Positions 1 to 54,842 of a stretch of 54,842 nucleotides of DNA are shown piece by piece. Numbering within the stretch: position 1 is the first letter of the stretch; every line of letters begins with the position of its first letter. The position numbers and the translations under genes are program-made. Source of the DNA: Gammaproteobacteria bacterium (GTDB lineage: Bacteria; Pseudomonadota; Gammaproteobacteria; SZUA-229). The stretch spans positions 1 to 54,842 of the forward strand of contig JAUVDN010000004.1 in NCBI GenBank assembly GCA_030595325.1. The letters run 5' to 3'. The notes beneath the pieces were generated by a model. The model did not search any database, was not told the origin of the DNA, and was given only the letters and a program-made list of their open reading frames with translations.

Positions 1-141
1 AGCAACTGCTTCTTCTGAAGCATACTGAATCAATGGTTTATCAACCACTGTAAGCATTTCTTTAGCGATGGCTTTGGTTGCTGGTAAAAATCGTGTGCCT
101 AAACCTGCGACAGGAAAAACTGCCGTACGAATTGAACTCAT
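1..141 (-). CDS. galU: UTP-glucose-1-phosphate uridylyltransferase, N-terminal part (truncated by window edge)
   Basis: Only the first 47 codons are inside the window; the gene runs off the left edge. Reading the minus strand from the ATG at 139-141 gives the classic nucleotidyltransferase start: [18 protein letters not shown] followed by [15 protein letters not shown]. In GalU the [11 protein letters not shown] segment binds the UTP triphosphate. The enzyme makes UDP-glucose for envelope polysaccharides in the cytosol. It is divergent from fdxA, with a perfect 22-bp palindrome 32 bp upstream of its start. Identification rests on this N-terminal motif alone, so a close paralogue (for example a GalF-type or other glucose-1-phosphate nucleotidyltransferase) cannot be fully excluded. 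Confidence 0.9.
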
Positions 142-173
142 GTTGATATCCTAAATTTGTTTAAAATAATATG

Positions 174-195
174 TAGTAACTATATATAGTTACTA
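174..195. promoter_or_regulatory. Perfect 22-bp palindrome in the galU/fdxA divergent region
   Basis: The sequence from 174 to 195 reads identically on both strands (half-site TAGTAACTATA). A second inverted repeat overlaps it: ACTAACC at 192-198 and GGTTAGT at 210-216. Position between divergent genes, close to the galU start, suggests an operator. The binding protein is unknown. It could also be a cruciform or chance AT-rich palindrome, although 22 perfect bases is long for chance. Confidence 0.45.
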
Positions 196-392
196 ACCTA
201 TATATTATCGGTTAGTTATCGATTTGTTATAGATTATAAATAAATGCTATTTATGGTGGATTTTAGACTATGTTGGCACGCATGTTCAGGTGACTATGGT
301 AAAATGTTCGTCTAATTATTAAATTAGCTAGTTTTTCTAGTGGTTTCTTTAAACTCAAAATCCACATCGAATATTAAAAGCAGAAATATTAT

Positions 393-716
393 ATGACTTA
401 CGTAGTTGTCGAAGATTGTATTAAGTGTAAACACACCGATTGTGTTGATGTTTGCCCAGTAGACTGTTTCCATGAAGGACCTAATTATCTGGTTATCGAT
501 CCTGAAGAATGTATCGATTGCACACTGTGTGAACCGGAGTGCCCGATAGGTGCTATTTTTGCCGATGACGATGTACCCGAAGGTCAGGAGCAGTTCATCG
601 AGCTCAATGCTGAATTAAGCCTGGAATGGCCAGTAATAAATACTAGCAAAGAATCACCGGCTGATGCTACTGAGTGGGAAGGCAAACCTGACAAGCTAGC
701 GCTGTTAGAACGTTGA
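393..716 (+). CDS. fdxA: 7Fe-8S ferredoxin, FdxA type
   Basis: A 107-residue electron carrier of the Azotobacter FdI/FdxA family, holding one 3Fe-4S and one 4Fe-4S cluster in the cytosol. The N-terminus ([18 protein letters not shown]) and the [15 protein letters not shown] segment supply the ligand cysteines. The acidic C-terminal extension after about residue 58 and the length match the family. The start ATG at 393 gives the expected MTYVV N-terminus. It stands alone: galU is divergent and the next gene starts 109 bp downstream with a different role. In many gammaproteobacteria fdxA sits near mutS or recA; that is not seen here. Confidence 0.95.
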
Positions 717-793
717 TAGATAATAACTAATTACCTGGCCCACCTCTTAATTAAGCAAAGTAACAAACCCACAATAACCCCGTAACTATAAAG

Positions 794-805
794 CCCTGAT
801 CAGGG
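794..805. promoter_or_regulatory. 12-bp palindrome overlapping the only Shine-Dalgarno-like run upstream of the nuclease gene
   Basis: CCCTGATCAGGG is a perfect palindrome. Its right arm includes the AGGGG run, the only purine-rich Shine-Dalgarno-like stretch upstream of the GTG start at 826. The spacing to 826 (about 20 bases) is too long for direct use. A tiny ORF starting at ATG 809 ends in a TGA that overlaps the GTG start, so translational coupling is conceivable. Weak, inferred element. Confidence 0.25.
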
Positions 806-825
806 GTCATGAAGATAATATTTCT

Positions 826-3759
826 GTGAATAGTTCGCCAGTAATTGAAGTACCTGCACATAAAAATATACTTCGATACTCAGCTGAATTTATCATTGAG
901 CAGTTTGGTGAACAATTACCCGACTTTTCAAATCTATACGTCCTGTTGCCACATGCGCAGACCACTCAGCAATTCAATCAGGCACTTTACCGTCAGCTAG
1001 ATTCTAACGTAGCTGCCATTATTCCTCCATGGTCTGGCACCTTAAGGAGCTGGGCAAATGTATTCTCTGACAATGAACATCCTGACCACCCAATTATCAG
1101 CGAACAAGCTCGTCAGTTATTGTTTATTGAAGCTTTGCAACAACACCCTGACTTATTCAAAGAAGAAAATAAATGGCAAGTTACACAAGCACTTCTAAAA
1201 TTCTTTGATGATCTGAGTTTAAACCAGAACAATCTTTTTACTTCAGCAGAAGAATGGGACAGTAAACTGCATCAGGCCTATGGCATAGAAAAGAAAAACT
1301 TTCAGTTTGAAAGCTTACAACATGAAAGCAAACTGGTTTATACATTATGGCATGCATGGCAAGAACAGCTCTCTGGCAATCAGCTGTATGATGAAACAGG
1401 CGATTACCTTTCCAGATTAAAGGCCGCTTCTACAAAATTTATTAATACCGAGCCAGGGAAGCAATATTTTATATGTTTAGGGTTATCGCAATACACTAAA
1501 GCAGAAATCGATTTTATAAATCATCTTGTTTCCAATAACCGATGTATCGTTTTAGAACACGAAAAAACAATATCCACTGACACAAACGGTGAAATAGATG
1601 ACTCTTTTATTGCAGATAATCATGCCTACGCTAACTTTTTAAACAAGACTTTTTCAACGTCAGCTACAAATATTAAGCAGCGTGCAAAAATGTTTAGTGA
1701 TGAGTTTTCTGACACACTGCCTTTTTCCGTTTATCTAGCTAAAGATGAAGAACAACAAATACGTGCCATTGATTATGCTGTCCGTAGCAGTATTACCAAA
1801 GGCAACAACAGTATTGCCATCGTCAGTGAAGACAGAAAACTATCAAGGCGTCTGCGCGCCTTGCTGGAACGTGCAAACATTCAGTTACAGGATAATGCTG
1901 GCTGGTCACTGGCCACAACACAAGCGGCTACCGTTATCGATCGTTGGCTTGAGTGTATCGAAGAGGATTTCAGTGCTTACCCCCTACTCGATTGCTTAAA
2001 GTCGCCTTTTGTAAACTTCGGCGCCAGTGAAACGAATACTGATACAATATTCGATGAAAGTTTTAAAACAAATTACAAGCAGAACATATATCGTTTTGAA
2101 CATGATTTAATCTTTCATGAAAACGTTAGTAGCAATATCTCAGAATATAAAAAACAACTGAAAATAAGATTAAAACGCCTGACACACTGGCCACAAGATT
2201 CCTACAAAGATCTTATCGATATATTGGACCACCTGGAAACATGTGCAAAACCTTTAACATCGCTACATACAGATAACAAAAACATTAAGCTGACTGATTT
2301 TCTTAGTTCACTTATTACCAGCCTAAAATCACTGGGTATCATACACTGCTACCAGTCAGATGAAGCTGGGCTTATTTTATTAGAAACACTCGCATCACTT
2401 AAACAGAGCACTGAATATTCTGATCCTCTATTAAGCTGGCATGACTGTCGACTATGGCTAGGCATGGCACTTGAATCTCAAAATTTTACGCCACCAAAAA
2501 ACAATTCTAACGTGCAACTGATGACACTGGAGCAATCATCCTGTCTTCAGTTCGATTTAATAATAATTGCTGCCACAGAATCTCAACACTTTCCTGGCAG
2601 CGCAGATATCTCGCCATTCTTTAACCAGGCCGTTCGTGCCTCACTCGGGCTAAGCACCTGGAGTGAACAACGTGAGCAACGGCACGAATTATTTAATCGC
2701 ACCTTGCTCTCAGCACCTGAAATATTATTAACCGCGTGTAATGAAGAGAAAGGTGAAGAGAAACCTGTTTCACCCTGGTTAGAACTGCTGATTAATTTCT
2801 ACGAACTTGCCTACAACAGAAAACCAATTAATAACGAGCTGAAACAACTGGTTGACGATGGCAGTGAAGTCTTTAACGCGGATAGTCATACACTACCAGA
2901 ACTCGCGCAACAACCTGCACCTAGCGCAGTGGACGAACTAATCCCTGAAAGAATTTCTGCCAGCTCCTACCAGCGTTTAATTAATTGCCCCTACCAGTTC
3001 TTTGCTGCCGATAACCTACGGCTTAAGGCATTAGAAGAACTCAGTGACGAGTTAAAAAAATCAGATTACGGCGAACGCATCCACCTGATATTACAAGTAT
3101 TTCACAATGGCCATGATTACCATGGCAATGCTTTCCCAAATAAAATAACTGACAATAATCGCAGCGAAGCAGAGCTTTACCTTAACGAACTATCTGAAAA
3201 AATATTTCTTATAGATCTGGTAGACAATGCACTTCATCGAAGCTGGTTGTATCGGTGGAAAAAACACATTCCGGCATATATAAGCTGGCAGATTCAACAA
3301 GAATTAGAATGGGCATTTTATGCCAGTGAAAAGAATCTTGAGATAGAACTAGATATCGACAGTGATCAGACAATCAAAATATATGGCCGGCTTGATCGCA
3401 TCGATAGCAGTAAGACCAACAATTCACATGCCATTATTGACTACAAAACCGGGGCTACAGCTAAACAAATCGATGTCGATAGTGGTGAAAATGTTCAGCT
3501 TTCCACCTATGCCTTGCTCGAGCCCGAGGCCGATGAAGTCAAATACTTATCCGTGGATTCATCAAATCAAAAAGTAGAAAACAGGTCATCTTTGAGTGGT
3601 GACAATCTTGACGTCAATCGAGACAAAAATATCAGCCGTTTAATTGATATGTTTAAACAGATTAAAAATCAGCAAGCATTACCCGCCTGGGGTGATGAGA
3701 TAGCTTGCCGTTTCTGTAATTTTTCAGGGTTATGCCGAAAGGCAGAGTGGTCGGAGTAA
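826..3759 (+). CDS. RecB/AddB-like PD-(D/E)XK nuclease, probable DNA repair protein
   Basis: A 977-residue protein of the AddB-like 'probable DNA repair protein' family. The N-terminal two thirds resemble an inactivated UvrD-type helicase core. The C-terminal nuclease shows GRLDRID, then DYKTG with Asp at residue 872, then QLSTYAL. Cys721 (LINCPYQFF) together with Cys961, Cys964 and Cys970 (CRFCNFSGLC) form the typical four-cysteine Fe-S staple of AddB-type nucleases. The start is GTG at 826; no in-frame ATG with a better site lies nearby. The partner UvrD/RecB-type helicase usually beside this gene is absent here: fdxA is upstream and a convergent lipoprotein gene follows. Likely acts in double-strand break end processing, by family inference. 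Confidence 0.85.
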   Translation: MNSSPVIEVPAHKNILRYSAEFIIEQFGEQLPDFSNLYVLLPHAQTTQQFNQALYRQLDSNVAAIIPPWSGTLRSWANVFSDNEHPDHPIISEQARQLLFIEALQQHPDLFKEENKWQVTQALLKFFDDLSLNQNNLFTSAEEWDSKLHQAYGIEKKNFQFESLQHESKLVYTLWHAWQEQLSGNQLYDETGDYLSRLKAASTKFINTEPGKQYFICLGLSQYTKAEIDFINHLVSNNRCIVLEHEKTISTDTNGEIDDSFIADNHAYANFLNKTFSTSATNIKQRAKMFSDEFSDTLPFSVYLAKDEEQQIRAIDYAVRSSITKGNNSIAIVSEDRKLSRRLRALLERANIQLQDNAGWSLATTQAATVIDRWLECIEEDFSAYPLLDCLKSPFVNFGASETNTDTIFDESFKTNYKQNIYRFEHDLIFHENVSSNISEYKKQLKIRLKRLTHWPQDSYKDLIDILDHLETCAKPLTSLHTDNKNIKLTDFLSSLITSLKSLGIIHCYQSDEAGLILLETLASLKQSTEYSDPLLSWHDCRLWLGMALESQNFTPPKNNSNVQLMTLEQSSCLQFDLIIIAATESQHFPGSADISPFFNQAVRASLGLSTWSEQREQRHELFNRTLLSAPEILLTACNEEKGEEKPVSPWLELLINFYELAYNRKPINNELKQLVDDGSEVFNADSHTLPELAQQPAPSAVDELIPERISASSYQRLINCPYQFFAADNLRLKALEELSDELKKSDYGERIHLILQVFHNGHDYHGNAFPNKITDNNRSEAELYLNELSEKIFLIDLVDNALHRSWLYRWKKHIPAYISWQIQQELEWAFYASEKNLEIELDIDSDQTIKIYGRLDRIDSSKTNNSHAIIDYKTGATAKQIDVDSGENVQLSTYALLEPEADEVKYLSVDSSNQKVENRSSLSGDNLDVNRDKNISRLIDMFKQIKNQQALPAWGDEIACRFCNFSGLCRKAEWSE

Positions 3760-3769
3760 ATAGCACTCC

Positions 3770-3790
3770 AATGAATAATGAATAATGAAT
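3770..3790. repeat. Heptamer tandem repeat AATGAAT x3
   Basis: Three exact head-to-tail copies of AATGAAT start 11 bases after the nuclease-gene stop codon. The same heptamer recurs at 10416-10443, which suggests a dispersed intergenic repeat rather than isolated slippage. Confidence 0.8.
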
Positions 3791-3805
3791 GGTAACAGAT
3801 AAAAT

Positions 3806-3838
3806 AAAAAAGCTTCATTTCGAAAAATGAAGCTTTTT
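3806..3838. terminator. Bidirectional rho-independent terminator
   Basis: AAAAAGCTTCATTT and AAATGAAGCTTTTT form a 14-bp stem around a CGAA tetraloop. A-run and T-run flank both sides, so it works for both the upstream plus-strand nuclease gene and the downstream minus-strand lipoprotein gene, which converge here. Confidence 0.9.
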
Positions 3839-3863
3839 ATAGTCAGTCGCTTATTATCTATTA

Positions 3864-5012
3864 TTATTTTACTGCAAACAGTGAGCCTGCAACACTATTA
3901 AAGTACACATGGTTTTCACTTATTACAGCGCCGGAATAAATATTGCCATCGACACGATATTTCCATCGCTTGGCTCCATCATTTGCGTTAAGCGCATATA
4001 GATGCCCATCAGTACTGCCGACAAAAACCGTGTTAGACGCAACACTGACTGGTGCGAACACACTCGCTTCTGTTCTAAACTCCCATTCACGCGTTCCATC
4101 TTCTGCATCATAGGCATATATGTATCCATCTTTACTGCCGACGAATACTCTATCGTGATATATCGCAGGTGATGACAAAACAGGACCCGATGTCTTCTTA
4201 ACCCAGGATTGCTGTCCAGTATGAATATTTACCGCATAGACGCGTTTATCATCAGAACCAAAGTAAACATTGCGTTCATCAACAGCTGGTGAAGAATGTA
4301 TTTTGCCGTTTGTCTTAAATTTCCAGTATTCCTGACCGGTTTGACGGTTTACTGCATACATGTGACCACCAAGTGTTCCGAAATAAATGTAGTTGCCAAA
4401 CACTGCGGGTGAACTATAGATAGGTGATTTAGCGTTAAAACTCCACTTTCTAAAACCTGTCTTTGCATCTGCCGCATACAAATTTCCGTCTTCACTGGCG
4501 AAATAGATTATGCCGTCAACAATAATCGGTGACGAAGAAATCGGTCCCTTTGTTTCCTGCTTCCAAACCAGAGACTGATTGCTGGCTTTAATCGCATAAA
4601 GCGTTTTATCCCAGCTACCGACATAGACAATACCGTCAGATACAGCCGGTGTTGATTCTACGTTGCCGCCTGTCTTATAGCGCCATTTCAATTGGCCATC
4701 TTTCTGATTAACTGCGTACAAGTGTTTATCATTACTACCTAGATATATTGTGCCATCCGCAACCACTGGTGATGAGTAGGTTTTATCTGGCGCACTATAC
4801 TTCCAGTGCAGTGAGTTCAGTCTGATTGGTGCATCATCGCCGTAGACTGCTGTATGGCTAGCATCACCACGAAACATGGTCGTTTTTCCACTGCCACATG
4901 CAGTTAGGACCAGCATCGAAGCTGTCAGCCCTGTAATCAATAGATTTTTAATTGTAGTTTTCATAAAAGTAGACTTCATATAACGTTTATTATTTATCTT
5001 GAAATTATTCAT
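3864..5012 (-). CDS. PQQ-like beta-propeller repeat lipoprotein
   Basis: An outer- or inner-membrane-anchored periplasmic protein built of repeated WKY/WKF...SSPVV..G.IY.GS..... LYA units, about seven or eight, as in PQQ-like (BamB-type) propellers. A hydrophobic signal segment ends in the lipobox LTAC. The ORF is open from an ATG at 5030, but the ATG at 5012 has GGAG nine bases upstream, so it is preferred; starts at 4979 or 4964 would give a more usual short signal n-region. Unlike bamB, it is not next to der or hisS. The repeats could hold PQQ or only form a scaffold. Function is unknown beyond the fold. It has its own promoter region (5031-5193) and ends at a shared terminator. Confidence 0.8.
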   Translation of the reverse strand: MNNFKINNKRYMKSTFMKTTIKNLLITGLTASMLVLTACGSGKTTMFRGDASHTAVYGDDAPIRLNSLHWKYSAPDKTYSSPVVADGTIYLGSNDKHLYAVNQKDGQLKWRYKTGGNVESTPAVSDGIVYVGSWDKTLYAIKASNQSLVWKQETKGPISSSPIIVDGIIYFASEDGNLYAADAKTGFRKWSFNAKSPIYSSPAVFGNYIYFGTLGGHMYAVNRQTGQEYWKFKTNGKIHSSPAVDERNVYFGSDDKRVYAVNIHTGQQSWVKKTSGPVLSSPAIYHDRVFVGSKDGYIYAYDAEDGTREWEFRTEASVFAPVSVASNTVFVGSTDGHLYALNANDGAKRWKYRVDGNIYSGAVISENHVYFNSVAGSLFAVK

Positions 5013-5193
5013 TTCTAAAAGCTCCAACATTCCCTAGTATTTTTATAATGCCGTAACATGTTTACAGGCATGCTTAATTGTAGATTTTATTGCAATGTTT
5101 ATTACATTTTTTATTGTATGAAGAATAGACTAAATTTAAGAGAAATTGCTTAATACGATTTCTTCTTTATTACTTTTTCAACACTTGTGAGTG

Positions 5194-5232
5194 CTATCTG
5201 CTTGAGCTATCTGCTTGAGCTATCTATTTGAG
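5194..5232. repeat. 13-bp tandem repeat x3 across the alr stop codon
   Basis: CTATCTGCTTGAG occurs exactly at 5194-5206 and 5207-5219 and with two changes at 5220-5232. The third copy holds the alr stop codon and last codons. See the finding on 13-bp repeats at gene ends. Confidence 0.9.
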
Positions 5233-6308
5233 CCATATGCCGCTCCAGCATTACATAAAAGCTCATAAGCGATACTATTACTCGCTGCGGCAACATCATC
5301 CACACTTAGCTCATTACCCCAAAGCACAACACGATCACCTATTTTTACATCTACATCAGACAGATCTATACAGATACTATCCATCGATACACGACCGAGT
5401 AACGCACAACGCTCCCCACTCACCCAGACCGGTGTACCATTGTTCGCATGCCGAGGGTAACCGTCGCCATAACCTACGGCAACAATTCCCACCGTTAAGT
5501 CTTTGTCGCTACTAAAAGTACTGCCATAACCGATGGCCTCACCGGCTTTAACCGGTTTGATATCGATAAGGATTGATTCAAACTGCATCGCCGGTTGCAG
5601 CTTAAGCTCTACTGCAGAAGTGCCCGAAAATGGCGATGAGCCATACAACATAATACCCGGGCGTACGATTTCAAAATGACTTTTGGGAATACCCATTATC
5701 GCAGCCGAGTTAGCCATACTGCAATTAACATTAATATCATTAGTTACATTAAGAAAAGATTCTAACTGGTTGATATTTAGTTTATTATTGGGGTCGTCAG
5801 CATTCGCAAAATGACTCATCAGGTAAACATCGTTTACCTGTTCACAATTACGCAGTTGACCAAAAAACTCATCCACCTCACCTACAGAAATGCCCAGACG
5901 ATGCATGCCAGTATCAACTTTTAGCCAGACATCTATGGCTGATGATGTTTCATTCTTCAACAAAATATCCAGCTGTGAGCGCTGATGAACAACCGTTGAT
6001 ATATTTAATGCAGCAAACTGATCGAGTTCTTGCGTATTGTTAAAACCATGTAACACCACAAGTGGCTTGTCACAGCCAGCATCACGTAACGCAAAGGCTT
6101 CTTGAGGCATGGCAACAGCAAAGATATCGGCTGCTGCTAAATGCTCAGCCACTTCCAGCATGCCATGACCGTACGCATTAGACTTGATCACTGCCATGAC
6201 CTGGCAGTTCGGAGCATACTCTCTAACGAGATTTAGATTATGTGATAATGCATCTGGATTGATTGAAACACTGGCACGACGCCACGGTGTTGATTGAGAC
6301 TCAATCAT
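5220..6308 (-). CDS. alr: Alanine racemase
   Basis: A 362-residue PLP enzyme that makes D-alanine for peptidoglycan in the cytosol. The PLP lysine is Lys42 in VIKSNAYGHG. The second-subunit tyrosine motif (GYGSTF), the C-terminal LLGRVSMDSICID segment and the length are all typical. The ATG overlaps the dnaB stop codon (ATGA, 6305-6308), so translation is probably coupled to dnaB, as in the conserved dnaB-alr order of gammaproteobacteria. The 3' end runs into a 13-bp tandem repeat, so the last residues (SNR) may have drifted. Confidence 0.97.
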   Translation of the reverse strand: MIESQSTPWRRASVSINPDALSHNLNLVREYAPNCQVMAVIKSNAYGHGMLEVAEHLAAADIFAVAMPQEAFALRDAGCDKPLVVLHGFNNTQELDQFAALNISTVVHQRSQLDILLKNETSSAIDVWLKVDTGMHRLGISVGEVDEFFGQLRNCEQVNDVYLMSHFANADDPNNKLNINQLESFLNVTNDINVNCSMANSAAIMGIPKSHFEIVRPGIMLYGSSPFSGTSAVELKLQPAMQFESILIDIKPVKAGEAIGYGSTFSSDKDLTVGIVAVGYGDGYPRHANNGTPVWVSGERCALLGRVSMDSICIDLSDVDVKIGDRVVLWGNELSVDDVAAASNSIAYELLCNAGAAYGSNR

Positions 6309-7735
6309 TCAAACCCATCGTTGTTGTACATTTCAGGTATGTAATTTTCAAATTTGGTGTATTTACCCAAAAATGTAAGCAGAGATTTTCCAATTGGACC
6401 ATTACGCTGTTTGGCAATGATGATTTCAGCGACACCTTTCTGCGGGCTGTCATCGTTATAGACCTCATCACGGTAGATGAAAACGATTAAATCTGCATCT
6501 TGCTCAATCGCTCCCGATTCACGCAGGTCTGACATTACCGGGCGTTTATCCGGACGTTGCTCCAGACTACGGTTTAGCTGCGATAACGCGATAACCGGTA
6601 CTTTTAACTCTTTAGCCATGGCTTTCAAACTACGTGAGATTTCTGAAATCTCCGTTGTACGGTTTTCATTACTGCCATGAATCTGCATTAACTGCAGGTA
6701 GTCGATGATAATTAACCCTAAACCGTGTTGCCGCTTTAAACGTCTGGCGCGTGCTCTGATATCACTGGGTGATAACGCCGGCGTATCATCAATGAATATT
6801 TTAGTTTCAGACAGGATATGAATCGCCGATGTAATGCGTGCCCAATCTTCATCTGTTAACTGACCGGTTCGAATATGGTGAGCATCAACACGACCTAAGG
6901 AGGAGATCATACGCATGGTAAGTGAATCACCCGGCATCTCCATACTGAATATGGCCACGGGCAGCTTGTCTGCGATGGCCGCGTTTTCTGCAATATTCAT
7001 CGCAAAAGTCGTTTTGCCCATAGAAGGACGACCCGCAACAATAACCAGATCAGATTCCTGCAAACCTGTGGTCATTTCATCAAATTTATCAAATCCGGTG
7101 GATACACCGGTTATACCGCCATCACTGTTAAAAAGCTTATCGATTTTATCAACGGTTTTTGACAGCAGTAATTTCATCTCTTGAAAACCACTGGTGCCGC
7201 GAGAGCCTTGCTCAGCGATATGAAATACTTTTTTCTCAGCGTTATCGAGCAATTCCTTACTATCGCGCCCTTCAGGTTGAAAACCGCTACTACTAATATC
7301 TGTACCAACCGCTATTAATTGACGCAATACCGACTTTTCGCGGACGATGTTAGCATAGGCAACGATGTTCGCTGCACTTGGCGTATCTTTAGCCAAAGAC
7401 CCTAAATAGACCAAACCGCCCGCCTGCTCAAGCTGTTCATTTTTTTCCAGACACTGGGACAAGGTAACCGCATCAAACGGATCGTTACGTGCCTCTAGTT
7501 CACGAATAGCTGAAAACAGCAGGCGATGGTCGTAACGATAAAAATCTTCTTCAACTAATTTGTCTGCAATGTTTTCCCAGGCACGGTTATCCAGTAATAA
7601 ACCGCCAATAACAGCCTGCTCTGCTTCGATAGAGTGAGGTGGCACACGTAAGCTGCTGGTTTGACTGTCAGACATGACGTCTGATGATGGAAATGGTGCT
7701 GTTTCTGACATAAATAAATCCGTTGAATTGGACAT
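6305..7735 (-). CDS. dnaB: Replicative DNA helicase
   Basis: A hexameric 5'-3' helicase that unwinds DNA at the replication fork. The N-terminal domain begins at VPPHSIEAEQAVIGGLLLDN (from residue 31). The RecA-like domain has Walker A GRPSMGKTT at about 235-243, IIIDYLQLM as Walker B, and SDLRESGAIEQDAD near the C-terminus. There is no intein. Length (476) fits the family (E. coli 471). The start is uncertain: Met1, Met9 and Met21 are all upstream of the conserved region and none has a strong ribosome site. It follows rplI after a 384-bp spacer carrying a palindromic element and ends overlapping alr. Confidence 0.97.
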   Translation of the reverse strand: MSNSTDLFMSETAPFPSSDVMSDSQTSSLRVPPHSIEAEQAVIGGLLLDNRAWENIADKLVEEDFYRYDHRLLFSAIRELEARNDPFDAVTLSQCLEKNEQLEQAGGLVYLGSLAKDTPSAANIVAYANIVREKSVLRQLIAVGTDISSSGFQPEGRDSKELLDNAEKKVFHIAEQGSRGTSGFQEMKLLLSKTVDKIDKLFNSDGGITGVSTGFDKFDEMTTGLQESDLVIVAGRPSMGKTTFAMNIAENAAIADKLPVAIFSMEMPGDSLTMRMISSLGRVDAHHIRTGQLTDEDWARITSAIHILSETKIFIDDTPALSPSDIRARARRLKRQHGLGLIIIDYLQLMQIHGSNENRTTEISEISRSLKAMAKELKVPVIALSQLNRSLEQRPDKRPVMSDLRESGAIEQDADLIVFIYRDEVYNDDSPQKGVAEIIIAKQRNGPIGKSLLTFLGKYTKFENYIPEMYNNDGFE

Positions 7736-7890
7736 TGATTATAAAGACACATGAGTCTTAACGGAAGGTATTTATAATTAATGAATAGGAACCTGGTAAA
7801 TCAAATGATTTCTCATTGAGAAAATGTTTTTGGATGACTGTTTATGGCCATTAGCTGACCTCCAGAAAAAAATAAAATCAAAAGAATTTT

Positions 7891-8007
7891 CACCACAGAG
7901 GACACGGAGGTCACAGAGGTCACAGAGGTTTTTTATTGTTAACCGCGCCGCAGGCGCATTTAACAATAATAAGGCTTTCCTCTGTGACCTCCGTGTCCTC
8001 TGTGGTG
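7891..8007. repeat. 117-bp nested palindromic element with 29-bp perfect terminal inverted repeats
   Basis: The outer arms 7891-7919 and 7979-8007 are perfect reverse complements (CACCACAGAGGACACGGAGG...). A second copy of TCACAGAGG follows the left arm directly (7920-7928). Inside are a 10-bp stem (TTATTGTTAA, 7933-7942 with 7960-7969) and an inner 5-bp stem GCGCC/GGCGC (7945-7949, 7953-7957). No protein is encoded. CACAGAG/CACGGAG-rich palindromes of this type are known intergenic repeats in many bacterial genomes. It may be a MITE-like or REP-like element, or an RNA hairpin between rplI and dnaB. Confidence 0.85.
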
Positions 8008-8068
8008 AGTAGCTTTTAAAGTTTTTGACTTTGTCAGCTATGACTCAACAGCTGACTTCTTCGCGCAT

Positions 8069-8097
8069 AAAAAAGACCCGCATATAGCGAGCCTTTT
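8069..8097 (-). terminator. Rho-independent terminator after rplI
   Basis: On the minus strand AAAAGGCTCGC, loop TATAT and GCGGGTCTTTT pair over 11 positions (two G-U pairs), followed by a T-run. It lies just downstream of the rplI stop at 8120 and probably separates the ribosomal-protein transcript from dnaB. Confidence 0.75.
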
Positions 8098-8119
8098 CAA
8101 TTAACCATTACAGCAAAGA

Positions 8120-8575
8120 TTATTCGTCTTCTTCACCAATAATAGTAACTTTAACTACCGCATCAACATCAGTATGAAGATGAAGTGTTACTTCATACTC
8201 ACCCGCTTGACGAATAGGGCCTTCAGGAAGACGAACTTCACGCTTCTCAACGTCAACGCCTGCCGCTGTAACGGCAGAAGCGATATCAACATTACCGATA
8301 GAACCGAACAACTTGCCTTCAGTACCCGATTTAGCAGTAATACTGATAGTCATTGCTTCAATCAGCTCACGGCGTTTTTCAGCAGAAGCTATAGCGTCAG
8401 TGGCCATTTTTTCAAATTCAGCACGACGTGATTCAATTTCTGCTTTGTTTGCATCTGATGCAACTTTAGCCTTACCTTGTGGTAATAAGAAATTACGCGC
8501 ATAGCCTGATTTAACATTAACCAGATCACCAATACTGCCAAGACGATCAATTTTTTCAAATAAGATGACTTCCAT
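8120..8575 (-). CDS. rplI: 50S ribosomal protein L9
   Basis: 151 residues, normal length for L9. The N-terminal domain is clear (MEVILFEKIDRLGSIGDLVNVKSGYARNFLLP... in part), with the long connecting helix rich in Lys/Glu and the C-terminal RNA-binding domain. GAGG lies 8 bases before the ATG. It is the last gene of the rpsF-rpsR-DUF2232-rplI cluster and is followed by a terminator. The acidic tail (IIGEEDE) is unremarkable. Confidence 0.98.
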   Translation of the reverse strand: MEVILFEKIDRLGSIGDLVNVKSGYARNFLLPQGKAKVASDANKAEIESRRAEFEKMATDAIASAEKRRELIEAMTISITAKSGTEGKLFGSIGNVDIASAVTAAGVDVEKREVRLPEGPIRQAGEYEVTLHLHTDVDAVVKVTIIGEEDE

Positions 8576-8652
8576 CTTTCTAACCTCTTCTTAAATCTAA
8601 GATGTAAAAACAATTAAGTAATTACTATGTATGTATCAATTCTTTGTACTTG

Positions 8653-9549
8653 TTACAGTGTCTGCCGAACCCGTTGACGAATATTCAGCCATGGGTCCAC
8701 AAAGCCTGCAAAAACTAACAACAGCAACAAATGCGGTATAAAAAACATGATTATGTACAAAGCTATTAGCCATGTCGCATTAATCTTGCGTATATTTACA
8801 ACTGCATGCAATAAAGACAATGCCTGCATACCATAGAGCACAAATACAACCGCTACCATAGCCACAGAAAATATATTGCCTAGCGCCATTGCTGCCAACA
8901 TTATCGCAATAGCACTTACTGCAGATACTTTACCCAAATCCAGGCTTTGAAACTCTTTAGCAAAGCCACCCGGGTTAAAAAATACTGCTTGCCACCAACG
9001 CCCTATAAACAGACTCAACATGGTGCCAAATAAAATACTGCCTACAAACAGACCCGGTAAAAATCCTATTACCCAATCTTCAGTCTGTTTAAGTTCTGTC
9101 AGAGTAAATTCTTCTGACTGCTCAGCTAACTGCTGCACCAGCATATCCAGCGGTTCTCGCCAGTATTCACCAAAATTGGGGAATAACGCGTATATGAATA
9201 CGACTGCTAATAACCCCACTATGGTCAAACCCTGCAAGCTCAACGCCAGTGATACTGTTTGGCGCAATACGCTTGCCGATAACCAGGCAGGCAACCAGGC
9301 TAATAATACAAAGATTATTGCTACCTGTGGTGCGTCAAAAATCAAATATGCAAATAACGCCGCACCTAACAAAGATAAACCAGTGATAAGTAATCCACTT
9401 TTAGGACCATTGACCAATGTAACCAGTACAATAGCCGCAGCGCTTATCCATGCTGCAGGCGGTACAGCAAGCCCCAATATTGCCATCGATGCTGCAACTA
9501 AAGCAGCCTGGCTTGGGCCTTTTAAAACAAAACTTGCCAGAAATAACAC
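8653..9549 (-). CDS. DUF2232 (YybS-like) membrane protein
   Basis: About 298 residues, strongly hydrophobic with some seven or eight membrane segments, and no catalytic motif that I recognise. Its place between rpsR and rplI matches the DUF2232/YybS-like gene found there in Pseudomonas and relatives. The start is GTG at 9549, chosen because GAGGGG lies 8 bases upstream. It replaces priB, which sits in this cluster in E. coli. Function is unknown; inner-membrane location is inferred from hydrophobicity. Confidence 0.8.
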   Translation of the reverse strand: MLFLASFVLKGPSQAALVAASMAILGLAVPPAAWISAAAIVLVTLVNGPKSGLLITGLSLLGAALFAYLIFDAPQVAIIFVLLAWLPAWLSASVLRQTVSLALSLQGLTIVGLLAVVFIYALFPNFGEYWREPLDMLVQQLAEQSEEFTLTELKQTEDWVIGFLPGLFVGSILFGTMLSLFIGRWWQAVFFNPGGFAKEFQSLDLGKVSAVSAIAIMLAAMALGNIFSVAMVAVVFVLYGMQALSLLHAVVNIRKINATWLIALYIIMFFIPHLLLLLVFAGFVDPWLNIRQRVRQTL

Positions 9550-9624
9550 TCAATAAACCCCTCAGTGCTAGTCCTTCTCTGCGTTACAACAAAGCAGAAC
9601 AGAGATAGATCTAAAAATGTCTAT

Positions 9625-9852
9625 TTACTGATGACTATCTGTATAAGGCATAAGCGCAAGATAACGAGAAACCTTTATGGCTTTTGTTAATTTACGCTGA
9701 TATTTAGCTTTTGTGCCAGTAATACGTGCAGGTACAATCTTGCCGCTTTCTGAAACAAAAGATTTAAGTAATTCGATATCTTTGTAATCTACGTCAGTAA
9801 TACCTTCCGCAGTAAAACGACAATAACGTTTACGTCTGAAATTAGCTGCCAT
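9625..9852 (-). CDS. rpsR: 30S ribosomal protein S18
   Basis: 75 residues starting [17 protein letters not shown] and including IDYKDIELL-type and [12 protein letters not shown] segments, all hallmarks of S18. The open frame extends upstream into rpsF, but the S18 start is the ATG at 9850-9852, one base after the rpsF stop codon (TAA at 9854-9856). S18 binds S6 on the 30S platform. Confidence 0.97.
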
Positions 9853-9853
9853 G

Positions 9854-10330
9854 TTATTCTCCTGCTGGTGCTTCTGAAGTAGTTTCTGAAGGTGTTTCTG
9901 CTGTAGCAGCTGTAGCAGCTGGTGCTGGCGCTGCTGCTTCTGCCTTTGCAGCGCTTTCGCTCTGAGCTGCAGCGCGTGCTGCATTACGTTTGTCAGCAGC
10001 ATCTTCTTCAGTTTTAGCCTTCGCTAAAACTGACATTTCTGTTCTTGCTTCATCACACTTTAAGATCAAGCTACGGATAACAGCATCGTTAAATTTGAAC
10101 GCTGTCTCTATTTCAGAACGCACGCTCTCATCACATTCTACATTCATCATAACGTAGTGTGCTTTGTGGATTTTGTTGATTGGGTAAGCTAATTGACGAC
10201 GACCCCAGTCTTCTAGACGGTGCACTTTGCCACCATTAGATTCAACTGATGATTTGTAACGCTCAATCATTGCTGGAACTTGTTCACTCTGGTCAGGATG
10301 CACCAGAAATACGATTTCGTAATGTCGCAT
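9854..10330 (-). CDS. rpsF: 30S ribosomal protein S6, with Ala-rich tail
   Basis: 158 residues. The core ([18 protein letters not shown]..., [28 protein letters not shown]) is standard S6 up to about residue 100. After that comes a low-complexity tail of Ala, Glu, Pro and Thr, about 55 residues, longer than the short acidic tail of E. coli S6. In E. coli the S6 C-terminus is modified by RimK with glutamates. GAGAGG lies six bases before the ATG. It is the first gene of the ribosomal cluster. Confidence 0.97.
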
Positions 10331-10400
10331 GTTTTTCCTCTCGGTTAACGCCCCCCATTAATGTGGTGGAGCAAGGGATATTCAAATTGTAGGGCGCGAA
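10331..10400 (-). promoter_or_regulatory. Candidate S6:S18-type autoregulatory mRNA leader
   Basis: The leader upstream of rpsF can fold: CGCCC pairs with GGGCG across a region that includes GCTCC and GGGGGC, followed by ACCGAGAGG at the ribosome site. Leaders bound by S6:S18 are widespread upstream of rpsF and contain a CCG element. I cannot confirm the exact consensus by eye, so this is a candidate only. Confidence 0.25.
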
Positions 10401-10415
10401 TCTTACAGGAAAAAC

Positions 10416-10443
10416 AATGAATAATGAACAGTGAATAATGAAT
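10416..10443. repeat. Heptamer repeat AATGAAT, four units
   Basis: Units AATGAAT, AATGAAC, AGTGAAT, AATGAAT lie head to tail upstream of rpsF, with a decayed fifth unit (AATGTTT). The same heptamer is exact at 3770-3790, 6.6 kb away. Confidence 0.75.
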
Positions 10444-10598
10444 AATGTTTAATAACTAGCCCTTTTAATCAAATTGATGTTATTTTTATCGATTTTCGGC
10501 TTAGAACTCGACCATTTCGCAGGACAAGGCTCTGCTGGTACTGCTAAAACAAACACCTACTACACCCCTCTTTCTAGAACTATTCTAACGATTATTCA

Positions 10599-11993
10599 TT
10601 ACGATCTGCGCCAGACTGTTTTACCGTCTTTATCTTCAAGCACGATACCCATATCATCTATTTCATCACGAATCCTGTCTGCTTCAGCCCAGTTTTTGTC
10701 TTGTCGCGCCTGATTCCTCGCTTCAATCAAAGCATCGATATCAGCACCGTCATCGTTATCAGCAGCACCCGATTGTAAGAAAACGACCGGGGCAGCTTCC
10801 AATAACCCCAATACATTTGCCAGCGCTTTTAGCACGGCTGCTTTTCGAAGAGCTGCGTTAGTATCCTCGTCACGTAATTTATTTACCTGATTTGCAAGAT
10901 CAAAAAGTACTGCCAGTGCTTCAGGGGTATTAAAATCATCATCCATCGCTTTCTTGAAAGCATCTACAGACGGATCGTTGACGTCATATGTTTCTGGCAC
11001 GTCAAGATCACGCAAGGTACTGTACAACCGCGATAAGGCTGTTCTTGCCGTATCTAATAACTGATCTGAATAATTAAGCGGGCTGCGGTATTGACTTGCT
11101 AGCACGAAGTAACGAATCTCCTCGCCTTTATATAACTTCAGAATCTCTCGTACGGTAAAGAAATTATTTAAAGATTTGGACATCTTTTCGTTATCGATAC
11201 GTACAAATCCATTATGCATCCATAGATTTACAAATTTTTCACCCGTCGCCCCTTCTGACTGTGCGATCTCATTTTCATGGTGTGGGAACTGAAGGTCCTG
11301 ACCACCGCCATGGATATCAAAATGATTACCCAGACAACAGGTCGACATTGCTGAACACTCTATGTGCCAACCCGGTCGACCTTTACCCCATGGCGAATCC
11401 CAGAAAGGCTCGTCCGGTTTTGCCACTTTCCATAATACGAAATCCAGTGGATCATCTTTACGCTCATCGACAGCTACACGTTCGCCAGCGCGCAGGTCTT
11501 CAAGTTTCTTTCCGGATAACTTTCCATAACCTTCAAAAGAACTAACGTCATAATAAACATCGCCACCTTCTTCATCAGTTTTTGAAGTATAGGCATGACC
11601 TTTATCAATAAGCGTTTGTATCATCTTGATAATATCTGGCATCGAAGCAGTCGCACACGGCTCTTCATCGGGTGGTAGAACACCCAGTTCGTCAGAGTCT
11701 TCATGCATCGCCTTAATAAAGCGTTTTGTTAGAGCAGAAAAATCTTCGCCATTTTCATTAGCGCGATTAATAATCTTGTCGTCGATATCAGTTATATTGC
11801 GAACATAAGTTACATCATAACCACTGAAACGAAGATAACGTGTCACCGTATCGAAGACCACCAGCACACGTGCATGACCAAGATGACACAGGTCATAGAC
11901 TGTCATGCCACAGACATACATCTTCACCTTGCCGGCTTCAATCGGTTTAAATTCTTCTTTTTTCTTCGTCAGGCTGTTATGTATCTTTAACAT
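10599..11993 (-). CDS. cysS: Cysteine--tRNA ligase
   Basis: 464 residues, class I synthetase that charges tRNA-Cys. The HIGH-type motif is HLGH (in [10 protein letters not shown]), the KMSKS loop is complete ([12 protein letters not shown]), and zinc-ligand residues include Cys28 and the C/H residues around HIECSAMS and FPHHENE. Length matches E. coli CysS (461). It is transcribed on its own from a region with a 52-bp tandem repeat. The C-terminal anticodon-binding region is intact. Confidence 0.97.
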
Positions 11994-12060
11994 GAATTTT
12001 TAAATGGCGGCTTCAATAGCTGCTGCTTGTATAGTAATGATGGCGAATATTAACGGAATA

Positions 12061-12216
12061 TCGCACCGCCATCCATAGCTCCTTGCGAAATACTATCCTT
12101 CCATGGATATAATCGCACCGCCATCCATAGCTCCTTGCGAAATACCATCCTTCCATGGATATAATCGCACCGCCATCCATAGCTCCTTGCGAAATACCAT
12201 CCTTCCATGGATATAA
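12061..12216. repeat. 52-bp tandem repeat, three copies, between divergent cysS and a phosphatase gene
   Basis: Copies at 12061-12112, 12113-12164 and 12165-12216 are identical except for one T/C difference. Each starts TCGCACCGCCATCCATAGC and contains the palindrome TCCATGGA. The repeats lie in the 330-bp divergent promoter region, whose remainder holds no other feature I can name. An ORF through the repeats on the minus strand has the repetitive content expected of non-coding repeat and is not a gene. Confidence 0.95.
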
Positions 12217-12323
12217 GTGAAGGAAGCGCTAACCAATACGCATTGGTCAGAGTAAACTATCAGCTGATTTAATCTGCCACTTTGGTCAGACAACACAGAA
12301 TTTAAAAAGACAGGTTTAAGAAC

Positions 12324-12791
12324 ATGGTTAAAGTTTTATTTGTTTGTATGGGCAATATATGCCGCTCTCCTACTGCTGAAGGTGTATTTCGTCACATGGT
12401 TGAACAGGATGATCTGGACGGTGAAATCTCAATCGATTCTGCTGGCACGCATGCCTATCATGTCGGTAACCCACCAGACCAGCGCGCGCAAGACGCTGCT
12501 TTAAAACGAGATATCGATCTGAGTTCTCAACGTGCCAGACGCGTCAAAGCCGATGACTTTATAAGTTTTGATTATGTTATCGCCATGGACGAAAGCAATA
12601 AGGATGCTCTGTTATCGATCTGCCCTGATGGTTACGAAGACAGAGTGCACCTGTTCCTCGATTTTTCTAATGATGATCAAACTGAAGTACCCGACCCTTA
12701 TTACGGTCAAGGCCGTGGTTTTGAGATTGTTTTAAACCTTGTTGAAGATGCATCAGCAGGATTATTAAAACGCATACGTGATAATGGTTAA
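12324..12791 (+). CDS. Low-molecular-weight protein tyrosine phosphatase
   Basis: 155 residues. The P-loop CX5R is at residues 8-14 (CMGNICR, followed by SPTAEG). The general acid aspartate is in PDPYYGQ, about residue 121, with the usual GFEIVLNLVEDA helix. Length is standard. It removes phosphate from tyrosine residues; in Gram-negative bacteria relatives (Wzb/Etp) often act on capsule tyrosine kinases, but no kinase or capsule gene is nearby, so its substrate is unknown. A REP-like hairpin follows. Confidence 0.93.
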   Translation: MVKVLFVCMGNICRSPTAEGVFRHMVEQDDLDGEISIDSAGTHAYHVGNPPDQRAQDAALKRDIDLSSQRARRVKADDFISFDYVIAMDESNKDALLSICPDGYEDRVHLFLDFSNDDQTEVPDPYYGQGRGFEIVLNLVEDASAGLLKRIRDNG

Positions 12792-12856
12792 CTTGTAGTT
12801 TTATGGCTGACATTTGCGATGTTCAGAGTATAGACGTTTGTGAAAACCTTTAAGAA

Positions 12857-12930
12857 TTCGCGGAATGATAAAAATCCGCTCCTACAGGGATGCGCTATTT
12901 TGTAGGAGCGGATTTTTTCCATTCCGCGAA
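12857..12930. repeat. REP-like palindromic element (TGTAGGAGCGG type)
   Basis: Outer arms TTCGCGGAATG (12857-12867) and CATTCCGCGAA (12920-12930) enclose a 16-bp perfect stem AAAATCCGCTCCTACA (12871-12886) and its reverse complement (12901-12916). The GTAGGAGCGG...CCGCGA core resembles the REP family of Pseudomonas. A partial relative lies at 54492-54521. It sits between converging genes and may also serve as a terminator. Confidence 0.8.
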
Positions 12931-12999
12931 CACTTCCCAAGTTAAAAAAACCTAGGTCAATAAATTCATTAAAAGTTGCCTATTGACCGTTAACAGATA

Positions 13000-14523
13000 C
13001 TAAGCCATTCTTTTTACAGTAACATTAAGCTTGCCAAAGTTATTACCATAAAAACGATTCAGGTCATTTGCAAACAGACAAAGCTCGCCTGTTTGCGATA
13101 CTTTGATTTTTTTGTTCTTACCGATCTTAAAAGCGGTTTTATCTGTATCACCAATTGAACCGCATAGGCTGAACCAGTCAGCTTTCGCTACACGACGGAA
13201 AGGTTCCATGCCGGCGATGGCAATTTCCTTTATGCCTAATTTCACATCACCTCGATCCCAGCCATTGGCATCACATTCGATACTGGCATCTCTCCAGATT
13301 TGATCTTTACCATTAATCTTTTTTACTGTTATCTGATATTCAGTATTTTTTTCAACATAGAGCCCGGTTCGGTTAAACAGGTGATGCGCGAAGGCCACCG
13401 TAGAAATTTCTTTATTAACCGCTAAAGTATTTAAACGATTTAATACATTTTCTGTGTGAGAAACCATGCCTTTAAAGTATGAAATACTGTCATCATCATA
13501 AATTATTTGATGCGATATCCCCTTCAATGCTTGCGGGCGATAGTTTCTGTCACCAGCGATACGTTGAGAAACAGAATGATGCACTAGTGGCTGAGAATTA
13601 GTTAACTCATCGTTTTCTATAACAACACAAGTTCTATCTGCTAATGTTGCCCAACCGATAATCGATGTTCTGGATTGCTGATGATTTTTTCCGAACACAT
13701 CAGGGTCGATCGACACATCATCAAAGCTTATTTCATAAGCTGCTTTTTTGTCCAGCAACTCATCATATTTTATGTCCGCGGGTGACATAATCTTCACGTC
13801 TAGCTCCAGTTCTTCGATCCAGTTCAGCATGTAACGAAATACATTATCAGCAAGACCGTCATAGTAGTAACCACCACCGACATCAGAATGTGCGCCGGCA
13901 AACCATAACTCATGAATTTTATTTTCACTATTCATCAAGGTGGGCTGGAAAGCTTTACGCTTATCATCCAGCGATAAACAATGAAGTGCTCTTTTCACAT
14001 TAGATGGCAAGGTATGACCATGCTCGAATACAACCTCTGTTTTAGGACGTTCTGACTTCTTCATGTTAGGCAGACCAATCGAAGCTACCGTATCGAACAC
14101 AGATTCGATGATATCTTCACCACTAACTTTGTCGTTGATCAGTGAAGCGAATCGACGAGCCAGTGCCGCGCCTCTACTGAAGCCGATAAGCAGAATTTTA
14201 TCACCAGGCTCATAGTACTCAGCAAAATCTTTCTTTGCAGCTCTTAATATAGCGGCAACATCAAACTTTTCTTTTGATAGCCCGGCATTATATAAACGCT
14301 GAAAGAAGTTACCGTAGGTGCCGACACCATTGTAGTAAAAACTTATCTGAGCATCTGTTTCATTGGGCCTTTGCTTTTTTAGATCACCACCACAGAGCAA
14401 ATGAAATTTTAAAACACTGGTAATATTTTCATCTTCAATCTCACCTTTTTGGTCAATCTCCTGTTCAGCATCTTCAGGTTCATTTGAAGTACCATCAAAA
14501 TTAAAGATTATCAATTTTGCCAT
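13000..14523 (-). CDS. DUF2235 alpha/beta-hydrolase, Tle1-like phospholipase family
   Basis: 507 residues from the ATG at 14521-14523, which has AAGGGA nine bases upstream; an in-frame TTG upstream (14550) lacks support. The DUF2235 region runs from the start (FNFDGTSNE) through the nucleophile elbow GFSRGAA (Ser116) to WFAGAHSDVGGGY. This family contains type VI secretion phospholipases (Tle1), but many members are stand-alone hydrolases. No vgrG, PAAR or immunity gene lies beside it. The last 150 residues have no motif I recognise. It follows methylthioinosine phosphorylase on the same strand by 81 bp. Confidence 0.8.
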   Translation of the reverse strand: MAKLIIFNFDGTSNEPEDAEQEIDQKGEIEDENITSVLKFHLLCGGDLKKQRPNETDAQISFYYNGVGTYGNFFQRLYNAGLSKEKFDVAAILRAAKKDFAEYYEPGDKILLIGFSRGAALARRFASLINDKVSGEDIIESVFDTVASIGLPNMKKSERPKTEVVFEHGHTLPSNVKRALHCLSLDDKRKAFQPTLMNSENKIHELWFAGAHSDVGGGYYYDGLADNVFRYMLNWIEELELDVKIMSPADIKYDELLDKKAAYEISFDDVSIDPDVFGKNHQQSRTSIIGWATLADRTCVVIENDELTNSQPLVHHSVSQRIAGDRNYRPQALKGISHQIIYDDDSISYFKGMVSHTENVLNRLNTLAVNKEISTVAFAHHLFNRTGLYVEKNTEYQITVKKINGKDQIWRDASIECDANGWDRGDVKLGIKEIAIAGMEPFRRVAKADWFSLCGSIGDTDKTAFKIGKNKKIKVSQTGELCLFANDLNRFYGNNFGKLNVTVKRMA

Positions 14524-14578
14524 TACAACTATCCCTTTACACTCGGTCAATCAGCTTTAAATAAAATGCAGAACATTT

Positions 14579-14620
14579 AATCCAACATAGCTAATCCAAC
14601 ATGGCTAATCCAGCATGGTT
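14579..14620. repeat. 14-bp tandem repeat x3 across a stop codon
   Basis: Units AATCCAACATAGCT (14579-14592), AATCCAACATGGCT (14593-14606) and AATCCAGCATGGTT (14607-14620). The stop codon of the phosphorylase gene (14605-14607) lies at the junction of the second and third units. Confidence 0.9.
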
Positions 14621-15363
14621 GTTATCTTGTTAACGACTTTCTCAATTATCTTATTTCCATCTACGATCCGTTGGTTTATTTCTTCCAGCGAGATTATCTT
14701 AGGGACATCATGAATATCGCCACCCTTACCTGCTGCCCAGTTAACAACCAGTGATAAGTTCGCATATTTTAGCTCCAGCTCTCTTGCCAGTGAGGCTTCT
14801 GGCATCGCTGTCATACCAACGATGTCGCAGCCATCTCTTTCCATTCGTTTGATTTCAGCAACTGTTTCCAGCCGTGGCCCCTGAGTAACGCCATAGGTTG
14901 CCTGCGATTCACAATCGAAATCATTCATCTCTATCGCCTGGGTTAGTTTTACCGATAGAAAGTCATCAAATGGATAACTGAAATCGATATGATTGACACT
15001 ATTCTCATTACCATCATTAAAGGTTTGTGCCCGGCCATGGGTATAATCTATCAATTGATCGGGTATAACACATTTCATCGGCGACATTTTTTCAGATATG
15101 CCACCTACTGCTGTAATAGCAATCACATGGGTAATCTCGAGAATTTTCAAAACAAACATATTTGCTTTGTAATTAACCTGGTGCGGGGAGATATGATGCT
15201 TGAAGCCATGACGGTTTAAGTACACGACTTCCATATCATTTATGTTGCCGGTAACAAAGTTATCAGAGGGTGTTCCATATGGCGTATTGATTCGCTCTTC
15301 TGTTACTTTGGTAAAGCTGTCGAATTCTTTGAGCAGGCTGCCGCCTATAATTGCGAGTTTCAC
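14605..15363 (-). CDS. S-methyl-5'-thioinosine phosphorylase (6-oxopurine-type MTAP family)
   Basis: 252 residues of the purine nucleoside phosphorylase/MTAP family. Phosphate-binding residues lie in the N-terminal IIGGS loop and around RHGFKHHISPH. The base-binding segment reads GMTAMPEASLARE (about 183-195) and NWAAG (Asn208). In MTA-specific enzymes the last region carries Asp residues (DYD) that contact adenine; Asn there indicates 6-oxopurines. So the likely substrate is methylthioinosine, as in Pseudomonas, giving hypoxanthine. hpt lies 22 bp upstream, which supports this. Start ATG 15363 gives MKLAIIGG. Confidence 0.85.
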   Translation of the reverse strand: MKLAIIGGSLLKEFDSFTKVTEERINTPYGTPSDNFVTGNINDMEVVYLNRHGFKHHISPHQVNYKANMFVLKILEITHVIAITAVGGISEKMSPMKCVIPDQLIDYTHGRAQTFNDGNENSVNHIDFSYPFDDFLSVKLTQAIEMNDFDCESQATYGVTQGPRLETVAEIKRMERDGCDIVGMTAMPEASLARELELKYANLSLVVNWAAGKGGDIHDVPKIISLEEINQRIVDGNKIIEKVVNKITTMLD

Positions 15364-15385
15364 GTTTTTTCCTTTATCCTTCGCT

Positions 15386-15934
15386 TTAATCTATCATTTT
15401 ATCTTTTAGCGCATAAATTGAATCAAGCTGACGATACTTACCGTCATAATCCATACCAAAGCCAAAGACATATTTGTCTTCTACCGTTAGCGCTATATTT
15501 TCTGTCAACTTTGATGACACGCAACGATTGTGATTCTTCTTCAATAGAACCGCAGACAGTATGTTTGTTGCTCCCTGTGTCTCACAATATTGAATTATTG
15601 ATTGCAGTGTCTTACCTTCATCGAGGATATCATCAAGAATCAAAACAGTTCGATCCTTTAGTGGCGTAACTGGATAGGCTTTCCATGCCATTTCACCACC
15701 CGTTGTTTTATTATCGTAGCGAGTCGCGTGGATATAGTCGATTTCCAGCATACACTGAAGTCTTGGGATGATATGACCAGAAAAAATCAACCCGCCCTGC
15801 ATGACACACAAGATAACAGGTTCTTCATCATGTAATTGCTGGTTCAGCTTATCGGCAAGTTTATCAATTGCCTGACTGATATACTGATTATCGAAAATCA
15901 GTTCACTGTTATCCGGAAGTCTTACTTTACTCAA
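15386..15934 (-). CDS. hpt: Hypoxanthine phosphoribosyltransferase
   Basis: 182 residues. The PRPP-binding motif is VLILDDILDEGKTL (residues 97-110). The flexible loop (THAT-YDN-type) and the C-terminal VFGFGMDYDGKYR segment with the base-stacking region are typical of hypoxanthine-guanine enzymes. It converts hypoxanthine and PRPP to IMP. Placed between nagZ/DsrE-like and methylthioinosine phosphorylase on the same strand, it would use the hypoxanthine that enzyme releases. Guanine may also be used. Confidence 0.93.
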   Translation of the reverse strand: MSKVRLPDNSELIFDNQYISQAIDKLADKLNQQLHDEEPVILCVMQGGLIFSGHIIPRLQCMLEIDYIHATRYDNKTTGGEMAWKAYPVTPLKDRTVLILDDILDEGKTLQSIIQYCETQGATNILSAVLLKKNHNRCVSSKLTENIALTVEDKYVFGFGMDYDGKYRQLDSIYALKDKMID

Positions 15935-15965
15935 ACTTGAAGCCTTTATGGTGCTCTATTTTATT

Positions 15966-16010
15966 GTTAGTGGTTAAACTATTAATGGTTAAACCGTTAA
16001 TGATTAATAG
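15966..16010. repeat. 15-bp tandem repeat x3 across the DsrE-like stop codon
   Basis: GTTAGTGGTTAAACT (15966-15980), ATTAATGGTTAAACC (15981-15995) and GTTAATGATTAATAG (15996-16010). Copies differ at several bases. The stop codon (16004-16006) is inside the last copy. Confidence 0.75.
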
Positions 16011-16384
16011 GTAAAAGTGGTCGTATTCTCATCCATAGCCTCATCGATGACATATGCAGCCCCCACTCTTTCCTCAACTTCTTCTATTAGGTCTTCTCCT
16101 GCCATTTGTAACGATGTATTGCAGGCTTTAAATGTTACCCCAGCTTCATGAGCCTCTTTGATGATGTCATAAAGAGTACGGTGTGATTCTAAATTAACTT
16201 CTGCTTGTTCAGCAGTACCCACTATCGCTAACCGACCGGAAAGACCGGTAAAGATGACTTCGACATCATGCGATAGAGCAGCAGCAATCGTTGCCTGAAA
16301 CAGTGGCGCATAACAGCTATCCACTTTATCCGGATCTGAATTTGACATAACAATTAATAATTTTTTCTTATTCATATCATTCAC
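16004..16384 (-). CDS. DsrE/DsrF-like family protein
   Basis: 126 residues with the small alpha/beta DsrE-type fold: N-terminal KKLLIVMSNSDPDK strand, a central VEVIFTGLSG strand and a VTFKACNTSL strand carrying Cys88. Cys24 is also present. In DsrE relatives the cysteine on the late strand can hold sulfur. It is inserted between nagZ and hpt on the same strand; no dsr or tus cluster is near. A sulfur-relay role is possible but not shown, and many DsrE-fold proteins have unknown functions. A second start (Met4) is 9 bases further in. Confidence 0.75.
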   Translation of the reverse strand: MNDMNKKKLLIVMSNSDPDKVDSCYAPLFQATIAAALSHDVEVIFTGLSGRLAIVGTAEQAEVNLESHRTLYDIIKEAHEAGVTFKACNTSLQMAGEDLIEEVEERVGAAYVIDEAMDENTTTFTY

Positions 16385-16426
16385 TTTTTTTCGTTGTTTT
16401 TATACGTCGTTCTAAGACACCTATCT

Positions 16427-16504
16427 TAACCATTCAATTCTCATGTCTATTTCATGGATTCATTTAACACATCCGTTTTACACGTCTATTTCATACATCC
16501 ATTT
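16427..16504. repeat. Degenerate 13-bp tandem repeat, six units, across the nagZ stop codon
   Basis: Units of 13 bp starting at 16427, 16440, 16453, 16466, 16479 and 16492 share a CA..TC.ATTT-like pattern (for example CTCATGTCTATTT, CATGGATTCATTT, CATACATCCATTT). The 24-bp stretches 16442-16465 and 16481-16504 match at 20 positions. The nagZ stop codon (16491-16493) lies in the last units, so the repeats begin inside the gene. Confidence 0.7.
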
Positions 16505-17537
16505 CTAAGGCAGGAGAATCATTTAATGCTGTAATCTGCTCAGATACCCGCTGCCAATGTTCATTCTGCTTTAATTGCTTCCAGCTAATATGATGCTCAC
16601 CGTGCATTCTTGCCAGACGCAATTGAGAGCTAGGATTAGAATATCCTTTTATGTAATCAGCCGCTTCAATTGCACCATCTAAATGGTTACATACCAGGGC
16701 CATGTCACAGCCTGCCTGTATTGCTGCTTCAGCGCGCTCACCGAAACCTCCTGCGATACCAGCAGCTTTCATAGACAGATCATCACTGAAAATTACACCT
16801 TGAAAGTCAAAACGTTTACGCAATATTTCTTCGATCCAGAACGTCGAATAACCTGCTGGTTTACTATCAACGTTATCGTAGATGACATGCGCCGGCATTA
16901 TCGCCGCCAATTTATTATCTATCATGCTCTGGAATGGCACTATATCACTATTCAGTAGCTCATCCAGACTTCGATGATCAACAGGCATTGCGACATGAGA
17001 ATCTTCAACGACACCGCCATGACCAGGGAAATGCTTGCCTACTGCCCGCATACCCGCCTTGTTCATACCATGCATAAAGGCATAGGCTAAGGTAGCGACC
17101 GTTTCTGGTTTGTTATGAAAAGCCCTGTCGCCGATAACACCGCTTAAGCCATGTGCCAGATCAAGCACAGGTGCAAAACTAAAATCAATACCACAGGCAC
17201 GAAGCTCGACTGCCATTAACCAGCCAGACTTTTCCGCCAGTTCTCTACTATGCTCCAGATTGTTTTTAGCGACCTTGGCATAAACAGCCGCCGCTGGAAT
17301 ACGGCTAAATCCTTCGTGAAAACGTTGCACTCTGCCGCCTTCGTGATCAACAGAAACCAATAATCGCGGCGACCTCAGATTATGAATAGTTTCTACCAGT
17401 TCCGTTATCTGCCCTACCGATTCAAAATTTCTTGTAAACAGGATAACGCCACCAACTTCTGGTCTGCGTAATAAATCTTTTTCTATTTTGCTGATCGTTG
17501 TTCCTTCAAGGTCAACCATCAATGGTCCAAGTGACAT
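16491..17537 (-). CDS. nagZ: Beta-N-acetylhexosaminidase (glycoside hydrolase family 3)
   Basis: 348 residues. It carries VSVDHEGGRVQRF (from 61), KHFPGHGGVVEDSH (168-181) with the catalytic His/Asp dyad, and SDDLSMKAA with the nucleophile aspartate. NagZ removes GlcNAc from anhydro-muropeptides in cytosolic cell-wall recycling. Length agrees with E. coli NagZ (341). Upstream and on the same strand is a YqiA-type esterase; downstream are the salvage genes. The last few residues come from the repeat region at 16427-16504. Confidence 0.95.
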   Translation of the reverse strand: MSLGPLMVDLEGTTISKIEKDLLRRPEVGGVILFTRNFESVGQITELVETIHNLRSPRLLVSVDHEGGRVQRFHEGFSRIPAAAVYAKVAKNNLEHSRELAEKSGWLMAVELRACGIDFSFAPVLDLAHGLSGVIGDRAFHNKPETVATLAYAFMHGMNKAGMRAVGKHFPGHGGVVEDSHVAMPVDHRSLDELLNSDIVPFQSMIDNKLAAIMPAHVIYDNVDSKPAGYSTFWIEEILRKRFDFQGVIFSDDLSMKAAGIAGGFGERAEAAIQAGCDMALVCNHLDGAIEAADYIKGYSNPSSQLRLARMHGEHHISWKQLKQNEHWQRVSEQITALNDSPALEMDV

Positions 17538-17570
17538 GTAAGTTCTCTGCTCTGTTACAGCTGCAATACC

Positions 17571-17609
17571 AGCTGTTATGTTTAACTGCTATGTTTTAAC
17601 TTCTATGAT
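17571..17609. repeat. Degenerate 13-bp repeat x3 across the yqiA stop codon
   Basis: AGCTGTTATGTTT (17571-17583), AACTGCTATGTTT (17584-17596), TAACTTCTATGAT (17597-17609). The first two differ at two bases, the third is more diverged. The esterase stop codon is at 17589-17591, inside the second unit. Confidence 0.65.
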
Positions 17610-18185
17610 TTTACTAAATTGCATTATCTGCGGAAGAAAACGCTCCAAGCCAACAAAGGAGTGATCACCGCCTTGTTCAATTATGCATTGGCTATTTTTA
17701 TACTTCAATTCAGCTTCTCGATAATCCAAAGTTTCATCACCTGTTTGCAATAGCACCAGATACCGTTCAGGTTCTGATATTTCACTGACATCCAGCTTTT
17801 TTAATTGTTCTATGTGAGATTCATCAAAATCCCACGTTCCCTCATCAAAATAAAACTTATTTTCACCGAGGTACCTGCTTAAGGTCTGGTAGGGTTTTAC
17901 CGATGGGTTTATCAATACTGCCGACCCTGAATATTTCTCAGCAAGGTAGGTAGCATAGTAACCGCCCAGCGAACTACCAACAAAGCTCAGCTGGAACTCC
18001 TTTAAGATTTCTTCGACCAGCTGCTCTAGAAAAACTTGCGCCTGTGCAGGAACGGCTGGAATCTGCGGACAGATTAATTGCTTCAAACAACCACACTGTG
18101 CCATATACTGAGAGACCAGCTGGGCTTTATGCGACTGTGGTGAACTATTAAAACCGTGCAGATAAAGTAGTTTCTGATTATTCAT
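17589..18185 (-). CDS. yqiA: YqiA/YcfP-type alpha/beta-fold esterase
   Basis: 198 residues. The N-terminus YLHGFNSSPQSHKA is the oxyanion-hole region of the family, the nucleophile elbow is GSSLGG (Ser72), and a late GGDHSFVGLER segment gives the catalytic His. Length fits E. coli YqiA (193), a short acyl esterase. The native substrate is unknown. It precedes nagZ by 51 bp on the same strand. A terminator (18190-18229) lies just upstream, so this gene likely starts a new transcript or is read through. Confidence 0.85.
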   Translation of the reverse strand: MNNQKLLYLHGFNSSPQSHKAQLVSQYMAQCGCLKQLICPQIPAVPAQAQVFLEQLVEEILKEFQLSFVGSSLGGYYATYLAEKYSGSAVLINPSVKPYQTLSRYLGENKFYFDEGTWDFDESHIEQLKKLDVSEISEPERYLVLLQTGDETLDYREAELKYKNSQCIIEQGGDHSFVGLERFLPQIMQFSKIIEVKT

Positions 18186-18189
18186 AAGT

Positions 18190-18229
18190 AATAAAAAGCC
18201 CTGTAAAACATAGTCTTACAGGGCTTATT
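18190..18229 (-). terminator. Rho-independent terminator after the HU-like gene
   Basis: On the minus strand AAGCCCTGTAA and TTACAGGGCTT form an 11-bp stem followed by TTTTTATT. It lies 33 bp after the HU-like stop codon and just before the yqiA start. Confidence 0.85.
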
Positions 18230-18262
18230 AAAGTGCATTTTAACTAAGTTTAGTGTTAACCC

Positions 18263-18670
18263 TTAGCTAGCTGCCATATCTTTAAGTGCTTTTAATGGCA
18301 GTACCTTAACAACTTTACGTGCTGGTTTAGCAGCAACATCCATGAACTCGCCTGGGCGAAATGGATTTGGAACATTCTTTCTAGCTTTAGTTGCTGGCTT
18401 CTTATTAACTTTAATTTTTAATAGGCCAGGTACTTTAAATTCACCTGCGCCACGGCTTTTGATATGACCGGCAATTACGTCGCCTAGCGATTCAAAAACC
18501 TTTGCTACATCTTTACGCGCCAAACCTGTGTCTTCAGAAATATGAGCGTACAGTGCTGATTTTGTGTAAGCATTTCTTATCGCTTTGATTTGCTTTACTG
18601 GAGCTGCTTTTTTAGCAACTTTCTTTTTAACTGTTTTCTTTTTAGTCACTTTCTTTTTTGGAAGTACCAT
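18263..18670 (-). CDS. HU-family DNA-binding protein with lysine-rich N-terminal tail
   Basis: 135 residues. Residues 1 to about 28 are a Lys/Ala tail (PKKKVTKKKTVKKK), resembling histone H1-like tails. Residues 35-135 match the HU/IHF fold: helices then GAGEFKVPGLLKIKV, and a PNPFRPGEF arm tip. The arm is KKPATKARKNVPNPFRPGE-like. HU proteins with such basic tails occur in several gammaproteobacteria. It is monocistronic with its own terminator, and upstream is AT-rich DNA with an 18-bp dyad. Probably a nucleoid protein of specialised role. Confidence 0.85.
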   Translation of the reverse strand: MVLPKKKVTKKKTVKKKVAKKAAPVKQIKAIRNAYTKSALYAHISEDTGLARKDVAKVFESLGDVIAGHIKSRGAGEFKVPGLLKIKVNKKPATKARKNVPNPFRPGEFMDVAAKPARKVVKVLPLKALKDMAAS

Positions 18671-18961
18671 TATATGTGCCCTTTGATGATTGATGTTTGT
18701 TTTGTATTATTAAGAATAATATTATTACTTTTATATTGTTCTATATTTTTTTGTTAGAGAATTATGAATTAGACATTTGTCTAATGGTTACCTCTAACAG
18801 CGAATAAATTTATTCTATTTGTAATATTTTTATACATAACTGATATTGCATAAAAACTGTGATGATGTTTTATAACTAATATCAAACAAAGTAAATAGTT
18901 TCTTTAAAAAAAAATCATTATTTGCTACAAATACAGTAATAAATGTAATTTTAATCAATTA
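18671..18961. other. AT-rich upstream region of the HU-like gene
   Basis: About 290 bp, very AT-rich, no gene seen on either strand. The notable site is an 18-bp dyad at 18768-18785: ATTAGACA, TT, TGTCTAAT. It lies about 100 bp upstream of the HU-like start and could be an operator. The remainder holds only AT-rich DNA, which could include promoter up-elements. Confidence 0.4.
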
Positions 18962-19471
18962 TCAGGCAATACTGTAAAGCATCGCAACAGCATGAACAGC
19001 TATTCCTTCTTCTCTTCCGGTAAAACCTAAACTTTCTGTAGTCGTTGCTTTAATGTTTATTTGAGAGATTGCAATATTTAAAACATTTGCAAGAGTTTGA
19101 GACATCGCCTGAATATGTGATGCCATCTTAGGTGATTGCGCGATTATGGTTAAATCGATATTAACAACCGCATAATTATTTTCTTTTAGTAACTGACCGG
19201 TCTTTTCCAGCAAAATACTGCTGCTGATATTCTCGTATTTTTTATCCGTATCTGGAAAGTGATGACCGATGTCTCCAGCGCCAATTCCACCCAGTAATGC
19301 ATCACACAATGCATGGATTAAAACATCACCATCTGAGTGTGCAATAAAGCCAGAGTGGTGTGGAATTTTTACACCGCCAAGCACGATGAAATCACCTTCA
19401 CCAAAACGGTGCACATCATAGCCATGACCTATTCGAAATGGAGGTAATTGTTCGTTGCTGTCATCGTTCAT
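18962..19471 (-). CDS. ispF: 2-C-methyl-D-erythritol 2,4-cyclodiphosphate synthase
   Basis: 169 residues, MEP-pathway enzyme. Metal-ligand motif GYDVHRF and [18 protein letters not shown] are present, followed by IGHHFPDTD and the C-terminal [22 protein letters not shown]. All family residues that I can check are intact. It sits just after ispD (13 bp gap) as in most gammaproteobacteria. Confidence 0.97.
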
Positions 19472-19484
19472 GGTTACTTCTCAT

Positions 19485-20219
19485 TTAGACACAGTTTTGC
19501 TGAGATTCAAGATACAAACAGGCCAAACGTAAATCATCCGGTCTTGTTATCTTGATATTATCTTCACTTCCTTCAACTAATCGTGGTGAATAACCGGCTA
19601 ACTCCATTGCTGAAGCCTCATCGGTTACCGTCAAATTGTCCTGAACAGCCCTTTCTAGTGCGTTTTTAAGGTTTTTAGCTGGGAAATACTGTGGTGTCAG
19701 GGCATGCCACAGATTATCTCGGTCAATTGTGGATGAAACGGTAGGATTGTCCACATGCTGTCTTTTCATGGTGTCACGCACCGGTAGTGCCAGTAAGCCA
19801 CCATTACTGTCAGCACCCACCTCTTCAACTAAACTATCGATGTCTTTTTGTCTGACGCATGGTCGAACAGCATCATGCACCATGACCCAATCAGATTCTT
19901 CGTTAAAACACTCACTTTGCAACAAAGTATCTAAGGCATTTAAAACAGAATCTGCACGTTCTTTACCACCACTGGCCAGTAATACAGGCTTGTCAGAATG
20001 TATTTTTATATCAGACCAATATGAATCGTCTTCTTGTAACGCAATAACAAGGCCTATTATATTTTTGTTTTGAAGCAAAGCATTAAGCGTGTGCTCCAGG
20101 ACCGGACGGCCATTTAATGGTAAGTATTGTTTTGGTATGTTCGACTGCATGCGCTTGCCGATACCCGCAGCGGGTACAACTGCCCAAATTCCATGTTTTA
20201 TCTTAAGGTTTGGCGCCAT
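19485..20219 (-). CDS. ispD: 2-C-methyl-D-erythritol 4-phosphate cytidylyltransferase
   Basis: 244 residues. The N-terminal VVPAAGIGKRMQSNIPKQY loop binds CTP; VMVHDAVRPCV and the DEASAMELAG segment are the other family motifs. Precedes ispF; follows ftsB with a 45-bp spacer. Start is the ATG at 20217-20219. Function in the MEP isoprenoid route is well supported by sequence and by neighbours. Confidence 0.97.
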   Translation of the reverse strand: MAPNLKIKHGIWAVVPAAGIGKRMQSNIPKQYLPLNGRPVLEHTLNALLQNKNIIGLVIALQEDDSYWSDIKIHSDKPVLLASGGKERADSVLNALDTLLQSECFNEESDWVMVHDAVRPCVRQKDIDSLVEEVGADSNGGLLALPVRDTMKRQHVDNPTVSSTIDRDNLWHALTPQYFPAKNLKNALERAVQDNLTVTDEASAMELAGYSPRLVEGSEDNIKITRPDDLRLACLYLESQQNCV

Positions 20220-20255
20220 GTTTTTATCTACAAGTGTTTTTATCTATAGTACTTC

Positions 20256-20283
20256 TTGCATCAGCTACTTTGTATCAGCGGTG
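20256..20283. repeat. 14-bp duplication at the ftsB stop codon
   Basis: TTGCATCAGCTACT (20256-20269) and TTGTATCAGCGGTG (20270-20283) are consecutive and related; the first includes the ftsB stop codon (20265-20267). Another duplication nearby repeats GTTTTTATCTA at the ispD start (20220-20245). Confidence 0.5.
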
Positions 20284-20567
20284 GATTCATTAACTTTCGG
20301 TTCTATCACCTGATAATAAACCTCACCTTCTTTAATCATGCCCATCTCACTTCGAGCACGCTCTTCAATAGCATCCAGACCTTTCTTTAGATCTTTTACT
20401 TCAGCATCTAAAGATAAGTTACGATCCTGTAACTGTTTGACCTCAATCTTTACATCCTCGACTTCCTGCTGTAACTGCAGCACTTCAGGGATGCCACCAT
20501 CTTGTAACCAGATTTTATATTGCAACCAGAGTAATAATATTAGTAAAACTAAAGCTATTATTTTCAC
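20265..20567 (-). CDS. ftsB: Cell division protein FtsB
   Basis: 100 residues. A single N-terminal membrane helix (IIALVLLILLLWLQYKIW) is followed by a coiled coil of heptads (LQQEVEDVKIEVKQLQ) and the conserved RARSEMGMIKEGEVYYQVIE end. It forms a complex with FtsL and FtsQ at the septum. The eno-ftsB-ispD-ispF order is standard. Confidence 0.93.
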   Translation of the reverse strand: MKIIALVLLILLLWLQYKIWLQDGGIPEVLQLQQEVEDVKIEVKQLQDRNLSLDAEVKDLKKGLDAIEERARSEMGMIKEGEVYYQVIEPKVNESTADTK

Positions 20568-20592
20568 AGGTGGTAAATTTAATATAAGAACC

Positions 20593-20606
20593 GGTCACAA
20601 GTGACC
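20593..20606. promoter_or_regulatory. 14-bp dyad between eno and ftsB
   Basis: GGTCAC, AA, GTGACC is a near-perfect palindrome just after the eno stop codon and 26 bp before the ftsB start. It could be an operator or a small hairpin; no regulator is identified. Confidence 0.3.
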
Positions 20607-20609
20607 AGC

Positions 20610-21911
<1,302 letters not shown>

Positions 21912-21979
21912 TTAACTTAAATAATATTTAAAAATTCTTTGAACAACGCTCAGTTTTTCTCAGCGTCTACTTTTTTGTC

Positions 21980-22009
21980 ATTGCTTGTATCGTTATTGCT
22001 TGCAGATAT
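21980..22009. repeat. 15-bp duplication beside the kdsA stop codon
   Basis: ATTGCTTGTATCGTT (21980-21994) and ATTGCTTGCAGATAT (21995-22009) are consecutive, sharing ATTGCTTG; the kdsA stop codon begins at 22012. Confidence 0.45.
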
Positions 22010-22011
22010 GG

Positions 22012-22845
22012 CTATAGTTCTAACTCGTGCAATGTTCCGTTTTTAACAGTGCTGTCAATCTGCATGAGAACAGACAGCAATGATTCCATCTTTTGCAATG
22101 GCCATGCGTTAGGACCATCACTTAATGCATTTGCAGGATCAGGATGTGTTTCCATAAATAATCCTGAAATACCCGCTGCAACCGCTGCACGAGCAAGCAC
22201 CGGTATGTGTTCACGCTGACCACCCGATGTAGTGCCCTGACCACCGGGCAACTGAACCGAGTGCGTACCATCGTAAACCACAGGGCAGTTACTCTCACGC
22301 ATAATCGCGAGTGAGCGCATGTCAGAGACCAGGTTGTTATAACCAAACGAAACGCCGCGCTCACAGGCCATGATATTCTCATTACCGGTTGAACGCGCTT
22401 TATCGATTACATTCTTCATATCACCCGGCGCAAGAAATTGACCTTTTTTGATGTTTACCGGCTTGCCGGTAGCGGCAACTTTTAAAATGAAGTTGGTCTG
22501 ACGACACAAAAAAGCCGGTGTCTGCAATACATCAACCACGCTAGCAACTTCATCCATCGGTGTGTCTTCATGAACATCAGTCAACACCGGTACACCGACT
22601 TCATCTTTCACTTTCTGTAATATACGCAAACCTTCTTCAATGCCCGGGCCGCGAAAACTGGTTCCTGAGGAACGATTGGCTTTATCAAAAGAAGATTTAT
22701 AGATGAACGGTATGCCCAGTTTTGAGGTTATCTCTTTTAATGCGATTGAAGTTTCCATCGCCATTTTTTCACTTTCGATTACACACGGACCCGCAATCAA
22801 AAACAGTGGCTTATCAAGGCCTACTTCAAAATCACATAGCTTCAT
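22012..22845 (-). CDS. kdsA: 3-deoxy-8-phosphooctulonate synthase (KDO8P synthase)
   Basis: 277 residues. It condenses PEP with arabinose-5-phosphate for lipopolysaccharide KDO. Motifs include [27 protein letters not shown]-like and the [20 protein letters not shown] end. Asn rather than a metal Cys appears in the FDKANR region, typical of the metal-independent class. Lies between pyrG and eno as in many gammaproteobacteria. Confidence 0.97.
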
Positions 22846-22910
22846 TTAATTGTTCCTGTTTGTATTCGTGTTTAATAGAGCAGTAATTTGTGGCTACGTT
22901 ACTTAATTCT

Positions 22911-24937
<2,027 letters not shown>

Positions 24938-26044
24938 ATGTCACTAAGTCATAAATACAATAAAGCATTACAGCAACCGGACATGGTGCACGACAAGGCT
25001 CAAGAATTAGCCATCAAAAAACTGGAAGACCTGAGTCTGGCATTAACGAAAAATAGCAACGGCTCTATCCTCTACAGATTAAAAAAACACTTGTTAGGGC
25101 AACAGCCCCCCGTTCAGGGTTTGTATTTATGGGGTGGCGTCGGTCGCGGTAAAACCTGGCTAATGAATCTTTTTTATGAAGAGTTGAACATAGAGAAAAA
25201 ATGTCGTGTTCACTTCCATCACTTTATGTTGAATATACATGGTCAGTTAAGTAGCTTAAACAAAGAAAAAAGCAGACAAAAAGACCCGTTACGACACATC
25301 GCTAAAAATATATCCATAAGATACAAGGTCTTATGCATTGATGAATTCATCGTCACTAACATTACCGATGCGATGATATTAAGTAAATTATTACACGCAC
25401 TGTTCAAGCATGGAGTCTGTCTGGTAGCAACATCAAATCGTGTGCCGGATGACCTTTATCTAAACGGTCTGCAGCGCGAACGTTTCCTGCCAGCTATAGA
25501 TCTGATAAAAAAACACACCGAAGTATTCAACCTTGATGGTGGTGTCGACCATCGCACTTCGCTACTGGAAAAAAGCGATATCTATTATTCACCCATCACC
25601 GATGAATCCCATCAACAGATACAACAAAGAGTACAGGAGCTATCGATAACACCACTGATATCTGACAAGACAATCACTATTCTGAAGCGAGAAATCAGTA
25701 CTATCAGCTGCAGTGAAGATATTGTCTGGTTTGATTTTGAGACTATCTGTAAAGCACCTAGAGCGGCGCAAGACTATATCGAATTAGCCCAGCAGTTTAA
25801 TACCGTTATCGTGAGCAACATACCGGTTTTGGATGAATACAGCGATGACAAAGCAAGACGATTCATCTATCTAATCGATGAGTTGTATGATAGAAACGTA
25901 AAACTCATCGCCAGTGCACATGCGGAGCCTGATGAACTCTATCAGGGCAGTATGTTAGAATTTGCTTTTAACCGAACCAGCAGCAGGCTTATCGAAATGC
26001 GCTCACACCAGTATTTAAGCCAGCAACACAGACCGTTCACATAA
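24938..26044 (+). CDS. zapE: Cell division ATPase ZapE (AFG1 family)
   Basis: 368 residues. Walker A is GGVGRGKTWLMNLF, the MLNIHGQL region follows, and CIDEFIVTNITDAMIL is the Walker B. The C-terminal SAHAEPDELYQG segment is also family-typical. ZapE is a Z-ring-associated ATPase of the inner membrane face. Start ATG 24938; a small conserved gene follows after 9 bp. Confidence 0.93.
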   Translation: MSLSHKYNKALQQPDMVHDKAQELAIKKLEDLSLALTKNSNGSILYRLKKHLLGQQPPVQGLYLWGGVGRGKTWLMNLFYEELNIEKKCRVHFHHFMLNIHGQLSSLNKEKSRQKDPLRHIAKNISIRYKVLCIDEFIVTNITDAMILSKLLHALFKHGVCLVATSNRVPDDLYLNGLQRERFLPAIDLIKKHTEVFNLDGGVDHRTSLLEKSDIYYSPITDESHQQIQQRVQELSITPLISDKTITILKREISTISCSEDIVWFDFETICKAPRAAQDYIELAQQFNTVIVSNIPVLDEYSDDKARRFIYLIDELYDRNVKLIASAHAEPDELYQGSMLEFAFNRTSSRLIEMRSHQYLSQQHRPFT

Positions 26045-26053
26045 ACTTTTCTA

Positions 26054-26242
26054 ATGAATCCCAACCTCTCACAACAAGCCATAAATAAAATCGAACACCT
26101 TTGCGGACTTGGTTGTTCGCAAGTTAATCAGATTTTGATGGATGTTCAAAACGGTAAGGAAATTAGCGAACTATCAAATTTCGATGCAGCGGATAAAGAA
26201 CTTATCATCGCTGAACTGAAAGATATTATGTCTGTTTACTAG
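26054..26242 (+). CDS. Small conserved-looking hypothetical protein (62 aa)
   Basis: I do not recognise a named family. The product is soluble and helical, with two cysteines near CGLGCSQVNQIL, and ends in a helix (ADKELIIAELKDIMSVY) that looks like other short proteobacterial proteins ending IM.VY. It lies 9 bp behind zapE and is probably co-transcribed. No strong ribosome site is seen. A tandem repeat begins 8 bp after its stop codon. Confidence 0.6.
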   Translation: MNPNLSQQAINKIEHLCGLGCSQVNQILMDVQNGKEISELSNFDAADKELIIAELKDIMSVY

Positions 26243-26249
26243 AAGACGC

Positions 26250-26294
26250 TTAATAATTACTTAGTAGTTACTTAATAGTTACCTTAATAATCAC
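26250..26294. repeat. Degenerate 11-bp tandem repeat, four units
   Basis: TTAATAATTAC, TTAGTAGTTAC, TTAATAGTTAC and (after one base) TTAATAATCAC. It starts 8 bases after the stop codon of the 62-residue gene, in a short convergent spacer before ylqF. Confidence 0.7.
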
Positions 26295-26321
26295 TATTTT
26301 TAAGTGCTACGTTTTATACCG

Positions 26322-27218
26322 CTAAGAATCACCCGGCTCTTCTTCTACGGTGTCTATAGCAGCAGTCTCATCAGCTATCATCTCTGGCGTTTCAAAACTT
26401 AGCCGCCCCAATGTGCCACTTCGAATCTCATGGATAAGAATTTCAGAGGCACGCTGTATATCGATTATTCCGCCCGCGCGCAAACAGCCACGTCGTCGCC
26501 CAATCTCTTCGAGTAAATTTATACCGGCCGCAGGACACTGCTTTAACTTATAACGCTCTACGACTCTTTCCGCATAAGCATCGATTAAATAATCTGCGGC
26601 AAATATGGCGATATCTTCAAAGTCGATTGCGGTATTTTTAATCGCACCGGTTATTGCCAGTCGGTAACTACTATTTTCATTTTCGATCTTTGGCCATAAG
26701 ATGCCCGGCGTATCAGACAGTGCAATACCACCTTCCAATATGATGCGTTGCTGCGAAGACGACACGACTTTAGTTACCGCAGGCTCATCACCAACTTTGG
26801 CTATAACCTTGCCGGCAAGTGTATTGATCAAAGTGGATTTACCTACATTAGGAATCCCCATAATCATGATACGTATATATTTAACCGCACTGTCACGATT
26901 TGGCAGCAGCTTACGACATAGGTCAGGAAGATTTTTTGTTTTCGATTTATCCTGAACGGAAAGCGCTTGTGCCTTTACTCCCTGCTCTTTTTCCAGGTGC
27001 TGCATCCAACGCTTGGTAATCGCCGGGTCGGCCAGATCACTCTTATTAAGAATTTTTATGCAGGGACGATGCTGGCGTAATTCCGCAACCATCGGATTTT
27101 CACTACTAAAAGGGATTCGTGCATCCATCACTTCGATAACCAAATCTACATCAGACATGGTTTCTTTGATAATGCGACGGGCTTTGTTCATATGCCCCGG
27201 GTACCACTGGACTGCCAT
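26322..27218 (-). CDS. ylqF: Ribosome biogenesis GTPase YlqF/RbgA
   Basis: 298 residues, circularly permuted GTPase. G4 (NKSD, 58-61) comes before G1 (GIPNVGKST, about 121-129) and G3 (DTPG). The MAVQWYPGHMNKARR start is the family N-terminus. The C-terminal RNA-binding helical region (ACLRAGG-type, RASEILIHEIRSGTLG) is present. In Bacillus RbgA matures the 50S subunit; the proteobacterial role is presumed similar. Confidence 0.95.
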   Translation of the reverse strand: MAVQWYPGHMNKARRIIKETMSDVDLVIEVMDARIPFSSENPMVAELRQHRPCIKILNKSDLADPAITKRWMQHLEKEQGVKAQALSVQDKSKTKNLPDLCRKLLPNRDSAVKYIRIMIMGIPNVGKSTLINTLAGKVIAKVGDEPAVTKVVSSSQQRIILEGGIALSDTPGILWPKIENENSSYRLAITGAIKNTAIDFEDIAIFAADYLIDAYAERVVERYKLKQCPAAGINLLEEIGRRRGCLRAGGIIDIQRASEILIHEIRSGTLGRLSFETPEMIADETAAIDTVEEEPGDS

Positions 27219-27310
27219 AGCTATTTTTCAGTAATAATTAAAAATGGAAGTTTATCGCAGAAGCGAGTGCTTTTGTTTCTAAAGTAACAAGTGTTTTTTA
27301 TCAGCCATCA

Positions 27311-29599
27311 TCAACGCATTGAATGCTCAACGGCGACAGCGCTCATATTAACCAGATTTCGCACGGTAATCGCTTGTGCCACGACGTGTGCGGATTTAGA
27401 CATACCCATCAATATCGGGCCGATGGTGACACCGCCACCGAGCATCTTTAACAGGCTCACTGAGATATTGGCGGCATCGGCATTGGGCATCACCAATAAA
27501 TTGGCTACACCATCAAGCTTCGAGTTCGGGAATAGTCTATTTCTTATGGTCACAGACAAAGCTGCATCGGCATGCATCTCACCATCGACTTCAAGAGCAG
27601 GATACGATTTATGCAATATTTTTATGGCTTTGCGCATTTTTTCAGCAGATTCATCATCTGAAGCACCAAAGTTAGAATGTGAAACAAATGCAATTTTAGG
27701 CTCAATACCAAAAGAGCGAATCTCCGCTGCCGCAAGCAGTGTTGTTTCGACGAGTTCTTCCGCCGTTGGATGTTTAGTGACATGGGCATCACAGATAAAA
27801 ACAGTTTGCGTAGGCAGTAGATGGGCGACGATAGTCGAGGCCTGCTTAATACCTTCGGCTTTACCAACAACATCGATAATATTATCTAAGCTGCGAGTAA
27901 AACCACCAACCACACCGGCAATCATCGCATCAGCATCCCCCTGTTTAACCATCAGTGCCGCTAATATGGTGTGCCGGTTGCGTACGATATGCTGCGCACC
28001 ACCCGGCGTTACCCCTTTACGCCCCATTAGCTCATGATAATATCCGGCGTATTCAGCAAACGCCGGATTATGCTGTGGATCGACGATATCAACGTCAAAG
28101 CCTTCTTTAATACGTAAACCCAGTTTATTTATATTTTCCGCAATGACATCATGATTGCCGATTAAAACCGGACGTGCAATCTCATCATCAACAACCTGTT
28201 GCGCTGCTTGCAGCACACGTAATTCTTCACCTTCTGCATAAACCAGTCTTTTGTTACTGCCTTTGGCACGTTCCATGATGGGTCGCATAAAAAACCCAGA
28301 ACGGTAAACAAAATTTTGTAACTTATCACGGTAGGCATAAAAATCCTTAATCGGTCTGGTTGCTACACCACTGTCCATCGCCGCTTTTGCTACCGCCATC
28401 GACAATTCGACGACCAGTCGTGGGTCAAAAGGTTTAGGGATTAAATACTCAGCACCAAACTTATCTGGTGCACCACCGTATGCCTGCATGACTGCATCTG
28501 ACACTTCTTTTTGTACCAGGCTGGACAAGGCATTAACACAGGCCAGCTTCATTTCCTCGTTTATCGTCGTAGCACCAACATCAAGTGCACCACGAAAAAC
28601 AAAAGGAAAACATAAAACGTTATTAACCTGATTTGGATAATCCGAACGCCCCGTGCAGATAATCGCATCAGGTCTTGCCTGTTTTGCAAGTTCCGGTAAT
28701 ATTTCCGGCGTGGGATTTGCCAATGCCAGAATCAACGGCTTTTTAGCCATTTTTTCCAGCATCTCTGGTTTAACTACATTAGGTGCAGAAAGCCCAAGAA
28801 AGATGTCCGCTTTCACCAGCGCTTCTTTAAGCGTACGTGCTTTTGTATCTGACGCATAAACATCTTTCCACTGATCCATCTGCTTTTCACGACCTTTAAA
28901 TACCACACCTTCTATATCAGTCACTATAATATTTTTTAGCGGCAGACCAGCGCTGACTAACTGATTCAAACAAGCCAATGCTGCAGCACCCGCACCGGAA
29001 GTTACCAGACGAACATTTTTTATCTTTTTACCAACAACCTTTAAACCACTTAAAATGGCCGCCGTTACAATAATTGCTGTACCGTGCTGATCATCATGAA
29101 ATACAGGAATATTCATTCGCTCTCGCAAACGCCTTTCTATCTCAAAACATTCAGGCGCTTTTATATCTTCGAGATTAATACCACCGAATGTGGGTTCCAA
29201 CGCCGCAACGGTATCTACAAACTTATCAATGTCAGGCTGATCAATTTCAATATCAAACACGTCTATGCCAGAAAATCGTTTGAATAAAACAGCCTTGCCT
29301 TCCATCACAGGTTTTGAAGCAAGTGGCCCGATATTACCTAGACCTAGAACAGCACTGCCATTAGTAATAACACCGACAAGATTCGATCGGATAGTATAAT
29401 CAGCCGCTTTATCAGGATCTGCATGAATAGCAGTACAAGCCGATGCCACACCGGGTGAATATGCCAGAGAAAGGTCGTGTTGTGTTGCTAATGGTTTGGT
29501 TGCACTAATCTGCAATTTCCCGGGAGTGGGAAACTGGTGATAATCCAGAGCTTCTTGATCCTTACCGCTCAGATGTCTGTTTTTGGGGTCGTCTGCCAT
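27311..29599 (-). CDS. maeB: NADP-dependent malic enzyme with phosphotransacetylase-like domain
   Basis: 762 residues. The malic domain includes the AYSPGVA loop, [17 protein letters not shown] and [12 protein letters not shown] metal/substrate motifs. The NAD(P) domain has [11 protein letters not shown]-terminal domain of about 330 residues is of the phosphotransacetylase type ([12 protein letters not shown] and TVFICDAH regions), as in E. coli MaeB. It oxidatively decarboxylates malate to pyruvate. It is divergent from a small membrane-protein gene. Confidence 0.96.
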
Positions 29600-29808
29600 G
29601 CTTTATACTTTTCTTTTTATAACTTTTATTGTTACATCTCTTATTTGTATTTCACATTAGCCTATCTTTTAAAGATAAAAAACAAAGACTTTATATATAA
29701 TGTATAGGCGAAATTATATGCAGATGGTTCATTTGGCCAATTTGTGAAAGAATGCGCAGTACGCAATATTACAGCTTCTCAGGAATGTAAGCCACCGAGC
29801 ATAAATAT

Positions 29809-30108
29809 ATGAAAACCGTAAACTTTCCTTACATTGCTTTAGCCTTAGGGTTATTCCTTATGATGGTGGTATTAAAAGGCAGTGAAGTAACCAGTGAAGG
29901 GGTTACTGCTTTACCCTTACTAACCTTGCTCATCGCCAACGAATGCGCCTTTATCTTGACAGCTATCGGTGCCTTTATCGGTATAAGGCAACTAAAATCC
30001 ATCAATTACAAGTTAACACAGAATCCTTTATACACAATGACTACTATATTGTGTATTTTACTGACCATTCAATTCACCTTACTTGGCATTAACCTCTGGC
30101 CGATGTAA
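29809..30108 (+). CDS. Small membrane protein of unknown function (99 aa)
   Basis: I recognise no family. Three hydrophobic stretches (about 7-23, 35-60 and 75-97) suggest three membrane helices with a short polar loop KSINYKLTQNP. Start ATG 29809 is the only reasonable one. Spacing to yehS is 56 bp, so they may share a transcript. A candidate -10 box TATAAT lies at 29696-29701. Confidence 0.6.
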   Translation: MKTVNFPYIALALGLFLMMVVLKGSEVTSEGVTALPLLTLLIANECAFILTAIGAFIGIRQLKSINYKLTQNPLYTMTTILCILLTIQFTLLGINLWPM

Positions 30109-30164
30109 CAACATTTAAATTTAATAACATTTAAAATTTACAACCTAACATCAATAACTAACTT

Positions 30165-30656
30165 ATGACTAATAACGACATCCTGCGCCGCATCAGATAC
30201 ATCTTCGATTTTAACGATAATAAAGTAATAGAAATTTTTGCCCTGGCTGAATGCAAGGTTAGCCGAGAACAGATAAGCGAATGGCTAAAAAAAGATGATG
30301 ACCCAGCTTATAAAGCCTGCAGCGATAAACAATTTGCTATTTTTCTCAACGGACTGATTAATTTTAAACGCGGCAAAAAGGATGGACCACAGGTCAAACC
30401 TGAAGAAAAATTAAACAACAACATCATCTTCAGAAAATTAAAAATCGCGCTCAATCTGAAAGAAGAAGATACATTAAAACTGCTCGCCTCCGCTGATCTA
30501 ATAATAAGCAAACATGAGTTAAGTGCCTTTTTTCGCAGACCGGATCACAAACACTATCGTGTCTGCAAAGATCAGATACTACGAAACTTCCTTAAAGGTT
30601 TACAGCTTAAACATCACCCGGCAGACAAACCTGATGCTGATTTTTCCTGGGATTAA
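30165..30656 (+). CDS. yehS: DUF1456 protein, YehS family
   Basis: 163 residues built from two copies of the DUF1456 motif: residues about 1-70 (NNDILRRIRYIFDFNDNKVIEIF...SEWLKK) and about 84-150 (NNIIFRKLKIALNLKEEDTLKLL...). This repeat structure and length match E. coli YehS. Function is unknown. It lies 27 bp before the transporter gene. Confidence 0.9.
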   Translation: MTNNDILRRIRYIFDFNDNKVIEIFALAECKVSREQISEWLKKDDDPAYKACSDKQFAIFLNGLINFKRGKKDGPQVKPEEKLNNNIIFRKLKIALNLKEEDTLKLLASADLIISKHELSAFFRRPDHKHYRVCKDQILRNFLKGLQLKHHPADKPDADFSWD

Positions 30657-30683
30657 TTTAAGCTGTCTCGATAGAAGCTGACT

Positions 30684-32084
30684 GTGAATACAAAAAACAT
30701 CACGCTGTTCGCTGGCCCCATAGCAGCATTAATGATGTATTTATCTGTGATAAATACTTCTTCAGCGGTAAATAACTCAGCATTAGCTATCACAGCAGCG
30801 GTGGCAATTCTCTGTGTCATCTGGTGGGTATTTGAACCTGTACCGATACCTGTCACTTCCCTGCTTCCCTTAGCTGTCTTTCAAATAAGCGGCGTTCTAA
30901 CAAAAGATGAGGTTGGACAATCCTACGGTAGCCCACTAATTTTATTGTTACTGGGTGGTTTTATATTATCTAAATCGATGGAGAGAAGCGGCGCACATCT
31001 GCGCCTTGCTTTGTTCATGGTCAATCTATTTGGCAATAAAAGCAGCAAACAACTGGTGCTCGGCTTTATGGTTGCGGCAGCAACGTTGAGCATGTGGATT
31101 TCCAACACTGCAACCACATTAATGCTGTTACCCGTCGGCCTTGCCGTTGCTGAGCAGGCAAAAGATAAAACGCTCTGCATACCACTGATGTTAGGTATCG
31201 CTTTTGCAGCCAGCATTGGTGGCATCGGTACACCAATAGGCACGCCACCCAATCTGGTTTTCATGCAGGTCTACGAGCAACAGTTCAATGAGAACATCGG
31301 TTTCACAGAATGGATGAGCTGGGGCATACCTGTCGTCCTATGCATGATTCCTATGACCTGGTTATGGCTAACCAGAAAGCTAAGTTACACCGGCGGCTTT
31401 AACATGCCTGATGTTGGTAAGTGGAGCACCACAGAAAAACGCGTAATGCTAATCTTCGCACTGACAGCAACCGCATGGGTAACCCGAAAAGAACCCTTTG
31501 GTGGCTGGAGTAGCTGGCTGGATCTGCCTGCTGCTAATGATGCATCGGTAGCCTTAATTGCTGTCATCTTAATGTTTGTTATTCCTGCAGGTTACGAAAG
31601 CGAAAATCGTAACCATGAAAAGCTGCTCAATTGGGAAACTGCCAGCACCATTCCGTGGGGAATTCTTTTATTATTTGGTGGCGGTATCACTCTGGCTAAA
31701 GCATTTGGTGTTTCAGGTTTAAGCACAGCACTCGCTGAAAACTTATCTGAGTTATCAACATTGCCCGTACTGCTCATGATCTTCGCAATCTGCCTGGGGG
31801 TAACTTTTCTCACCGAAACCACCAGTAATACAGCGAGCACTGTTTTACTTATGCCGGTATTAGCAGCCACCGCTATGGGCTCAGACATAGACCCAAAACT
31901 GTTAATGATACCTGCGACCATCAGTGCCAGCTGCGCCTTTATGATGCCTGTGGCTACGGCACCAAACAGTATCGTTTACGCGAGTGGATTTTTTACGACG
32001 AAGCTGATGGCAAAAGAAGGCATTGTTTTAAATATCTCTGGAGCTTTTATAATAACGGCTTTGTGTTATTTCCTTCTGGTGTAA
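30684..32084 (+). CDS. DASS/SLC13-family anion:Na+ symporter
   Basis: 466 residues, around 11 or 12 membrane segments. Family marks are the EPVPIPVTSLLPL region, the first SNT motif (WISNTATTLMLLP), GTPIGTPPNLVF, and the second SNT motif (TSNTASTVLLMPVL). These SNT motifs bind Na+ and the carboxylate in VcINDY-type transporters. The substrate (succinate-like dicarboxylate or sulfate) cannot be told from sequence. Start is GTG at 30684. A cupin gene follows after 9 bp. Confidence 0.9.
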   Translation: MNTKNITLFAGPIAALMMYLSVINTSSAVNNSALAITAAVAILCVIWWVFEPVPIPVTSLLPLAVFQISGVLTKDEVGQSYGSPLILLLLGGFILSKSMERSGAHLRLALFMVNLFGNKSSKQLVLGFMVAAATLSMWISNTATTLMLLPVGLAVAEQAKDKTLCIPLMLGIAFAASIGGIGTPIGTPPNLVFMQVYEQQFNENIGFTEWMSWGIPVVLCMIPMTWLWLTRKLSYTGGFNMPDVGKWSTTEKRVMLIFALTATAWVTRKEPFGGWSSWLDLPAANDASVALIAVILMFVIPAGYESENRNHEKLLNWETASTIPWGILLLFGGGITLAKAFGVSGLSTALAENLSELSTLPVLLMIFAICLGVTFLTETTSNTASTVLLMPVLAATAMGSDIDPKLLMIPATISASCAFMMPVATAPNSIVYASGFFTTKLMAKEGIVLNISGAFIITALCYFLLV

Positions 32085-32093
32085 ATCACCAAG

Positions 32094-32465
32094 ATGACAG
32101 AGCACTGGTTGAAAAAATGTGATTTATCGGATGAATATTATTTCACAGAGGGTTGTTTTATTATCGAACTATCCAATAGCTCTGATGACCCTAACTTGTC
32201 TATTGCCAGAGCTAGAGTAGAACCCGGTAAAACCACAAAGTGGCACAGTCTGCATGGCATTACAGAACGTTATGTCATCATTGAAGGTTCTGGGCTCATC
32301 GAAATCGGGGATTTTGAACCACAGCAAGTCAGTATCGGTGATACTGTCATCATCCCGCCTGGTGTACCGCAACGAATCAGCAATACGGGTAAATGCAACT
32401 TAATATTTTTAGCACTCTGCACGCCTCGTTTCAAAGAGTCATGCTATTCCAGCTTAGATAACTGA
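32094..32465 (+). CDS. Cupin-domain protein with degenerate second motif
   Basis: 123 residues, single beta-barrel cupin. The first motif (His51, His54, Glu58 in WHSLHGITERY) is close to the consensus. In the second motif, IPPGVPQRISN, the expected His is Gln93, so one metal ligand is missing. The metal may be held by fewer ligands or be lost. It follows the transporter by 9 bp and is probably co-transcribed. No substrate is evident. Confidence 0.8.
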   Translation: MTEHWLKKCDLSDEYYFTEGCFIIELSNSSDDPNLSIARARVEPGKTTKWHSLHGITERYVIIEGSGLIEIGDFEPQQVSIGDTVIIPPGVPQRISNTGKCNLIFLALCTPRFKESCYSSLDN

Positions 32466-32490
32466 GCACAGGTTTTAATACCTGCAATGT

Positions 32491-33207
32491 TTAACTAAAC
32501 TCTGCGTCGTGAAAGATATTTTGTACGTCATCAAGATCATTCAGCATTTCTAAAAATTTATCGAACATCTCAACATTTTCACCGCTAACCGGTGTATTTC
32601 CTTTAGGCAAGAACTGGATTTCATCAACGTCAAATTCAATATCAGGAAATGCCTCTGTTATCGCCTGTTTGGCTTTAAAATATTCGTTGTTCGGCGCAAA
32701 TACCGTTATTTTTCCATCGTCATTTTCGATATCGGTGACGTCAACATCAGCCATCAGTAATGCTTCTAATGCCGCTTCTTCATCTCCCTTGAATACGAGA
32801 ATGGTCGAGTGATCGAACATGTGCATAACCGATCCTTCAGTGCCAATTTTGCTTTTAGTTTTAGTGAAACACTGTCGTACATCACCAAAAGTACGGTTGG
32901 GGTTATCTGTTAGACAGTCAACAATGACCATGCTGCCACCTGGCCCATAGCCTTCATAACGAGCAACAGAAAAATCTTCACCGCCACCACCTTCAACTTT
33001 TTTGATGGCTTTATCTATAACATGTGTAGGTACCTGATCCTTCTTGGCGCGCTCTATCAAACCCCTTAATGCCAGATTGCCGTCCGGGTCTGTACCGCCA
33101 TCTTTGGCACATACATAAATTACACGACCATATTTACTGTAGACCTTGGCTTTGGCGTCAGATGTCTTGGCCATTGACTCTTTGCGATTCTGATAGGCTC
33201 TGCCCAT
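32491..33207 (-). CDS. YebC/PmpR-family protein, YeeN-type
   Basis: 238 residues. The start [21 protein letters not shown] and the block [19 protein letters not shown] are YebC family signatures; the N-terminal form resembles E. coli YeeN more than YebC (which starts AGHSKWANI). YebC-type proteins were long annotated as transcription regulators; some relatives act in translation. Not next to ruvC, where the true yebC usually sits, so this is likely the second paralogue. Confidence 0.92.
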
Positions 33208-33371
33208 AATGCTGGTGCTCCGTTACTATTGTTCTATTAGCGCTTTGTAATAAATGACCAAAGTTTACAGATAACCACACGGATAGGGAATATTGATTAT
33301 TCGAATTATCTGTTGACCTGTATCAATAAGTCGCAATTACGGCTGAATACAATGGAAATAGGAGGTGGATT

Positions 33372-33566
33372 ATGTCCTTACTAACACTGATTGTTGTATT
33401 AGCTCTGATTGCAACTGTTGCCACTCTTGCCTGGGGCATCGGTTCCATGGCCATGGGCGGGTCATATGATGAGAAGCACAGCGAACAACTGATGTTCACA
33501 CGGATAGGTATTCAGGCTTTTGCTTTTGTCATGTTGCTGGTCGCTGTATATCTTAGTGTAGCCTGA
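33372..33566 (+). CDS. HIG1-domain small membrane protein
   Basis: 64 residues with two membrane helices (about 4-26 and 42-63) joined by a loop with GGSYDEKHSEQLMFTRIGIQA. This matches the bacterial HIG1/twin-transmembrane group (SNKLM.R.R..Q-like). In mitochondria HIG1 proteins stabilise cytochrome oxidase; the bacterial role is uncertain. A near-perfect ribosome site (AGGAGGT) lies seven bases upstream. Confidence 0.8.
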   Translation: MSLLTLIVVLALIATVATLAWGIGSMAMGGSYDEKHSEQLMFTRIGIQAFAFVMLLVAVYLSVA

Positions 33567-33689
33567 CTCTAGTTCAGCTGCATTGAGGCTGTAACCCAAT
33601 ACTCAGGTTCATTGGTACGGGCGTCTCTGCTTAAAAAACGACTGCACACACTAATAAAATGTGACTCTCTTCAAGTTTTTTTAATATAG

Positions 33690-33709
33690 TTACGTATTAT
33701 AAGACGTAA
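33690..33709. promoter_or_regulatory. Inverted repeat upstream of the FHA gene
   Basis: TTACGT (33690-33695) and ACGTAA (33704-33709) form a 6-bp dyad about 110 bp upstream of the FHA gene. A plausible operator, not proven. The rest of the 250-bp spacer (33567-33816) shows nothing else I recognise. Confidence 0.3.
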
Positions 33710-33816
33710 TATAAGAAACCGTGAAATAACACTCTATAATCGATAATATCCCAATAAGATCCCTATAAAAATTAAACAAACAAAAAACACTTGCTGTAAG
33801 AATCAAGGAGGTACTA

Positions 33817-34188
33817 GTGGCAAAGATTATTCAAACGGTTGATGGCGTTGTCACAAACAAATTTTACGTCGATAAAGCCATTCTGAAATTCGGCAGAACA
33901 GGTGAAAACGAGGTGCAGATAGATGACCTGGCGGTTAGCAACGAACATGCACAGATAGTTTGCAAAACCGATGACAAAGGAAAGTCCATCTATTTTCTTG
34001 AAGACTTAGGCAGCACCAATGGCTCCTTCGTCAATGAAACGCAAATAGACACGCTGCAGTTACATCACAAAGACAGCTTACGTATCGGCTGGAACACATT
34101 TACATTCATTGATGATGATGAAACCAACCTCGAAAAAACCAGTGAAATAAAGAAGAGCTGGATACCGGGCGTTTATTTTAGTAAGTAA
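33817..34188 (+). CDS. FHA-domain protein
   Basis: 123 residues. A single forkhead-associated domain: GRTGENEVQID (28-38), SNEHAQIV and LGSTNGSFVN (68-77), covering the phosphopeptide-binding loops. No kinase or second domain; no type VI or pilus gene nearby. The start GTG 33817 has AGGAGGT seven bases upstream. Likely a phosphothreonine reader; partner unknown. Its stop codon sits in a 13-bp repeat. Confidence 0.88.
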   Translation: MAKIIQTVDGVVTNKFYVDKAILKFGRTGENEVQIDDLAVSNEHAQIVCKTDDKGKSIYFLEDLGSTNGSFVNETQIDTLQLHHKDSLRIGWNTFTFIDDDETNLEKTSEIKKSWIPGVYFSK

Positions 34189-34228
34189 TTTTACTAAGTA
34201 ACTTTAGTAAATAACATCAGTGAATAAT
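34177..34228. repeat. 13-bp tandem repeat, four units, across the FHA stop codon
   Basis: TTTAGTAAGTAAT (34177-34189), TTTACTAAGTAAC (34190-34202), TTTAGTAAATAAC (34203-34215), ATCAGTGAATAAT (34216-34228). The gene's stop codon TAA (34186-34188) is within the first unit. One of the clearest loci. Confidence 0.85.
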
Positions 34229-34284
34229 CTCAACCAATCATGTCCATAAAGAATTTCACACGGTGTAACAGCACTGAGATAGTT

Positions 34285-34884
34285 TCACGAAATAGACTGT
34301 AGTTTTTTCCAGGCAAGCATAACGCTTTTGTCTGCTTTTTCTTTTTTATTCAACTTCAATTCTTCAGGTATTTCATTTATCTGAATGACCCTGCTTGGCT
34401 TGCCTTTTGGAAACTCAGCCAGATGATCAAAGAATAGATAACCGTTAACCGGTACATTAGGAGCGAATTCAGATACCGCTTTAATCTGGCAATCAAGGCC
34501 ATAAAATGGATTGTCAAAACGATAACTTTTACGTCCCAACACCTGTGTCCATTGATCGATATCGTCAGCACAATAGATTTTACCGGGGTACTGCTTGTAC
34601 AGCAGCAAAGTGATTCCATCTTGACGTAAGATTAAACGATCAATAATGAAATGATAACCAAGACCATCAGGGCATTTAAAGTTAACCAACCGTTTTATGC
34701 CAAGACGATTTAATGATTTACGTGTCTTTCTATTTAGCCACCATTGCTTTATTTTTTTACGACTCAAAAACAGTAACAGTAAGAATACTAATGAAGCCAC
34801 TGCAATCGGCAGACGATAGGCAGTCAATGTGGCTATAAATAATTGGATTAATTCAGTCGGAGTCATCTTGTCATCAAGCGTCAA
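34285..34884 (-). CDS. Membrane-anchored NERD-domain protein
   Basis: 199 residues. One hydrophobic helix (about 25-45, PIAVASLVFLLLLFLSRKKI) anchors the protein. After it, LGIKRLVNFKCPDGLGYHFIIDRLIL and DGITLLLYKQYPGKIYCADDI follow the NERD (nuclease-related domain) pattern, related to PD-(D/E)XK. The expected Asp-Glu-Lys trio is only partly visible, so activity is uncertain. Possible DNA/RNA or housekeeping role unknown. Confidence 0.8.
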   Translation of the reverse strand: MTLDDKMTPTELIQLFIATLTAYRLPIAVASLVFLLLLFLSRKKIKQWWLNRKTRKSLNRLGIKRLVNFKCPDGLGYHFIIDRLILRQDGITLLLYKQYPGKIYCADDIDQWTQVLGRKSYRFDNPFYGLDCQIKAVSEFAPNVPVNGYLFFDHLAEFPKGKPSRVIQINEIPEELKLNKKEKADKSVMLAWKKLQSIS

Positions 34885-35015
34885 ATCAACGCTACCTATC
34901 TTTAAGTATCAAACGGATTTTATCATAACAATTAGCTAATTTAGTTATACCTGATCCACTTACCACTACTGCCACTCAAGAGTTATATTGCGAACAAACC
35001 CATCCATATTTAGCT

Positions 35016-35231
35016 AAGAATCAATTTTTCATCAATACGGCAGATAACACAATTCTTGAGCATATAGACTAAACACCGTCCGGCTGGGGTTATTACGTAT
35101 TTGGCGAAGTAACAGATGATATGGAGGTAATGGATAAGATATCACGCGTTAAAAAAACAGCACACGGCCCTTTTACCGCTTAGGCAGCGATGGTTCATGT
35201 ATCGATACGTAATATTACTGTCATAAAATAA
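35016..35231 (+). pseudogene. ppiB: Cyclophilin (PpiB-like) C-terminal remnant with two in-frame stops
   Basis: Frame +, with codons in phase from 35016: KNQFFINTADNTILEHID, then TAA (35070-35072), then TPSGWGYYVFGEVTDDMEVM and DKISRVKK..., then TAG (35181-35183), then a tail VSIRNITVIK and TAA (35229-35231). FFINTADN and GWGY.VFGEV are signature strings of bacterial peptidyl-prolyl cis-trans isomerase. The N-terminal half is missing. Weaker similarity may begin about 34971. A decayed, non-functional copy; whether an intact ppiB exists elsewhere cannot be seen here. Confidence 0.85.
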
Positions 35232-35320
35232 TAAAGACAAAAACTCCCCTTTTTGCTACAAAACTGTTAGGCTTGCGCCTCGTAACATTCTAATTTTTCA
35301 ATTTATTCAGGTATAAGTAC

Positions 35321-35524
35321 ATGGCTACAGGCACAGTAAAATGGTTTAACGAATCTAAAGGATTTGGTTTTATTTCTCAAGACGATGGCGGCGCAGACGT
35401 TTTTGTTCATTTCAACGCAATTCAAGGTACGGGTTTTAAAACTTTAAACGAAGGCCAGGCTGTTACTTATGAAGTAGAAAACGGCCCTAAAGGCTTGCAG
35501 GCAAGCAACGTAATGCCTAAGTAA
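35321..35524 (+). CDS. Cold-shock protein (CspA/CspE-like)
   Basis: 67 residues, single OB fold with both RNA-binding motifs, KGFGFISQD and DVFVHF, and the start [13 protein letters not shown]. Length and motifs are typical. Several paralogues usually exist, so the exact CspA/CspC/CspE identity cannot be set. A strong terminator lies 23 bp after its stop codon. Confidence 0.95.
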
Positions 35525-35546
35525 GTTTCATCGGCTAGTCCGATAT

Positions 35547-35577
35547 AAAAAAACCTCGCCTTGGCGAGGTTTTTTTT
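35547..35577 (+). terminator. Rho-independent terminator after the cold-shock gene
   Basis: CCTCGCC (35554-35560), loop TT and GGCGAGG (35563-35569), preceded by an A-run and followed by eight Ts. Confidence 0.95.
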
Positions 35578-35620
35578 GACTTAGATTTTGTAACTAACAA
35601 AACAGCTATTAGCAGTGTTT

Positions 35621-35648
35621 GTTTAAAACTTGTCATTTAAAACTTATC
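35621..35648. repeat. 14-bp duplication before a small gene's 3' end
   Basis: GTTTAAAACTTGTC (35621-35634) and ATTTAAAACTTATC (35635-35648) follow each other. They lie in the convergent spacer between the csp terminator and the next minus-strand stop codon (35669). Confidence 0.6.
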
Positions 35649-35668
35649 ACTAAGCATATTGCGGCATA

Positions 35669-35893
35669 TTACTCATGTGACGAATTGAGTTGCGCTATTG
35701 TTTCCATTGCAAGATCTAGAGCACGACATTCTTTTTCGGTCAGAAACCGATCACAGCTGCCATTATTGATGATGCTGTTATTGTAAATAACATCTATTTC
35801 CATTACAGCATGTTCCTTCAAATAGCCGCGTTCAGCTTCATTTGAATGATTTATCATGGCGTGAACACTATTCAGATCATGACTAGACAACAT
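35669..35893 (-). CDS. Small hypothetical protein (74 aa)
   Basis: I do not recognise a family. The frame is open from 35986, but the ATG at 35891-35893 has GGAG seven bases upstream, and the region before it is not protein-like, so the shorter form (MLSSHDLNSVHAMINHS...) is chosen. The product is acidic and soluble with one cysteine pair far apart (SCDRFL, ECRAL). It stands alone between the cold-shock and S4 genes. Confidence 0.6.
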   Translation of the reverse strand: MLSSHDLNSVHAMINHSNEAERGYLKEHAVMEIDVIYNNSIINNGSCDRFLTEKECRALDLAMETIAQLNSSHE

Positions 35894-35994
35894 GGTACAT
35901 CTCCTACTCAGTATTATTTGATATCTAAATAATATGAGCAGTGCACCCTGATAACTTGACATGCTACGCCAACCGTTTGGCAGCAATAAGCAAT

Positions 35995-36210
35995 TCAGTC
36001 CTCAATAATTAAGCGTATTTTTTCCCCATTAAATTCAATAACATCACCGGCCATTATTTTTTTTCGTTTTCGCGTTTCAACTTCACCATTAACCTTCACG
36101 TCACCTGATTCTATGGCTAGTTTCGCGACACCACCACTGGGTACCATGCCTTCAAATTTTAATATTTTATGAAGTTCAACCGGTTGAAAATTTAGAATAA
36201 CTTCTCGCAT
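35995..36210 (-). CDS. S4-domain RNA-binding protein, YbcJ-like
   Basis: 71 residues: a stand-alone S4 domain of the YbcJ/YaaA type, with LHKILKFEGMVPSGGVAKLAIESGDVKVNGEVETRK (key part shown in two pieces by residue 15-48) and the beta strand KIMAGDVIEF. The ATG (36208-36210) overlaps the last base of the ABC transporter stop (TAATG), so translation is coupled to that gene. Binds structured RNA by family inference. Confidence 0.9.
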   Translation of the reverse strand: MREVILNFQPVELHKILKFEGMVPSGGVAKLAIESGDVKVNGEVETRKRKKIMAGDVIEFNGEKIRLIIED

Positions 36211-38033
36211 TATGATTCACCCTCTTCTGCTTCCTCTTGCTGCAATTGCCACAGGTGCGCATACAGCCCGTCTTTTTCTAAAAGGTCTTGATGCGTTCCC
36301 TCTTCAACCACCTTGCCTTTATCCAATACCACGATCTTATCAGCATCGATAATGGTAGATAATCGATGCGCAATAACCAGAGTCGTATGCTTTTCTGCGA
36401 CTTGTTTTAGCGATTCGAGTATTAATTGTTCGGAATGAGAATCAAGTGATGATGTTGCTTCATCAAAGACCAGGATACGAGGATTCTTGAGAATGACACG
36501 GGCTATAGCAATACGTTGTTTTTCACCACCGGATAACTTTAACCCTCGTTCACCGACAACGGTTTGATAACCATCTGGCAGACTGCTGATAAAATCGTGG
36601 ATGTTTGCATGTTTTGCAGCCTGTTGAATCTCTTCGTCCGTCGCATCCAGTTTTGCATAACGAATATTATGATCGATGGTGTAATTAAACAGCACCGTAT
36701 CTTGTGGCACGATACCAATATTATTACGTAGACTCGCCTGCGTTACCTCATTGATATTCTGACCATCGATGGTAATACTGCCAGAAGCTACATCATAGAA
36801 CCGAAACAGCAAACGCGCTAATGTTGATTTACCCGCACCTGATGGACCAACAACCGCCACTTTATGGCCGTGTGGAATATCAAAACTAATACTATCTAAT
36901 ATTTTTCTATCCTTGTTGTAATCGAAACTTACATCATTAAAACGGATAACGGCATCGCTTACTTTTAGTTCTTTTGCACTCTCTGCATCTTTGACCTGAA
37001 CTTCTGTGTCGAGCAGCTTGAGCATCATATCCATATCCGCCAGTGAATATTTTAAGGCCCGATAGATAATACCCAAAAAGTTTAACGGAATAAATAACTG
37101 CAGCATCATGGCATTGACCAGCACCAGATCACCTAAGGTCATGACGCCATCAACAACACCTTGCGCCGCAAAGATCATCATTAAGGTGACACCAACTGCA
37201 ATAACGGCACCCTGGCCAAAATTAAGTAACGACATCGATGTCTGACTTTTAACTGCAGCAGTTTCCCATTTATTCAGGGTTTCATCGTACTGCTTAAGTT
37301 CGTAGGCTTCATTGGTAAAGTATTTAACAGTCTCATAATTGAGCATGCCATCAACCGCATAGCTATTAGCTGCTGATTCATGTTCATTCATTTTGTGGCG
37401 GTAATGCATCCGCCAGTTGGTTACCATCAGCGTAAAGATTATGTAAAAAACAACTGTAGTAAAAGTAATTACAGCAAAATGTGTTTCATAACGGCTTAAC
37501 AGGATAATGGCAACAAAGATAAATTCTGCTGCTGTCGGTAATATATTGAAAACAAGGTAATTTAAAATCGAACTGAGACTGTTGGTACCACGTTCCAGGT
37601 CACGTGTGATACCGCCTGTTTTTCTGTCTAAATGATATGACAAGGAAAGAGAATACAGATGCTTTAACACTCGCCGTGAAATGCCTCGCATAGCATGGTA
37701 TCGAACACGTGAAAAAATAGCATCTCGCAGCTCATTAAACAGGCTTGCGACTAAGCGTAAGGCACCGTAGGTCAATAACAGAATTAACGGCAGCGTCAAA
37801 CTTGCTGACGCTAAATTATCCATGGATAGCATCTGATTGCTATCTAAACTATCAACGATATCTTTTAATACCAGCGGCATACCCACGATAGCTACTTTAG
37901 ATAAGATAAGACAGGACAATGCGATGAATACACGACCTTTAAAATCCCAGATATAGGGAAATAAGCGTTTAATATTGTCAAAATCCTTACGATTTCCGTG
38001 CGGTTTCGATGTTGGACGATGCATCATGCTCAA
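36210..38033 (-). CDS. ABC exporter of the Atm1/HMT1 type (fused permease-ATPase)
   Basis: 607 residues. The N-terminal half has six membrane helices. The ATPase half carries Walker A GPSGAGKST, signature LSGGEKQRIAIARVIL and Walker B ILVFDEATSSLD. N-terminal RLFPYIWDFKGRVFIAL and the GMPLVLKDIVDSLD region resemble mitochondrial Atm1 and its bacterial relatives, which export glutathione-bound sulfur or metal compounds. Exact substrate unknown. The S4 gene follows with a 1-base overlap; the gene is divergent (49 bp) from the RND adaptor gene. Confidence 0.88.
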   Translation of the reverse strand: MSMMHRPTSKPHGNRKDFDNIKRLFPYIWDFKGRVFIALSCLILSKVAIVGMPLVLKDIVDSLDSNQMLSMDNLASASLTLPLILLLTYGALRLVASLFNELRDAIFSRVRYHAMRGISRRVLKHLYSLSLSYHLDRKTGGITRDLERGTNSLSSILNYLVFNILPTAAEFIFVAIILLSRYETHFAVITFTTVVFYIIFTLMVTNWRMHYRHKMNEHESAANSYAVDGMLNYETVKYFTNEAYELKQYDETLNKWETAAVKSQTSMSLLNFGQGAVIAVGVTLMMIFAAQGVVDGVMTLGDLVLVNAMMLQLFIPLNFLGIIYRALKYSLADMDMMLKLLDTEVQVKDAESAKELKVSDAVIRFNDVSFDYNKDRKILDSISFDIPHGHKVAVVGPSGAGKSTLARLLFRFYDVASGSITIDGQNINEVTQASLRNNIGIVPQDTVLFNYTIDHNIRYAKLDATDEEIQQAAKHANIHDFISSLPDGYQTVVGERGLKLSGGEKQRIAIARVILKNPRILVFDEATSSLDSHSEQLILESLKQVAEKHTTLVIAHRLSTIIDADKIVVLDKGKVVEEGTHQDLLEKDGLYAHLWQLQQEEAEEGES

Positions 38034-38082
38034 TGGCTTTCTCTGGTGTCGTTTTTCAACGGTTTAGGTTAAAGTTCGGGAC

Positions 38083-39267
38083 ATGATTATATCGAATAAA
38101 CAGTCTAGCTATCTGCCATTATTTGCAGGTGTAATAACCAGCCTGATGCTATCAGCATGTGACACTTCAACCAGTACGGACATCAGTGCTCACAGAGCAC
38201 CGCAGACCACTCACCGTGTTGAAGTCATTAGCGCTGAGAATAAACCGGTTTCTTTAACACAGACAGTCTCTGGCACGCTTGAAGCCGTAACAAAAATTCG
38301 TTTATACAATGAAGAAAGTGCACGTATAACCAAACTGCCCTATCATGAAGGTGATTTTGTAAAGAGTGGCACTTTACTCATCCAGCTTGATAATGAACTA
38401 TTAAAGACCGATGTAGCTAAAGCTAAAGCTACTCGCGAACAGGCAAAAGTAGATCTATCACGAGTGAAAAAACTACTGCCTAAAAAAATATCTACTGAGG
38501 AGGAAGTCGCAAAAGCCCGTACTCTGCTGGATTTAGCTATCGCCGATGAGAAACGGCAGATGACCCGTCTCAAACGCACCAGCATAAAAGCACCCATTGA
38601 TGGTTTAATCACCAAACGATTATATGAACCCGGTGATATGCTGGCTCAACAATCACATATACATAGCATCATAGATCCGACTGCTTTACGCCTGAAAGCC
38701 AGCCTGGCTGAACGTTGGTTACCCCTGGTAAAAAAAGATCAGATACTAAGCATTCAGATTGACGCACTTGGCGACAAAAAATTTACCGCAACAGTAGCGC
38801 GTATACATCCGACAATTAATGCCGATACACACAAAGGTATCATAGAAATTGTACTTTCGCCTGCCCCCGATGGCGCAATTGTTGGTCAATTCTCAAGAGC
38901 CAAAATAAACCTGACCGCAACAAATCGGCTTATCATTCCAGTACACACGATTCACTACGAACCAGAAGGTGCCTATGTGTATCGTGTTATTAAAAATGAA
39001 AAAAACGAAACAATTGCTGAAAAGGTCTTTTTTGAACAGGGACAACAGTTTGCTTCAGTTGCAGAAATATTGTCCGGGCTAGCAGCAGGAGATCAAATTG
39101 TCAGTCGTGGCTTCCTTGGCTTAAGAAGCGGAAAAAAGGTTTCAGTTGCAGCATCACAAATTACCGCCCCTGCAGTTGGTAGCACTGCAGTTGGTAGCAC
39201 TGCAGCTGGTAGCACCGCTATTGAAAACACAGACAACAAAACCTCTAACGGAAATAGTAAGCCATAA
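38083..39267 (+). CDS. RND efflux periplasmic adaptor (membrane fusion lipoprotein)
   Basis: 394 residues. The signal peptide ends in lipobox LSAC, so it is likely a lipoprotein. The lipoyl half-motif (EGDFVKSGTLLIQLD), a helical hairpin (about 115-165) and the second lipoyl half (KAPIDGLITKRLYEPGDM) are in order, then beta-barrel. Near the C-terminus lies an in-frame 15-bp tandem repeat giving AVGST AVGST AAGST. The stop codon overlaps the pump's ATG by one base. Substrate unknown. Confidence 0.93.
   Translation: MIISNKQSSYLPLFAGVITSLMLSACDTSTSTDISAHRAPQTTHRVEVISAENKPVSLTQTVSGTLEAVTKIRLYNEESARITKLPYHEGDFVKSGTLLIQLDNELLKTDVAKAKATREQAKVDLSRVKKLLPKKISTEEEVAKARTLLDLAIADEKRQMTRLKRTSIKAPIDGLITKRLYEPGDMLAQQSHIHSIIDPTALRLKASLAERWLPLVKKDQILSIQIDALGDKKFTATVARIHPTINADTHKGIIEIVLSPAPDGAIVGQFSRAKINLTATNRLIIPVHTIHYEPEGAYVYRVIKNEKNETIAEKVFFEQGQQFASVAEILSGLAAGDQIVSRGFLGLRSGKKVSVAASQITAPAVGSTAVGSTAAGSTAIENTDNKTSNGNSKP
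39172..39216. repeat. In-frame 15-bp tandem repeat x3 at the 3' end of the adaptor gene
   Basis: GCAGTTGGTAGCACT at 39172-39186 and 39187-39201, then GCAGCTGGTAGCACC at 39202-39216. It encodes three 5-residue units of the C-terminal tail. A coding counterpart of the repeats at gene ends; the period here is a multiple of three. Confidence 0.9.
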
Positions 39268-42200
39268 TGAGACAACGTTTTCGTACTGGTGGTCTCGCAG
39301 CCTGGTCTATAAACCATCCTGTTGGTGTCACGATGCTGACCCTTACCGTTATCATTTTCGGTCTGTTTTCTTTTAAACAACTGGGCATCAATTTATTACC
39401 ACACATCATTTCACCTGAAGTTCTGGTTCGAATCATTGACCAAGGCGTTCCTGCCAGTATCATGGAAGATCGCGTTACCCGTCAGCTGGAAGAGCAACTA
39501 GCCATCACTGAAGACGCTATTGCCATTGATTCACGCACCACTGAAGGGCGCAGCGCAGTCGATCTAAGCTTTCCCTACGGCACAGACATAAATAATGCAT
39601 TACGCGATGCCAGTATTCGCCTTGATCGTGCCAAACGCTTTCTGCCTGAAAATGATGATGCGCCGGTAATCTACAAAAGAGACCCAGCACAGATTCCTGT
39701 TATGGAATTAATTATTAGCTCAAATACACTCAGTTCTGTAGAACTACGTAGTTGGGCCGATTACACCTTTTCCAAATGGTTTTTAAATCTACCCGGCGTT
39801 GCTTCTGCTGAAGTTGGTGGCGGCCTGCAGCGAGAAATTCAGATTATTCCTGACCAGGAAAAACTGGCCAATGTCGGAATCTCATTACAGGATTTCGCAA
39901 ACCAGATACGACAGCAAAATACAGATTCACCCGGTGGCAGAATGTTTGCTAAACGTCAGGAAATAACAACACGTGCCGAAGGACGTTTCAGTTCACTGGA
40001 TGAATTAAAGCAGTTACCACTTAAGACCAGCAAACAAGTAAGTAATGAAACCAGCAATATCAATAGCAATATTCGCGTAATCGATGTTGCCGACGTTATC
40101 GATAAACACAAAGATGAACGCTTACGTATCCGTTTAAATAAAGCACCCGGCATAAAACTGTCCATACAGAAACAACCACGCGCCAACACCGTTGCTGTAG
40201 TAGACGAAGTTAAATACCGGATAAGAACCCTGCAAGAACAGCATGCCATTCCGGATAACATTCAGATAGCCGTGGTAGATGATCAGTCTATCTTTGTCAG
40301 GCACTCTATATTTAACGCATCACTTGCTGCTGGCAGTGGTGCTTTGCTGGCCATGATTATTATCTATCTGTTCCTCGGCAGTTTATTACGCACACTTATA
40401 ATCGGAACTGCCATCCCGATTGGCATCATGGTCACATTCATCATCATGCAATCACTGGGGCTGACCTTAAATATCATGACACTGGGCGGTCTGGCACTCG
40501 GTATGGGACTGCTAATCGACAGCACCATCGTCATGCTGGAGAACATCACCCGACACCAAGCTGAAGGAAACACTTCTACAGACGATGCTATTGAGGCAGC
40601 GATCGAAGTTAATAGCCCGATAGTTGCTTCAACCAGTACAAACCTTGGCGCTTTGCTACCCTTTCTGTTTATTGGTGGCATGACCGGTATGCTGTTTGAA
40701 GAACTGATAATCACCATAACATCGGCCATGCTGGCGTCATTAGTAGTGGCAATAACCTTAGTTCCGGCACTTGGATCAAAAATAAAATATAAGAAAAATA
40801 ACAATATAAAAATCAATGCTTTAATAAGTAAACTTAAAGTACTTTATAAAAATAATTCAGGGCGCTTTTTACATAACCCGGGTAAGACATTGTTATTTTT
40901 TATGCTGCTATTTGTTCTCGCTATCTATCAGATTAATGCAACAAAACGTATCGATTTTCCACGTGTTGATGAGGGCAAGATTTCACTATCCATTTCCGGC
41001 GATCCTGGCATGCAACTCGAAGAGATGGACAATGCTGTTGATCAGATTGAAGATCTATTATTACAAGAAGAGGAAGTACTTACCCTGTTTACCACTGCGG
41101 GCGGTTTTGTCTTTGGTCGCTCTGAATTTGAAAACAGTAACCGCAGTTCGATTACCATACAGCTTAAACCTTCAGATCAACGCTCATTAAGCAGTGATAA
41201 ATGGGCAAAGCAGACAAAAGAAAAAATAGAACAGCTTCAGCTGACAGGTTTTAAAGTTTATCTACGTGTCGCTGGCGTTCGAGGTTTACATATTACTCGA
41301 GGCAGCGACGACGTCAGTATTCATATTCGCGGTAATGACCTTGATTCCTTGAGAGAACTCGGTGATCAGGCAATTAAACTACTGGAACCTGTTTCTGGCC
41401 TGCAAAATCTCACGCATTCTTATGAAGAAGTTAAAGAAGAACTTAACGTTAGAATAGACAGAGAACGTGCCGCTGAATTTGGTGTAGATGCTTCTATCAT
41501 CGGTGAAGCATTAATAATCGCACTCGACGGACAGATCATCAGTAATTATATCGAAGGTGATAAGGACTTTGATATACGGATGAGGCTGCCTCGTGCAAAC
41601 AGTCACAACCCCAATGTATTACAAAATTTGATGGTAGATTACAAAAATGGTAATGCGATCCGTTTAGGTGACGTTGCTAATGTCAGCCGAGTAGCGACTG
41701 CAAGTCGTATTATCAGAAGTCAGCAACAGCGTATCGTAGAAATATCCGCTTCATATGACGTCAATGCTGACCAAAGCAAAGTTCTTCATGCCGCCATGAG
41801 CAAATTAAACGAACTGAATTTGCCTGAGGGATATGTGTTGTACGACAACGATACAAACAAAACCCTTGTTGAGGGACAGGAAACGGGCTTGATTGTTCTC
41901 TTCTTATCAATATTTTTAGTCTTTGTAGTAATGGCTGTGCAATATGAATCATTGCTCAACCCGCTGATCATTATGCTCAGCATCCCCTTTGCTGCCACTG
42001 GAGTTGCCGTAGGTTTACTTTTCAATCCTAGCATGAGCTTATCGATGCCTGTTTGGCTGGGCCTGATAATGTTGACAGGCATTGTGGTCAATAATGCCAT
42101 TGTGCTAGTCGAACAGATAGAACTCGAACGTGAAAATAATAATTCGTTAATCGAATCGATAAAAAATGCAGCCGCTCTGCGTTTACGCCCTATTTTAATG

Positions 42201-42377
42201 ACAACGCTAACCACGGTGTTTGGCATGATGCCATTAGCTATCGGTTTAGGTGAAGGCTCTGAAATGCTACAACCTCTCGCCTTTGTCATCGTATGGGGAT
42301 TAAGTTTTTCTCTTTTCGTCAGCTTGATTCTGGTACCTAGTATGTACTCATTATTTCATCAGAATAGATCTGCCTGA
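39267..42377 (+). CDS. RND efflux transporter, inner-membrane pump (HAE1/AcrB-type)
   Basis: 1036 residues, the usual length of AcrB-type pumps. The N-terminal WSINHPVGVTMLTLTVIIFGL helix, periplasmic porter regions, GLALGMGLLIDSTIVMLENI (TM4 Asp region) and the C-terminal GIVVNNAIVLVE segment with flanking helices are typical. TM4 shows one Asp in LLIDS, where AcrB has two (GLLVDD). Exports drugs or envelope compounds driven by protons. Followed by a strong terminator; no outer-membrane TolC gene in the window. Confidence 0.95.
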   Translation: MRQRFRTGGLAAWSINHPVGVTMLTLTVIIFGLFSFKQLGINLLPHIISPEVLVRIIDQGVPASIMEDRVTRQLEEQLAITEDAIAIDSRTTEGRSAVDLSFPYGTDINNALRDASIRLDRAKRFLPENDDAPVIYKRDPAQIPVMELIISSNTLSSVELRSWADYTFSKWFLNLPGVASAEVGGGLQREIQIIPDQEKLANVGISLQDFANQIRQQNTDSPGGRMFAKRQEITTRAEGRFSSLDELKQLPLKTSKQVSNETSNINSNIRVIDVADVIDKHKDERLRIRLNKAPGIKLSIQKQPRANTVAVVDEVKYRIRTLQEQHAIPDNIQIAVVDDQSIFVRHSIFNASLAAGSGALLAMIIIYLFLGSLLRTLIIGTAIPIGIMVTFIIMQSLGLTLNIMTLGGLALGMGLLIDSTIVMLENITRHQAEGNTSTDDAIEAAIEVNSPIVASTSTNLGALLPFLFIGGMTGMLFEELIITITSAMLASLVVAITLVPALGSKIKYKKNNNIKINALISKLKVLYKNNSGRFLHNPGKTLLFFMLLFVLAIYQINATKRIDFPRVDEGKISLSISGDPGMQLEEMDNAVDQIEDLLLQEEEVLTLFTTAGGFVFGRSEFENSNRSSITIQLKPSDQRSLSSDKWAKQTKEKIEQLQLTGFKVYLRVAGVRGLHITRGSDDVSIHIRGNDLDSLRELGDQAIKLLEPVSGLQNLTHSYEEVKEELNVRIDRERAAEFGVDASIIGEALIIALDGQIISNYIEGDKDFDIRMRLPRANSHNPNVLQNLMVDYKNGNAIRLGDVANVSRVATASRIIRSQQQRIVEISASYDVNADQSKVLHAAMSKLNELNLPEGYVLYDNDTNKTLVEGQETGLIVLFLSIFLVFVVMAVQYESLLNPLIIMLSIPFAATGVAVGLLFNPSMSLSMPVWLGLIMLTGIVVNNAIVLVEQIELERENNNSLIESIKNAAALRLRPILMTTLTTVFGMMPLAIGLGEGSEMLQPLAFVIVWGLSFSLFVSLILVPSMYSLFHQNRSA

Positions 42378-42390
42378 TTCCAGACATAAA

Positions 42391-42424
42391 AAAACCTGCC
42401 AGTTATAAATAACTGGCAGGTTTT
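42391..42424 (+). terminator. Rho-independent terminator after the RND pump
   Basis: AAAACCTGCCAGTTAT (42391-42406), loop AA, ATAACTGGCAGG (42409-42420), then TTTT. The 16-bp stem is symmetric enough to work on both strands. Confidence 0.95.
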
Positions 42425-42445
42425 ATAAGAATCTAACCGTATCGT

Positions 42446-42597
42446 TTAGAAACTTGTACCAACACCTATACCAAGCACTAATGGGTTAACATCAAAATCA
42501 ACTTTCAATGCATCTGCTCCGTTTGTAGTGGTGTACTTGCGAACATTGCTGAGACAAGAGTAGTAGCTGTAAAAAGCTTTACATTGTTAATTTTCAT
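42446..42597 (-). pseudogene. ompW: OmpW-like outer-membrane protein remnant, internal deletion
   Basis: On the minus strand from ATG 42597 a signal peptide reads MKINNVKLFTATTLVSAMFA and continues about nine codons to a TGA. In another frame the DNA then gives GADALKVDFDVNPLVLGIGVGTSF and stops TAA at 42446-42448. The last stretch ends in Phe and resembles the final beta-strand of OmpW-family porins. So the signal sequence and C-terminal strand have been joined out of frame by loss of the middle. GGAG lies 12 bp upstream of the ATG. No full protein can be made. The rest of the 42425-42762 spacer is AT-rich and empty. Confidence 0.7.
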
Positions 42598-42762
42598 CAG
42601 AAGAAAGACTCCAAAAGTTATAAAATTTCTGGAACGGAGATTGCTGATACCTATGAAATGCTCATTGAAATTAATCAATAAACTAAATATTACAGGTATA
42701 TTCTTTAATATGATTTTATTTTTCTGAAATTATGTCATGCATTTAGAATACGAATTAAGTAA

Positions 42763-44010
42763 TTAACTCCATTCACTGTCTTCCATCCAGTCCATCATTT
42801 GCTCACACGGCATAGGTTTAGCCATGTAATATCCCTGTGCATAGTCACAGCCCATTTCACTCAGTAGCTCAAGTGTTTTTGCATCTTCAACACCTTCAGC
42901 CACGATTTTTAAATCGAGGTTATGCGCAAGATCAACGGCAGCTTTTACAATACTGGCATCCTTTCTATCATTCGACATGTTTAGTACAAAAGATTTATCA
43001 ATCTTAATTTCATCAGCCGGAAGATTTTTTAAATACGCCAAAGATGAATACCCCGTACCAAAGTCATCGATAGAAACACCAAAACCAAGCTGATGGAATT
43101 CATTTAGAATATCCATACTCTTTTTAGGATTCATCATCATCGCACCTTCTGTCACCTCTAAAATCAAACTCGAGGGATTAATCGACCAGATACTTACTGC
43201 ATTTGCCACAATTTCGACGATACTGCGGCTAGTCAATAATGATGGAGAAAGATTAACCGCCACTGTAAAACCAGGTGCAGTCTTTTGATAGCGTAGGCAT
43301 TGGCGCAGCGCACCATTTAAAACCCAATTCGTTACTGGCATTAAAGAACTGCTGCCCTCTAAGATATCGATAAAATACTGCGTATTGACGAAACCGTATT
43401 TTTTACTGTTCCAGCGGATCAAAGATTCACCACCGTATACTTTTCCAGTACCTAGATTAATTTTTGGCTGGCAGAACAAACTGAACTCATCATCTTCTAG
43501 AGCAAACTGAATTTCATTTTCCAGCATCAAACTCGGTGGCATATCATCGTGTGTTGCCTGATGTAATAAGTAATCTTCATTATTTTTTTCAGCAAGCTGT
43601 AACGCAAGTGTCGATGAATGCAATAACTCCTCGAAGTTATTACCATTATCAGGTTTAACAGAAACACCCAGGACTATCTTTGGTGAGATAGTCGAGCCAT
43701 CGATGTCGATCGAATGCTTAAACTCTGAAGCAATTTTATTTGCTGCTAATACAGCATGAGATGTGTTTTTTAATGCAGGCAATAAGACGCCAAACTCATT
43801 ATCACCTATTCGCCCAACGACATCATCGGCACGTAATATTTCTTGCAATTTATCTTCTATGTACTCCAGGTATAAATCGCCCTTCTTAAAACCATAGGTC
43901 GTATTTATCTCCCTGAATCGACATATCTTTACGATAATGAATGCAACAGTTTCATCCGAGGTACCAACAAATGGCGAAATTTTATTAAAGAAATCCTGAC
44001 GGTGCTTCAT
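42763..44010 (-). CDS. c-di-GMP phosphodiesterase (EAL) with degenerate GGDEF domain
   Basis: About 415 residues. The first domain is GGDEF-like but its signature reads GDNEF (near residue 70), so it is probably inactive and may bind GTP. The second is EAL: ESLIRW (near 196), the Asn in NLSPS, EVTEGAM, DDFGTGYSSL, DKSFV and AEGVE...QGYY keep the metal- and substrate-binding residues, so hydrolysis of c-di-GMP is likely. The frame opens with TTG at 44016, but the ATG at 44008-44010 is the simpler start. It follows the HD-GYP gene by 32 bp on the same strand. Confidence 0.88.
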   Translation of the reverse strand: MKHRQDFFNKISPFVGTSDETVAFIIVKICRFREINTTYGFKKGDLYLEYIEDKLQEILRADDVVGRIGDNEFGVLLPALKNTSHAVLAANKIASEFKHSIDIDGSTISPKIVLGVSVKPDNGNNFEELLHSSTLALQLAEKNNEDYLLHQATHDDMPPSLMLENEIQFALEDDEFSLFCQPKINLGTGKVYGGESLIRWNSKKYGFVNTQYFIDILEGSSSLMPVTNWVLNGALRQCLRYQKTAPGFTVAVNLSPSLLTSRSIVEIVANAVSIWSINPSSLILEVTEGAMMMNPKKSMDILNEFHQLGFGVSIDDFGTGYSSLAYLKNLPADEIKIDKSFVLNMSNDRKDASIVKAAVDLAHNLDLKIVAEGVEDAKTLELLSEMGCDYAQGYYMAKPMPCEQMMDWMEDSEWS

Positions 44011-44042
44011 AGGCAATTATATTTTTCTGATATAGGTAGTAG

Positions 44043-45269
44043 TTACAAGTAGTATTCTGTTGGATCGATACCATATACACCGGGGTCCAGCCCTCGGTTA
44101 ATATTTAACGGTAAATTGCTTTCATCTTCAAACTGTTCTGACAGGTCAACAATTTTATACTCCATCAGACTCTCTTTATTCTCATCAAGTATTAACATGA
44201 TTTTTGGCCGCATTCTCTGTGTGAGATTTTGCTCCAAAACAATGCCTACCTGACCATTTGTCATTTCTACTAGTGAACCTGTTGGATAAACACCGATACA
44301 TTGCAAAAACTGCTCAACTAACTCGGGTTGAAATGCACTACCACGCCAATTATAGATGTTCTGTAAAGCGACATAAGGTGACTTTGCAGCACTAAACGGA
44401 CGATGACTGGTCATCGCATCATAACAATCAATAATTGCGGCCATCCTTCCATAAACAGGTATTTGAGCACCCTGAAGACCATTAGGGTAACCGCTGCCAT
44501 CAAAACGCTCGTGGTGCGTGAGAGCGATATTGACGATATCCTCACTCATGCCTTTGGTCTCTTTGAGTATACCGACACCATGCCCTACGTGTTTTTTTAC
44601 AATTCTATATTCTGCTTCAGTTAATCTTCCCGCCTTATTCAATATTCCTGCAGGCACGTTTACATTTCCCATATCCATCATCAACAAGCCAATGGCCAGG
44701 GTTCTTAAATCTTTTTTAGGTAAGCCCATGTAACGGCCGAAAGCGATAGCTAACGCACAGTTATCTACTGAGTGAGAATAAGTGTAGGCACTTTTCTTCT
44801 GCATCATGGAAAGCCACATATAGGCTTCTGAGTTTCGAATGATACTGTCTAAGATAGGTTCAACAACCCCTTTTACCGCTTCGATATCAAGATTTTTACC
44901 TTCCTTAACATTTTCCATGATGTGAGCAACCTGATTGCTCGCATCTTCCAGCGCACTTTTTGCCGCTGGCATTTCTTCTTTAGTCGAACTTTTATTTTCG
45001 TAACTTACTTTTTTCTTGTTATCCTGGAGGAACCTTTCAAGGTAAGCGTTAGTTTTTAAACGGGGGGCTTCCTCGACATATTCTTCAGCTGATATTCCAC
45101 GATCTGGATCTATGAAGACATAAACGCAATACTCGCTTATTACCGTCAGGTCTTCTTCATTATCAATTAAAAACCCTTCTAATAAAAAAGGCGTGTCTAT
45201 CCACGGACGATCAAGATTTGATACGTACATTCCAAGTTTCAAATAAGCGACGTTTACTTTACGTTCCAT
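44043..45269 (-). CDS. DUF3391 + HD-GYP domain protein with altered HD pair
   Basis: 408 residues. N-terminal DUF3391 (VNVAYLKLGMYVSNLDRPW). In the HD domain the usual LLHDIGK reads LLMMDMGN: His is replaced by Met198, Asp199 is kept, Lys is Asn. The GYP part HHERFDGSGYPNG (252-263) is intact. Other HD-GYP proteins of the DUF3391 type also lack the HD His at times, but activity is in doubt. Lies just upstream of the EAL gene, so both may control c-di-GMP locally. Probably a sensor with unknown signal. Confidence 0.85.
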   Translation of the reverse strand: MERKVNVAYLKLGMYVSNLDRPWIDTPFLLEGFLIDNEEDLTVISEYCVYVFIDPDRGISAEEYVEEAPRLKTNAYLERFLQDNKKKVSYENKSSTKEEMPAAKSALEDASNQVAHIMENVKEGKNLDIEAVKGVVEPILDSIIRNSEAYMWLSMMQKKSAYTYSHSVDNCALAIAFGRYMGLPKKDLRTLAIGLLMMDMGNVNVPAGILNKAGRLTEAEYRIVKKHVGHGVGILKETKGMSEDIVNIALTHHERFDGSGYPNGLQGAQIPVYGRMAAIIDCYDAMTSHRPFSAAKSPYVALQNIYNWRGSAFQPELVEQFLQCIGVYPTGSLVEMTNGQVGIVLEQNLTQRMRPKIMLILDENKESLMEYKIVDLSEQFEDESNLPLNINRGLDPGVYGIDPTEYYL

Positions 45270-45560
45270 ATAGACAGGGTGTGAATTGAATCAGCCATTA
45301 TAAATTTATAGACCACATAATTATAGTTTAGGAATGGAAAAATGGTTGAAATCTAACAAAGTCATCCCAACATTATTCTTATAAGCATATAAATTTTTTT
45401 AATAATTTCAAGCATAGCCCTATTAAAGCTAATGCATTACACAATTATACATTAACCATATGTTTTACATAGTATTTATTTGATACCTATGGTTAGAAAC
45501 GAAGTTTGCATTCGTGCTAATATAGAGTCATTGGTACCAATTATTCGCCGGAGAACATTT
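45270..45560. other. Divergent promoter region HD-GYP / Fe-S carrier
   Basis: About 290 bp between divergent genes. I see no clear gene. The codons 45480-45560 are open in the frame of the next gene but lack a ribosome site, so they are treated as leader. No repressor site can be named with confidence. Confidence 0.3.
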
Positions 45561-45941
45561 ATGTCTCAAGTACAATTTAATTCACAATTAACCAGCCAAA
45601 TTAACGTTTCTGACGAAGCCGTTAAACAGCTGATAGCACTGACTGAAAATGAGGACGGCGTAAACGGTGTTCGTATCTTTGTTTCTGGTGGTGGCTGTGG
45701 TGGCATGTCTTATGGCATGACGTTTGTTGACCAACCAACACCCTTTGATGCAACCCTGGATAAAAATGGTTTAAAAGTGCACGTTGATGCGGTTGCATTA
45801 AGTTTTCTCGAAGGTGTAGAGATCGATTACCAGACAGAAGGTGCCAATGCCAGTTTTGTCTTTAAAAACGTGTTTGCTAATTCCACCAGTGGCGGTTCAT
45901 GTGGCGGCTGTGGTGGCGCATCTGGTGGCGGTTGCGGCTAA
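45561..45941 (+). CDS. A-type iron-sulfur carrier (IscA/ErpA-like)
   Basis: 126 residues from the ATG at 45561, which has GGAG eight bases upstream; a longer frame from 45480 adds no homologous residues. HesB/IscA fold with VSGGGCGGMSYGM (Cys46) as the first ligand. The C-terminus reads SGGSCGGCGGASGGGCG (Cys114, Cys117, Cys125): the usual CGC is replaced by CxxC plus a Gly-rich tail with another Cys. Delivers Fe-S clusters to client enzymes by family knowledge. Not close to isc or suf genes. A strong terminator follows. Confidence 0.85.
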   Translation: MSQVQFNSQLTSQINVSDEAVKQLIALTENEDGVNGVRIFVSGGGCGGMSYGMTFVDQPTPFDATLDKNGLKVHVDAVALSFLEGVEIDYQTEGANASFVFKNVFANSTSGGSCGGCGGASGGGCG

Positions 45942-45971
45942 CACTGCTGGTAAATAGTTTGTATTTATACA

Positions 45972-46001
45972 GGGTGGGCCATAATATGGCCCACCCTTTT
46001 T
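45972..46001 (+). terminator. Rho-independent terminator after the Fe-S carrier gene
   Basis: GGGTGGGCCAT (45972-45982), loop AAT, ATGGCCCACCC (45986-45996), then TTTTT. The 11-bp GC-rich stem is strong. Confidence 0.95.
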
Positions 46002-46017
46002 CATTGCCCATAGAATA

Positions 46018-47277
46018 ATGACAAACAATACCGGTCAACATTTACTGCTGATTTCACATCACAACAGTTACCGTATTGCACCATACATAAAAGCAGCAAA
46101 AAGTCTGGGGCTTGAAGTAACGATAGCCTCAGAAGGAAGCCATTCACTTGTCTCTGAAGTCGCGAGCGGGTTACACATTGACTTCAGTAATTATGACTTG
46201 TCACTTGAAGCAATTATCGCAGAAAATCAACAGCGGTCTTTTTCTGGCATTTTAGGCAGTGACGATCAAACCGTTGAATTAGCCGCACATGTTGCCATGG
46301 CCCTAGGTCTTCCACATAATCCACCAAAAGCGGCATTATGCTCTCATCGTAAAGATCTGGCGCGTGCAGAATTAGCTCTATCAGGCTGCCCGGTACCGAT
46401 TCACTGCCTGCTCGACCTAACGATGCCTTTGCAAAAACAACTGGCAGGTCTACCCTGGCCATGCGTTTTGAAACCACTGAACATGTCAGCAAGCCGGGGC
46501 GTAATTCGGGCAAATAATGAAGAGGAATTCCACCTGGCTTGCGAACGCTTAAAACCAATCGTTGCAACTTCAGCGACAGAATTTGAACAAACACATCTAT
46601 TGATTGAAGATTACATCGACGGCATCGAAATTGCCTTTGAAGGTTATCTACATAAAGGCAGACTGCAGACCATCACCATCTTTGATAAACCCGACCCATT
46701 GGTTGGCCCCTATTTTGAAGAAACCATCTACGTCACACCATCGACACTTGATGTAAAACTTCAACAGTCAATACACTCTGTGATAGAAACAGCCTGTGCC
46801 GCTTATGGTCTGATCACAGGTGCTATACATGCTGAATGCCGAATCGATAGAGAGGATAAAATCTGGATACTGGAAATAGCTTCACGCACCATAGGTGGCG
46901 ACTGCGCACGTATATTGGATAACAAAAATTTTAGTGTGGAAGAACTTGCGATCTCACTGGCCATCAGCCAACCAATCGATGTCAGCATGCCGGAACAGGC
47001 ACGTGGAGTGATGATGATTCCAGTCAGAGAAAAAGGCCTACTAAAACGTGTTGAGGGATTACTTGAGGCCAATAAAACAAAAAACATCGACAAAATCGAT
47101 ATTATTATCAATCAGGGACATGAACTTGTGCCCTTGCCCGAGGGCAATCAGTATCTAGGCTATATCTTTGCCAGCGCTGAAACGCCTGAACAGGTTACCG
47201 CTGCCATCAGGAAAGCCTATGCCCACCTGTCTTTTATTACGGCACCGGTGTTTAATATTAACAACACACTGGCTTAA
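46018..47277 (+). CDS. ATP-grasp carboxylate-amine ligase family protein
   Basis: 419 residues. The N-terminal Rossmann-like lobe (LLLISHHNSYRIAPYIKAAKSLG) precedes an ATP-grasp core: WPCVLKPLNMSASRGV (binding Lys and phosphate loop), LIEDYIDGIEIAFEGYL (adenine/Mg region), ITGAIHAECRI and WILEIASRTIGGD (metal ligands). This is the D-Ala-ligase/BacD-like class of peptide or amino-acid ligases. Substrate unknown. It stands 16 bp after a terminator and ends beside 13-bp repeats, convergent with yggX. Confidence 0.8.
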   Translation: MTNNTGQHLLLISHHNSYRIAPYIKAAKSLGLEVTIASEGSHSLVSEVASGLHIDFSNYDLSLEAIIAENQQRSFSGILGSDDQTVELAAHVAMALGLPHNPPKAALCSHRKDLARAELALSGCPVPIHCLLDLTMPLQKQLAGLPWPCVLKPLNMSASRGVIRANNEEEFHLACERLKPIVATSATEFEQTHLLIEDYIDGIEIAFEGYLHKGRLQTITIFDKPDPLVGPYFEETIYVTPSTLDVKLQQSIHSVIETACAAYGLITGAIHAECRIDREDKIWILEIASRTIGGDCARILDNKNFSVEELAISLAISQPIDVSMPEQARGVMMIPVREKGLLKRVEGLLEANKTKNIDKIDIIINQGHELVPLPEGNQYLGYIFASAETPEQVTAAIRKAYAHLSFITAPVFNINNTLA

Positions 47278-47301
47278 ACGCTGAAGTTTAATATTGAAGC
47301 T

Positions 47302-47347
47302 GAGTATTGAATCTAAGTATTGAATCTAAGTATTGAATCTAAGTATT
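47302..47347. repeat. 13-bp tandem repeat, three copies plus a partial
   Basis: GAGTATTGAATCT (47302-47314), AAGTATTGAATCT (47315-47327), AAGTATTGAATCT (47328-47340) and the partial AAGTATT (47341-47347). It begins 24 bases after the ATP-grasp stop codon. Confidence 0.9.
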
Positions 47348-47379
47348 AAAGCGCAGCGTTGAAATGTAGCCGGGAAAAC

Positions 47380-47673
47380 TTACTTTTTGCCGCCACCACC
47401 GCCAGCCTGAAAACCTGCAGGTACCTGACCGTGATCACCTTCATTGAAAAAGAAACCCACCATATGCTTTTCGATTAATTCGATATTCTTTGTGTCTGCG
47501 GTATTTAAACCATTTTCATTAATGATGGTAGTCAATCGCTCTAGCCACTGCTTCCAGCCTTCTTTTGACACATTTTCAAATATACGCATACCTAAATCAC
47601 CCGGATGTGGTGGTGACTCTAAGGCTTCTGCTTGTATTTTTAAAACTACACACTGAACTGTTTTTGCCATCAT
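47380..47673 (-). CDS. yggX: Fe(2+)-trafficking / oxidative-damage protection protein YggX
   Basis: 97 residues. Matches the YggX family by QCVVLKIQAEALESPPHPGDLG (in part), ISKEGWKQW-type segment (here VSKEGWKQW) and INENGLNTAD, with EKHMVGFFFNEG near the end. The C-terminal tail GGGGGKK is unusual. Met2 (47670) is the better start since GAGG lies seven bases before it. Usually linked to mutY; mutY is not here. Confidence 0.9.
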   Translation of the reverse strand: MMAKTVQCVVLKIQAEALESPPHPGDLGMRIFENVSKEGWKQWLERLTTIINENGLNTADTKNIELIEKHMVGFFFNEGDHGQVPAGFQAGGGGGKK

Positions 47674-47709
47674 TAACCTCTAACCTACTCATCTTCTTTA
47701 AATCTAGTA

Positions 47710-48771
47710 TTAATCTTCGTACTTTTTCAACAATACGCCTTCATCACCGCAGCAACTGGCTGCGCATTGTTTAATCTGATGTAACTCTTCTTCTGAGCCA
47801 TTTAAATAAACATCTATTGGCTGATTTTCAGTGGCACAGTCACAACCCTTGTCATTATACACATAAACACTATTCAACCCGGCTCGTTTGGCCTGAGCTT
47901 CAGCGCCATATAACATATGCTCGGGCGTTTCCGGCACATCACTGAGCTTATATGCAGGGAAAAATCGTGTTACATGCCACGGACTATCAACACCCAGATT
48001 ATCTCTGATCCAGCATGCAATTTCATAATGCTCCTCAGGATCATCATTTTTACCCGGGATGATATTAGTCCGGGTTTCTACGTGTATACCTAAATCATGC
48101 GCCTTTTTAATTGAAGCCAAAACTTCTTTGACCTTAGCCGGCCGGCAGATATCTTTGTAGAAATCATCTTGCATACTCTTGATATCTGAGCACAGCACAT
48201 CGACCTTGCCGACCAGCAACTCTAATGCTTCATCGGTCACATAACTATTAGAAACATATACCGTGTACAAACCAGCCTCATGAGCGAGCTCACAAACATC
48301 AAGCACGTATTCCAACCAGACTGCTGGCTCTGAATAGGTAAAGGCAATACCTTGAACACCTGCTGTCAGTGCAGCATCAACAAGCTTTTGTGGCGGCACC
48401 CAAGCTTCCTTTGATTGCCCTTTAGCAAGGTTATCCAGCGCTTCCACACCCCATGATATTTCCAGGTTATGACAACCGCCACAACGAAAACTGCATCCGT
48501 AGCTACCAACAGACATTACTTTTGTTCCCGGGCGATAATGCTTTACTGGTTTTTCTTCGATATAGTCGATATCAATTGCAGAAAGTATTCCGTAGGAAAG
48601 GTTATATAACGTGCCATTCCTGTTCACATGCGCCTGGCAGAAACCACGCTGACCATGACTTATCTTGCAACGCCACAAACACAGGTTACAGCGTGTTGTG
48701 CCATTTTCCATTTTTTCCTGCAGACATGTTTCGACTAACTGGTATTGTTCTGTTTGTTTTTGATCAGTCAT
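47710..48771 (-). CDS. amrS: AmmeMemoRadiSam-system radical SAM enzyme AmrS
   Basis: 353 residues. The radical SAM triad is Cys93, Cys97 and Cys100 (CSFRCGGC), and an N-terminal cysteine cluster (Cys28, Cys31, Cys35, Cys45) binds a metal or second centre. SYGCSFRCGGCHN, SNSYVTDEAL and PWHVTRFFPAYK are marks of the PflA-like AmrS group. The usual partners (AMMECR1-like and Memo-like proteins) are not in this window, so it is an orphan here. Reaction unknown. Precedes yggX by 36 bp, follows a formyltransferase-like gene by 30 bp. Confidence 0.85.
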   Translation of the reverse strand: MTDQKQTEQYQLVETCLQEKMENGTTRCNLCLWRCKISHGQRGFCQAHVNRNGTLYNLSYGILSAIDIDYIEEKPVKHYRPGTKVMSVGSYGCSFRCGGCHNLEISWGVEALDNLAKGQSKEAWVPPQKLVDAALTAGVQGIAFTYSEPAVWLEYVLDVCELAHEAGLYTVYVSNSYVTDEALELLVGKVDVLCSDIKSMQDDFYKDICRPAKVKEVLASIKKAHDLGIHVETRTNIIPGKNDDPEEHYEIACWIRDNLGVDSPWHVTRFFPAYKLSDVPETPEHMLYGAEAQAKRAGLNSVYVYNDKGCDCATENQPIDVYLNGSEEELHQIKQCAASCCGDEGVLLKKYED

Positions 48772-48801
48772 GAAATAACCAGAGTTTGTTTATAAATGCA
48801 T

Positions 48802-49665
48802 TTAAAAAGGCAGTTTACCAGTGTATGTTGCACATAATATACCCTCATTAAAAGGGATATAAAGGCGATTATCCTGCACTTCCACCGTATCAATATGGGC
48901 ATTATTGTCATAATTAAGCGCTTTTTCGAGCAAAAAATGCTGATTTTCAAGCTGGCAATGATACGGATAGCCAAACGCACGTGTTGCCCGCATGAAGTCG
49001 TAAGCATGCTGCGCCGTCCATGACGTTTCTATCATAAAATCCTCTTTAACAGGATAGGGAAAATAACTGGCCAATGTTGAATCTTGTACAGATTTATTAA
49101 GCGTTCCAGTCGATAGTGCAGATAACAGATTAAGCATTAAATCAGCACCTACTTCTGCTAACTGATGATTAATTTCTGAGTAACTGGCACCCTCATCCAG
49201 ATTCACTCTTTGTTGTAGCGCAATAGCACCCGCATCAAACTCATGTTCTATCTGATGCCAACTTACACCTGTATCACTTGCTTGTTTCATCTGCCAGAAT
49301 ATCGGCTCAGGGCCACGGAAGCCCGGCAATAATGAAGGGTGCAGATTAAAACATCCATGAGCAGCAATTTTAAGCAGAGCATCTGGTAGACGTTTGTTGT
49401 AACAAGACATTAATACAACGTCGATAGAAAACTGCTCACACTGTTGAATCACATCCTCGACAGATGCGGATAAATCAATTATTGGTATTTCAAAATGATT
49501 TGCAGCCAGCGCTAACGATTCATTTTCTATTGCTATTAATTTTTGATCAATAATGATGGGATTATTAACACCAACAACAGAGAGTGAATGTTGTGACGAT
49601 GACAATAACTTTTTAAATGGAAGCAGTGATAATGCACCTGATGAACCGATATAAAAAATGTTCAT
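48802..49665 (-). CDS. Formyltransferase-family protein (methionyl-tRNA formyltransferase-like)
   Basis: 287 residues. The catalytic Asn107, His109 and Asp144 appear in FNLHPSLLPGFRG and EFDAGAIAL, as in 10-formyltetrahydrofolate enzymes. The C-terminal region (about 200-287) is short and lacks the typical tRNA-binding lobe, so it may not be the tRNA enzyme. It may act on a sugar or amine. It is 42 bp behind the DsrE-like mini-gene on the same strand and 30 bp ahead of amrS, a possible operon. Confidence 0.75.
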   Translation of the reverse strand: MNIFYIGSSGALSLLPFKKLLSSSQHSLSVVGVNNPIIIDQKLIAIENESLALAANHFEIPIIDLSASVEDVIQQCEQFSIDVVLMSCYNKRLPDALLKIAAHGCFNLHPSLLPGFRGPEPIFWQMKQASDTGVSWHQIEHEFDAGAIALQQRVNLDEGASYSEINHQLAEVGADLMLNLLSALSTGTLNKSVQDSTLASYFPYPVKEDFMIETSWTAQHAYDFMRATRAFGYPYHCQLENQHFLLEKALNYDNNAHIDTVEVQDNRLYIPFNEGILCATYTGKLPF

Positions 49666-49707
49666 AGATATACCACACTGTTTTACAGCAAGCTTAAAAT
49701 TAGCCGT

Positions 49708-49881
49708 CTATAAAGTAATAATCTGATCTGGCATATTGCCTGATAGCGCGTCATATAGATTAGGAAAACAACCGACAACTTCAACACCATGTACATCATC
49801 TTCAAGTTGAGGAAGAATCATTTTCCCTAATTTATAAGATACCGAATGTCCCTGTGTTGAAAATATGTAGGCAACTTTCAT
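49708..49881 (-). CDS. DsrE-related (SaoD-like) mini-protein, apparently collapsed by deletion
   Basis: 57 residues in an intact frame from ATG 49879-49881. The N-terminal half (MKVAYIFST, SYKLGKMILPQLED, HGVEVVG) and the C-terminal half (GCFPNLYDALSGNMPDQIITL, residues 37-57) both look like the two ends of longer DsrE-related proteins (about 130 aa). The middle, including the usual cysteine region, seems missing, joined neatly at VVG/GCFP. So this is either a degenerate relic or a minimal new protein. An AG-rich stretch (AAAGG...GAG) precedes the ATG. A 10-bp dyad sits upstream. Confidence 0.6.
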   Translation of the reverse strand: MKVAYIFSTQGHSVSYKLGKMILPQLEDDVHGVEVVGCFPNLYDALSGNMPDQIITL

Positions 49882-49905
49882 AGCTCTAGCCTTTATAATT
49901 AATTT

Positions 49906-49940
49906 TATCGATAGTGTTTCTTACTGGACTACTATCGATA
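49906..49940. promoter_or_regulatory. 10-bp inverted repeat upstream of the DsrE-like mini-gene
   Basis: TATCGATAGT (49906-49915) and ACTATCGATA (49931-49940) are perfect reverse complements with a 15-bp spacer. No T-run follows, so it is not a terminator. It could be an operator for the minus-strand gene starting at 49881. Confidence 0.4.
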
Positions 49941-50041
49941 TTGATTACTCGTACCCGCGAAAGTCTAAAACAATTTTTTAATTTACAACAATAAGCTACA
50001 ACCCATCAAAACAAACGGCTTATTTTTTAATGGCTAGATAG

Positions 50042-53005
50042 CTATAACGTGATTACATCCATTCCTAAGTCACCCACTTCCTCTTGTGTTGCGGCACTGG
50101 TAATAACAGCGACACTTGCTTCACCATTTTTGAGATATGTTTCTGTTACACGTTTTAAATCATCAATAGTTACTTTAAGTACTTGCTGTCTGTACCTCTG
50201 TAGTTTATCTCGGGTCCGACCATGCAACTCATTATGAAAGGCTGATCGAGCTTCACCGGCAGGTGAACCCGGTTTATCCATACCACCGATTACGCCGAGA
50301 ATTGCTTCTTCTAACTGACGCTCTTCATGTTCGTTATCAAGTATCCAGTCTATAGCCGAATCAAAATCTTCTAGCGTTTCACTCAAGCGAGGGTCACGGT
50401 AAGAATAAAACTTGAATGCAGCAATATTGGTATCCTGTGTTGCACCACCGCCATACGCACCACCCTGCTCTCGTACTGCCGTATGTAAATAACCATTCCT
50501 CATAAAACCACCTAATACAGACAATGCTGCAGCATCTTCATGCTCCATAGTCACTGTCGGGTAAGCTTTTGCACAGAAATTAACCTGTGTATTAGCAATC
50601 CACATCTGTTTTGTTTGTTGTTTTATTTCAGGCAGTGTAAACGACTCATAACTAGCAGATTCCTGCTGCTGCCAAACCTGTTCAAATTCTTTAACCGTTT
50701 TGTCAAGCTTGTCTGATTCCAGCGTCAACATATAAGTTTTCGCAGAAGCCTTTATTTTTTCGTGAATAGAAGCAAACAATTTAGTCGTTTTATTTAATGC
50801 TGTTTTGTCACTATGTGAATCATCAAGTGCTTTTAATGATTTAATACCTGCAAGCCCACCGAAAGTGTGACTAAGAGAAGCAACAGGGCTCATGCCGCTA
50901 GCTGCTGCAGTCATGGCTAATGAGTGACCACTGCCCGTTACACTGCGCTCGCGACGCGAACGCATCTGGGTAATCAGTTCAGCTATCCGATCTTCTTCAT
51001 CAAAACGCACAGTATTTAATGTGTCACTCATCAATTGGGCTAAATTTATATTATTTCTGTTCAGCGCCTTACCTGAGAAAAAGAAATACGCACGAATTTT
51101 TTGCTCATCATCAGTGAATGCACGAACACTGTACGCAGCATGTACTCCGCCACTAACACTGGACTGCCTTTCCTGAATCTGCATGTAATCAGCATCACCA
51201 CAGCCTAGCTCTGTCAGACAAGATGAGTAATAAGGCAACAAAGCAAGCTCATCATCACTCAATGCTGGCAAGTCACAGATAACTTCATGATAAACAAGCC
51301 CATTAGTTCCCTGTTCGAATACAGAGGATTCAGTACCTGAGATTTTTAGGTTGTTCGCCTGAGGAATCTTCATCTCTGCAGGAACGTCGCTCAGATCCAC
51401 CTTAGGTAAAACACCAGGGTCATCTTCCTGCGTCTGACGTTCTGCTAATGCTGCAGCCTGTTCGATAAGTTTCTGTTTATCATCATCACTCATCGATTGA
51501 TTGATTTCAGCCAGATGTGCTTTTTCTGCCAGTTCTTTACGTTGGCTTAGTTCATCATCTGGACGCAGTGTTAAACGAACACGATGTTGATTATCAAGCA
51601 GCAGCTCACGAACCAGGTTCTTAATAAATTCTGGATCCTTGATATCTTCACGTAGAGATTCGATTACAGGATCAAGGTTTAACAGTGAGGCTGGATCGCT
51701 ACGATGGATTGCGGCAGTTAATCCGCTTAAGATCAATTGCAGACCAAAGGGGTAACTGTCGCCACCGACTTCTCTCTGACTCAATTCAAGTTGATGCAAT
51801 ACAGCTTCTAATTTTTCATGCGGTACACCATTATCCGCAACATCATTTAAAACATCTAAAACCAGCTTTTCAAAGCCTGCTGCATTGTCTACTTTACTGC
51901 CTTCGATACCGCACAAAAAACACATCTCATAATTAGAGTCCTCAAGACCGCATAACGGTGATGGCGCAGCGCCCAATTCCGTTTTTTCTAAGGCCTGGCG
52001 CAATGGTGATGAACTGTTATCCAATAATACCTGTGATAACAGATTAGCCTTCATCATGTCATCCAGTGAAGTGCAAGGCCCCAATAACCAGCTCATCACA
52101 TGGTGTGTTTTATCTTCGATGGTATCATCACCAACTAAATCGTAAGCATAAGCTTCTTCGACGACAAGTGGTGCAAGGTATCGTTTTTCAGGTTTAACAG
52201 AAATTTTTACATCTAATTTTTCAAACTGATCCAGCGCCTGCTCTTCAAATTTTTTCTGATGTTCATAAACCGGGATATCACCAAACGTCATAAAAACAGC
52301 ATTGCTCGGATGATAATGTGTCTGATGGAAATCTTTTAACTGCTGATAAGTCAGGTCAGGAATATCCTGCGGTTCACCACCACTATTGTAATGATAAGTC
52401 GATGTTGGATATAGATAAGTACTTACCTCCTGCCACAGCACACTGACGGGGGAACTCATCGCGCCTTTCATCTCATTGAACACAACGCCCTTATATTCAA
52501 GTTCACTGTCAGCATTACCTTCTTCTTTAAATTCAATACGGTGGCCTTCCTGTAAAAAGTCCAGCTCGTCTAGACGCGTAAAAAATACAGCATCAAGATA
52601 TACGTCCATGAGGTTATTGAAGTCTTTAACATTCTGACTGGCAAACGGATATGCGGTCCAGTCGCTGCTAGTAAAAGCGTTCATAAAAGTATTCAGGGAA
52701 CGGCGTATCATCATAAAAAACGGATCGCGTACCGGGTATTTTTTACTTCCGCAGAGCGAAGTGTGCTCCAAAATATGAGCGACACCTGTGGAGTCCATCG
52801 GTACCGTTCTAAAAGCAACTAAAAAAACATTCTCAGTATTTTCGGCTTCCATGTGATAATGAAGCGCACCCGTTTTTACGTGCTGGTATTCCTGTAAGGT
52901 TAAATTCAGAGACGGGATATGCTCACTGCGTATCCATTTAAATGCAGGGTGATGTTTTACAGCTGGTGCAGCTGATGAAGACTCTTGTGACATTACAGAT
53001 GACAT
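50042..53005 (-). CDS. M16C insulinase-family zinc peptidase (presequence-protease-like)
   Basis: 987 residues. The inverted zinc motif HILEH is at 77-81 with the third ligand Glu about 80 residues on. HTSLCGSKKYPVRDPFFMM and the NTFMNAFT segment are typical of the PreP/CYM1 group (M16C), which has four domains in one chain, matching the length. In the cytosol or periplasm it degrades peptides. No signal peptide is seen. Start uncertain: Met1 (53005) or Met5 (52993), both weakly supported. Confidence 0.93.
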   Translation of the reverse strand: MSSVMSQESSSAAPAVKHHPAFKWIRSEHIPSLNLTLQEYQHVKTGALHYHMEAENTENVFLVAFRTVPMDSTGVAHILEHTSLCGSKKYPVRDPFFMMIRRSLNTFMNAFTSSDWTAYPFASQNVKDFNNLMDVYLDAVFFTRLDELDFLQEGHRIEFKEEGNADSELEYKGVVFNEMKGAMSSPVSVLWQEVSTYLYPTSTYHYNSGGEPQDIPDLTYQQLKDFHQTHYHPSNAVFMTFGDIPVYEHQKKFEEQALDQFEKLDVKISVKPEKRYLAPLVVEEAYAYDLVGDDTIEDKTHHVMSWLLGPCTSLDDMMKANLLSQVLLDNSSSPLRQALEKTELGAAPSPLCGLEDSNYEMCFLCGIEGSKVDNAAGFEKLVLDVLNDVADNGVPHEKLEAVLHQLELSQREVGGDSYPFGLQLILSGLTAAIHRSDPASLLNLDPVIESLREDIKDPEFIKNLVRELLLDNQHRVRLTLRPDDELSQRKELAEKAHLAEINQSMSDDDKQKLIEQAAALAERQTQEDDPGVLPKVDLSDVPAEMKIPQANNLKISGTESSVFEQGTNGLVYHEVICDLPALSDDELALLPYYSSCLTELGCGDADYMQIQERQSSVSGGVHAAYSVRAFTDDEQKIRAYFFFSGKALNRNNINLAQLMSDTLNTVRFDEEDRIAELITQMRSRRERSVTGSGHSLAMTAAASGMSPVASLSHTFGGLAGIKSLKALDDSHSDKTALNKTTKLFASIHEKIKASAKTYMLTLESDKLDKTVKEFEQVWQQQESASYESFTLPEIKQQTKQMWIANTQVNFCAKAYPTVTMEHEDAAALSVLGGFMRNGYLHTAVREQGGAYGGGATQDTNIAAFKFYSYRDPRLSETLEDFDSAIDWILDNEHEERQLEEAILGVIGGMDKPGSPAGEARSAFHNELHGRTRDKLQRYRQQVLKVTIDDLKRVTETYLKNGEASVAVITSAATQEEVGDLGMDVITL

Positions 53006-53038
53006 AAACTATTTATCTCTATTTGATTTAAAGCTTAA

Positions 53039-53064
53039 AAGTAACTACTCATAGTTACTCTGCA
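53039..53064. repeat. 13-bp duplication just before the tpm 3' end
   Basis: AAGTAACTACTCA (53039-53051) and TAGTTACTCTGCA (53052-53064) are consecutive, related 13-bp units. The tpm stop codon begins at 53068. Confidence 0.45.
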
Positions 53065-53067
53065 TAA

Positions 53068-53748
53068 TTATAAGCGTACTAACTTATATACCGATTCGGT
53101 GAGTGCCGTTAGGCCTCGTTTTTTCAACCCTGCTTCCAGATTAAGAACATCTTTAGTCAGTAGCTTTTGCACTGAAAAGCTATTTGAATATAAGTCATGT
53201 ACTTCTTCTTCAGTGACTGAAAATGGCGGACCATTCATCTCTTCAGAATCAAAGGTCAAGGTGACCAATAATGTTCTAGTACCCGACTTTTGTAGCGCCG
53301 CCATTTTCTCAGCATATTGCTGGCGCATTTCCACTGGCAACGCTATTAATGACGCTCTATCAAAGATATCACTAATATCCTCCAAATCGCTAGACTGAAG
53401 TTCAAAAAAGTCACCCTGATATAGTTCTATTACGGATTCCAGATCACTGGATTGATAGAATGCGTGCTGATCTTTTTCAGCGCGTTTATAATTAAGCGCA
53501 TTATCTTCAAAAAAATCTTTGACCGCACGGTCACTGCATTCCACCCCGAACACTTTGTAAGCATTCTGTGACAGCCACAACATATCTTTACTCTTGCCAC
53601 ACAGAGGCACAAAAACCTTTAATTTTTGACGTTGCTCTACTGCGGGACCTTTCTCACCATAAAAATAAGCAAGATATGGGTTTACCTGCTGCTGATGAAA
53701 GCCTAACTGATTATTATCCCAACGCTCTAACCAGAAATCAATTTCCAT
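53068..53748 (-). CDS. tpm: Thiopurine S-methyltransferase
   Basis: 226 residues, SAM-dependent methyltransferase. FWLERWDNNQLGFH at the start, FVPLCGKSKDMLWL (motif I region) and GVECSDRAVKDFF are family marks, followed by FDRASLIALP and LVTLTFD. The bacterial enzyme also methylates selenium and tellurium species. TAGG lies five bases upstream of the ATG. Preceded by a small gene with a 5-bp gap, so co-translated. Confidence 0.95.
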   Translation of the reverse strand: MEIDFWLERWDNNQLGFHQQQVNPYLAYFYGEKGPAVEQRQKLKVFVPLCGKSKDMLWLSQNAYKVFGVECSDRAVKDFFEDNALNYKRAEKDQHAFYQSSDLESVIELYQGDFFELQSSDLEDISDIFDRASLIALPVEMRQQYAEKMAALQKSGTRTLLVTLTFDSEEMNGPPFSVTEEEVHDLYSNSFSVQKLLTKDVLNLEAGLKKRGLTALTESVYKLVRL

Positions 53749-53753
53749 AATAC

Positions 53754-54029
53754 CTAACTTTCGCCTGGCTTCCAGACGCCAAATGCATCTTCAGCAGGTT
53801 TCATGTCCTGTTCGACCTGATCAAGCACCTGTCCCATAAAATGTGACAAATCACCTAACAATTCTTTTTTATCAAGGTCAGGCTGGTCTTGCTGAGCAAG
53901 TACGTAGCCAGTAACGGCTGATAAATACTGCATAAAATAAAGATCATTATCCGCTGCTGAATCATGCTTCATTACGACTGCTTTAATGTCTGAAATCATT
54001 TCAGACGATAGTTGAATACCACCACTCAT
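53754..54029 (-). CDS. Small hypothetical protein upstream of tpm (91 aa)
   Basis: I do not recognise a named family. The protein is acidic and helical (LYFMQYLSAVTGYVLAQQDQPDLD and FMGQVLDQVEQDM regions) and ends FGVWKPGES. AGGA lies seven bases before the ATG. It precedes tpm by 5 bp, a likely operon. Something like it occurs in other gammaproteobacteria, as far as I recall, but this is not verified. Confidence 0.65.
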   Translation of the reverse strand: MSGGIQLSSEMISDIKAVVMKHDSAADNDLYFMQYLSAVTGYVLAQQDQPDLDKKELLGDLSHFMGQVLDQVEQDMKPAEDAFGVWKPGES

Positions 54030-54120
54030 TTCGTTTATTCCTGTTAATTTGTTTGGATTTTATATCTTATTAGTATGGTGCTAGTCTAAGCTATTTCAAG
54101 CTTAGCGAACAGGATTCACC

Positions 54121-54432
54121 ATGTTTAAAATCTGTATTTATGTCCCTGAAAAATCTGTGGAAAACGTTAAACAGGCACTGTTCGACGCTGGTGCTGGGCG
54201 AATCGGAAATTATGATCAATGTTGCTGGCAGACAGATGGTATCGGTCAATTTCGACCGCTTAGCGGTAGCAACCCTGCGTGGGGATCTCTGAATAATGTC
54301 GAGCATGTCAACGAAATTAAAATTGAGCTGGTTTGCGAAGACAGCCTGGTTAAGATGGCTATTCAGGCGATGAAAGATGCACACCCTTATGAGGAGCCGG
54401 CGTATGATGTTTGGCCGTTAGCTTCGTTTTAA
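54121..54432 (+). CDS. NIF3/YqfO C-terminal-like small protein
   Basis: 103 residues. Matches the stand-alone middle domain of the NIF3 (NGG1p-interacting factor 3) or YqfO family: FKICIYVPEKSVENVKQAL, GAGRIGNYDQCCW, GS.P.WG-like segment and the HPYEEPAYDVWPL end. In Bacillus YqfO this CutA-like domain is inserted in a larger protein. Function unknown. AGGA seven bases upstream of the ATG. It has no co-directional neighbours. Confidence 0.88.
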   Translation: MFKICIYVPEKSVENVKQALFDAGAGRIGNYDQCCWQTDGIGQFRPLSGSNPAWGSLNNVEHVNEIKIELVCEDSLVKMAIQAMKDAHPYEEPAYDVWPLASF

Positions 54433-54491
54433 TACTTCAGAATAGTGATAGGGTTTACATTACTCCCATCAATAACGATTCCATCTTCACT

Positions 54492-54521
54492 TGTAGTGAG
54501 CGGATTTATCTCATTCCGCGA
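54492..54521. repeat. Second copy of the REP-like element (partial)
   Basis: TGTAGTGAGCGGATTTATC followed by TCATTCCGCGA matches one half of the element at 12857-12930 (TGTAGGAGCGGATTT...CATTCCGCGA). The symmetric left half is missing. Confidence 0.6.
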
Positions 54522-54576
54522 TCTTTTATTTTATTTAGCTGTTTAAGTTTTACCTAACTTTTGCATACTGCGTAGA

Positions 54577-54842
54577 GATTGCGGGTCCCGCCCCGCTGGC
54601 GGGTCACTTTTTTGCTACAGCCCAAAAAAGTAACCAAAAAAGGCCGTCGCGACGCTAGTCGCCCCTGTAAAAGACACAGGGGTTCCCATTGATGCGTAAC
54701 AAGAAACATGCTGCGCCAGAACTCGCCCACGTTGAAAAAAACACGTACGCTCAGACATGCTGGCACAGATAGCCCATGTTTCCTGTTACACCTCAATGGC
54801 TCGGCTAATGCGAAGGTAAGTCAAAAGAATAAAGCAGACGCT
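54577..54842. repeat. Structured GC-rich intergenic element, truncated by window edge
   Basis: Higher in GC than the surrounding DNA, with three successive hairpins: CCCGCC/GGCGGG (54587-54603), ACTTTTTTG/CAAAAAAGT (54606-54631) and CCCCTGT/ACAGGGG (54662-54682). A minus-strand open frame across it (54554-54796) has the composition of similar non-coding repeats in other proteobacteria. I therefore call it an intergenic repeat or RNA-like element, not a gene. It continues beyond the window. Confidence 0.5.

Follow-up and report, generated by a model that had tools for sequence, protein, structure and literature searches.

Does the 57-codon open reading frame that lies between a peptidase gene and a formyltransferase-like gene in the window (the whole stretch of 54,842 nucleotides analysed here) encode a small protein in its own right, or is it what remains of a larger gene? 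The frame is on the minus strand, with a start ATG at 49881 and a stop TAG at 49708, and its 57-amino-acid product is MKVAYIFSTQGHSVSYKLGKMILPQLEDDVHGVEVVGCFPNLYDALSGNMPDQIITL. An earlier note, made from the DNA letters, had described it as an in-frame collapsed DsrE/SaoD-like gene, and this description is confirmed by a split match to the SaoD/DsrE family profile NF040913 (125 positions), in which profile positions 1–36 and 104–125 are matched and 37–103 are skipped, and by alignment with intact 112-codon relatives, from which exactly 165 nt (55 codons) are absent while the remainder is colinear. The N- and C-terminal segments of the family are thus both present, and the 57-mer joins residues 1–37 of the 112-amino-acid protein to its last 20. 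The whole protein matches the profile with an E-value of 1.7e-21, far beyond chance, but its 76.3 bits do not reach the curated cut-off of 152 bits; since the score is half of that cut-off, annotation pipelines would miss the gene. Proteins of NF040913 have 112–125 amino acids; the window gene shares with them its two ends, the start context and its place in the genus's gene row, but differs in having about half the cut-off score, no predicted fold and none of the middle 55 residues. The deleted segment includes positions that never vary in the aligned homologues (35 of 35), among them both cysteines of the central CxxC (72/75 of the long form). No further DsrE copy was found in the window genome.

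The join falls in a VVG / (V,I)G-CFP string, in agreement with the earlier proposal of a fusion at a repeated VVG/VGC string, and the open frame with its candidate ribosome site, also noted earlier, is as described (Table 1). Intact DsrE genes are preceded by a similar purine-rich site. The dyad reported upstream is real as well; its perfect arms occupy 49906–49915 and 49931–49940 and form a pattern that the window contains only once, and no pair of arms of at least 8 nt was found upstream of the DsrE gene in the four relatives examined. A scan for promoters and terminators gave matches at chance level.

Table 1. Features at and around the collapsed gene (positions in the window; strand as given)
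Feature	Position	Strand	Basis
AmrS-type radical SAM protein	47710..48771	-	TIGR04337, 224.5 bits vs cut-off 220
Formyltransferase-like protein (Formyl_trans_N), downstream neighbour	48802..49665	-	profile match
Collapsed SaoD/DsrE gene, 57 codons (residues 1–37 and 93–112 of the 112-aa form)	49708..49881	-	NF040913 pieces and alignment with intact relatives
Deletion join; 165 nt missing, exact break ambiguous within a shared GG(N) codon	49770..49774	-	alignments
AAAGG candidate ribosome site, 8 nt before the ATG	49882..49897	-	sequence
Perfect inverted repeat, 10-nt arms TATCGATAGT...ACTATCGATA, 15-nt spacer	49906..49940	.	sequence
Peptidase (presumably M16-type), conserved upstream neighbour	50042..53005	-	synteny

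The state of the gene in close relatives bears directly on the question. The family of the window genome comprises the same 54 genomes as its order in the collection used, and its genus comprises 18, the window genome included. A full-length match is present in 14 of the 54. Within the genus eight genomes have an intact gene, one (the window genome) has the collapsed form and nine have no match. Where it can be read, the place of the intact gene is between the M16 peptidase and a row of formyltransferase, AmrS and YggX genes. The earlier note had suggested looking for a full-length gene at this same place in relatives; it is found there, which favours the gene being a relic. The gap between peptidase and formyltransferase could be read in five of the nine genomes without a match (80, 129, 34, 163 and 45 nt in G006, G011, G013, G014 and G017, respectively) and holds a full gene in none of them; among the other four, the contig of G016 ends there, and in G003, G007 and G009 a close formyltransferase match is lacking. 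The G006 gap (L041:124-203) retains a frame-broken DsrE tail that reads DQVITL-stop and is identical to an intact tail at 19 of 24 nt, a match equalled by none of 1000 shuffles. The gene has been lost repeatedly in this genus, and intact, collapsed, tail-only and absent states are all visible in it. In two genomes that lack DsrE, the gap is occupied by inverted repeats that are imperfect and look like small dispersed elements (L042:5977-6105 and L043:1964-2126).

In structure prediction, the collapse also removes the fold of the intact protein. AF2 models an intact relative with a pLDDT of 91.9 and a pTM of 0.84, and the model matches YchN, TusD and DsrE (1jx7, 2d1p_A and 2hy5_A; Foldseek E-values 7.8e-7 to 1e-5). 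The 57-mer has no confident fold (pLDDT 59.3, pTM 0.37); the alignment behind this prediction had a depth of 36 rows, and chimeras of this kind may be difficult for AF2, which is why we count the result as moderate evidence. By comparison with the YchN/TusD/DsrE structures, the mini-protein would lack strands 3 and 4 and most helices, and the five-strand alpha/beta fold is not predicted for it.

How old is the deletion? At 4-fold sites, 0.60–0.65 differ between the window genome and every same-genus genome compared, and the 57 retained codons differ from those of the nearest relative (L049) by 22 silent and 2 amino-acid changes; two residues of the window copy are seldom seen at their positions, each of which is variable. 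With free drift over the entire branch the protein sequence would be random by now, and therefore either the deletion is young or the product is under constraint; both fit these data alike. A nucleotide tree of the gene places the window copy beside L080 (support 70) and a second collapsed copy, described below, beside L071 (support 83), so that neither groups with the genus and the two are kept apart. Taken at face value this tree would speak against simple descent within the genus, but with saturated sites, long branches and 171 usable nt we distrust it, and descent was judged instead by place and residues, by which L049 is nearest.

Other collapsed copies are rare. A class-wide sample of 369 genomes contains 29 full-length genes, two collapsed ones (in the window genome, G000, and in G141) and one fragment (G263), and a phylum-wide sample of 398 genomes contains one full-length gene besides the window copy. 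No further collapse was found in the orders of G386, G410 and G263 (40, 23 and 2 genomes, respectively), and a scan of contigs from 134 relatives kept 80 loci, of which 79 are intact, one is frameshifted and none is collapsed, with the caveat that the peptide patterns used would miss a sequence like that of G141. Viral contigs gave no relatives (two pattern matches encode nothing related), and among the plasmid matches listed, 31 records align with the N-terminal part at most and none covers at least 80% of the query. Nothing on a DsrE family protein with an in-frame deletion was found in the PMC literature.

The copy in G141 comes from a genome that is 88% complete, belongs to another family and is the sole member of its order in the collection. 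It encodes the 57-amino-acid MTIAYIFSSQGHTVLFKRGKVILPQLENDTHGVEVVGCFPGLYAALAGNSPGQVITL (L140:7505-7675), which is 72% identical to the window mini-protein, has the same length and has the identical join, VEVVG|CFP. Its surroundings are different; it is flanked by a peptidyl-prolyl-isomerase-like ORF (named by eye) and an ORF that matches no Pfam family, and four G141 neighbours tested against all other loci in the set gave no match. Because both residues and place differ from those of the window copy, the G141 deletion is most likely an independent event. This copy carries 10 rare residues, against 0 to 7 in the 89 intact 112-amino-acid homologues. It changes K2, V3, S15, L18, M21 and D52, each of which is invariant in 89 of 89 intact homologues, and its G41 and S50, at variable positions, are also never seen there, which brings the unseen residues to eight. 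It differs from its nearest homologues by 12 amino-acid and 24 silent codon differences, and among intact pairs whose silent count is similar, 11.6% show as many amino-acid differences; it is where the changes fall, not their number, that suggests a relaxed rather than a preserved sequence.

We think it probable that the window gene is the relic of a recent in-frame deletion. A 165-nt deletion would have cut the middle out of a working 112-amino-acid gene of the SaoD/DsrE family, taking with it the second half of strand 2, helices, strand 3 with the CxxC, and strand 4. It may have arisen by slippage over a short repeat, and presumably after the species split from its sequenced relatives, so that the start site, frame and tail would still be present because little time has elapsed. 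Any product would probably be unfolded and non-functional. We count two things against this reading. The intact frame, start and ribosome site and the undisturbed retained residues are equally expected of a functional small protein, and the same join, which has no preferred microhomology, recurs in another family. That identical join stands as the only element without an explanation. Its exact microhomology spans 2–6 nt across the 89 homologues (mostly 2–4, at least 5 nt in 16), and the median gene has 141 longer repeats. Under a model of random in-frame deletions that leave 20 codons at each end, the mean probability of this exact join is 0.0005 unweighted and 0.002–0.0055 when each shared base is given a weight of 2 to 4, and the largest value for any single gene, under strong microhomology bias, is 0.024. 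So low a chance, together with one architecture in two lineages and an open frame and start kept in both copies (the window copy being undecayed beyond its two variable sites), is what speaks for a functional miniature of strand-helix-strand-helix-strand form that kept a role, for example as a binding partner of the full-length hexamer or as a sulfur acceptor via Cys38, and was selected independently in each. We nevertheless regard such a miniature as unlikely, given the loss of the CxxC, the absence of a confident predicted fold, the altered invariant residues of G141, the different neighbours of the two copies and the lack of a collapsed gene among the 80 loci kept in the contig scan (subject to the bias of its patterns); that two unrelated bacteria cut out the same 55 codons since the miniature itself is useful seems more doubtful still. 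The join comparison was, moreover, made post hoc, after the data were seen, and its count is of one join common to two of the five damaged copies observed (the G006 tail excluded).

The relic reading has a variant that would need no selection at all, with the same mutation arising more than once. The VVG-(M)F / (V,I)G-CF repeat might slip often and have left two independent relics; the join does lie in a repeated codon string with up to 5–6 nt of exact microhomology in some homologues, and decay of the DsrE gene is common, three other copies (G263, G815 and L136) being frameshifted, truncated or stopped. The microhomology is nevertheless short beside the many longer repeats in each gene, and a hairpin that would bring the deletion ends together was considered and rejected, as DNA folding leaves them apart in 10 of 11 homologues tested (in the exception, L088, it pairs near the ends). 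We consider such a hot spot highly improbable. An assembly artefact is hardly credible, even though both genomes look like draft metagenome bins (122 contigs for the window genome and ~160 for G141); the join shares at most 6 nt, assemblers usually work with words far longer than that, and two separate genomes show the join with different sequences. As a relic the gene would record gene loss in progress, which is nothing unusual, though here it forms part of a series visible in one genus. Were the miniature useful, new small proteins could arise from a hexameric sulfur-carrier fold by a route that can be repeated, and should selection lie behind the G141 collapse, nature would have supplied a clear example of internal deletion giving rise to a new small protein.

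The neighbouring genes had been noted as a possible formyltransferase-AmrS operon that includes the mini-gene. A conserved co-directional row does exist in the family, but its members are lost independently. The formyltransferase scores below every specific NCBIfam cut-off (for fmt, 106 vs 201.5 bits) and carries NLHPSLLP and FDAGA, which we take to be the catalytic Asn-His-Asp pattern. The AmrS was correctly called an orphan; it is just over its TIGR04337 cut-off, and no match to a Memo or AMMECR1 partner was found in the genome (83% complete), so that of the AmmeMemoRadiSam set (AmrS, Memo and AMMECR1) AmrS alone was found. Across the collection, 94 distinct full-length DsrE genes were obtained from 138 of 144 loci with a match (134 of those intact by a length rule). 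A close AmrS lies on the same strand within 4 kb of 12 of the 94, of which 11 also have a formyltransferase; YggX and the peptidase are each found near 11. Apart from L083, a named contig in which the row recurs, these loci belong to genomes of the family; outside those genomes the full-length DsrE gene has other surroundings. DsrE is gone from genomes that keep formyltransferase and AmrS (G017 among them), and G019, in which DsrE adjoins AmrS, and likewise G033 have no formyltransferase match at 1e-4. DsrE and formyltransferase have been lost independently of each other, and because each is lost without the other, a joint DsrE-formyltransferase-AmrS pathway is not established. Searches of the PMC literature found nothing on the function of this row, and for SaoD, the matches listed were all unrelated.

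In the window the peptidase-DsrE-formyltransferase-AmrS-YggX row faces an ATP-grasp and an IscA-type gene (45480–53005), an arrangement that is conserved across the family. By eye, a TATTGAATCTAAG-like unit recurs as short tandem repeats at 47293–47350, in the stretch that separates YggX from the ATP-grasp gene, and the contig end (54555–54842) resembles, again by eye, repeated-element sequence (GCGGGTCCCGCCCCGC, AAAAAAGTAACCAAAAAAGG).
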